A stretch of DNA of 64,000 bases, from the NCBI GenBank assembly GCA_029964075.1, contig CM057142.1:37140392-37204391 (forward strand), read 5' to 3'. Positions 1 to 64,000 of the stretch are shown one piece after another (the stretch's first letter is position 1; every line of letters begins with the position of its first letter). Position numbers and translations under genes: made by a program. Source of the stretch: Patiria pectinifera (taxonomy: Eukaryota > Echinodermata > Asteroidea > Valvatida > Asterinidae). The notes beneath the pieces are model-generated. The model was given only the letters and a program-made list of their open reading frames with translations. It ran no database searches and was not told the origin of the DNA.

Positions 1-419
1 CACAACTATGATTGCCGGTGAAGGATATCCACCTTCCCACTCCGACCGTCCGTCACACGAGGTGCATCACCTCATCACCAGATCCAGCAGGCACAGTGGG
101 CAAGCCATGACGGCCCCAGTAGTGACTAGTCTACCCAGATAGTTGTTAGCCCTCCTCTTGACATCAGCTTGCCTTGTTCTCTGGTATTGAGGACTGGAAA
201 GCAGATTGGCTGGATGCACAGTACATGGCTCAGCTACAGCAAACACCTGTGGAATTGGAGGAGGCCCACACGATGGACGCTTCAGCACCAAGCAAGGGAG
301 GGGCCCTGGCTGGCTCGACCCATGCGGCTGGGGGGTCAGTAGCAGCCTCCGAAGAAGCCCCGAGAACGCTGGATACCAACAAGCAAAACGGGCAGAACGG
401 TGTGTCATCAAGATGGATA
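1..419 (+). other. 5' flank / 5' UTR of SLC25A29-like gene with an in-frame open stretch
   Basis: The stretch from about 162 to the ATG at 420 is open in the same frame as the carrier and has no ATG-independent sign of being coding. A TGA at 159-161 closes the frame upstream. The sequence before position 167 (pyrimidine-rich, ending in CAG) could serve as a 3' splice site, so a non-coding or alternatively coding first exon upstream of the window is possible. The carrier family normally starts close to the MxxDFxAGC motif, so I treat this as 5' UTR. Confidence 0.45.
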
Positions 420-453
420 ATGGCTTCGGATTTTATCGCTGGGTGTGTTGGAG
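420..453 (+). CDS. SLC25A29: SLC25A29-like exon 1
   Basis: Starts at the ATG in GGATAATGG and encodes MASDFIAGCVG plus one base. The donor gtgagtt follows at 454. It joins exon 2 in phase 1 to give GGG. Confidence 0.92.
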
Positions 454-3400
454 GTGAGTTACAGGCTAAGCTTGAGTCCCTCGTTGGGGGACGCTGAATC
501 AATTTTGTGGGATGAATCAATGTTAGCCCCGCATCCCCTTTTGTAATACGATACCTGTATGATGTGTTCTAGAGTTGAATAGAGTGACGGTAAGTAGAGC
601 CTCAGACTTCAAATTCTTAAAGGGAATATACATCATTTGCTTTTGCTGTAATTTTCAGAAATGGATGGAATTGGGGGGGGGGTTCGAAATATATAGCAAA
701 TATAGTTACACTGACTTTTTTGAGGTTTTGGGTTCGAAAATGCTATAAAACCAAGAAAAACAATCATTTTCCTGTAGTCTGGTTCCCTGACTCCATATAA
801 GAAGAAACAAAGCAGTTTATATACATTGGGGAATTGTAAGGTCAGGGAACCAGTCTAGCTGGCTCATACCCGTTCATAGGTTTGCAAACAAGTGCGATGG
901 TCAACTGGGGTCAGTATTTGAAAAAAAGCCAGTTTTTTCCAACGCTGATCGGCCGATCAGCGTTGGAAATTGATACAAAAATACCACTTTTCTTTACGTA
1001 CATGATTTTACAGGATGCTTTACACTGTCATTCACTAACACTGAGTAACAGTCCTGCAAGGTATTTCAAAATGATTTGGTAGTTTTATTTTTTGATGTTT
1101 GCAAATGTTGTATTTTCCCTTTAAGCAGTGAAGGGTAATTTCATAAACCCAAACTTTTTCTGTTCTATTTTCAGTGAAATAATGATAAATTGAAGCTTTT
1201 TCTGCGTGCAACTGATGTGTTTCTTTATGTTTTTCACCCCCGTACATGTAGTGTACCGGTATGTGTACATATATGCACATTTAACCCTCCTATGGTAACA
1301 TGCAATGTCAGCCTGCTTATTACTTGGGTCAATATTGGTCAAGACCCCCATTGGTTTGTACACAGTAGGCCAGGAGGTGAGGAAGAAAGTTTTGACCATT
1401 GGTGACCTCTTAAGCAAATGGGAGTCATTTTTGTGTATTGATCACTTTTGTCGGTGTTCCTGTCCTACATTAACCGCCAAGCCTATATAAATAACTTCAC
1501 CACAATAACCAGAATTTGTTGGCAGCGTTCCATGGCAGAAAGCTGTGGGGATTTCCCCTGTTGAAATATCATGTGGTTGGCATGCATGTTATCACGATAC
1601 ATATGGTAACGTTTTGATTGGCCAAGCATAGGAAAGACTTGTATTATATTCAAATTTATCATATCACATGGTTATCATGACTATTTATTAGCCTGTGTAC
1701 TCATTTTTTGGTCAAAATGCCGTTCCATTTTGGGAAGTAAAATCAATTAATTCATCACGCATTCCGAAAGAACATCAAAGTAATGTTCAATTTTGACTCT
1801 GTAATGTGTGTGAAGTCACATAATGGTGACTTTGATTACATGTATTTCAAACAACACACAGAGTACACATTTTGTACATAAGTATGTACAAAAGCACCTG
1901 TTCAAAATGTTGCCTTTTTGGAAATGTTCTTTATAAAATCAGCGATTCACCCTTACACGTAATTCAGTTATTACGAATGTTGTATGGCCAAGTAAATAAA
2001 TAAACTAGTTTCTGATCCACGCCCGCTTCCTTTTTTCCCAGCCGCCTCCTTTTTTCCCAGCCGCCGCCTTTAAAAAAAAATTTTTTAATCAATCATTTAC
2101 AAAATGTTGGCCCAATTTTTTTTTTTATGTTCTTCCAGCAGCAAAATTGTAGCTACATGTACATGTACATGTACGTACACATGTACCATATGCAAGTTTA
2201 CATGTACATGTAGAATCTGTTTGAAGGCGTTACGGCTCATTTGGACACAAAAGTATCAGCAAAAGAGTCATGGAAATGGAAGATGCCATCATTAAAAATC
2301 TGCTATCTTGAAAGAAGGGGGAGGGGAGAAAAGGCCTCCTCCTTTTTTTCAAACAGCCCGGATGAAAAACTTATTTTTGTTTTACTTGGCCTATGATCAG
2401 ATGATGACTGCATCCAAATTCCTTGGCTAAGGTCCATACATGTATGTATGTAAGTGCATGCATGTAAAGTCAAGTACATGTATGTACATACTTATACATG
2501 TACATGTATACATGTATTTGTACGGAAGTCAGAAGCAGGTGTACATTGTACCATGCATTGTGCACCCACCTGTTGATATCTATCATCTTAACAACATTTT
2601 ACCCACTCACATAAGTGTGTATAAATGCCTGCAGTCCGGGACCCCCTATTGTCCCTCTTTTGTTTGTACTCTAACTTTTTAGGAAGACCTCCCATATGTT
2701 TTGTACACGAATCCAAATTGGGGATCTCTCGGGAATTGGGGACCATTGTCCTCTATTGTTCAACGTCCCCTATTGAATGCAGAAACAAACTCACCCACGC
2801 AATGTATTTATGCGCAATTTACATACAATAAGGTTTGGTCAGACATCTATATCCCTTACTACAACAAGCTGGAGTAATACAATGCACTGGTATACATAAT
2901 GTACATTGTACTCTCAAACCCAATATTTAGGCGTTTCAGGCAAATACTTCCCCGGATAAAAATCAGATTAGCTTTCAGGAATTTCTGCTTTCTCAGCCCA
3001 ACATTTGAAGAAAAAAAAGTTCAGTAAAAAATTATTGACAGACATTAAGACAGTGGTCGGGCAGGTCCCCCCCCCCCCCCACAAGCTCCAGTCCCATTGG
3101 GCCGTTTCTCTCAAACCAAATCTTGATGCAGTATCAGGCAATTCAGGGAAAAAAAATGATTAGCTTTCAGGAGTTTCTGCTCCCTCAGTCAAACTTTAGG
3201 GGGGCCTACGTGTAGATTTAAAAAAAAAAAAAAAAGTTTCAAGGGGAAAAAAAATATAGGAAAAAAAAAATGGTAGGCCCACCATTCAAGCAAACTCCTG
3301 TCCCATTCAGCCATTCCTAATCTTCCGACAAGTACAATGGCCTTGTTTTTTTTCTCCTTTCAAACAAGTTGGAGAGTTCTTACCTATTGGCCAAATGGCA

Positions 3401-6400
3401 AAAGTGCAAGTTGTTGACTTAGTATTCCATTACTGTATGGCTGCCAGCGTCAATACTGGCACCTGTTATGTGATGGCAGGTTTAAACTTCACCTTTGCCT
3501 ACTGGTTTTTAAACTTTCTTTTCTTTTTTTTCTCCCAACCATCTTGTGTTAAAATCCAGGGGCTGCAGGCGTACTGGTTGGGCAACCGTTTGACACTGTG
3601 AAGGTATTGTATTTTACATGTACCGTATTTCTTTTTTCTTTGGATTTTTTTTTGGGGGGGGGGAGGGGGGTTTCTGTGCAATATGGTTTTCATTTTGGAC
3701 CACAGCATTTTTTAGCGAGGGTTGCCAGTCATCAAGACATTTGCTTACTGGTCTCGCGATTGATTTTTTTTGCAATTTTTAGGGGACATACATTAAAGGG
3801 AATATACATCATTTGCTTTTGCTGTAATTTTCAGAAATGGATGGAATTGGGGGTTTGGAAATATATAGCAAATATAGTTACACTGCTTTTTTGAGGTTTT
3901 GGGTTCAAAAATGCTATGAAAACCAAGACAAACAATCATTTTCCTGTAGTCTGGTTCCCCGACTCCATATAAGAAGAAACAGAGCAGTTTACATACATTG
4001 GGGAATTGTAAGGTCAGGGAACCAGTCTAGCTGGCTTGTACCCGTTCATAGGTATGTAATCGATTGCAAACAAGTGCGATGGTCAATTGGGGCCAGTATT
4101 TGAAAAAAGGCCTGTTTTTTCCAATCCTGGTTGGCTGACCAGCATTGGAAATTGATACAAAAATGCCACTTTTCTTGAAAATGACAGTATACCAGGTGCC
4201 ATGATTTTACAGGATGCTTTACACTGTCGTTCACTAAGTAACAGTCCAGCAAGGTATTTCAAAATGATTTGGTAGTTTTATTTTTTGATGTTTGCAAATG
4301 TTGTATTTTCCCTTTAACTTCCTTGTATAATATCTTCCTTTTTTGAAATTTTTTAGAAATGTTTGCGTAGTATTTTTCGCATAACAGTAATTGCTTAAAT
4401 TAGGCTCTTGAGCCTTACAAAAAGTTTAAAGACCCCCCAAATAAATTGTCCATGCAACCAAAATATTGATGCCTTTTACTAAGATAAGTAGACATCGCCA
4501 TAAGGACATATTTTGACATTGTGACTTAATGAAATTTTGAGTTTATACCTACAATGTACCTGTAACTTCAAAAGAAATTATTTTGTATTTGAGACAGAAA
4601 AAAAAATCCTGCGTTGTCTTCTGTTGACACAAAGTTTTGTTTTTTAAGTGGTCCAACCATGCCCCTCACACAGAGACACATGGCTAAAAAAAAAATTCCC
4701 CGACGTCGTCTTCTCATATCAAACTTTTGATGTTTCGAATATGATTAAAAAAATGCTATCATTTATCGATATCACATTGATAACGAGTGATCGAGTAGTA
4801 TCGATAATCAGTCCTTCTGATTTGAAAGTCACAGGTGTGTGGGAAACGCACACCTGGATTTTTCTAGGTGTGTGATTTTTCTAGGCGTGTGATTTTTCTA
4901 GGCGTGTGATTTTTCTAGACGTGTGATTTTTCTAGGCATGTGATTCTGTGGTCCAAGCTGGGACTGAACAATCTGGCATTGTTTTTCAAAATATTTATCT
5001 TGGTTTACAATACAGCCATATTCTCTTCACCGACGTACTTTATTTTTCACAAATTATGAAGTATAATTATGCCGTAAATGTATGCCGAGGTGTGCGGTAC
5101 TGAGGGATTCAGGCGTGCGATTATTCGCACTTCTCAGGAAGCATTTAGGCGTGTGATGGCGTGGGGGTGTGATCGCACGCCTCAAAACAGAAGGACTGAT
5201 AAACAAACAGTACTGCTCTGTCTTGGAGATTCCAGCGTTGGATCTCACTTGTTATCACCCAATCCAAGGGTGATCTTGCTGTCCACCCCCACATAGCTGT
5301 TATAATAGGCATTTACAAATGTATGCATTTATGTGCCTATAGGATCTTTTGCTTTCCATGAATTTTGTTCGTTTCCAATAATAAGATCACTCCTTATCCA
5401 AAGAAACATTTCAATTTCTTTGTTGTTGATATTTCAATTATTGGGAAAACCGTGAAAAACCTTGCACAACAATTGTTCATCAAAAGCACTCTTTTTGCCA
5501 AAAATCCGTCCATTGGCCGATAGTTGGAAATCACCTACATTCCTTGATTTTGTCTATTAATGACAGCAAGCCAGACGGAATAAATGTGCTTCACGGGGGT
5601 TGTAGTACCAGTACAATCTTTTATTTCCAAGTCACAGCTGTTTGATAATAATTCAGTAGGATTTATGCAAATGTTCCTACATGTGTATTTTTAAGGATGC
5701 TTGTCCTTGAAGTTAAAATGTCCTGTGTATAGTGCATGCAGTGATACAGCGGGGTGTGGTACAGCATTCTCCAACTTATGATTGTATCATGACACTATTG
5801 CAACATTAAATTCCCTAGATGCATTTGAGACATGCATGTATGCCTTCACATCAATGTACACTGCAAGTCTTCCGTTCCGGTTTCCGGAGTCATGTGCAAA
5901 TGTGATTTGTTGCAAGAGTTGTTTTGGAACGTTTCCAACACCAAGTCAAACTTCTTCATATAGGCTACATGTACCGCGCCACGCAGGCACCGACGGTAGC
6001 ATGTATATATGTGCACGAACTACTTGGTTTTTATTTTCACTTTAGAACATACAGATTAACATACAAAGCCGACTTGTCTGGATTTTGCCTCCAAATCCAG
6101 ATGGGCAAAAGAAGTACGTGATATGCAGTACCCATTTGCGACTTTTTGTGATAAACCCTAAGTTCTCCCAACATACCCAAGGCACAGAATGTTTATTCTC
6201 ATGAACCTTCCTACCGGTAGATCCTCCAAAATCATTCTGTGTAGTCAAACTTTCATGATGGATTTTTGTAAGAGCCTAAGAAGGTTAGGGTCAACGGGCA
6301 CATGCAATGTAATTTTTTTAATGCAGTCCCCGAAAATACACATTGTGTCCCATTTAAATTTCATTTTTTCGTTTTGCCATTTTCAAGGGTATTTTGGTGC

Positions 6401-9400
6401 TTTTTGGATTTTTATGCTGATGCAAATGTCCATATTTATGAGCAAAAGTGTGATGTCATTTCAGGCGGACACCTCAATATTACGTATTTCGGCACCAAAA
6501 GTTGTCAAAATTTCGGATATTTCACTGTTGTAAATTTTCTTTTCTTTGGTGATTCATTGTGTCAGTTCATGTACCAATGAGCAAACTTTTCTCACAAACG
6601 TTTTCAATGAGCAAATTTTGGATTCACAATTCGAACAGAAAAAGCTGAACAGTGTCTTCCTGAAATGACATTACAAGAACAGCCCCCTCAGTTGTCCGGA
6701 AAAAGCAAGGAAAATTTTAAATGTTTAAAATAAAGTGCACTTTTTAATAAAATTAACCAAAAAGGGATGTCAAACAGTTTTCATACATTTAAGAGGAGTA
6801 GAAAGTTGCACACAAAATGTTTCTAAGAAAGATTTAATGTACGATCATGGACCCTTTAAAGGAATCAAACTAATTAGATACACACATCCATTGAACCATG
6901 CCAGAAGATCAGGCTTGTGATCAAGTGGGTACGTGTATTTCATCATTTGAAATGCTTTTTGGTTTAGAATTAAGTCACTTACTGTACCGCATACATCTTT
7001 TCTGTTGAATTATTTATTTTTTGTTGAAAATTTGGCGGAGTTTGAGTATGCGAATATTTATGTGGCTCCTCATCTCAGTCATCTGGCAGTTAAGACAATT
7101 TTGTTGAGAAAGGAAATGTTGAGGAAGGTCCAACTTAACCTCTTGGAGTTACCTGTTTATCAGAAGTATCAAGACTGTGCCATGCCAAGTGGGTTTCTGC
7201 AGATTGTAGGATTTTGCAGAATTTGGGCAGATCTCTATAAAACCGGCCTCTGATGGAACCGTTGGCATCATCACAAAAGTCATGCTTGGGTCACAAAACT
7301 GAGAAATGGTGTGATTATCATGGAACAAGTGGAACCTCAAGACAGAATAATTGCAGCCATGCTGATGTCTCCTACGATGCGACAACAATACACAGCAAAA
7401 TTACAGTGATCCAGACACGACATCGTAATTTCACATGGGTCCACTGCGATTCATTCCCGCCTTTCGGGCACGAAATTTTTCTACTTGTTTGGAGTTTCGA
7501 CTGATGCTGATCGTCTTATCTTTGTCGCAGTTGCACTCAGGTCGCAAAAGAAGCCGGCAACTGATATGTTCCCGATGGTCGTACACGTACATGTACATGT
7601 AGCTAAAGCGCAGCTTCATCCTGAAAAGTCAGTCCGAGTCGCCGACTGTTCTGTTTCATGGCAAAGTCCACCTGAGGGCGGTTTAATAAAAAAAAATTGG
7701 AGGAAGCGGTCTTAAATATTGAAATGAGTATTGAGTACCGTACATGTACGTACGTGTATGTAATTTTTTGGTCATTTTTTTCACAAATGATCTCTCCTTA
7801 AAAGTACTACACTTAAATTGATATGAACAAAAATACAAATGTACAATGTATCTTACAATTTGATAGAAAGGACATGTTTAATCGACTTGCTGTTGAGAAA
7901 ATGCCATCACAACTCTGCATACACGTACCCTACCATGTACAGTGTATACTGTACATTATCTGAACAAATTTGTGCAGTGATTGTCACTAACATGACTAAG
8001 CTGTTGTGTTCACTTTACACAGTTTGGGATATTTGGTTAAGCAGGGACTCAGCTACATACATGTACATACCGGTCCATGTACATGTGCGTATTTGCTTGA
8101 CTTGCATTTTTCTAAAGAAGCGTATTGAATATTTTTGCAGACTCTGTTATTCATCAAATATAGCCACACAAACACACAAATCCCACGTATAGAGTACACT
8201 CAACAAATGCACATCTTTATCAGTTTACTTTTGTACTCCTGTGCCGTCATCGATGCCTAGAGTTACGTCATTTATAGTACATGTGTAAGTTCAACATTCG
8301 ATTGGCAACAGCTGATGAATAGACGTCAGCGAATGTTGCAGAAGATTTCCAGCAGGTTGCATGTTTTGATGAAATACAATTTAACAATTTGGAATATATT
8401 AATAAGGGAATAAATGTGTGTTTGGGAGGTACATGTATTATAACACTATGTTTAAGACCGGTTTGAGTCTGGATGGGCGACGTAATTACCCGAGGCGAAG
8501 CCGAGGGTAATTATCGCCCATCCAGACTCAAACTGGTCTTAAACAGAGTGTTTAATACCGACCGAACACACATTTATTCCCATTCATAAATACCTTTTTG
8601 GTCCAAAAATAAAAAAATGTCAAAAACTGGACGTTGCCAACCATTTTTTCAACAATTTTACATCATGTTTTACGAAACACCCCTCTGATGTCGCGCAAAA
8701 CGTAGCTGGGCTGGTGAAGTGTGAATTTCGGACCATGAAATACTGATTCACTGGTAGTACATTACGCATGCATACGGGAGGAATTTGAACATTCAACCAA
8801 TGAAACGTTAAAAGGCACCGGATTTCATAGGAGTCCAAATTTCATGTGACACTGGAAAATTGTTTAAGACCAGCTAGCCATGTCTTTATCATCCGTTTAA
8901 GACCGGCCACGCGACGGGCTCTCGACCAATAGGAATGCGTATACGGTCTTAGGTATTTATGAATATAAATTTACATTGCACTTTCAAATTCTGGAATTCT
9001 GTATTGTGGATGCAAATTTTCATCTTGCCAGTGCATATGTGGCGTGATTTTGTTTTTGATTGGGAAGCTAAATATGGAATTAATAAGGGAATAAATACAA
9101 TGGGTCGTATGAATAAAAACTAGCATTTGCTCTTACTACCAATTTTTAAGCATTTACTCGCATCTGTATGAATAAAATGCAGCAAACACTATTACTAAAA
9201 AGCATATTTGCTAAAATCTGAAAGTATACTTTTTACTTTTTAGCTTTTGCTAGACTGAAAGCGTTTACTTCGTTTCATATGAATAAAATGGAGTAAATGC
9301 TTCAGATTTCAAGTATTTACTGGTCATTGTTCGAGGCTGCTTTGAAAATCAAATTGGGACCCTCAATCAATTTATTTTGCCAAAAATAAGATTTTTGCAA

Positions 9401-12400
9401 AAAAAAGTGATTTAAATTAGTGATTTAAAAAAAAAAATCATTTGATTTAAATCGTGATTTAAATCAGTGAAATCGGCCCACCCTGCAAAAATGTATACAC
9501 GTCACTGAAAAAGAAAGTTTCTGAATCTGAATCTTTAGCCCTAACAGTTGTCAATCCTCCAAATTTTAATATAATTTCAATTATTTTTCATACACCCTAG
9601 GGGGTTAGGGTTAATAAAGACCTGTGTTATTTGAGTGAAATAAATAAAAAAACTTGACATTGAAATTGAGTGTAAATTGTGAGCTCAGATGAAATATCAG
9701 AAGTTATGAAAAAGGAAAATGCCAAGACACGCAATTCGTGACAAGACATGTTTTGCTGACATTAAAGATCCCATCCAAGCCAGAAAGTTCCTTACAGTGT
9801 GTGCATGCATGGTAAGGCTTAGCTGTTGTCAATTCTTCTGCTGTAGATGTACATGTATAGTTGAATACAATTAGTTTCAGGGTCGTCTGTAGAATTTCCC
9901 AGGAGTTATGAACACGGTGATGAATTATACAGTCCCCATTTATGCCACTTGATACCCTGACAGGATTCTGTGATGAGGCTTATCGGGAAGCAGTTTCTAT
10001 ACCTCAATTTCACGTGTTAATAACCGCAAGGTCGCACAAATTGGTTTGCTTGATAATTCATAGGAACTCGTGGTCAGGAAATATGCACATTTTTTTTTCT
10101 TTTTCGTGCCTTCACTGTAACACCTTGTTTGTTGTATAAAAAAAAATGCAGCAACTCTTGATATGCTTAAGATTACTACCAAAGTTGTAATTTTATTTTG
10201 TATGGACTGGAATCTATGTAGTGCATGGGTTTTAATTTTGAGTTCCTCACAAAATTGATATTTGGTTGAATATCATAAACGTGATAAATTCATTGAATTA
10301 CTAATTTTGGGATATATATCTTCTGTAGTCAGGGTTCCCGGCTAACAAATATATTTGTTTGCATCTCGGTAAAGTCATTGACCGTAGTCACATGCATCAA
10401 ACATATCACGTGAGGGAATAAATATGTCACCTGATTTGGGAAAAGTTTTTATACTGTAGCTTATATTCCACAGCGGTCAGTGGGTTTTCGCTATAGCGTG
10501 CTGCGATAAATCTGTGGTCTGAATGCTGCAGGTTCCAGGTTTGAATCCTGGAAGGAATTTTACATTTTCATTTTTTGTTCGCCCCAAAATTGGATTGTTT
10601 CCTCCCTAAATTATGTTAAATCAATTCCTGATGATCGATCAAATAAAATGCACCCTTTTCTTCTCGTTCATGTCTCTGGAGGATTATTTTCAAAAGGGAA
10701 GTTAAAAAATCAGAGAACCATTCCGTTACCAACTGACACATATGCGGATTATGGTCATTGACTATACTTGGTTGCAGGAAAAAATAATTGCTTCCAGCCA
10801 CACTGGAAATTAGGGAGAAACTTGCAAAAGAGTTTCCAGTTTTTCCAGTCAGGAAGAACTCTGGGAATGTAGGGAAAAACACCCAAAATCAGGGAAAGAC
10901 ACGGGGAAAGCTGGATCTGCAATTGGCAATCTGCGAAGTTTCATGCCGTATCCAAAAAAAAGTGAACATTTACGGTAGTTTGCATACAAATTTAAACAAA
11001 AAACACTGTAAAGAAGACTACCGGTGGGCCTGCCTAGTCAAGCTGGACTGAAGGCCCCAGTTTTAGGACATTATTTATAGACCTTAGTTATATGCGTTAA
11101 AGGGAATGTACATCATTGGCTTTCGCTGTAATTCTCAGAAATGAACTAGTTGAGGGGTTAGTGTAATTGAACAAAATATTGTTACACTGACATGTTTGAA
11201 GTTTTGTGTCCATAAATGCTGGAAAAACCAAGAAAACAAAAAATGTTCAAGTAGTCTGGTTCCCTGACTCCATTAAAGATAAAATGGATCAATTTATAGA
11301 TGTCGGAAAATTGTAAGGTAAGGGAATCAGTCTAGCTTTTTTTTTTTACCCGTTCATGAACATGTAACCAATAGCAAACAAAATTTGGACTGAAAAAAAT
11401 TGTAAATTTGGAGCAGTAGTTCAAAAATAGTTAGGTTTTTCCAACGGTGGTCGGCCGACCACCGTTGGAAATGTATACAAAAATATACCATTTTCTTGAA
11501 AATGACTTGACACCAGGTGCCGTAATTTTACAGGATGCTTTAGACTGTCATTTACCAGCATCCTAGTAAGGTATTTTGTAAAGACTTAGTAGTTTTATTT
11601 TTCGATGTTTGCAAATGTTGTATCTTCCCTTTAAGGCAGAGTCAGAGGGCAGTGGTTTTGTATTGCCTGGATATAAGCATGAGTAAACCGTTTGTGCTTT
11701 CATTGTTACTGGTTATGTACTACCGGGTAGATAAATAAATAATTAAAGACCAGCCTCTGAGGCACCCACAATACATAAGGTCTATTCTCTGTCATGTCAG
11801 TGACAGTCGGGGAGTCAGTCAGTCAGTCAGTCTGTGGCTCAGTCATCAGTCAGTGGCTCCATAATGGTGCAGTCTAAACCCCAGACTCAAGCTTTCGGAA
11901 AGTTGTACTTGTACTTCAAATCAAACAGTGTTCTTTATTTCTATTTCATTTCTAAAAGTGGTCTTCATTGTATCCTGAAAATCAATTCTTGATGTGCTCA
12001 TTATAATGGAAAACCATTAAGTTAACTGGCTTAATTTAATGGGCACAGCAAACAGCTGTGTTAGTGTACCATGTGTTTCCCCCTCATAAACTGTCTGAAA
12101 TGCAAATTGATTTCAAGAGGAAAGATGTACATGTATGTAGTTCATATACATGTACTGTGATAATGTAGATCCACTTGCAAAATAATAAAATTGTCGTGGG
12201 TTCATTGCTTCAGTTTCCTGGCTTCAAATTTACCAACTTTTTTGTACAGCTTTGACAGGTTAACCTCTTTTAACCCTAAAAGGGGGAGGGAGGGGGCGCC
12301 CCCTCAACTTTTTCCGCGATTGCCTTGAATTTTTTTTTTTCGCGACCCGCGCCGTTATGACTTTTTAGCCTGGAGCCTTGCGCATCTTTTGATACCAAAA

Positions 12401-15400
12401 ACATAAAAATCGGACCAAAGGTTGCCGTGCAGTGAAAAATTTTCCGGTGCTACGCGCCGTGAAAACTGAATTTTCCCATATACGTCGTATACACAGAGCA
12501 GAATTACCATTTACACATAGGAATAATTAACTAGCCATAATTCCAAAACCCTTTGACCTATAGTCTTGAAATATCTTGGGTATGTTCATGATGAGTTGCT
12601 CTATGCATGTACTGTGTTTCAAAATTTTTCGTCACTCGATGGCCGAGATCTATTTCATTTCTAAAAGTGGTCTTCATTGTATCCTGAAAGGAGAATTGTC
12701 AATTCTTGATGTGCTCATTATAATGGCAAACCATTAACTGGCTTAGTTTAATGGGCACAGCGAACAGCTGTGTTTATGTACCATGTGTTTCCCCCCATTA
12801 ACTGTCTGAAATGCAAATTGATTTCAAGAGGAAAGATACATGTACCGGTATGTATGTACTGTGATAATGTAGACCTCCACTTGCAAAATAATAAAATTGT
12901 CGTGGGTTCATTGCTTCAGTTTCCTGGCTTCAAATTTACCAACTTTTTTGTACAGCTTTGACAGGTTATCCTCTTTTAACCCTAAAAGGGCGGAGGGGGG
13001 GGGCGCCCCCCTCAACTTTTTCCGTGATTGCCTTGAATTTTTTTTTTTGCGACCCGCACTGTTATGACTTTTTAGCCTGGAGCCTTGCGCATCTTTTGAT
13101 ACCAAAAATGCGCCGTGAAAACTGAATTTTCCCATATACGTCGTATACACAGAGCAGAATTACCATTTACACTTAGGAATAATTAATAAATAATTAGAAA
13201 TAAATGAATTTGGAGGATTAGTATGTTATAAAATATTGTTAAACTGACTTGTTTCATGTTTTGGGCTTGTAGATGCTGGAAAAACCAAGAAAACCTATCA
13301 TGTTCTTGTAGTCTGATTCCCTGACCCCACAGAAACGAAGCAATTAATACACTTTGGGGAATTGTAAGGTCAGAGAATCAGTCTAGCAGGCTTGTACCCC
13401 TTCACAGGTGTGTGATCAATTGCAAAGAAAAGTCAGAATAACTAAATATGAAAAATTAAGAACAGTTTTTGAAAAAAAGCCTGTTTTCTCCAACGCTGGT
13501 CGGCCGACCAGCATTGGAAAAATACAGTTTTTCTTGAAAATGTCAGCCCACCAGGAGCCACGATTTTAAAGGATGCTTTAGACTGTCAGTCCCTAACAAT
13601 TCAGTAAGGTATTTCGTGGTAATTTGATCATTTCGTTTTTTGATGTTTGCAAATGTTGTATTTTCCCTTTAAATACATGAAAAGTTTAACATTTGAAATA
13701 ATTAGTGAGCATCTGTGACAAAAGATCAACTACCGGTAAGTGCAGTTGTTGGGAACAACTCTTAGTCAGTCAATAGAATATTAATACATAAAGTTTTCCT
13801 GTCTGGAAGCAAAATCTATTGAAGTTGACCCAAGTTGCTCGTAATACAAATTGGTCTGGGGTGTAACCCCATTCTTTCTAAGTTTCTAGGTGATCGTGAG
13901 TACAAGCTTTTGATTTGTTTCGGGACAGTGCTGCTTGTCAAACAGCAATGGCAAAAGGTGACAGACTTGAGGAGCACACCGCACTTTAGCAGAGGGGAAA
14001 AAAGGGTCAGGGGGAATTTGGGAAAGTCACTAAAAAGCTTGGAATCCCTGAGGCTTTCCTGCCTGTCAGAAATTGGTGCTTCTACTGACATTTGTCAAAG
14101 CTGGAAAAACAAATTGTCACCACTTACCATCCACTTTTGTGTTTAACAACTGACATGGTTGAAGTTCTGCTGACAGGTTTTGCACTTTAATTTAAACAGG
14201 GGTGTGAAATCTCAGTTTTAATGCTGATTTCAGCTTTTTTGTGTTGGATTTCAGCTTTTTTTTTCCCAACTTTTTCCCTCACTTGCTGTGTACAAAAGTA
14301 TAGGAGATTTCTAAAGTTCAGGTTTTTTTTACACCTTTTTCAGCTGTTTTCAACTATTTTTATCAGTGGTCACTCACACCTCTGTTTAAAGCAGGCTCAG
14401 TTGACGTGGCTAAGTTCTCCGTGGCCTACATGTAGATGTACATGTACAGTATGGCACTGATCTTCAGAACTTTGGAGGCAAGAAGTTTCTTCAAGAGTTT
14501 GTGGTTTTGACTTTTGCTGAGTTGGCCAAGCATCCTTTGTTTTCACTTCAGCTTTACGTTTAACTTCAAGTCATTCATACTGGAGACTATAAAAGAAATA
14601 TGTTATCGAGTGTCTGTGATTAATTGTGGGACAGGATTAAAAATTAATGGAATTGCTCATCTACAGCACAACATGATTCAACTTGGAAGCAAACATATGT
14701 TTGATGAACTAATGGGAAGCAGAATGCATAATATCAACTAATATTGAGCCTGTCGACAGCTGTCGTACTGTAGTTTTGTCTTGCAAATTCTGCAGAAAAA
14801 AGTTATTTACACAAAGTTTGATTGTAACACGTTTCAAATTCTGCAGAAAAGATGTTTACACAAACTTCGAGTGTAACACTAACAGGTTTCTCATGATGAA
14901 ATGAAGCATTTTTTTCCACCCATCAGATGATTATCAAAAGGAGAATTCTAGTTTTTGACACATGGAAAATTGCCTCTTTTTTTTGAACTCGCAAGTGCAC
15001 AAGTATGGTGGCCCTGAAGGGACATCGCATATCGTAAACGTGTGCGCATACGTATGCGATGTCGCGAAATTTATCGCAAATATGTGCGCACACGTATGCG
15101 ATGTCGCGAAATTTATCGCAAATATGTGCGCACACGTATGCGATGTCGTGAAATTTATCGCGAATATGTGCGCACACGTATGCGATGTCGTGAAATTTAT
15201 CGCGAATATGTGCGCATACGTATGCGATGTCGCAAAATTTATCGCGAATATGTGCGCACACGTATGCGATGTCGCAAAATTTATCGCGAATATGTGCGCA
15301 CACGTATGCGATGTCGCGAAATTTATCGCGAATATATGCGCACACGTATGCGATGTCGCGAAATTTATCGCGAATATATGCGCACACGTATGCGATGTCG

Positions 15401-18400
15401 CGAAATTTATCGCGAATATATGCGCACACGTATGCGATGTCGTGAAATTAATCGCGAATATGTGCGCACACGTATGCGAATTTGTTTGCAATGTCGTGAA
15501 TTTTATTGCATACCTTGTCGCATACCTTTCAGTAAAATTCCTACTGAACTGGGGAGTTGTAGCAGCTAGTCTGGAATCTAGACGTACTGTTAGATATAAA
15601 TAGGGTCTGACTAATAAACCTGTCAAACGCAAACTTGCTACTTGCGCATCTTTGAAATTTGCGCGCGCAAGTTTGAAACTCACGTGGTGTCCATGATTTT
15701 AGGTCTTAATTGAAGGCTGGTATTGTTGTGAGTCTAAAAGTTAACTTCGCATTTCTGACTGGAGTTACCCAATTTTAGCATGGAGCAACACAATTGATGT
15801 TTATGAAATATTGACAGATTAGCTCAATGATATCTTATGTACACAAGAAGACTGGAGTGAAAACTTCAACATTTATTGAAGACACAACATATGAAAAGGT
15901 TCACATCATTGGTAACATAAGGTCAATTACTTTCATATGAAAGCTTTTGCTTGTCGGAAGGGATCAATGAAACAATCATATTAGAGTACATGTATCAATA
16001 GATCACAGTAATTTAACAAGTTAGTATGAGAATTTTTTGGAAATCTGCTTGGGAAGAAAACTAATAATGTCATCCAAGTAAAAATTCCAATTGTGAAAAA
16101 AATATCAATCCTTTACATTTTGAGTCTACCCTTTTACCCTGCCCTTTTAAGATTTGAAGATGATGAAACAAATTCCATATTTGAATAGTTGTGTTTACTA
16201 CTGCATGTTTTTGAAATTGGAGTTTACTTAATAAAAATGCAGAGCCCAATCTTAAGGTCTAAATGTCATTTTTGTTTTTTACTATTATGAGTTATTTAAT
16301 TTTAAGAACATCAACTATTTTTACATAAACATCAAAACTATTCCTATCATTACATAACCCCACTTACATGAAATAGTTTTTTGAGATCCTGACAAAACTT
16401 CATGTATAATTTTTTAACCTGTCACACGGGCAGATTTTCCCACTCCGTGGTTCAACTGAAATCTTGTTAACTTTCTCATTACCATACAAATATGTACAAA
16501 TTTTAATTACAATTTTCAGTCTTTCAGGGTGTAGCCTAAAATTGGGCTCTGACAAGTTGCGAGGGATTAGCAAGCTATATATGGCTTTGAACCAAGGTTA
16601 ATCTCAAGTAAAATCCACCCAAAAAAAAGCAATAAGAACACATTCATTACAATCAATAACACAATTTCCAGACACTATTGAGGACTTGGTAAATAGGAAC
16701 AAAACACATTTCTGTTCAGGTGCAATTGCAATGGTGGCAATTTATATTCTGTCAGTTATGAGTTCTTTTAACTCCGCAAAAAGAGTGACAGCATCCGCAG
16801 GTGTTTGTGGCATGGTCAAACCATTCTCCGTCATTAGTGTTTGAGCAACTTCCTCAAATTCGGCAGTGCATCCATTTTCGGCAACAGACACACAGATGCC
16901 ATCATCAATTGCATCAATGTCATCTCCTTGAACTTCATGTCTGTAGTCGCGGGCACCTATGAAATTAATAACATACAGCATTCATTGACATTAAATTGAC
17001 AATAAACAGTTAAATTTACAATAAACAGTTCCATGCCAGTGAAACATAGCCAGTAACTGGTGAGAATATCTCTCGACTGTCCCAAAATGACAATGCTATG
17101 GTGCATTTGATTTCCTCAGCCAAGATTTCTGATAGAGTTCCCTGTATGAACTAAGAGCACGTCTACGTATCGTCAACATTGAGGAAGAAGTCAGATGGTA
17201 GACTGCGCTTGTATGGGCACATCCAGCGCATGAGTAATGAACAAGAACTACAGGTAGAGAGCGTCCGTCCACAAGGTCGCAAGAAAGCACTGGATAGACA
17301 ACGTCCCAGGTCCGGGAGGCATGGAGAAATGCCATCAGACCAGGCCGACATGACCACAAATGTGTCCTACCCTCGACTTCGGGGAACAAGTCTTACACAA
17401 TACTTTATTTTAAAGGAAATTAAACAAGTTGAAAATGCAAATTAAACATACCATAATGTTGTGGGAGAAAAAACATCATATCTGGCTTCCCATGAGGACC
17501 TTCTGACATTTTGCAATGTCTGATGTGGTGTTCATTCCACAATCTGCCAACTCGATGAAGTTCTCTGCGTAGTAATTTTGTGAAACAGAACCGTACACAT
17601 TCTCTGGAAATGAAAAAGATTAACATATTGTATTAGACATCTATCTCATCTCTTGTCGGGCTTCCATATCACATCTCCTTTTAAACAGTGTATTATCATA
17701 CTGTAAAGTGATTTCATGAGTCGATACAATGATGTTTCATGTACACAGACTTGTGCATGATTCTCCAGAAACATAACTGCAATGTAAAATAAATTAGATA
17801 ATAAAAACACTCCTCCTCATTGGCATAACACAAGACAATTTCATCTTACTTTTCCCAGAGGCAGGAGTTGTCAAAGGTTCCACTATAAACCAGGTCCTTG
17901 AAGAGACTCAACCAGTAATTCATGGCTCCCTGCCTCATGCTGCCCCACCAGCGTTCAATTCTCTGGAGAATAGAGAAAATACAAATAAATGCTCTCGAAA
18001 ATAAAGTAGTGATGGCACAAACAGGCTTTTGGACGACCAATAAGAAAAAAATATTACTTGATGATAAATACCGATAATTCTTGGTGACTCAAATTATGCA
18101 CTGCTTAACAATGTGTTATCAAATCAACGTACCACATGTTTTATGACATTTATCACAATCACAAAGTAATACAATTAAAAAAATTGTAATGCGCCACAAG
18201 ACATCATGGTGAAAAGGCTTATTCTACGAGTATTCAAAATGCTTAGGCTTAGATAAAATGCAACAACTGCCCTATGAACTTTTAATCCTGCATCTTCAAG
18301 TATCAAAAACAATAAGTAATGATTTTTTTGTTTCACTGAAATGAGTTGCTTTTCACATTTACCTGATTTGAGGTAGATTTGCCGTACATGAAGCTCTTGA

Positions 18401-21400
18401 AGTCAGAATGGTCATCATTGTCATGGTAGCGAAAGGCAATCTGAATGTCTTCTATAAGAGTGTTCTCAGTCCCACGATCAGTCCTGATTATGTGTGGTAC
18501 CGCTGAAATGTAGATGGTAAGAATGATCACATGCATCAAACCTTAAATGTATGCAGAATGTCATAAGTTTACATACACGAGAGGTAAACATTTAAAAAAA
18601 CCACAAGAATAAATAAACAAAAAAATTTAAAAATACCAAAAACTAACGATGTGCACAGACAATCACGCTGCGCTATATCGGCTCTGTTATAAGCAAAAAA
18701 ATTAACTCATGTGTCCCATCACTCCCAAACGGCGATCAGCCGCCGTCAAAATCCACTATCCCCGAGACTAGGCCCAAAACATGCGAGGCGACTTGTCTCA
18801 ACGGTCGACTTGTCTTTCCATTTATCGCACACACGGTCGACTTGTCTCAACGGTCGACTTGTCTCAACGGTCGACTTGTCTCAACGGTCGACTTGTCCCG
18901 AGTCGAGTTGTCTCAACGGTCGACTTGTCTGACCCCCCCTGTAACCTGGTAACGACTATTACTATGAGTATTGCCATAACGTTACCATCCTCCAAGTTTG
19001 TTTTGTCCGAAAATTGGGCAGAACCTTTCAGAAAGGTTCTGGCTTTCTTCAACTTGCGTTAATAAGAATAAGAGTTTCAATATATTGTATAAAATTCAAA
19101 ATAAGTTAATAACTATTATACTAACCATTGTACCGGTGCTCATTTTCGTGAGAACAGTCCGACGATTGTTCGCATGGACCTTTGTCTTGTGATATGATGC
19201 TGTACCATCACCCTGTGGCTGGCCCGCTAGAGATGACCTTGGCCACGCTGAAATGTAACTGCTTGGTACCCAAGCTCCTGCCTTGAAGTATCTTGGGTAT
19301 ACAAAATGGGACCAGGGCCACTTGCGGACTCCCTAGGTCACTAACGAATTGCCCGCAAAAATGACATCACCCCAAAGGTATGCGACAAAGGTATGCAATA
19401 AAATTCACGACATTGCAAACAAATTCGCATACGTGTGCGCACATATTCGCAATAAATTTCACGACATCGCATACGTGTGCGCACATATTCGCGATAAATT
19501 TCACGACATCGCATACGTGTGCGCACATATTCGCGATAAATTTCACGACATCGCATACGTGTGCGCACATATTCGCGATAAATTTCACGACATCGCATAC
19601 GTGTGCGCACATATTCGCGATAAATTTCGCGACATCGCATACGTGTGCGCACATATTTGCGATAAATTTCGCGACATCGCATACGTGTGCGCACACATTC
19701 GCGATAAATTTCGCGACATCGCATACGTATGCGCACACGTTTGCGATATGCGATGTCCCTTCAGGGCCACCATACACAAGCCATAAATGTGCGGTACATT
19801 TGGCCTACAGATGTATGTTAGGCCCAAAAAAAAAAGTCTCCGGTTTCTGGTATGGAGCTTGTCCAAAAAGTGGTGCGGCGACACGGCTGTTTTTTTTTTA
19901 TACCTGACTTTTTTGCTTCAAATGTCGACTGATGACTGCAAATGGTGCCCGACTAAACTACATGTAAGTGCAAATATATGGGAGTCCAGATAGGCCACAT
20001 AAAGCTTATTCTCGATTATAACCCCATCTAGAAACACGTTAAAATTGTGCAGCAGCAGGATTCCAGTCAAACCAGTGAGTTTGGCGGTTTTGAGACATCA
20101 TTTTTCATTGAAAAAAAACCTTTTTCATTTTGCCGACGCGCATGGCTACGGCGACGCGCGCGCATACCAGAAACCGGAGACTTTTTTTTTTTGGCCTTAG
20201 CCGTTGGAATGAAATAGTAGTTTCACTGTACTAAGACTACATCTAGTGGAGGCCGAGGAGCTGCATGTAAGCTCAGACTGCAGCAGTCAAGTCAGGAAGC
20301 ATCTCTTGAACGCTACATTGTAAACATAATTATTAACACAGCATTACCCATGTAACATGTCTTTACAAAAATTGAATGTTATGGTCATGTGATGCCATCT
20401 TTCACGAAACGGTTCTCTTTTGCATTGCCTGTATACATGTGTACATTGAAATATGAAAGGTTTAAAAGTGTTGACAAATACTAATGGGGGCCAATTAACA
20501 TGCAAAAGATGCATAAATGGTCAAGATACCGGGGTACAGAATACGCTTTTAACAAGCCTAGAAATGCAACAGACTACAATAGATATATACCGGTTAATTG
20601 GGAATTTTGTTAATCGCCATAAAATTCAACAGAAATTCACCCACTGAAGTACAGTGTGTTACACACGTACCAGGCATGCTAGGTATGTCAATTCAGGGTA
20701 GCAGTGGCAGATCCAGGGGGTGCAGAGAAATTTGGCAAATGGGGTCAAAATGGGCTAGAATTCATTTTAAGATCGGGACCCATCCTGGATCTTGCCCATT
20801 TTGGGGGCGGAGCTTGATTTTTTTTTAAAGGGGGTGCAAACAATACAAACTCACAAAAACTGTATTTAACATCCATTTTCCTTGTTTTTCTATGGTTTGA
20901 AATAAACTTAAACATAAAATATAACATTCTAGCATTCGAACACCAGTTAATTTCCACCCATTTTGTGGGCGTGGCCTAAATGTACAAAAGAGGCGGTATA
21001 TATTAGCAGTTTGGTTCTAATATGGAAAACATTATTCGGTTTGGTAGTAAAATCCTGAAAATTGGCAGGTCCAGTTAAAATGGGCTGAAAATAATTTTAA
21101 GAGGTGAACACATCTTGGATCTTGCACAATTTTGGGGGCGGAGCTTGTTTTTTCAAAAAGGGGAGTGCATTAAATAAAAAAATGTATTTTAACATCCATT
21201 TTCCTTTGTTCTTCATGCTTGAAATAAACTTAGACATGAGAAATAACTTTATGAGAAATAACACGTTAAAATTGTACAGCAGCAGGATTCCAGTCGAACC
21301 AGTGAGTTTGGTGGTTTGAGACATCATCTTACATTGAAAGACATCATCTTACATTGCCGACGCGCATGGCTACGGCGACGCGCGCGCATACCAGAAACCA

Positions 21401-24400
21401 GAGCCTTTTTTGGCCTAATAATCGTTTACTTCGTTTCGTATGAATAAAAAGGAGTAAATGCTTCAGATTTCAAATATGCACTTGTCATTTACAAGGCTGG
21501 GTTGGGGCAACCTTGAAATTATAAAGCAAAATAATTCTGCGCATAAACTACTGCATTTATTAAAGTTCATAAAGTACAAATGATACCATATGTTTGTATG
21601 AATAAAGCATGGCATTTGCTTTTTCTACCACTTTCGAAGCATTTACTCGCATCTGTATGAATGAAAATTAAGCAAACACTTTTACTAAAAACCATTTGCT
21701 CTTGAGTAAAAGGCCTGCAAAATGTAAAGCTTTACACGTTTATAAGTTTGCAGAAAATAAAACTATTGTAACCGAAACGGAAAGCGGCACTGGGGAGGGT
21801 CACGTACTGGAGGATCGATACAAAAAAGCACATCAAACGTGACGAACGCAATGCCGTTTACGCGCACAATGCGCTGTGCATCGGCACCCATGGTCTACAC
21901 GTGGATTGGGTTTTCAGTCCCTACCTGATTCCGTGGGTTTTCCCCAGACTATTCTTCTGGGGTTTTCCTCCCACCTCTAAAACTGTAATTTCTTCTCATT
22001 GTCTTCTCTCTACGTTTTTTTTTTCCGGGGTTTGCGAGCTACAGTGCCTGGGGCATGCACTTTTGAGGATCCTTGGTTTCATTACCAGAAAAAAATTATT
22101 TATCGTTTACTTCGTTTCGTATGAATATAAAGGAGTAAATGCTTCAGATTTTAAATATGCACTTGTCATTTACAAGGCTGGGTTGGGGCAACCTTGAAAT
22201 TATAAAGTAAAATAATTCTGCGAAAAAATCACTGCATTTAATAAAAGTTCATAAAGTACAAATGATACCATGTTTGTATGAATAAAACATGGCGTTTGCT
22301 TTTGCTACCACTTTGAAGCATTTACTCACATCTGTATGAATGAAAATTAAGCAAACACTTTTACTAAAAACCGTTTGCTAAATTCTGAAAATAATTACTT
22401 TTTACCTTTAAGCTTTTGCTACACTATAAGCGTTTACTTCGTTTCTTATGAATAAAAAGGAGTAAATGCTTCAGATTTCAAATATTTACTTGTCATATTT
22501 CAAGGTTGGGTTGGGGCTACCTTGAAAATATAAAAGCACATAATTCAGCGCAAAAATTACTGCATTTATTACCGTAATGTTAATCGTGAAAAAGTACAAA
22601 TAATACCATACGGTAGTTCGTATAAATAAAAACTGGCATTTGCATTACTCCCATCTGTATGAATAAAAATTAATCAAAGGCTTTTACTAAAAACCATTTG
22701 CTCTTGAGTAAATGGCCATGCAAATTGTAAGCTTTACACGTTTATAGGTTTGCAGAAAATAAAACTATCGTAACCGAAACGGAAAGCGGCACTGGGGAGG
22801 GTCACGTGCTGGAGGACAGATACAAAAAAGCGCACCAAACGTGACGAACGTAATGCCGTTTACGCGCACAATGCGCTGTGCATCGGCACCCATGGTCTAC
22901 ATGTCGATTGGGTTTTCAGTCCCTACCTGATTCCGTGGGTTTTCCCCAGACTATTCTTCTGGGGTTTTCCTCCCACCTCTAAAACTGTAAATTTTTGCTG
23001 GTAAAAACACAACTTTTCCATCGGTTAACTATGTTTACCATACACTGTAAAGATAAGTTTAAACGGTTGCAAGACTAATTGTTGCCCTTTAGGGGTGGAG
23101 CTACATTTTATGGTAGGCGGCTATAAAAAAAATCATATCTAAATTGGTATGATTGTCTACAAGTAACTTACACAGGGTGAGTAAAAAAAAAGGAAACCCA
23201 AATGGCAGGACAATTTTTTTTAATGAAGTTCTGCATGAAGCACTATCAAAATCAAGATATGAAAGCCCAATTTATAAGCTTTGGTTTAGTACAAGAATCA
23301 TTCGAATCACTTATGTACTTTTCAAGTTACAGAATTTTAAAAACAAACACCGTCTTAAAAGTTCTGTCAGCAAAACGAAAACACTTCACATATAGGGGGA
23401 TGCGCTGGAATTGTTTTCGTTTTGCTGAAAGAACACACACCATTTTTTGTGATACGTGGACAGAACTTTAAAACAGTGGTTAATTGTGTTTAAAATTCCG
23501 TAACTTGAAAAGTACATATGAGTGATTTGAATGATTCTTGTACTAAAAGAAAGCTTATGAATGGGCTTTCATATCCTAGATTTTGAAAGTACTACATGCA
23601 AAACGTTATTACAAAATAACATTTTGCACATAATATAACAAATGAAGACCCTCGATAATTCTATCATATCCCACGAAAATCATGTTCAGGTCTCTCACGG
23701 TTGATTTTATATTGATTTTTAAAGATCAAATCTATTAATCTCTAACGAGACGTCACGTAACCCATTATGACGTCATCATGACGTCACTTCAATTTTCATC
23801 TATAACACATCCCGGTCTAGGTACATACCAACTTTCAACCCAATCGGACCAGTGGTTCTGTAGATATTGGCCTTCAAAATATGCAATTTTAATATGGCGT
23901 CACATGTCACGTGACGTCATATTAAAAATAAAAAGATGAAATAAAAAAAAGACACCATGTCTGTTTGCAAACAGAACACAGGGCTTTTCGCATTTTACAA
24001 ATGTTTATGTTTCGTTGGTCCTTTTGCAGTCACTTGTCAGAGTGCTTCATGCAGTTAAAGGTTGTTCAAATGCTTAGAATAATTCCTAAAATATAATTTT
24101 ATCACATGACGTCACATGCCCTGCAATGACGTCATCTTTAAAACCCTTCTCAATACACATTTTGTCATTGTGGTCTTGGTTTGAACCAAGTTTAATGTCA
24201 ATCCGATGAAAGAAAGTGTGCAATTTTGGAAGCAGAATATAATCTTAAATATTTAAAAAATCATTAAAAAAATCAAACGATGACGTCATCGTGACGTCAC
24301 TTCGGACTTTGCATACTAGTACCATTATCTACCTACCCAAGTTTTTCAAAAATGTTGTGCAAATACCTATTACCTAACAAACCAAATACAAAAAAGAATT

Positions 24401-27400
24401 TTTAACTTTGCATGTTGCGTTCGTGAGATATGGCTAAACGGTCCAAAAATTCAAATATTCATATAAAATCTCAGGATGGCGTCATCATGACGTCACTTCA
24501 TTTTTTTTACCCATAACACATCCCGGTCTGGCCACATACCAAGTTTCAACCCAATCGGACTTACAGTTCTGTAGATAAAGGACTTCAGAAATATGACAAG
24601 TAAATATTTGAAATCTGAAGCATTTACTTCTTTTATATTCATACTAGTAAACGCTTATACCTGTAGTGTAGCAAAACCTAAAAGGTAAAAACTAATTATT
24701 TTCAGATTTTAGCAAATGGTTTTGAGTAAAAGTGTTTGCTTAATTTTCATTCATACAGATGCGAGTAAATGCTTCAAAATGGGAAGTAAAAGCAAATGCC
24801 ATGTTTTATTCATACGAACATGGTATCATTTATACCCTATGAACTTTGTTAATATTAAGTTTACGCGATTAACATATACATTTAATTTCAAGGTTGCCCC
24901 AACCCAGCCTTGTGAATGACAAGTGCATATTTGAAATCTGAAGCATTTACTCCTTTTTATTCACACGAAACAAAGTATAAAGGATAAATAATTTTTTTCT
25001 GGTAATGAAACCAAGGATTTCTCAAAAGTGCATGCCCTAGGCACTGTAGCTTGCAACTCCCCCCCCCCAAAAAAAAACGTATAGAGAAGACAATGAGAAG
25101 AAAGATAATTTTCCCTCGTTTGAATCAAGCTGCTCTAATGTACCGCCTCTTTACATATTTAGGCCACGCCCGCAAAAGGGTGAAAATAACACGTGTTAGA
25201 ATGTTAGAATTTACATCCACTTTGTTTCAAAGCATGAGAAACAAAGTGGATGTAAAACACAGTTTTCTGAGTTTTCTATTTTTGCACTCCCCTTTTGAAA
25301 AAATCAAGCTCCGCCCCCCAAATGGGCAAGATCCAAGATGCGTTCACCTCTAAAAATTATGTTCAGCCCATTTCAATTGGACATGCCAATTTTCAGAATT
25401 TTGCCACCAAACTGAATGATGTTTTCCATATTAGAACCAAACTGCTAAGATATACCGCCTCTTTTACCATTTAGACCACGCCCACAAAATGGGTGGAAAA
25501 TAACAGGTGTTAGAATGCTAGAATGTCTTATTTCATGTTTAAGTTTATTTCAAAGCGTAACAAACCAAGGAAATTCGATGTTAAATACAGTTTTCATGAG
25601 TTTGTATTGTTTGCACTCCCTTTTTTGAAAAATCAAGCTCCGCCCCCAAAATGGGCAAGATCCAGGATGGGTCCCGATCTTAAAATGATTTTTAGCCCAT
25701 TTTGACCCCACATGCCAAATTTCATGCTTTTACCACAAAGTGCACGATTTTTCGCTTAGCAGCTCCACTACTATTATTCACTTACAGTCAAGTAAGGTAT
25801 TTCATAATAATTTGGTAGTTTTGTTTTTTGATGTTTGTAAACGTTGTATAATACCTTTACATGTAAGTGACGGAAACATGTTCGTCGCATGACGCACAAA
25901 AAAAACTATAATCCAACTGACAAGCCAGGCTATTTTGTGCTTCACAAACACTGGAGGTTTAATGGTCAGGTATATTCTGCTAACGAGCTTCATGAAAATG
26001 TGCGCAAATCTTTGTGTGAATAACGTACAATGAAATGCGACCTGCCCGGCATATTTCTGTCAATAATATTCGCTGTGTTTGTTTTTGATTACAGGTAAGA
26101 CTTCAGGCTCAGACGTTAGCCAACGCGCGTTACCGCGGCGTCATGCACTGCTTCTACACAATTGCCAGACAAGAAAGTGTGAGTATCATCCTCATAGAAG
26201 GGAATGCACTCGTCATTGATTATTGATGGTGACCATAGTCACACCATGGCCGTTCAAAATGGTTGGAGAATCTCCGTATACTAAATTTTGTGTGGCGTAC
26301 GTGCTACTTGTGCTTGTCCATGTGGCACAATGCACATTGTTCACCAATATTCAGTTGGACCGATCGCACACATTTGATTAAACATTTGATTAACTATAGG
26401 CCGAGCTCGGACATCCGGGATTTTTTTACATTGGCTTATGATCCCAAGTTACGTCATTACTTAAAACTGAATGGTTCTTTAATCTGGTGTGCTGAATGGT
26501 AACACGCAGCAACCGATGAAAATGCACGGGTGCTAATGAAAAGAGGTCTTCATCAGCTCGGATGACCATGACGTAATGACTCCCACGCCTTTAGGGAGTT
26601 TTTTTTGCCAGGCAGCATGTTAGGAATGCCATATGACCTGGTGAGACAAATGAGGATGACGCAAGACCTGCAAATTAATTCAAAGCCACAGCCATTTTTG
26701 CTGTTTACATCTTGTGCCTCATTAGCAGTTCGTCAAAAAGAAACCATGCCAGTGAAAAAAAGCTAAGCTGGAATTTCTTGCATAAAGGCAGGCTCCTTCT
26801 TTCAGGCTCCAAGAATTTCAGTTTGAAGCGAAAGCTTAGGATAACGTCACAAAGAAACTTTCAGTTTTTGACGTCAAGGACTTTGCTTTGGTTTTGCATG
26901 AAGTACATGTATGAAGTTGTCTTCACACATTACACAAATGGATTAAACAAAAAAAATTAAAGTTACAAAACATTTGAGGCCAAAGTCACCAGGGTTTAAA
27001 TGTGTTCAACTTCTGTGAATTTGCAGTGTAACTACTTGTCCTTTTGGTCACAAATTTGTTTTTGACCCCAGAATATACCAGCCCTTTTTCATTGATGGGG
27101 GTTGTTGTTGTTATTTATCCCCTAATGGTTGTCAAGCATAACAGCTACATTTGTTGTTAGAGTGCAATTCTGTAAAATACACCATACGATGCGTCTGACC
27201 ACATGACCTACACGTACCGGTACATGTGCAAGGTCGTTCAGGCGGTGGTGTGTCTCAGTTTGGTCTGTGATGTATCACATTCACTTTCACGTTCAGCAGC
27301 TCATAAAAGTGTCAGACACACTATGTACATGTACATGTACGTCAAAATTTACAGAATTGCCCAGTCCTGAGTGGAGTATTCATTCCATTTTGCATATAAA

Positions 27401-28875
27401 ATTTGTACGTGACATGTGATGTATGAAATAGGCTGAAATACATGTCCTTGTACAAGGACATGTATTACGTATGGTTGCTACGGTATACGCCCTGGTATAC
27501 GGTACATACGGTAGCTACGGTACCGTACGTATACGTACGGTAGCTACCGTACATTACGCCCTGGCATACGTACGGTAGCTACCGTACGTATACCAGGCAG
27601 GGGTGTGAAATCTCAGCTTTGAAGCTGATTTCAGCTTTTTTTGTTTTGGATTTCAGCTTTTTTTTCTCACTTGCTGTGTACAAAAGTATAGGAGATTTCC
27701 AAAGTTCAGCTTTTTTACACCTTTTCCAGCTGTTTTCAGCTATTTTTTATCAGTGGTCACTCACAACCCTGGTATACATTTGGCTTCCGATGAAATTTAA
27801 TCCCTTGGGATTTGAAAGTACCAGTAACCCCACTAATGGGCAACTCCAGGCTTTTTGCATTACATGTAATCTCTTTGGCATCGTTTTATTGTCATTGCGC
27901 TGTGGTTTTTTGATACTAAATATTAGTCTTACAGTTTCACTTTTTGTGAAAGCAAAGCCAGTGAGACAAAGCACCTATGAATTCACGAAACGATTTACGC
28001 CTCCTTTGGCCAAATTTTTGAAAGTATTGCTTTACACAGGCATGACGGGATATTCCAAGTTTACAATTTGAAGGAAATGGAATCAAAGTTATTCCGTCAG
28101 CCTTCACCTAATCTGTGCCCTTGATTACACTGATATGGGTGAATTTCTGTTTCTCCAGGTCTTTGGCTTATACAAGGGCATGGCGTCGCCATTGGCCGGG
28201 CTAGCTTTCATCAACACCATTGTCTTTGGAGTACAGGGTAACATGATGCGCCAGATTGAAAACCAAACTCCGTTCAGCCACTTCTGCTGCGGGGCGGTGG
28301 CCGGCTCTGTCCAGTCGGTCATAGCGGGACCCATGGAACTAGCCAAGATACGCATGCAAATGGAAGGCATCGGCGAGGACCGACAGCACCAGACTAAGAC
28401 CCATTACAAAGGTTCCCTGGATGCGCTGCGGAAAATCTACCACGACGAAGGAATCCGTGGTTGCTACCGAGGATTCACTCTGACTCTACTACGAGACGCC
28501 CCCGGTTTTGCCATCTACTTCATGTCGTACGATGTACTGTGTAGGAATATTGGTAATCTAAGCAAGGACAACGAGATTGGCATTGGTGGGCTGCTAATGG
28601 CCGGGGGACTCAGTGGAATGATATCATGGTGCGTGTCCTTTGCTGCCGACGTGATGAAGACGCGGATACAAGCGGACGGCGTAGAGGGCGCCAAATCCTG
28701 CCAGTACACGGGAACGATGGACATGATCAAGAAGAGTTACCACAGCGAAGGAATCATGGTGTTCACTAAAGGACTTGCGGCTTCTCTGTTGCGGGCATTT
28801 CCAGTCAACGCAGCCACATTCACCGTTGTGACCCTCATGCTTTCCTTCATACAGGGAGATGATCAGACCGTTTAA
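420..28875 (+). CDS. SLC25A29: SLC25A29-like mitochondrial basic amino-acid carrier (gene, 4 exons)
   Basis: Spliced CDS 420-453, 3560-3603, 26095-26178, 28159-28875; 292 residues, close to the roughly 300 of the family. The family exchanges lysine, arginine and related basic amino acids (with some carnitine/acylcarnitine activity reported) across the mitochondrial inner membrane through six helices in three repeats. Visible signatures: MASDFIAGCVGG at the N-terminus, first-repeat PFDTVK at residues 21-26, second-repeat PMELAK at 112-117, and the family-typical VFGVQGN (76-82) and LLRAFPVNAATF near the C-terminus. The third-repeat signature reads AADVMK (216-221), so its proline is replaced by alanine. 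All introns have GT..AG ends and the joined reading frame is uninterrupted. SLC25A45/47/48 are the nearest alternatives, but the C-terminal FPVNAATF and N-terminal motifs favour SLC25A29. Intron 2 is 22.5 kb and full of transposons. Confidence 0.93.
617..1124 (+). mobile_element. TTAA-flanked MITE, family 1, copy A
   Basis: About 508 bp bounded by TTAA at 617-620 and 1121-1124. Left end TTAAAGGGAATATACATCAT and the inverted right end TTAAAGGGAAAATACAACAT form a roughly 24-bp TIR. A palindrome around GATCGGCCGATC lies inside near 945-965. Further copies are at 3793, 11097, 13190 (truncated) and 63573. A TTAA target with AGGG termini suggests a Kolobok-like or, less likely, piggyBac-like source. 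It encodes no protein. Confidence 0.85.
1125..2100. other. SLC25A29 intron 1, unassigned
   Basis: No exon, RNA gene or terminal repeats recognised. It is AT-rich, with two short CCTTTTTTCCCAGCCGCC repeats near 2030-2065. Confidence 0.5.
2149..2520. repeat. TACATG/GTACATGT-rich simple repeat tracts
   Basis: Clusters of the self-complementary hexamer TACATG occur at about 2152-2213 and 2440-2520. Similar short clusters recur across the window (for example 7585, 8060, 27325, 33260). They make the short open frames here meaningless. Confidence 0.7.
2920..3310 (+). repeat. Diverged tandem duplication, about 190-bp unit
   Basis: Two units share, in the same order, a GATTAGCTTTCAGGA stretch followed by TTTCTGCT..CTCAG, an A-rich stretch and a CTCC.GTCCCATT block. 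They are about 195 bp apart (2968 and 3162). Several homopolymers (C12, A15) make the assembly here error-prone. Confidence 0.55.
3560..3603 (+). CDS. SLC25A29: SLC25A29-like exon 2
   Basis: Acceptor ..aaaatccag ends at 3559 and the donor gtattg begins at 3604. It encodes GAAGVLVGQPFDTVK with the first Px[DE]xx[KR] signature; the exon ends exactly after its lysine. Vertebrate relatives have His rather than Gln before the proline. Confidence 0.9.
3793..4317 (+). mobile_element. TTAA-flanked MITE, family 1, copy B
   Basis: Bounded by TTAA 3793-3796 and 4314-4317. The sequence is close to copy A throughout, including the inverted-end motif and a central palindrome near 4120-4148. It begins 190 bp after SLC25A29 exon 2, inside intron 2. 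Confidence 0.85.
4808..5204. mobile_element. TIR element with internal 18-bp tandem array
   Basis: Left TCAGTCCTTCTGATTT and right inverted AAAACAGAAGGACTGA form terminal inverted repeats. TAA lies immediately outside both ends, consistent with the 3-bp TWA target of PIF/Harbinger elements. A second inverted motif (AGGTGTGTGG / GCACGCCT) lies just inside. An array of about five 18-bp units occupies 4858-4943. No coding sequence. Confidence 0.65.
4858..4943 (+). repeat. 18-bp tandem array (TTTTTCTAGGCGTGTGAT)
   Basis: About five near-identical head-to-tail units differing at one or two positions (GGTGTG, GGCGTG, GACGTG, GGCATG). They lie just inside the left end of the TIR element. Confidence 0.85.
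5205..8403. other. SLC25A29 intron 2, unassigned
   Basis: I find no exon, tRNA-like head or terminal repeats. The short open frames show no recognisable protein. TACATG words cluster near 7585 and 8060. Confidence 0.5.
8404..8583. mobile_element. Fold-back (hairpin) element
   Basis: The outer inverted repeat GGGAATAAATGTGTGTTTGG (8406-8425) pairs with CCGAACACACATTTATTCCC (8562-8581). The inner arms 8450-8491 and 8505-8544 are almost perfect reverse complements of about 40 bp around a short GAGGCGAAGCCGAG loop. Degenerate relatives occur near 43017-43078 and 57035-57126. RNA from it would form a stable stem. Confidence 0.8.
9100..9345. mobile_element. MITE of the GTATGAATAAAA family (solo copy)
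   Basis: It carries the motifs CGTATGAATAAAA, GCATTTACTCGCATCTGTATG, TTTGCTAAAATCTGAAA and CGTTTACTTCGTTTC, plus GGAGTAAATGCTTCAGATTT. These make up many modules inside the composite elements at 20.7-25.8 and 47.2-51.6 kb. This copy sits outside any composite, so it is a free-standing unit of that repeat. Confidence 0.65.
9408..9475. repeat. GATTTAAATC palindromic low-complexity tract
   Basis: Repeated (GTGATTTAAATTA / GATTTAAATCGTGATTTAAATCAGTG). The self-complementary decamer GATTTAAATC occurs in overlapping copies. Confidence 0.6.
10465..10556 (+). repeat. tRNA-like pol III head (SINE fragment)
   Basis: An A-box-like CAGCGGTCAGTGG at 10471 and a B-box-like GGTTTGAATCC at 10538-10548, about 65 bp apart, match the internal promoter layout of a tRNA with a long variable arm. 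No clean cloverleaf is visible, so a tRNA-derived SINE or pseudogene is more likely than a functional tRNA. Confidence 0.45.
11097..11634 (+). mobile_element. TTAA-flanked MITE, family 1, copy C
   Basis: TTAA at 11097-11100 and 11631-11634; about 538 bp, diverged from copies A and B. A central palindrome GGTCGGCCGACC is flanked by CCAACGGT / ACCGTTGG. Confidence 0.85.
11812..11868 (+). repeat. Imperfect (CAGT)n microsatellite
   Basis: GTCAGTCAGTCAGTCAGTCTG followed by related CAGTCAT/CAGTGGC units. Confidence 0.75.
11937..12535 (+). repeat. Direct tandem duplication, unit 1
   Basis: Begins CTATTTCATTTCTAAAAGTG and ends near GGAATAATTAACTAGCC. The same sequence recurs in the same orientation about 710 bp downstream (12650 onward) with small indels. 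It includes a G/C-rich GGGCGCCCCC block. Confidence 0.8.
12650..13187 (+). repeat. Direct tandem duplication, unit 2
   Basis: The second copy of the 11937-12535 unit lacks about 60 bp present in unit 1 (around 12400-12460). It runs straight into a 5'-truncated TTAA MITE. Confidence 0.8.
13190..13672 (+). mobile_element. TTAA MITE, family 1, copy D (5' truncated)
   Basis: Matches the interior and right end of the family, with a final TTAA at 13669-13672. The left terminus and first ~70 bp are missing at the junction with the duplicated unit. Confidence 0.75.
13673..14196. other. SLC25A29 intron 2, unassigned
   Basis: An open frame of about 100 codons (13835-14146) has no recognisable domain. 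I see no structure supporting a gene. Confidence 0.45.
14197..14390 (+). repeat. Interspersed repeat CAGGGGTGTGAAATCTCAG, copy 1
   Basis: About 190 bp from CAGGGGTGTGAAATCTCAG to CAGTGGTCACTCAC, containing four TTTCAGCTTTTT motifs. A second copy in the same orientation is at 27598-27776. Confidence 0.75.
14391..15003. other. SLC25A29 intron 2, left flank of the satellite-ended transposon
   Basis: No gene or complete repeat recognised. A duplicated segment (CAAATTCTGCAGAAAA..TTTACACAAA..GTGTAACA) occurs at about 14785-14830 and 14835-14880. The last six bases, CACAAG, are the transposon's target duplication. Confidence 0.5.
15030..15535 (+). repeat. Left terminal 42-bp satellite array (subterminal repeats)
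   Basis: Ten units of period 42. The variable sites are GCGCATACG/GCGCACACG, TCGCGAAA/TCGTGAAA/TCGCAAAA and CGCAAATAT/CGCGAATAT. Each unit contains three near-palindromes: GTGCGCAC, CGTATGCG and TCGCGAAATTTATCGCGA. Because 42 is divisible by three, long stop-free frames appear on both strands; these are by-products of the repeat. Confidence 0.92.
16742..18502 (-). CDS. Integrase-fold transposase, C-terminal part (4 exons, 5' truncated)
   Basis: Exons on the minus strand: 18502-18363, 17962-17850, 17603-17452, 16956-16742, all with GT..AG introns and consistent phase, giving about 206 codons ending in TAA. The conserved order is HIIRTDRGTEN, then SFMYGKSTSNQRIERWWG, then a C-rich VRFCFTKLLRRELHRVGRLWN block, then FFLPQHYGARDY, then a GCxxEF/LTMPxTPADA tail. 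The Asp of TDRGTEN and the Glu of RIERWW are 41 residues apart and are good candidates for the second and third catalytic acids of a DDE triad. The domain holding the first Asp and any N-terminal DNA-binding region should lie upstream (18.5-19.4 kb) but I cannot find it. I have seen this family in animal genomes annotated only as integrase core domain-containing. Probably inactive. Confidence 0.8.
17110..17420 (+). pseudogene. Fragment of a non-LTR retrotransposon reverse-transcriptase C-terminus
   Basis: The plus strand reads RLRLYGHIQRMSNEQE.. followed by a GRKKALDRQR-type basic stretch. This matches the WxGHVxRM..R.GRP.. tail common after the RT domain of RTE/Jockey-type elements. It is very short, frameshifted, and sits in the last intron of the transposase. 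Weak call. Confidence 0.35.
18783..18937 (+). repeat. 17-bp tandem array CGGTCGACTTGTCTCAA
   Basis: About six to seven copies, most head to tail, with one degenerate interruption (18818-18835) and one GAGTCGAGTT variant. Each unit has a GTCGAC palindrome. The array lies where the missing 5' part of the transposase would be expected. Confidence 0.85.
19370..19774 (-). repeat. Right terminal 42-bp satellite array (inverted to the left array)
   Basis: Seven full units plus a diverged inner unit, reverse-complementary to 15004-15535. It ends with ATGCGATGTCCCTTCAGGGC then CACCATA, followed by the CACAAG duplication. It has three fewer units than the left end. Confidence 0.92.
19821..20196. mobile_element. 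PIF/Harbinger-like MITE (GGCC..AAAAGTCTCCGGTTTCTGG)
   Basis: 376 bp. Left GGCCCAAAAAAAAAAGTC then TCCGGTTTCTGGTATG; the right end is the reverse complement, ending GGCC. TTA flanks both ends (19818-19820, 20197-20199). The interior holds GCCGACGCGCATGGCTACGG and CAGCAGCAGGATTCCAGTC. Partial copies occur at 21235-21418 and, inverted, at 50828-50995 inside the composite elements. Confidence 0.8.
20200..20699. other. SLC25A29 intron 2, unassigned
   Basis: Nothing recognised; short AT-rich open frames only. Confidence 0.45.
21420..22990. repeat. Modular block: GTATGAATAAAA units and SINE tails
   Basis: At least three modules run from CGTTTACTTCGTTTC to the GGTTGGGGCAACCTTGAAAT motif. Two inserts carry the SINE-like TTTTCAGTCCCTACCTGATT and CCCACCTCTAAAACTGTAA (near 21905-22015 and 22905-22990). 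Reverse-complementary to 49260-50830 in copy 2. Confidence 0.7.
23041..23688. mobile_element. Hairpin insert present only in copy 1 of the composite element
   Basis: Copy 2 joins ATGTTTACCA directly to GGTCTCTCAC (47900/47901). Copy 1 has about 648 bp between them. The insert contains arms of about 170-190 bp (about 23225-23388 and 23417-23610) in inverted orientation, including CAAGAATCATTCGAATCACT and its complement. It is either an insertion into copy 1 or a deletion from copy 2. Confidence 0.7.
23689..24600. repeat. TGACGTCA-rich core block, copy 1
   Basis: Eight exact TGACGTCA palindromes (23768, 23779, 23912, 24107, 24127, 24281, 24292, 24488) lie in about 730 bp. A module with CATCCCGGTCT..ACATACCAA.TTTCAACCCAATCGGAC and a GGTTCTGTAGAT tail occurs twice (23750-23890 and 24470-24600), and shorter relatives lie between. 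TGACGTCA is the CREB/ATF consensus, but binding is inference only. The matching block at 47901-48780 has the same plus-strand orientation and fewer sites. Confidence 0.75.
25773..25860 (+). mobile_element. 3' end fragment of TTAA MITE family 1
   Basis: TCACTTACAGTCAAGTAAGG through TTTTTTGATGTTTGTAAACG and TTGTATAATACCTTTA matches the last ~85 bp of family 1. It abuts the right end of the composite element. Confidence 0.6.
26095..26178 (+). CDS. SLC25A29: SLC25A29-like exon 3
   Basis: Acceptor ..tttttgattacag ends at 26094 and the donor gtgagt begins at 26179. It encodes 28 residues starting VRLQAQT and ending IARQES, the loop after the first carrier signature, with YRGVMHCF typical of the family. 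Confidence 0.93.
26179..27437. other. SLC25A29 intron 3, unassigned part
   Basis: No additional exon or repeat boundary found; TACATG tracts near 27215 and 27325. Confidence 0.5.
27438..27597. repeat. Cluster of perfect palindromes (TACGGTAGCTACCGTA family)
   Basis: A 28-bp perfect palindrome at 27438-27465 (centre TTGTACAA) is followed by an 18-bp palindrome centred on GGTAGCTACC at 27535-27552. A 26-bp palindrome with the same centre lies at 27566-27591, extended by CCTGG / CCAGG to a near-perfect 38-bp hairpin (27560-27597). GTATACG and GGTACC words fill the spaces. Confidence 0.85.
27598..27776 (+). repeat. Interspersed repeat CAGGGGTGTGAAATCTCAG, copy 2
   Basis: Second copy of the repeat at 14197, same orientation. 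It starts immediately after the palindrome cluster. Confidence 0.75.
28159..28875 (+). CDS. SLC25A29: SLC25A29-like exon 4 (terminal)
   Basis: Acceptor ..gtttctccag ends at 28158. It encodes residues 55-292 and carries carrier repeats 2 and 3 whole, ending ..FIQGDDQTV then TAA. A GCT codon at 28642-28644 places Ala216 where the third-repeat proline is expected. GC content and codon use are visibly higher than in the flanking DNA. Confidence 0.95.
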   Translation, partial: VFGLYKGMASPLAGLAFINTIVFGVQGNMMRQIENQTPFSHFCCGAVAGSVQSVIAGPMELAKIRMQMEGIGEDRQHQTKTHYKGSLDALRKIYHDEGIRGCYRGFTLTLLRDAPGFAIYFMSYDVLCRNIGNLSKDNEIGIGGLLMAGGLSGMISWCVSFAADVMKTRIQADGVEGAKSCQYTGTMDMIKKSYHSEGIMVFTKGLAASLLRAFPVNAATFTVVTLMLSFIQGDDQTV

Positions 28876-29903
28876 CCGGACGCACACCGAGCATCTGTTA
28901 CAGTCAAACAGAGTGATCACAGCAGGTGTTTAAAAGAAGAATGAAGGTTGGTGTAGAGTTTGTCATGCAGGAGTCTTAGTGCAGTAAAATGGCTAGAAAT
29001 CTTTTATAGTTTGGCACTGAACATATCGTATACCGGTACGTACATGTACATACACTGTAAATTGCATACTGTCATGACCACTGTATCGGTAGATACATTG
29101 TACGGATATATTTTAATGCTGTTCCAGTCTGTCTGCATCGCTCAAAACTCAATTCAGATTCCAAATTCAAATTCATTCAGGTTTTTGCATAGATCTTTGT
29201 TTATCTTAGATAAAATCTCTCACTCAGTCTGGTACTTTACTGCATCACTCAATGTCATCCGAAACTATGGACTTCTTCAACCTTGCAAACAATAATTGTG
29301 TTTCTTGCTGACCTTTAAAAAAACACCTTAAGTTTTGTTTTTGTTTTGGTTTTTTTCTTCAGAAAAGGACCTTTAGAACAGTAGATGTAGCTGGCAACCT
29401 TTCTTACATGTAGTTAGTAAATTAGAATGGATAGACTTTATGTATAATACATGTACCGTATGCAACTCCATACATACCGTATTTTATTTAGAGTTACCGG
29501 TACATACGGTACATGAAGTGTTGATTTTATTTGATATCTTGGGTTTTTTTATTTTTAGTTTAATGTAATTTTTAAGTTTTAAACTGAAATTCAAAACCTT
29601 TCAAATTTTGTTCTCTTCATGTTAAGCATCTTTTTTTTTTTTTTTTTTTTTTTTTAAATACGATTAATGCCAGAAGAATAGAGAAGTTTATGAAATTCAG
29701 CGTGTAAATGTTTGTGGTTTCTTATGAGAAAGGGTGTATATGTTGTTGATGTAATGATGTCATGTTGTGTGAAACATGATGTGTGAAACATATATATGTA
29801 TAGAATTGGAGTGAATGTAGTTGTCATCTATCCTGGTGATATACTGTGCATGTAAATTGGATTGTTTTGTAAATGGTTTTGATGGATATGACATCACATT
29901 CTG
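28876..29903 (+). other. 3' UTR / downstream region of SLC25A29-like gene
   Basis: AT-rich, with ACCGGTACGTACATG words near 29033 and 29500 and a pure T run of about 25 at 29632-29656. I did not find a convincing AATAAA in this stretch, so the 3' end is unplaced. Confidence 0.5.
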
Positions 29904-30466
29904 TTAAAGTTATAGTCCATCATTTGCAGCCATCCGAAAAGTAACTGGCGTATTATTGTTGAAAAACATACATGTACTTGGTTGAAAGATAGTACATTGT
30001 AAGGGGACTAAACTCCCTGTGAAATTATTCTTTCTGGCAAGCTGTCATTTTGAAGTAATCAACGAAAGAATGCCTTTTCAACGGTGCTTCTTAAGACGCA
30101 CCATTGGAAATTTCCGTTAGTAGTTCGTTTTTTTTATTTGGCGAAGCGTGTGCAAGCGTTGACACGATGCACACACGCGCGCGGTTGTTATAATTGTCGG
30201 ATCAGTGCGCGACATCGCGTCGCTGCAATCGGCTCAGTGAGAACGTGTCTCGGACTCTGAATTCAGGCCCAATTCAAAACATGATTCAGCAACTTTTGAT
30301 TTGAAATCGAGATCCTAGAATGCTCTTTTTCTCAGAATATACAGTTGAAGCTGAGCTGAAACTTCATCAGGTTAGTTGTTCAGTACCCTTCTTTAGATTT
30401 TGAGCACTTTTGTTGCTTCAAACGAACAAAATGCACAAAATTACAAATGATGGACTATATCTTTAA
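29904..30466. mobile_element. TTAA-flanked MITE, family 2, copy 1
   Basis: TTAA at 29904-29907 and 30463-30466. The TIR is TTAAAGTTATAGTCCATCAT on the left and, inverted, TTAAAGATATAGTCCATCAT on the right. The interior has ACTTCATCAGG and TTGCTTCAAACGAA. A relative ends at 46354-46357. Its termini differ from family 1. Confidence 0.8.
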
Positions 30467-31189
30467 GTGCATCCATTGCATTTTTGGGAGCAGGTACAGA
30501 CTATTTTGCGCTGTCCCTATCAGGGCAAGCATGTTGAGTATTGTACAACATTGGGATTTGACTCTGTTGAGCTCATTATTGCAACATTTTAATCGCTGTT
30601 TTCCTGGTATGCATAATCTAATGTGTGCATGAAGGCTGTGATCTAGTGCGTTGGCCGAATTCACTATAAAAGTGATTACGGTATACATGTATGTGCACTG
30701 TGCACTGTAAGATCTGCCAACACCGGTCGTTGACACAGCAACAAGATCACGCCGATGCCAACATGGCTTTGTGTATTTTCTGAGCATTTTTGTGTTGTTT
30801 TCTTTAGGAAATTGGGAAAAATATACAGGTGTGACTTTTATTCGTATGATTACAGTCCACAGCGAAACAGCTCAACCATCGCGAAGTAGGATTTACCGGG
30901 ATTGACCAATTTTCCTAACGACTTTACTTCAAATACATACATGCAAGTGCAGTACCAATATGGCTGGATTAGTTGCCAATTGTGTGGCATGATCCATCAC
31001 TAGGATAAATCCAGTAGCCTTGCTCACTATTACATAGCTCGTAACACTTTGATAGTGAATTAACTCATACTTCTAGACTGGTTGCTAGCCACCCCCCCCC
31101 CCTATTGATATCTGACATATAATAGAGGTCACTGCAGGGACAAGTGTCTTTTGCACTTGTTCACCTTAGACTGAATCCCAGTCCTTCCA
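30467..31189. other. Intergenic, unassigned
   Basis: Nothing recognised between the family 2 MITE and the next TIR element. Confidence 0.5.
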
Positions 31190-31192
31190 TTA

Positions 31193-31476
31193 GGCAAAAA
31201 AAAAAGTTCCGCTTCCGATTACGTGGCATTCAAAAATAGGGTACATGCACCCTGTAGGTACCGGTAGGTAGTGAATTTTGTTTTGATTTGTGTTGCAATT
31301 ATTTTTGTGTACGATCATATGGAGGCGTCTGCATGTAGTCAAGGGCAAAAGGTAGTAATTGATGGTTTTGGGTGTTTTTTTTTCTCATTTTTCCCATAAA
31401 AAAAATTAGGGTAGGGGTTGTCAAAATACCGGGTAGGGTAGGTAGGGAAACCGGAAGCATAACTAATTTTTTTGGC
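31193..31476. mobile_element. PIF-like MITE (GGCAAAAA..GTTCCGCTTCCGATTACG), copy 1
   Basis: The left AAAAAGTTCCGCTTCCG is mirrored by CCGGAAGCATAACTAATTTT on the right, with GGC/GCC termini. The interior GTGTACGATCATATGGAGG is shared with 53066-53325. Confidence 0.65.
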
Positions 31477-32640
31477 TTTTATCATTCTGACTTTCTGGTA
31501 CATGTATGTACATGTATTTGATCAGAGAGCATGCAGGGATCAGTTTATATGTACGGTATATGTTCAAGTAAGCCATGCTTGCTGTTGAAAACGTATGGCT
31601 GACCGTTTATTAGATGAAATATCAGTGGTTCTTTTTTTTCATTTTTAATGTGCAAACTTTTTATGTGTGTAGCAGGAAAAAAAATTAACAAGCTGCCAAT
31701 ACCAAACCGTCTCATGATCCACATACGGCACACTGTACAAGCTTATACTTTGTTTAAAAAAAATTAAGAAATCTGTTAAAAATATTACAAATATGTGAAA
31801 AAATAATTTAGGATACTACAAGTGAAGTTTGATGTTCTTGCACAAAACAGGTGACAGAGTCCGAATGCAGGGTAGTGTTAGCGCAGTGGGTCGTGTTCCA
31901 TGAAATAGATACCGGTAGATAATACATTGTAGATTTTGGTTGATTTGATAAGAAGATTGCAATTTAACAAAGCATTCCTTTTCGAAAGGTACTCATGAAT
32001 GTAATCGGAGAATCAATATTAGCCTTGGTTTGTTTTCAATGGTCCATTGGTCATCAAAGTCTCTTGGTTCTGTGCACAGCTGAACCCTCTGGCAATGAAG
32101 ATGCCAAATTCAGTGTCACAAACAGAAATACAACTGGGGTTGCTTCCAAGGGCATGTTTGAACAGATTTCAGATCTGGTTCAATTCACAGTGCATTTTAT
32201 TACATATGTACATGCATGCACGTATTGAAATTGGAAGCATAAACTTGAAGGGGTGCCGGGGTGGGAGAATTTGCCTATTCTTCCCGTCAGTGGTGGATCT
32301 TGGGGGGGGGGGTGTTGCAAACCCCCCTGTCAGCTGCTGACTAATACTATGATACTAGAAAATGTGGCAAAAGTAATAAATGGAATGCATAAGTTCCTAA
32401 ATAGCCTTAGAATTCAAAAAAATTGGAGGGGGGGGGGTGGGGCCCACCAGCAGGTCGTGCCATTGGCACCCAATTATACTGGCAGAAAAGGATTTATTGT
32501 GCCCCTCCCACTTGTACATGTACAGGTGCTCTTCAGTTTTTCACCATTGTTGATGCATGGTTGATGCACTGTTTTCTGCGTTGACTCTTTAACTGGTTAG
32601 CATGCACTGTCACTGTCATGGAATATGCGCTGTATGCCCT

Positions 32641-33066
32641 CATGAGGGGTGCTGTGGTCCAATGGTTACGGTGTTTGATTTGTGTGCCGTGGTACATGGG
32701 TTCAAATCCTGACCGTGGGAACATGGTGCTTGTGCTCTTAAGCAAGGCACTTTACCATTATTGCTTCGTCCTTCGGATGGGACGTAAAGCCGTAGGTCCC
32801 GTGTGTTTTGTAATGCACGTTTAAGAACCCAGTAACACTTATCGCTATAAGAGAAGGGGTTTGCCCTGGTGTTTCTGGCAGTGGCTGCAATATGCACCGC
32901 AGCACCTTGTCATCCCTTATAAGGTGCTACATAATGGGTCTCATATTTCTCATATATACTTTATTTACCTTTCTTTAATAATAGACATGATAACCAGCGC
33001 CTTGAGTACCTAATTGTTGGTAGATACGTGCGCTATATAAGACTCCGTTATTATTATTATTATTAT
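32641..33066 (+). mobile_element. tRNA-derived SINE, apparently full length
   Basis: A-box-like TGGTCCAATGG at 32655 and B box GGGTTCAAATCC at 32698-32709. A body with GGATGGGACGTAAAGCCGTA and GGTCCCGTGT follows, then GCGCTATATAAGACTCCG and a (TTA)n tail ending near 33066. The tRNA head, conserved body and simple tail fit a SINE. It is intergenic between the two convergent genes. Confidence 0.82.
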
Positions 33067-34246
33067 GAGAAGGCCACAAACTGCCCTCTATGTTTATGCA
33101 CAAAGCTGATAAGTGATAACTTTGAAGCGTACTCAAAAGAAACAGAAATGAGCTTTGGATAGGCCTACTAATTGTAATTGTATTATTTTTGTGAGATTGT
33201 TGTGAATCCCTCTGCATGTAATTTTACATGTAGACCATGTTTTCATCAGTATGAGAGCACATACATGTACATGATATACTGTACATGTACACCTGTACAT
33301 GTTCTAATGCTTAAGAAGCTCATCTCTATCTTGATGTCAAAAAGTGAACTTTTGTGTGTCTTTTTCTTGTGTATACATTGTAATATGTTAAAATTATCTT
33401 CCTGTGTCATTTTTTTCTTTGAGAAAGATTCAGTCATGATCAAAATGCAGGCCAGCTGCCTAACTTTAAATTTACTGAAGAAGAGACAGTAATGGTATCG
33501 GGGACAAAGCTTTGGGAAATTGTGTTCAAAAATTAAAAATTATAAGACACGACCAATATTTCTAATGTTTCAAAACTGCTCTGAAAAAAAGAAGAGTTTG
33601 TGTTGAAAGCAATAAATAATGTCACATGCACAATTTTTTAAATAAAAAAATAGTTGTATTTTCTTCAATGAGTGTACATACTACTTTGAGACCACCTGCC
33701 ATGTATTATTTGGCCAAGTCAGAATTGTCAATTTATGTGTTTCATGCTCGTTATATGAAATATATTAAAGGACACTGAAATATCGGTGTCATTTTTAATT
33801 AATTTGTTTTCACTTGTATCAAGTGGCTCTTTCCTACATGTGAAACATGTGAAACATGCGCAACGAAAATTTTGAAAATTCTTTCTACAAATATCTAGTT
33901 TCTTAGAAGGAATATCCCTTCTTTGCCTGGACAAGGTTGGCAAATTGGCAAACTGTGGAAGGTTGACTTTGTAAAAAAAAAAATGAAGAATAGTTATAAA
34001 TGTTTCCAAACATATCATTGGGTTGTGATATACAAAGTTAATAAAAAATTCTCCTTTCTTACATCATGAGGGTGTTAATATTCAATTTTTGGCAAAATCT
34101 GTTGCCAGCTACAGCTTATACGCCCTCGTGGCAGGCCAAAACAGAATGGCGCTCAATGTTTAAAATGAAAGAAAGTTTTGTTAGTGTTAATGAAAGTTGT
34201 GAAAGGATGGGTTGTAATTCAGGTACTCCAACAAACCTTGGAAAGA
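33067..34246. other. Intergenic, unassigned
   Basis: AT-rich; TACATG words at 33260-33300; no gene or complete element recognised. Confidence 0.5.
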
Positions 34247-34425
34247 ATGCAGTATCCAGACGCCACTTCTTTGGTTGTGTACAAAGTCAATGGAGGGTCG
34301 AATGCATTTTCAAAGTATTTTCTAACAAAATTGGAAAGGTTTCTCAGTCCCAGATTCATGTGTTCTTAACTTTTTTTGCAATGACTGACCTTCATTGAGA
34401 TAATGTAATGATGGAAAAAAGTGGC
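34247..34425. mobile_element. Small MITE (TGCA..CTGACGCCACT family), copy 1
   Basis: The interior GTGTACAAAGTC..ATGGAG and CTCAGTCCCAGATTCATGT are shared with 41082-41264. The ends CCAGACGCCACTTC and AAGTGGCGTCAGGATGCA are inverted. Confidence 0.65.
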
Positions 34426-35365
34426 GTCAGGATGCAACATTCTTTCCCGAACCTTAGTAAGTTGATTTATTTGATTTCATTTAAAATCGGGTACTAGAAA
34501 TGTTAGAGCCTTTTATTTTTGAAGTTCACTTAATCTTGGTCATTTGCAAGAATTTGGTTTACTGTTTGTTTGTAGTGAGTTGAAAAATATCAGCCAAGAG
34601 GTACGCCCTCTAGAGTTGAAGAGCTGTTGTATTGATATGGATTCTTTAAAAGAAATTAGGTGTAGTCTAAAATTGTTAATTCTCACTTCAATGCCAAATG
34701 CTTTATGAAATACTCACACATATTATGTTCCAACAAACTGACGGCTGGTCTCAATTCAAAAGTGTTGACAAAGTCATGGCACTTTATGCAGTATTTGGTT
34801 GATGTTACCGTAGTAGCCAGAGTACCGGTATTATCTAATACATTATAGTCAGAAACGGTATTTTGCTTGATAGCTGATCTGATATGAAAGGCTTGTCAAT
34901 TTAAGTTTAATGTATGATTGCAGCCTGCTTCGTGTGATAAAAGAGTACATGTACATACACACTATCAAGATATGATTTTAATTTAATACATTTGTTATTA
35001 ATTTGCTACATATTTAACAGGCAAAAAGCTGTTATTATGATGGTGCAACTAAATATTTAAAACAAAAATTAATCCATGGTTTTCCCATTTTGGCTTCAGC
35101 ATCAAATGCAGTACCAGACACTTACAAAAGACATATTACGAGCCATGTGTAGTCATTAAATTTTGTGTATGTACATGTATTTTTCAAGGATCAAAACATA
35201 AGATTAAACTATGGTTGAATTACACATTAATATGGACATGTTCGACAGAAATATTGTTTATCAAGGCTGATTGGTTTTTCTATATCACTATATTTAAAAA
35301 TTATTTAAAGTTTTGTTATGTCTGTGTCATTTGGCGCACAGGGGCCAATTTTCATGGACAGTCTT

Positions 35366-35550
35366 TAACCGTAACCTTCCCAACTCCATCAAAATCCATC
35401 CCCCCATTTTGGGGGATTTTGGCAGATAAGCCATGTGTACCAAGTCCATCAAAATCCACCAGCACCAGTGGTGGATTTCAATGGATTTGGTCCTGAAGCA
35501 TTATGTGAAGCAGAGTGAGTGATGGATTTTGTCGGACTTGGTCCTCTACT
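35366..35550. mobile_element. MITE-like repeat with CCATCAAAATCCA motifs, copy 1
   Basis: The left end AACTCCATCAAAATCCATCC is repeated inverted in the right half (GGATTT..GGACTTGGTCC). A related element is at 45186-45490. Boundaries are approximate. Confidence 0.45.
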
Positions 35551-37284
35551 TTGTAAAACTAATTAGGGAGTTATAGGGTTTAGCCTAGAATATTACTAAG
35601 CACAGAATATAAATGTGGGGTCATTAAACATATGTTTTTGGTGCAACGGTCACGCAGTGTGTATTACTTGTTACTGGTTGTCATTGAGAAATAAAGAGAG
35701 TAAAATATATTAAGCATGCCCATTGAGAAAAATTACAGGTGGAAATAGCTTAAACAGCGGAGAAACACCCAAAAAGTCTTGGGGTGAAAAATGAACGAAG
35801 GGTCTAAGAGAAATTTTGCCCATTCAGTGGGAAATTTCTACCAGTCATATACATGTACAACAAATTTCAGATATTTCATTCAAAGCAATGAGATTTGTGG
35901 GATTATTAATTAACACTAACTACGAGTATCTCATATATCCCAAGTAATCTCCAAAAAGGAGCTGTTTTGGAAAACATCTTAAACAGAAATTTCACTTTTA
36001 AAAATAACTCGGTTTTCACAAATAGCAGATACAGTGTAAGGGGGCGTCTGTTTTTGCTGTTGTTTTTGAAAATTAAGTCCCATTCTTGTTTTAAGAAGTG
36101 GAAACGGATTGAATGTATGAAAAATTTATACAATTATGGTTGAATACTTTTATTGGCTGTGAATAGGATTTTATGTGAATTCATGCGGATATATTTCCTG
36201 TTTTTGGCTGTGCGTGTGGGCTGTTGTCACCCTACTACAAAAATAAGAGAGAAAAAAATCCCCATTCCAAAAAAAAAACAACTCAAAAACAACCCCACCC
36301 CCAAAAAAACCCCACAAAGTTATATTAGACATGTAGAAAGTAAACTGCGTGGGCTTAGGATGCAGCATGACTGATGCACCCCTCGCACAGCGTGCCCTCA
36401 AGAATGCGTTTATTCAGAGACATTGTCTACTCAATAATGGGTAGGACCTTGCCCTTGGTTTAAGGGTATTGGTAGCAATGGGTCAATAACCCTCTGTAGG
36501 GGGCCAGCTGCTGTGAATATATGCAAGGCACTGGCAATGCTCCAATGTCTAAGGGCTGTCAACTCAACATTAAGTCAATGATAAAACAACTACGTAGAAT
36601 TATCGATGTTTCACCTTACCTCACAGTTAGTGCCTTTTATCTCAGTTTGCAGTCACGTGACTAGAACCATGGCAACCATCTTGGCAGCCATCTTTCTGTT
36701 ACCCGAAAATTGTCATGTAGGCCTAACTACCAGTATTTACGTAATTTTTAAGAGATGAATATATATATATTTTTCATCATACTTTTACTGATTAAAATTC
36801 TACCAAATTTACGTTAATTTCAAATTTCTATTTTGAGTTTTGTTGCGTGTTGATACTTTATTTAATAATGTGTGTACCAAATCAGTTGCTGTCGTCTGTT
36901 TAAACTGAACAAGTGCGACTAAACAGTTTAATAGATATGTACATATTCACATTTGTATATCATGTATTGACACTGAGCTGCCTGTAGAAAATTGATGTGG
37001 CAAAATTCAGCTGACTTATAAATGTGATCTGTGTGAGGCTTTCTTCCGTTAACATGTGGAGGGGGAAGGGAAGTTACTCCCCCCCCCCCCTATACAGTAG
37101 AAATTCCCTCCCTCCCTTCACTTATAGTATGAGCACACTGGTGTCCTATGAATCATGGGCTTGTACAAGAACAGAACATTTTCCCAATAGCCCATTCCCA
37201 ACACGCTACCACTGTGCTTGGAATGGTGACCCACAGAACATGACCGAGTTCTCATTTTGTCAGTGCTCAGAAACATGGATTAAG
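35551..37284. other. Intergenic, unassigned
   Basis: No exon, RNA gene or element boundary recognised. Confidence 0.5.
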
Positions 37285-37489
37285 AAAGCCTTTTCGGAGT
37301 TCCAACTGCTCGCATTCGTAACCTGTGACAACGCACATTATTTGTCTCAAATGCCCTTTGACAGTACCCACAATGCACAAACAGCCTTTTTGTAAAGTCA
37401 GTGGCGCGATGATGTCAAAGGCCATTTGAGACGAACAATGCGCATTGTCACAGGTTATGAATGCGCAGTTGGAACTCCGAAAAGGCTTA
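37285..37489. mobile_element. Hairpin TIR element, about 205 bp
   Basis: AAGCCTTTTCGGAGTTCCAA at the left is the reverse complement of the right end. The inverted arms extend about 75 bp (through CCTGTGACAA / TTGTCACAGG to CAAATGCCCTTTGAC). The loop is about 65 bp. Confidence 0.8.
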
Positions 37490-39037
37490 TTGTCACGTAC
37501 CATGAGTGGGTTTTTTTTCTGCAAGTTGTAACGGTGTAAACTAGTCTTGAGTGTGGGCCCACTGCATTTGTAGTGCCATACAGGTAGGACAAAATGTATA
37601 AATGTGAAATGAATTTGTCAAACAAATATGACATCAAGACATATCATTAAATGATAACTTTCCAAGAGAACACTTCGTGTCCATGTGTTTTGTCTGTTTA
37701 CATTGTGGTTTAATCTGAAAAATACATTGAAATGTTCAGCAAGATTTGTTCCCCCAGTTGGAAAAGAGAACATGTTTTGAAAAAGAGAGCATGTTTCTGC
37801 GCTGGTCGGAATGCTGCTAGTACATGACACATCATATTGTCCATTTTTTTTGGGGGGGGGGGGAGGTGCAAACATCCAAACCCATTTAAATTGCAACTTT
37901 CAGATGTCATGGTAACCTAAGAGACATGTCTCTTGAAATTTGTTTTTCCAGTTTAGAAAGCTCCATTTTTTTCAATGAAACATGTCAACATACAATCAGG
38001 ATATTTGATGTTTTCGTTTTTTTGGGTTACATTTAAGTTAGTCAAGGAAAACTGCTAAACTTCAATGTTAATGCTTTTAATACACATTTAAATTTTTGCA
38101 CTTTCAATATTTAGCAATGACTGTAGAGACAGCAAGACCATCAGAAATATATATTTTTTTTACATTTTAGTTCAATTTTTGCAGGACCGCTTGTTGTCCT
38201 CTGGTGACTAAATCACTGGGTATAAATAATGTCCTACATGTAAGTAAGACTTAGGGATCCAGTTCAACTTGAAACGCCTGGTCTTGTTGCTTTAATCAGC
38301 TGTCTCTAAGAAGCTTCAAATATTTGAGGCACAACTAATAGTGTTTTGTTGATTCCACCATAATAGCCATTTTAATATTAAAATAATCACAAACAAATAC
38401 ATGCGTGCCAGAAAATTCTGCAATACAGGGTACATGACTTATATCACTGAAGGTTATCAACAGAACTCATGATCAATAGCACACAAGAGCATAAACGCAT
38501 TGTCAACAGGAAGTTAATGTACTTTGCTCCATAACAAATGTGATATCAGTTCATTTTCAGTTTAAAACTGTACAGAATGGATCGTCTCAAAGCAACCTTC
38601 TCTATTTTAGGAGGGAAGAGGACATTTCCTACATTTTCACAGAATCACTTTTAAGTGATTCTGTGAGTCAATTTAATATTTAAAAATATTAAATTGACTT
38701 AATCTTTTAGTGATAGCTGGAAAACTTATGCTTATTACAGCAAATAAAAATCCAACTTTAAGAATATTTTATGGCCAATAAATAACGCATGTAAATGTAG
38801 ATTTATAATTTTGCATCACCACTTTTAAGAAATTTTGCCTCGCAAGTTGCCCTTTGGTGTGTTTTCTTACAGCCCTATACAAAATTCTCAAAGAACCTGT
38901 TAGCAGAAATTCATTTGCTTAGCTGTCGGCAGCAGTGCTAAACATATACATGTAACCCTTGTGAAAGTTCTGAAATTTCCCTCTAAGAACATCGTCCTGT
39001 TTTTCAATATTGAGTTTTGCCTCCACTGACGCATTGT
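37490..39037. other. Intergenic, unassigned, with short palindromes
   Basis: Two adjacent perfect stem sequences at about 38638-38700 (CAGAATCACTTTTAAGTGAT.. and AAGTCAATTTAATATTT../..). Nothing else recognised. Confidence 0.5.
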
Positions 39038-39190
39038 ATAAACACTGTATACTCAGTGTTGTCCGAGGGTTTGCGAGAAAAAATCTCACAAGCTTACTCG
39101 GGTGGGACTCGAACCCATGACCTCCTGCTTACTAGTGAAGACGTCTTACTACTCGACCACCGAGCTTGTCGGGGTCAGCTGGCCGGTTTG
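39038..39190 (-). mobile_element. tRNA-derived SINE head (minus strand)
   Basis: Read on the minus strand: GCTCGGTGGTCGAGTAG (A-box region, 39148-39164) and GGGTTCGAGTCC (B box, 39105-39116). A body GAGATTTTTTCTCGCAAACC follows. Spacing suits a tRNA-type internal promoter. Confidence 0.6.
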
Positions 39191-39344
39191 AGTCTGATTT
39201 AGCAGCATGTACTGCCACCAAATGTTTTATGAGATGGAATTTCTCTGACGCATACAATTCCATCTCATAATAAAGAACATCACACTGTTGATATTTGTTA
39301 CAACCAGTCAGAGTGATATCCTGCCCTCACCGAGGACAACTTTT

Positions 39345-39548
39345 GGAAAGATTTCCATATACGAAGTTCACTCAACACCCTGTGTACAAACCCTATGAGA
39401 TTGGACTGAAAAATTCTAAGTGTTTTCTAAGAAAATGCTTGTATTTTCTCACTGCTCAAATTGACTTTGATGACATGAAATTGCTATCTGGGGGCTTGTT
39501 AGTCAATACAGAGGAAACTTAGTGAACTTCGTATATGGAAATCTTTCC
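39345..39548. mobile_element. 204-bp MITE with 8-bp target duplication, copy 1
   Basis: Both ends are GGAAAGATTTCCATATACGA (right end inverted) and continue into AGTTCACT. CAACTTTT flanks both sides (39337-39344, 39549-39556). An equal-length copy in the opposite orientation lies at 62647-62850. An 8-9 bp duplication suggests a Mutator-like or hAT-like transposase. Confidence 0.88.
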
Positions 39549-39914
39549 CAACTTTTATTAAAGACAATGACAGCACAACAGGTCAACCAGTGCGTGTCAC
39601 AGAGGAACGAAGATCTGCCATCACACATGGCGCCAGGTGCAAGAGGTTTGTAATGACCTCATCCAAAATTGACTCGGATTTAAGTAGAGTCTTCCAAAGG
39701 TACATGTACACAGCAGATGTAAGAAATGTTCTTTACAACTCAAAAACTGATATGTCATCTCTATACAATGAATACTTTATCAAGCTCCGTTGAATACAAT
39801 CGTTTATTTTCTTTTGACATATGGAGGCTTGGAATGGAGAGTGTTTTTATTTACATGCATTTCTTATTTTAACTGGGTAGCCCATTCAGTGGAATCCACT
39901 GGTCTCCCATGGGG

Positions 39915-40075
39915 CCCAGTAAAGAGAAGACAATGTGAAGAAATCACAGTTTTAGAGGTGGGAGGAAAACCCCAGAAGAATATTCTGAGGTAAACGCACG
40001 GAATCAGGCAGGGACTGAAAACCCAGTCCACATATTGGCCTAGGAGGAATCGAACCTGGGTCACCCATGAAGGTC
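39915..40075 (-). mobile_element. tRNA-derived SINE (minus strand), GGTTTTCCTCCCACC type
   Basis: Minus strand: B box GGTTCGATTCC (40046-40056), then GTTTTCAGTCCCTGCCTGAT, TTCTGGGGTTTTCCTCCCAC and a TTCTTCACATTGTCTTCTC end. The same tail occurs at 51800-52100 and inside both composite elements. Confidence 0.7.
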
Positions 40076-40775
40076 CACATTCATAAGTATGTCAAACCTT
40101 GTGATATATCACATATCACAATAAGGAGCCTAGTTTGTTACTCATGCTCAAAAGGAATATGCGGAGTAAAAAATGTCTCAAAGACAAATTTCGTCGGACA
40201 CAGTAACAAATCTGCTTACATGTCATGACACAGTTTTTGAAAATTTCTCATCCAGAATAACCAACCAAAACTAACAAAATTACTCTACAGTGGAAAAATA
40301 AAAGAACTCTTTTAGCTATTCACAGAAGTTATACCCTTTAATGAGAACCTTCATGACAAGAAGTGTTTCAGCAATCTCGTGTTCATCAGTGAAACTCTTT
40401 GCAAATTAACCTGTGCTTGGAGAACACAGAAACAAAAGACAAGCGTGAACGATTAGGATAGTTCTGGGTAGAACCTGGTTTCCAATTTGATGTTGAAAGC
40501 AGTCAGTAGGCTTTGATTGCCAGAGCAGACCTACTGCAGATATTAAAAACCCATCTTTGCTTTTACTCCTCAAAATCTCAGCACTCTTTTAAAGTCACCT
40601 ACCCTCAATTTGTATCCACCCTGAAAGACCTAAAGACAACATGACACAATCAGATGACACTGGAGAAAACTGAAACACATCTTGTACTGAAGGTTGTATG
40701 TACATCAGAGCGTCACCATACTCAACCATTGGCACGTACATCTATTTCTATTTCGTATGCTGGGTTCAAACACCA
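40076..40775. other. Intergenic, unassigned
   Basis: Nothing recognised. Confidence 0.5.
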
Positions 40776-41049
40776 GGGCCCAACTTCATGGCGCTGCTTA
40801 ACAGTTAGCAGAAAAGTATTCTAGGTATTGCAGAAAATTGTGCTAACCTTAAGCACTATTTCATGGCGTGGATGTGCTAACGGTTGCGTACGCATGGAGA
40901 TTTTTATTGTTATGTTACTGATTTCAGCAACTTTTTTTCTCTGAGGTAAGCATGCCTTTTGCTATGCTTACTGCTTACGGTCTTCAAGAATAGACGGAGG
41001 CTCAGTTAGCAGAAAATCATGTGCTTAACAGCGCCATGAAATTGGGCCC
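40776..41049. mobile_element. TIR MITE GGGCCCAACTTCATGGCGCT
   Basis: GGGCCCAACTTCATGGCGCT at the left and, inverted, GGGCCCAATTTCATGGCGCT at the right. Inner GTTAGCAGAAAA motifs are repeated inverted. About 274 bp. It lies 300 bp downstream of the YIPF4 stop codon, so it may be in the 3' UTR. Confidence 0.82.
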
Positions 41050-41081
41050 AGATTTTTAACTGATTTTGGAAAAAAAATGTT

Positions 41082-41264
41082 GCAACCTGACGCCACTTCA
41101 GCGGTTGTGTACAAAGTCTATGGAGAGTCAAGAAAATTGTCTAAGTATTTCCTAACAAAATTGGAAATGTTTCTCAGTCCCAGATTCATGTCTTATCATC
41201 ATTTTTGCAATGACTGACCTTCATTGAGATGATATATGAAGAAAACAGTGGCGTCAGGTTGCAA
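41082..41264. mobile_element. Small MITE (TTGCAACCTGACGCCACT), copy 2
   Basis: TTGCAACCTGACGCCACT and its inverse AGTGGCGTCAGGTTGCAA bound 183 bp. The interior is shared with 34247-34425. A degenerate relative is at about 44845-45000. Confidence 0.78.
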
Positions 41265-41351
41265 AATTTGTTCCTTGATTTTGTTACAGCAATGTTCGCT
41301 GTTGCAGCGTTTTTATAAAATCTGGCTTTAATATAAACATTAAGCTGTTGT

Positions 41352-55755
<14,404 letters not shown>

Positions 55756-55825
55756 GATCCGAAATTTGCCAAAACGTGCTCCCCTCACGACAAAAAGTCA
55801 AAATTAAGACGGGAAATCTTGTTCA

Positions 55826-55861
55826 CTATTCCACTTCCACATCCACATCATTGGAAGCCAT
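55826..55861 (-). promoter_or_regulatory. Short upstream ORF in YIPF4 5' UTR
   Basis: On the minus strand, AAAATGGCTTCC opens an 11-residue frame (MASNDVDVEVE) ending TAG, 70 nt before the main ATG. AAAATGGC also resembles a YY1 initiator-proximal site, common near start sites of housekeeping genes, so it may act as DNA rather than as a uORF. Confidence 0.35.
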
Positions 55862-56184
55862 TTTGAATGGTGCATCGTGGGAAGACAAATAAGCCTCTTT
55901 CAATCATTTCCCTTAACATAAGATTAAGAGTTGTTAACACAAAAATGGGTGTTTCTCGATTCAAATTAATACTGCATTGTCAAATGTGTATTTCATGAAT
56001 TTCACTGGCTGATTAGTCGGGAAAAATGTGAGATAAGTCTACCTAAATGTAATCATGCAGCAAGAGGGTGTATAGTCTTGGTTCAAGACGTTTATATAAT
56101 GTCATGTACAGTGGTTCATCACACACGAATACCCGCCACGGAACCACAAAGGTTCGCTCGCGGGGATCGTTTGAAGATATACAA
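55862..56184. other. Intergenic between divergent YIPF4 and methyltransferase genes
   Basis: No repeats recognised; likely holds the YIPF4 promoter. Confidence 0.4.
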
Positions 56185-56850
56185 GTGTGTATCAAAAAAA
56201 ATGCAAACAAAACATAACGGAATGCCAGACGTAGAATGTGTAACCAACATCGATAATATTGGTATGGTTTGAAAGATACGCCTTTCCACTTTAAAATGAG
56301 ACTTCAAACGTCAAATTCTGATAACCTTTGAAAGAGTTATGAGTAATTTTTCAAGAGAGGTCAAATTGACCATGGGACCAACTTGAGTTTTCAAACTTGT
56401 TTAGCAAGTAACCTTTTCTTGCTATCAGTTTGTAAACGTGTTTACCAGCTCAACGCATGTGTCCAATTCCTAAACATCAATTTTCAATGGCTAAACACTA
56501 TCCGTCCTCATGCTAAAAATGCTTAGCAAACATGTTTACAAACTGGTAGCAAGAAAGTGTTTATAATTGTATATACTCGCTAAGCATATTTTTGTCGGCC
56601 AGGCATATCCACACAGAGGCAATTAGGCTACCTTAATTTGTCCCAATGCCTAAAATTGAAAACTTGGCCCGTGGTCCAGTTGAAAAATTACTCGGAACTC
56701 TGTCAACAATCATCAGATTTGGACGTTTGGTGTCTCATTTTAAAGTGGAAAGGTGTATCTTTCAAACCATACCTATATTACACATTATGTTGGTTACACA
56801 TTCCGTCTGGTATTCCGTTATATTTTGTTTGCGGCGGGTTGAGGTGTTGA
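56185..56850. mobile_element. Fold-back element with arms of about 200 bp
   Basis: Left arm 56205-56400 (AAAACATAACGGAATGCCAG.. through ..CTTTCCACTTTAAAATGAGA) pairs with right arm 56650-56830 (TCTCATTTTAAAGTGGAAAG.. through ..GTATTCCGTTATATTTTG). The ~250-bp spacer has its own inverted GTTTAGCAAGTAA/TTTACAAACTGGTAGCAAGA motifs. Confidence 0.75.
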
Positions 56851-57034
56851 TTATGAAGGGGGCCAGGGGTGAGTGAAGGCAAGGGGGTTGCTGAGTAATG
56901 TCCCCGGGAAATTTTGAAATATGTATACGATGCTTTTCTCCTGCATTGTAACGCAATTTGAGCATAAACTGAGGAACCGTGCATTCCATTCCATTATTTA
57001 TTATCATTTTATGATTAGTCAGCGGCTGAACGGG

Positions 57035-57126
57035 GTTGCACCCTTCGACTCGGGTGATTATTAGCATCCAGACTCCAACCAGTCTTAAACACAGTGTTTA
57101 AAACCGGCCAAGCACACATATTCCCT
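57035..57126. mobile_element. Fragment of the fold-back element family of 8404
   Basis: CATCCAGACTCCAACCAGTC, TTAAACACAGTGTTTAAAAC and CAAGCACACATATTCCC match the right half of 8404-8583. Confidence 0.6.
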
Positions 57127-57872
57127 TATTTTACCTGTACGTACGTCAACAAAAAAAGGCCGTCAAATATTGCAGCGACAAATATACGGACCGCGCTTGT
57201 CAGAATTAGAAAGGACCAAATTTATGTGGACATTAAATCGACCACATTTATTTCATTTATTCCCTGGCTTCCTTTTACGCGTGTTTGTACGATTAAAGAA
57301 TAATTCCCCGTCGTTTCTAGTTTTTTTTCTTGAGAAAAAAAAAGGTTTTCAATTGCTTTTTCCCAGCAAGATAAAAGTTTGTCACTTTTGAATGAAACCT
57401 CAGCGAGGCCAACCTCGTTCCCAGGGTGTCGAGCAGTACGCGCCCACCACTACCTGCTCTCTCTTTACTATTGGAAACGCGGTTGGAAATAAAGTAAGCA
57501 CTGGGGACGAGGTTGCAGCGAGGCTGACCCGCGGACGTTTTGGTTATTGATTTGTTTTCTTTACACGATTCGAATTATTGGCTGCCCGCAGAGTCAGACA
57601 ATAATACGTGCGGCGCGTACGTGCGAAGTGGCGATGTTTGCATCTTGTTAACGCCCTCTTGCGGCAGACGATTGCGTAACAAACATACCTATACAGCACT
57701 ATGCTTGAACCAAGACTACAGATCAGCCGGCTTTTTGCTAGAGCTAGCTAGCTAGCTACACACGTACACCACGTGTACGTACGTGTACAGGCAACGAACG
57801 GACCGGTAGACAAGAATCGCTGCTCAGTTTTACTTTTATCGGCTAGCTTTGCATTGGCATAAAAAAATTGAA
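57127..57872 (+). promoter_or_regulatory. Upstream region of the methyltransferase gene
   Basis: Higher GC than the surroundings. It contains (TAGC)n GCTAGCTAGCTAGC at about 57740-57757, then overlapping palindromes CCACGTGTACGTACGTGTAC with a CACGTG E-box at 57770-57775, about 100 bp before the start codon. No TATA box I trust. Promoter function is inference from position. Confidence 0.4.
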
Positions 57873-58160
57873 ATGTTGTCTCAGGCCACGGAATACCTGC
57901 CAACAATTGCGGCTACTGCTCTTTTAGCAACATCAGGAGTTGCCGTGTACTCTACGTACAAATTACTTACAATAGATCGTGAAAGAAAAGCTAAGGATAA
58001 CGTTTACGAGACCGCTAAACTCGTGAACGAGTACTTGGTGTTTCATTACGGGACACCAAGCGAAGTTTTACGGTATGACTTCGGTCCAACAAGTTCGCTG
58101 GATTTTGCTCGGAGGGTCGCAGATGAGTGTCTGGAGGTGTACAGGGGTCAAGTGAACAAG
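57873..58160 (+). CDS. Methyltransferase exon 1
   Basis: The ATG in TTGAAATGTTGTCTCAGG starts 96 codons ending ..RGQVNK; donor gtacat. Carries the hydrophobic N-terminus and the YETxxxxxEYLxFHYG box. Confidence 0.88.
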
Positions 58161-61100
58161 GTACATAAACATAAAGATGATGCAACTCTTGCAATCCATG
58201 AATAATGAAAAGAAGGAAGTGGCAAATTTCATCGAAAGGAGAAATAACATCATGAGAGTTCGCCTATCAGGCCGCCTGCAAGAATAGGGCCCATGCATAC
58301 AGCATGCACAGTACAGTATAGCTGGAAATAGCTTACCTTGATCCAGGCAGCATGCAATCGGCCACTGCAAAAAGGGGTTGGGGGGGGGGTGGTCATCATT
58401 TGACGTACAGTCATGGGGGATCTGGAAAGAATGTTACAAATTGACGCGACTGTTTTCATCACATAGGTCTATCTTAATGAAGCCATTCAGTCATTGCAAA
58501 AATGTTGAAAAGAAATGAATCTGAGAGTGAGGCTGAGAAATATTTCCAATTTTTGTTAGAAAATACTTTGAAATAAATTGTTATAAAATACTTTGGGAAA
58601 ATTCTGCCAACTGGACACCACTTACCTGCCGCCAAACATCCAAATTTTCACCTCACCTTGTGATTTCAACCAAGAGGAATCCAGGAAAGAGTGGACATGC
58701 GAAAAAATTGGTAAAAATGTGTTTTTGGAGCACATTTTGCATGCACATGTAGTGCAGATCTGAGTTGAAGCAGCCGGTCAAAACTGATTGAAGTGTCTGG
58801 AACAGCGGTACGTTATTTATACGCATGACATCGATAACCATGACGTCGCATGAGACGTCGCATGAGCCGGCCAATGATAGTGCAATACGTCATTATGAAT
58901 ATTTATTTTCTCATGAATATTTAGTTTATTTCAATGGATACTTCAAATACGTCCAAAGATTGATCATTGCAGCAGCGATCGTGCGCGGCCTAGCGGTTAA
59001 GAGACTCGTGTATCAAGCAAGCGTCCGAGGTTCGAATCTCGAGGAAGTGAGCGACTGATTGATAAATAGAAATTAAGGAAAGGACGGGGTGAGATAGAGG
59101 AGGGAAAGTGGAGGGAATAACCATAAAAGAGGTAACTTTTGGCGCTAGAAAATTAATTGAAAAAAGTGGTGTCCGGATAGCAGAATTTTTCCGAATGTGC
59201 AAGTGCATTCTTATGATTGTGCAACTTAACTGGATACTTGCGCAATTTTTGAGCGCACATTCTTAATCGTAAGAATGCGCAACAAGAGAATGGTCTTGTC
59301 GATGCCGAGCCATGGCTGCATTTGGCGAGTCTAGCTGCATCCTCGTTCACTGATTGTTGGGCCGAATTCTTAAATTATTATACCGTTGCAACGCAATGTC
59401 ACTAGGGAAAGGACTTGTACATACATGTATGCCATTGATTCCATGTCTGTACATCATACATGTACATGGTGAGCAGAACGATGCTAATGTTGTTATTTGG
59501 CGTAATTACAGTATGTACACTGCACTGTCATTCTGGAAGTATCTATACTTGTATGTCTTTTTCAAGAGTATTTCCTTTTCTCCTTTTCATTATTTTGTCC
59601 TTTTTTCATAGACAAAAGTGCCAAAGAGAGCTTTGGATATAGGATGTGCAGTTGGAAGAACAGCATTTGAACTTGCTCGCGACTTTGAGCAGGTCATAGG
59701 AATAGACTACAGCCAAGCATTTGTGGATACCTGCTGTGCGTTGAGAGACCAGGGTTCCTTGGACTATTCTGTTCAAGACGAAGGAGATTTATCGACCCAA
59801 CTCAAGGCAGTTGTGGATCCTGCGATTGTATGTAATCCAGTTTATGAAGATGAGTCTGTCGATTTGATGTTATTTTAGCTCTGTCATGTCTGTGAATGTT
59901 TGTAAACTGTTTGCAGTAGTGATTAATTGGATCATTGGATTTAAATCTGGATTTTAAAAAAATGTTTTAATTCCACTATTAGGTTTTGATTTTGGAAACC
60001 GGATATTCAAATCCAACCTTAAAATTTTTTTAGCTTTCCATTTTTTTGTCACAGGCTAAAGAAAACAACTAAAACATCCCCCAATGGTTGCCAATTGTAA
60101 CTGCATTCACTTGCTAGTGGTCTTTTTGGTATATGAAAAGCCTGCTCATTTGACCATGGAGCTTATAGCTCCATGATTTGACTTAGCAGAGAGTTTCCAT
60201 CCATGTTTTTTTTTCAACATTAGCTCTTGAGTGTTTTTGTAAAGGCCCAGTACAGTAGTCATTGAATCCTATAATCCCTAACTGCCCTGAATCCTTCAAA
60301 ATCCATTTTGCCAAAGTAGAGGAATTTGGAGGATTGAGGTTACATGGCAAAAGTGCGTTACTGATTTTGTAGGATGCACTTTGTCAAGGTCTTGGGCCGG
60401 ACCTTGTGTTGTTTTTGCTCAGCCATGCATAAATATAGGCCTGGATTATGCTTGAAATCCTCCGTACTGCTCCAGGATGTCACTGGCCAAGCCTCAACAT
60501 ATTGACAGTCACTGCCGCAGGATTCAGGCAGTGGTCACCCCTCCACAGACCATATTCAAGAAATGATGGAGGAATTTGCTGTATTCTAAAAATAATGGAG
60601 GATTGAGGCTGTATTCTATTTTTACACGAGGCCAATTGGAGGATTTTGCAGGATTGAGGCTACATTCTAGCAAAAAGGCCCAGGTAGTTAGGGTTAAAGA
60701 ACATGTACCACTTGGGGGTATTTTTGTGGCACGTCACTCCTCACCTTTTATTGGCGTGACTGTGAGCTGAATGGGAACTTCCTGTGAAATCCGATACATG
60801 CAACCGCTATTCAGTTTGAAAATAATTGGGATAATCGGATTTTGAAATCTGATTTTTCTCCCACCACTAGTTTACAGTTTTCCTTTGTTTAGCATGGTTC
60901 AATTTTTTAAAATTAATTCAAGTTTTGTGTATTGAGCTCCCTTGCTCTTCCGGTCCCTACAAAACACTGTTGTATTTTTCTCAAAGAGAATATCTCATAT
61001 GGACTGCGCACCCCAGTGAAAGTAACTGGAGAACGTTTACATTGCACAGCATTTGTAGGATATTGAAATGCATGTATCTTTCAAAGAGCAATGTCTGGAT

Positions 61101-62580
61101 GTAAGTTTTCAAACTAAAACCTAAAAAATAATAGGATGGCACTTATTTTCACAAATTAATTGAAAATAGCATCAGACTGTGATTTTGTTTGTGTGTCACT
61201 GTTTCTCTCTCCAACCAGGATTGCAGCAGAGTTCAGTTTCAGCAAGGGGATGCCTGCAGTCTACCACTGGACCTTGGCCAGTTTGGTTGTGTCGTGGCAG
61301 CTAATCTCACCTGTCGGTTACAAAACCCCTACGACTTTCTGAATCGTCTGCCCAACCTTGTGGCACCCGGCGGTATTCTCATGCTGACAACACCCTGCAC
61401 TTGGCTAGCGCAGTTCACCCCAAAAGTAAGTAAGCTTTGTGATTACTTAAAAACAACAGAGTAGATGGAGATAAACAATTTTGGAAGTTTCAATATTTTT
61501 AATATCATTAAAATAAAAGCCTTATCTATGCTTTAGTTCCACAAAAATTGAAACTGCAAAATGGTTTTGCTTCAATGCGCGAGTATACTCCAGAGGAGGT
61601 TTCTGCAAGTATAGGAAGGTAATGATGATATAAAGGTCACAGCATGGGCCTTATGCACTAGTTGGCCATTTTTGTTGAGTTCCCTGAATGTATTTCATTA
61701 ATTGTTAACTGTTGAATGGGATCTGGCTTTGAACATTAGGCAATGTTTAATTACAAATTTTAAATTATTCATTGAAGCAGACTGGAATTATTAGTAATTA
61801 ACTTGCTTTCATTTCTCTTCGCAAGTTCCAAAAATTAAGATTTTACCTGGCTTTCAATTCAATATGGCCGACTTGTGAATAAGGCCCATTATGACCATAG
61901 CATGTTGCCAAAAAGTGTAAGGCAACTACGTACATGTATATGACATTAATTAAACCTCCTTTTTGTTTGATCAGTCACAGACAGTCAATAATTAAATCCT
62001 GTTCCCCTGACATGCCTTTTACACAGGCTAGTCATCAACAGTCATATCATATTTCAATAGGCACTGACAATGAAATTCCATCAACAGACAAAAGCAGGTG
62101 ACTGGTAGGCACAGCTGGCTTATCAATCCCCCCAGTCAAAGCACAGCTTTATCAGGTTTCATAACAATCACAGCCAGTCAATCTTGCTCTATGAAAGCAG
62201 GGAGCACTCAACTGTTAAAAACAGTCACTTGATTTATTGTTACTACTGGGCTGGCCTTGTTGCAATTGCCAGCCGGGAGGGGGGGGGGGAGTTAATAGTC
62301 CCATTCATTAAGCCCCGCCCCTAATGTAGGAAAGGAATATTAATATGTTATTACCTTACTGACAGAGTTTTGTTTGTTTTTTTCCTTCAAGAGCAATTGG
62401 CTTGGTGGCTACAAGGACAAGAATGGACAGCCGGTCACGACCTTTGACACGCTCAAGAAAGTCCTGGGTCCTGACTTTGATCTGATAGCAGAGAAAAACA
62501 TGCAGTTCTTTATCCGCGAAACGGCTCGTAAGAATCAGTGGTCAGTTGCTCATGCTACAATATGGATCCGTAAGGAATAA
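57873..62580 (+). CDS. OvoA-C-like SAM-dependent methyltransferase with N-terminal membrane anchor (gene, 4 exons)
   Basis: Exons 57873-58160, 59612-59827, 61219-61425, 62392-62580; 299 residues, all introns GT..AG in phase 0. Residues 9-32 form a hydrophobic segment ([20 protein letters not shown]) before a basic stretch: a likely membrane anchor. [17 protein letters not shown] (44-60) opens the conserved domain. SAM motif I is [10 protein letters not shown] (103-112); the acidic ribose-binding residue is Asp128 in [14 protein letters not shown] (177-184) and AANLTCRL (195-202) follow; then [15 protein letters not shown] and NWLGGY (239-244), and a [15 protein letters not shown] end. This order matches the C-terminal 4-mercaptohistidine N1-methyltransferase domain of the ovothiol enzyme OvoA (TIGR04345-type), but the OvoA sulfoxide-synthase part is absent. 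Substrate is unproven. Confidence 0.88.
58161..59611 (+). other. Methyltransferase intron 1
   Basis: Contains the tRNA-like SINE head at 58980-59048, a TGACGTCGCATGAGACGTCG direct repeat near 58840, and a short inverted pair (GAATGTGCAAG.. / ..GCGCACATTC) at 59190-59265. Confidence 0.6.
58980..59048 (+). repeat. tRNA-like pol III head (tRNA pseudogene or SINE)
   Basis: A box CCTAGCGGTTAAGAGAC at 58989 and B box GAGGTTCGAATCTCG at 59027-59041. The T-arm can pair (CGAG..CTCG). No matching acceptor stem, so not a functional tRNA. Confidence 0.5.
59612..59827 (+). CDS. Methyltransferase exon 2
   Basis: Acceptor ..ccttttttcatag, donor gtatgt. 72 codons (residues 97-168) holding SAM motif I (GCAVGR), the FELAR helix and IGIDYS. 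Confidence 0.92.
60271..60697. mobile_element. MITE-like repeat with GGAGGATTGAGG motifs
   Basis: ATAATCCCTAACTGCCCTG at the left and, inverted, TTAACCCTAACTACCTGG at the right. Four internal copies of GGAGGATT(G/T) and two of GCAGGATT. Boundaries approximate; in methyltransferase intron 2. Confidence 0.5.
61219..61425 (+). CDS. Methyltransferase exon 3
   Basis: Acceptor ..tctccaaccag, donor gtaagt. 69 codons (169-237): [16 protein letters not shown], a helix, then [15 protein letters not shown], the strand-5/post-motif region of a Rossmann methyltransferase. Confidence 0.92.
61426..62391 (+). other. Methyltransferase intron 3
   Basis: No element boundaries found; a G homopolymer near 62280. 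Confidence 0.5.
62392..62580 (+). CDS. Methyltransferase exon 4 (terminal)
   Basis: Acceptor ..tttttccttcaag. 62 codons starting [12 protein letters not shown] and ending [12 protein letters not shown] at 62578-62580. The RETxRKNQW motif near the end is shared with OvoA C-termini. A possible AATAAA lies at 63429-63434. Confidence 0.92.
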   Translation, partial: SNWLGGYKDKNGQPVTTFDTLKKVLGPDFDLIAEKNMQFFIRETARKNQWSVAHATIWIRKE

Positions 62581-62646
62581 CGTACCTATAAGTACTTGGT
62601 ATCATGAATCGTAGTATAGTTAGTGTTATGGACTTCGTACGGGAAT

Positions 62647-62850
62647 GGAAAGATTTCCATACAAGAAGTTCACTAATTTGCCTCTGTATTGACTAACAAG
62701 CCCCCGGATAGCAACTTCATGTCATCAAAGTCAATTTGAGCAGTGAGAAAATACAAACAAATTCTTAGAAAACACTTGGAATTTTTCAGTCCAATCTCAT
62801 AGGGTTTGTGCACAGGGTGTTGAGTGAACTTCTTATATGGAAATCTTTCC
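62647..62850. mobile_element. 204-bp MITE with 9-bp target duplication, copy 2
   Basis: Same length as and inverted to 39345-39548. TACGGGAAT flanks both ends (62638-62646, 62851-62859). It lies 66 bp after the methyltransferase stop codon, so it is probably transcribed in its 3' UTR. Confidence 0.9.
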
Positions 62851-63572
62851 TACGGGAATATACAGTTGTCTCCTGTGATGTTAGTCCACGGCGTTTTGTA
62901 TGCTTGAGGAACGCAAATGGCACCTGCTGATGGTTCCATTCACACTCGAGGGCAAACAAAACCCCTGGACTATATCAGAACAGACAATTGCTTGTTATAG
63001 CATGGTATTTTTATATATAGTTGTTTGAGTCCTTAGAAAGTACAATATGACAAATTTCGTAAACACAGGATTTTTCTGTTTCGACACCCTATGCATTTTA
63101 ATTAAACGGTCGCATTCTTCAGTCTTTGTTACAATGTAATACACGTATGGGCATCTGCGCTGACACATTCGTTGACACGCGCATGCCCAAGCGTACATAA
63201 ACATTTGCATGAGTTTGTCAATGTTTTTATTATTGCAGTAGGACAATGATTAGTGAAGCGTGGACGATATTTTATCCAAAGTCTATAGCAAAATCTTGGA
63301 AAGGAAAACATCCGTTTGTCTTGCGTATATATTGCTTGTTTGTGATTCTTATACAATTTTGTTAAAACTTGATCGAAAGTATGGATATAGGTATTTGGGT
63401 TTGTTCAGTTATTGGCTTAAAGCATAGTAAATAAAAGCAATACATGAAGTCCATAAAACAAATTCTTTATTGTGGTATTGCTGGAGACATCTACATGTAC
63501 CTGGTTGTGCTAAAAATGCGGGAAAATTACCAGTTCCAATGATGAATGGAAAAATGTGAAAGAACACTGTAC

Positions 63573-64000
63573 TTAAAGGGAATATACATCATTTGCTTTT
63601 GCTGTAATTTTCAGAAATGGATGGAATTGGGGGGTTGGAAATATATAGCAAATATAGTTACACTGACTTTTAGAAAGTTCAAGTTCAAAATACTATAAAA
63701 ACTCAAGAAAAACAATGTTTTTCCTGTAGTCTGGTTCCCTGACTCAAATTTAAGAAGAGCAGGCAGTTTTACATATATTAGAATTGTAAGGTCTGGGGAA
63801 CTAGTCTGGCCGACATACCCGTTCATAGGTGTGTGTCGATTGCAAACAAGTGCGATGGTCAACTAGAGGCCAGTATTTTTGAGAAAAAAGCCCAGTTTTT
63901 CAACGCTGATCGGGCCGATACAAAAATAATTGATAAAATACCACTTTACACAAAAATGACAGTATACCAGGTGACAGGATGCTTTACACTGTCATTCACT
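63573..64000 (+). mobile_element. TTAA MITE, family 1, copy E (cut by window end)
   Basis: Starts TTAAAGGGAATATACATCAT at 63573 and matches copies A and B to the last base of the window. The right end lies outside. Confidence 0.85.

Follow-up and report, generated by a model that had tools for sequence, protein, structure and literature searches.

The element at positions 15004–19774 of the window, the 64,000-nt stretch of Patiria pectinifera DNA that was analysed, is a real animal DNA transposon: a recently mobile, cut-and-paste element whose ends are mirror-image arrays of a 42-bp unit, present here as a non-autonomous, internally damaged copy. The best candidate superfamily is IS3EU, judged from the 6-bp target-site duplication, the ends and the integrase-fold domain against published descriptions, and the 42-bp units most likely represent recognition sites, repeated in tandem, to which the transposase or a protein acting with it would bind. 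The features of the element are as follows.

14998–15003, no strand: left target-site duplication CACAAG (exact)
15004–15023, + strand: left terminal inverted repeat, 20 bp, TATGGTGGCCCTGAAGGGAC (exact)
15041–15479, + strand: left array, 42-bp unit, 10.5 copies, 96 % matches (TRF)
16748–16981, − strand: C-terminal segment of the transposase gene, approximate boundaries (L002 coordinates converted to the window)
17450–17602, − strand: transposase exon, approximate boundaries (L062 coordinates converted; PF24764 match once exons were joined)
17849–17965, − strand: transposase exon with RIERWW, containing the putative catalytic E, by reading (PF24764 match and copy comparison)
18363–18506, − strand: transposase exon with RTDRGTEN, containing the putative second catalytic D, by reading (PF24764 match and copy comparison)
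18638–18980, no strand: repeat of another family nested in the element, with a 17-bp array at 18789–18930 (TRF and copy comparison)
19425–19748, − strand: right array, 42-bp unit, 7.7 copies, 97 % matches, inverted relative to the left array (TRF)
19755–19774, − strand: right terminal inverted repeat, the reverse complement of TATGGTGGCCCTGAAGGGAC (exact)
19775–19780, no strand: right target-site duplication CACAAG (exact)

The initial annotation had claimed exact inverted ends, exact CACAAG flanks and opposite-facing arrays of 10 and 7 units. All of these were present, with TRF giving 10.5 and 7.7 units, and the same 20-bp end was found genome-wide. Aligned in inverted orientation, the two arms of the element agree at 338 of their first 350 bp. 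Recent activity is indicated by the left arm (497 bp), which matched two other genome sites with 100 % identity.

Within the 613.5 Mb of genome searched, the 20-bp end gave 546 matches (266 + 280) with no more than two mismatches, compared with 1 + 0 for the reversed control. Two subfamilies, A and B, have this end in common; arms were assigned to one or the other by total mismatches. Of 54 paired copies, 48 were flanked by exact 6-bp duplications, the exceptions being L029, L030, L059, L072, L080 and L088. Four sets of loci were duplicated along with their flanks (L025–27, L029/31, L032–34 and L083/84), and L029, a damaged copy, shares its flanks with L031. Once the duplicated loci (L026, L027, L029, L033, L034 and L084) were left out, 43 of the 48 independent copies had exact duplications, all 16 B copies among them, and three more were off by one base; the chance of an exact 6-bp duplication is 1 in 4096 per copy. 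Read on both strands, these 43 duplications had G/C at the outer positions in 64 of 86 cases and A/T at the inner positions in 69–70 of 86.

At least one 42-bp unit was detected within the first 700 bp of 121 of 129 ends, compared with 0 of 129 shuffled arms, although part of the 129 had been fetched by similarity to the window left arm and is biased towards arrays. Restricting the count to the 70 ends drawn from the 20-bp-end listing left 63 with at least one unit. Both arms had at least one unit in 50 of the 54 fetched pairs (34 A and 16 B) and in 26 of 29 pairs taken from the 20-bp-end listing. The structure seen in the window is therefore not a product of chance, since the numbers of ends, exact duplications and unit-bearing ends all lie far above the controls.

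A genome search with the joined flanks of the window insertion, in which the best 40 of 1712 candidates were scored, revealed no unoccupied relative; the left half matched itself alone and much of the right half was a common repeat. Evidence for empty sites was therefore taken from other insertions. These insertions lie in repeats, and related copies of the repeats that are not interrupted have the target once: clearly so for L039, in two repeat copies (one of which reads CTGCTG rather than CTGTTG), and for L048, and less cleanly for L036.

IS3EU/GingerRoot elements are described as having 6-bp duplications, TA..TA termini, more exactly TAYGG..CCRTA, and a DDE integrase-like core (PMC10045372, PMC12730594); the terminal rule also appears in section 3.1.3 of PMC12730594, on rust fungi. 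The present element resembles them in duplication length (43 of 48 exact and three with one mismatch), in its TATGG..CCATA ends and in the integrase-like DDE transposase between those ends, recognized by PF24764 with catalytic residues assigned by reading, and the IS3EU-like placement proposed from the outset agrees with these published features. It differs in its array ends, the term ‘tandem repeat’ occurring 0 times in the main text of either paper. The Mutator superfamily did not fit, the duplication being 6 bp and not 8–9 bp and only PF24764 exceeding its cut-off. No P-type or THAP Pfam match was obtained with the gene pieces searched, which stop short of the N-terminus, so that a domain located there may have been missed.

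PF24764 (‘Integrase core domain’, cut-off 26 bits) was the sole Pfam family above its cut-off in the gene pieces searched. Window exons joined by eye matched it at 51.6 bits (1.2e-13), and an upstream piece from another copy (L067) at 36.4 bits (5.7e-9); single window exons gave no relevant Pfam match. One transposase piece searched against the PDB returned nothing significant (best E 0.17). In long A copies the transposase pieces sit between the 20-bp ends. The integrase-fold remnant noted initially was thus borne out by PF24764, but the upstream piece carrying the first catalytic motif is missing from the window copy. Among the copies examined no complete transposase was seen, and no N-terminus was found beyond the upstream piece. 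The window copy, L009, L017 and L018 have in common a damaged interior of 2451 bp (98–99 % identity) flanked by four different duplications, and for this reason the damaged form itself was probably moved in trans.

The A and B units show 74 % identity, the printed consensus units differing at 11 of 42 positions. Some A copies retain a broken PF24764 transposase gene, whereas B elements gave no match to the transposase pieces and yet keep arrays at both ends. Tandem arrays make up 69–86 % of 15 of the 16 B copies; the remaining B copy is 31 % tandem array and has a retrotransposon-like frame inside. The offset before the first unit was 37 bp for A (65 of 70 arms) and 36 bp for B (32 of 32 arms). 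Successive units followed at a step of 42 bp in 289 of 296 intervals in A and 360 of 389 in B, and the core TGCGATGT, shared by the two subfamilies, was present in 342 of 366 A units and 400 of 421 B units.

Three palindromes per unit had been reported, and these proved to be loosely kept. A perfect 10-bp palindrome spans positions 1–10 in 210 of the 366 A units and in 334 of the 421 from B. Between A and B, the change at positions 2 and 9 preserves the pair, whereas common variants within A break it (of 366 units, 218 have G-C, 78 have G-T and 64 have A-C), and no covariation is therefore claimed; frequent variants of this kind disrupt the palindromes, and nothing points to compensation within a subfamily. 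When the unit was treated as circular, the B TRF unit had 15 of 15 palindromic pairs at half-length 15 (0 of 5000 shuffles) and the A TRF unit 11 of 15 (29 of 5000 shuffles). Little weight is placed on this circular palindrome, because the majority B consensus differs from the B TRF unit at positions 41–42 and the full 30-bp palindrome was perfect at only 127 of 360 contiguous B unit junctions; the corresponding count in A was 0 of 289.

Units of the same ordinal differed less between elements than units of different ordinal, at 2.60 versus 4.00 differences in A and 2.76 versus 3.30 in B (duplicated loci included). When the arms of a single A element were compared with each other, the values were 2.51 and 3.67 (duplicates removed), and copying between A arms is suggested because position-specific unit variants are shared by the two arms. 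Arm-to-arm ordering was weak in B (3.08 versus 3.26).

On balance we lean towards a Foldback-like family of IS3EU type in which the 42-bp units act as repeated recognition sites, with array drift, copying between arms and movement of B in trans. A DDE transposase of the PF24764 type would cut at the TATGG..CCATA ends and insert the element into a 6-bp S-W-W-W-W-S target. The 42-bp units, with TGCGATGT as their constant part and starting at a fixed distance from the end, would help to find and pair the ends. Array length may drift through unequal exchange, variants may be copied from arm to arm, as the position-specific variants common to both A arms suggest, and B elements could be moved in trans through the common 20-bp end. 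The ordered binding sites proposed in the initial annotation would fit the fixed offset, exact step and common core, but the palindromes are loose and 7 of the 70 listed ends have no unit.

It is possible, if doubtful, that the arrays are passive, the 20–22-bp end being sufficient and the subterminal DNA of non-autonomous copies simply growing through slippage and unequal exchange. Contrary to the expectation that no ends would occur without arrays, array-free ends exist (the 7 of 70 above); both ends of L059 and L080 and one end of L030, L072, L082 and L089 lack 42-bp arrays, with repeats of about 20 bp taking the place of the units in L072. In L025 and L074 one end carries a single unit and the other five or six, with exact, different duplications, so that long arrays are not required on both sides. 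Arms carry between 1 and 12 units in A and between 2 and 31 in B, and 21-bp and ~61-bp arrays inside most B elements would reflect a general tendency to expand. Passive expansion, however, gives no reason to expect that two subfamilies with units diverged at 11 of 42 positions would keep a common 42-bp step and almost equal offsets, or that 26 of 29 listed pairs would have at least one unit on both arms.

Less probably still, the arrays might serve another role, as a promoter or insulator, in escape from silencing, or as a replication or hairpin signal. Steps of 42 bp together with the 21-bp inner repeats would suit phased binding of a host protein, and some B junctions form the perfect 30-bp palindrome, but B elements keep arrays at both ends despite having no match to the transposase pieces, and no A junction has the full palindrome. 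That the whole is a satellite locus or a segmental-duplication artefact with no transposon is scarcely credible: four sets of loci were indeed duplicated with their flanks, but exact duplications persisted after these were removed, related empty sites hold a single target copy, and nearly all of the units listed adjoin transposon ends. Among the matches listed, which covered C1–C6 for A and C1–C3 for B and were compared in position by eye, 99 of 100 A units and 99 of 100 B units lay within ~1.1 kb of an end; the suggestion that such transposons seed satellite DNA was therefore not upheld.

The array-end architecture is not unprecedented, as it matches that of type-2 Foldback elements (Muta1) and of Galileo. 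Muta1 and its Mutator-like relatives in Aedes aegypti are described as carrying, at each end, a short terminal motif and then nine tandem repeats in subterminal position, and as having many non-autonomous copies with arrays that are often truncated (PMC5225508). The window copy likewise has a short terminal motif and inverted subterminal tandem arrays at both ends, and its family has many non-autonomous copies; Muta1 differs in its 8–9-bp duplication, Mutator transposase and 12-bp repeats (15 bp in Muta5) (PMC5225508). Galileo, of the P superfamily, also has long inverted ends with tandem repeats, in which its transposase binds additional sites, a precedent for the recognition sites proposed here, but it has a P-type THAP transposase and other ends (PMC3688188). 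Tetris of Drosophila virilis, likewise of Foldback type, has inverted ends that contain tandem repeats, and these ~220-bp repeats gave rise to satellite (PMC4079207), whereas among the units listed the present family had no free array.

Mutator and P elements were already known to have Foldback architecture; the present family adds a transposon of IS3EU type, whose ends number more than 500 in a single genome, and shows that non-autonomous transposons can be made mostly of tandem repeats. Sea urchin TU elements (1983) reportedly have similar long inverted ends of short tandem repeats, differing in their 15-bp repeats and 8-bp duplication. Diverged A and B units that agree in step and almost in offset, and natural ends with 0, 1, 6 or 31 units, provide a natural series bearing on whether subterminal arrays might dose the binding of transposase. 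Speculatively, an IS3EU-type transposon may have evolved a Foldback end independently, with the count of sites and their phasing on the helix (42 bp, roughly four turns) as the functional unit and array length setting competition for the transposase, and B could be the extreme product of that selection.

Some copies were very long, and no claim of cargo is made for them. On C14, ends 19 kb apart had no simple duplication, whilst another pair 27 kb apart had a duplication with one mismatch. A third, on C7 (L090), had ends 39.7 kb apart and an exact CTTTTC duplication; part of this copy contains a retrotransposon-like frame, by reading.

The element at 15004-19774 has the structure that the initial annotation had read from the window, with a CACAAG pair, exact inverted ends and facing 42-bp arrays:

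14998-15003 and 19775-19780: target-site duplication CACAAG
From 15004, with the inverted copy ending at 19774: 20-bp inverted end TATGGTGGCCCTGAAGGGAC
Facing 42-bp arrays: 10.5 and 7.7 copies

Its two arms (inverted end regions) were identical at 338 of 350 positions across the first 350 bp. When up to two mismatches were allowed, the 613.5-Mb genome contained 546 matches to the 20-bp end, compared with one for the reversed pattern. Related loci (L-numbers) were taken from matches to the window's left arm, which favour array-bearing copies of subfamily A, and from a listing of exact 20-bp ends on contigs C1-C7, which is blind to arrays and biased to young copies and of which only part was fetched. 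Exact 6-bp duplications flanked 48 of the 54 paired copies, the exceptions being L029, L030, L059, L072, L080 and L088. Flank comparison identified duplicated loci (L025-27, L029/31, L032-34 and L083/84), and the removal of six duplicates left 48 copies. The collection of copies with 6-bp duplications, proposed earlier as a check, thus gave 43 exact cases out of 48; the others were off by one base (L072, L080 and L088), two (L030) or four (L059). Counted on both strands, the 43 duplications had G/C at 64 of 86 outer positions and A/T at 69-70 of 86 for the inner ones. The 497-bp left arm of the window element was found 100 % identical at two other sites, indicating recent movement of the family.

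Uninterrupted relatives of insertion sites were also found. For L039, uninterrupted repeats matching the joined flanks were present in the window (110/120, single target read as CTGCTG) and in L010 (108/120, single target CTGTTG); for L048, one was present in the window (90/95, single target). The match for L036 was less clean and gapped. No unoccupied relative of the window's own insertion site was present among the scored candidates.

The family is real, recently active, Foldback-like and of IS3EU type. In the accessible portions of the published descriptions, IS3EU families always have TA..TA ends and usually 6-bp duplications (PMC10045372), and those of rust fungi have TAYGG..CCRTA ends with TIRs over 30 bp (PMC12730594); both fit the family here. 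The end architecture agrees with that of Muta1, termed a type-2 Foldback element in the available text (PMC5225508), and of Galileo, for which the portion available describes extra transposase sites inside TIR tandem repeats (PMC3688188). In the literature searched on IS3EU, Foldback, starfish transposons and satellites, and subterminal tandem repeats (Repbase and most subscription papers lay outside the search), there was no evident account of such IS3EU ends.

At least one 42-bp unit was present in the first 700 bp of 121 of the 129 ends in hand, and at least two in 114; for the 70 ends from the end-pattern listing the numbers were 63 and 60. The initial annotation had named array-free copies of the ends as evidence against its reading, and zero-unit ends do occur at six loci, namely L059 and L080 (both ends) and L030, L072, L082 and L089 (one end), L072 having repeats of about 20 bp. 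L025 and L074 each had a single unit at one end and five or six at the other, with duplications that were exact yet different. In part this counts against that reading: arrays are typical of subfamilies A and B, not of every bearer of the 20-bp end.

Units were compared in 70 A arms (366 units) and 32 B arms (421 units). The printed consensus units differed at 11 of 42 positions and shared a constant part, TGCGATGT, present in 342/366 A and 400/421 B units. The 42-bp step was kept in 289/296 A and 360/389 B intervals (B off-step intervals included 14 at 54 and three at 30), and the first unit was preceded by 37 bp in 65/70 A arms and 36 bp in 32/32 B arms. Between elements, with duplicated loci included, units at the same position in the array were closer than those at different positions. 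The same held between the two arms of one A element (2.51 vs 3.67), the contrast being weak in B (3.08 vs 3.26). A arrays are thus inherited in order, and the two arms of an A element look copied from one another. Left and right unit numbers were moderately correlated (0.47 in 28 A elements, 0.49 in 16 B elements). A putative binding-site role of the 42-bp units is, with moderate confidence, the best explanation of the arrays; their passive expansion, the main rival, is possible but less probable.

Tandem array made up 69-86 % of 15 of the 16 B copies and 31 % of the sixteenth, L048, which has a retrotransposon-like 1312-aa open frame at 3138-7076. Among the B elements (L043-L061, L085), most had a layered structure that combined 42-bp arrays on the outside with a 21/42-bp array in the centre and with repeats of 19 bp and about 61 bp. 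L049 and L055 were shorter and simpler. At L053 (C5:1613400-1616600), two ends face outwards and their 10-bp flanks are mutual reverse complements, which points to a palindromic duplication.

Tandem repeats in Foldback-type ends can turn into satellite, according to the available text on Tetris (PMC4079207), and a resemblance of some satellites to IS3EU is described in PMC8268682 and PMC5844308. Matches to the A unit (up to one mismatch) numbered 795 and to the B unit (up to two) 1194, with none for either reversed control. When unit and end listings were compared by eye, 99 of the 100 listed unit matches of each subfamily (A on C1-C6, B on C1-C3) lay within about 1.1 kb of a 20-bp end; the exceptions were single units at C2:5855125 and C2:1168091. 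The suggestion that the transposon seeds satellite DNA was not borne out among these matches, which included no free 42-bp array.

The window's transposase exons, which run on the minus strand from about 18506 to 16748, matched PF24764, the Pfam 'Integrase core domain', at 1.2e-13 after joining by eye; taken singly, they were absent from the 87 PF24764 matches in the genome. An upstream transposase piece (PF24764 at 5.7e-9) was detected with tblastn in L067 and L068/L019 alone; it is missing from the window copy, where a repeat containing a 17-bp array is nested instead. L010 has a longer stretch of this nested sequence, plus another 1.1 kb absent from the window. The window copy, L009, L017 and L018 share a 2451-bp interior at 98-99 % with four different duplications, which makes movement of this damaged form in trans probable. 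Transposase pieces matched none of the 16 B elements.

Of the 87 PF24764 matches, 38 were counted on C7, a contig with about 7 % of the genome. At C7:21065560-21105293, two ends with exact CTTTTC duplications are separated by 39.7 kb; each has an A-type array, and transposase pieces lie between them. Part of the extra length is retrotransposon-like in appearance. Copies of the nested repeat (18638-18980, 17-bp tandem array) occur at over 25 other sites, often accompanied by a second copy of the array in inverted orientation at a distance of a few hundred bases. The nested repeat may therefore be another transposon with array ends.
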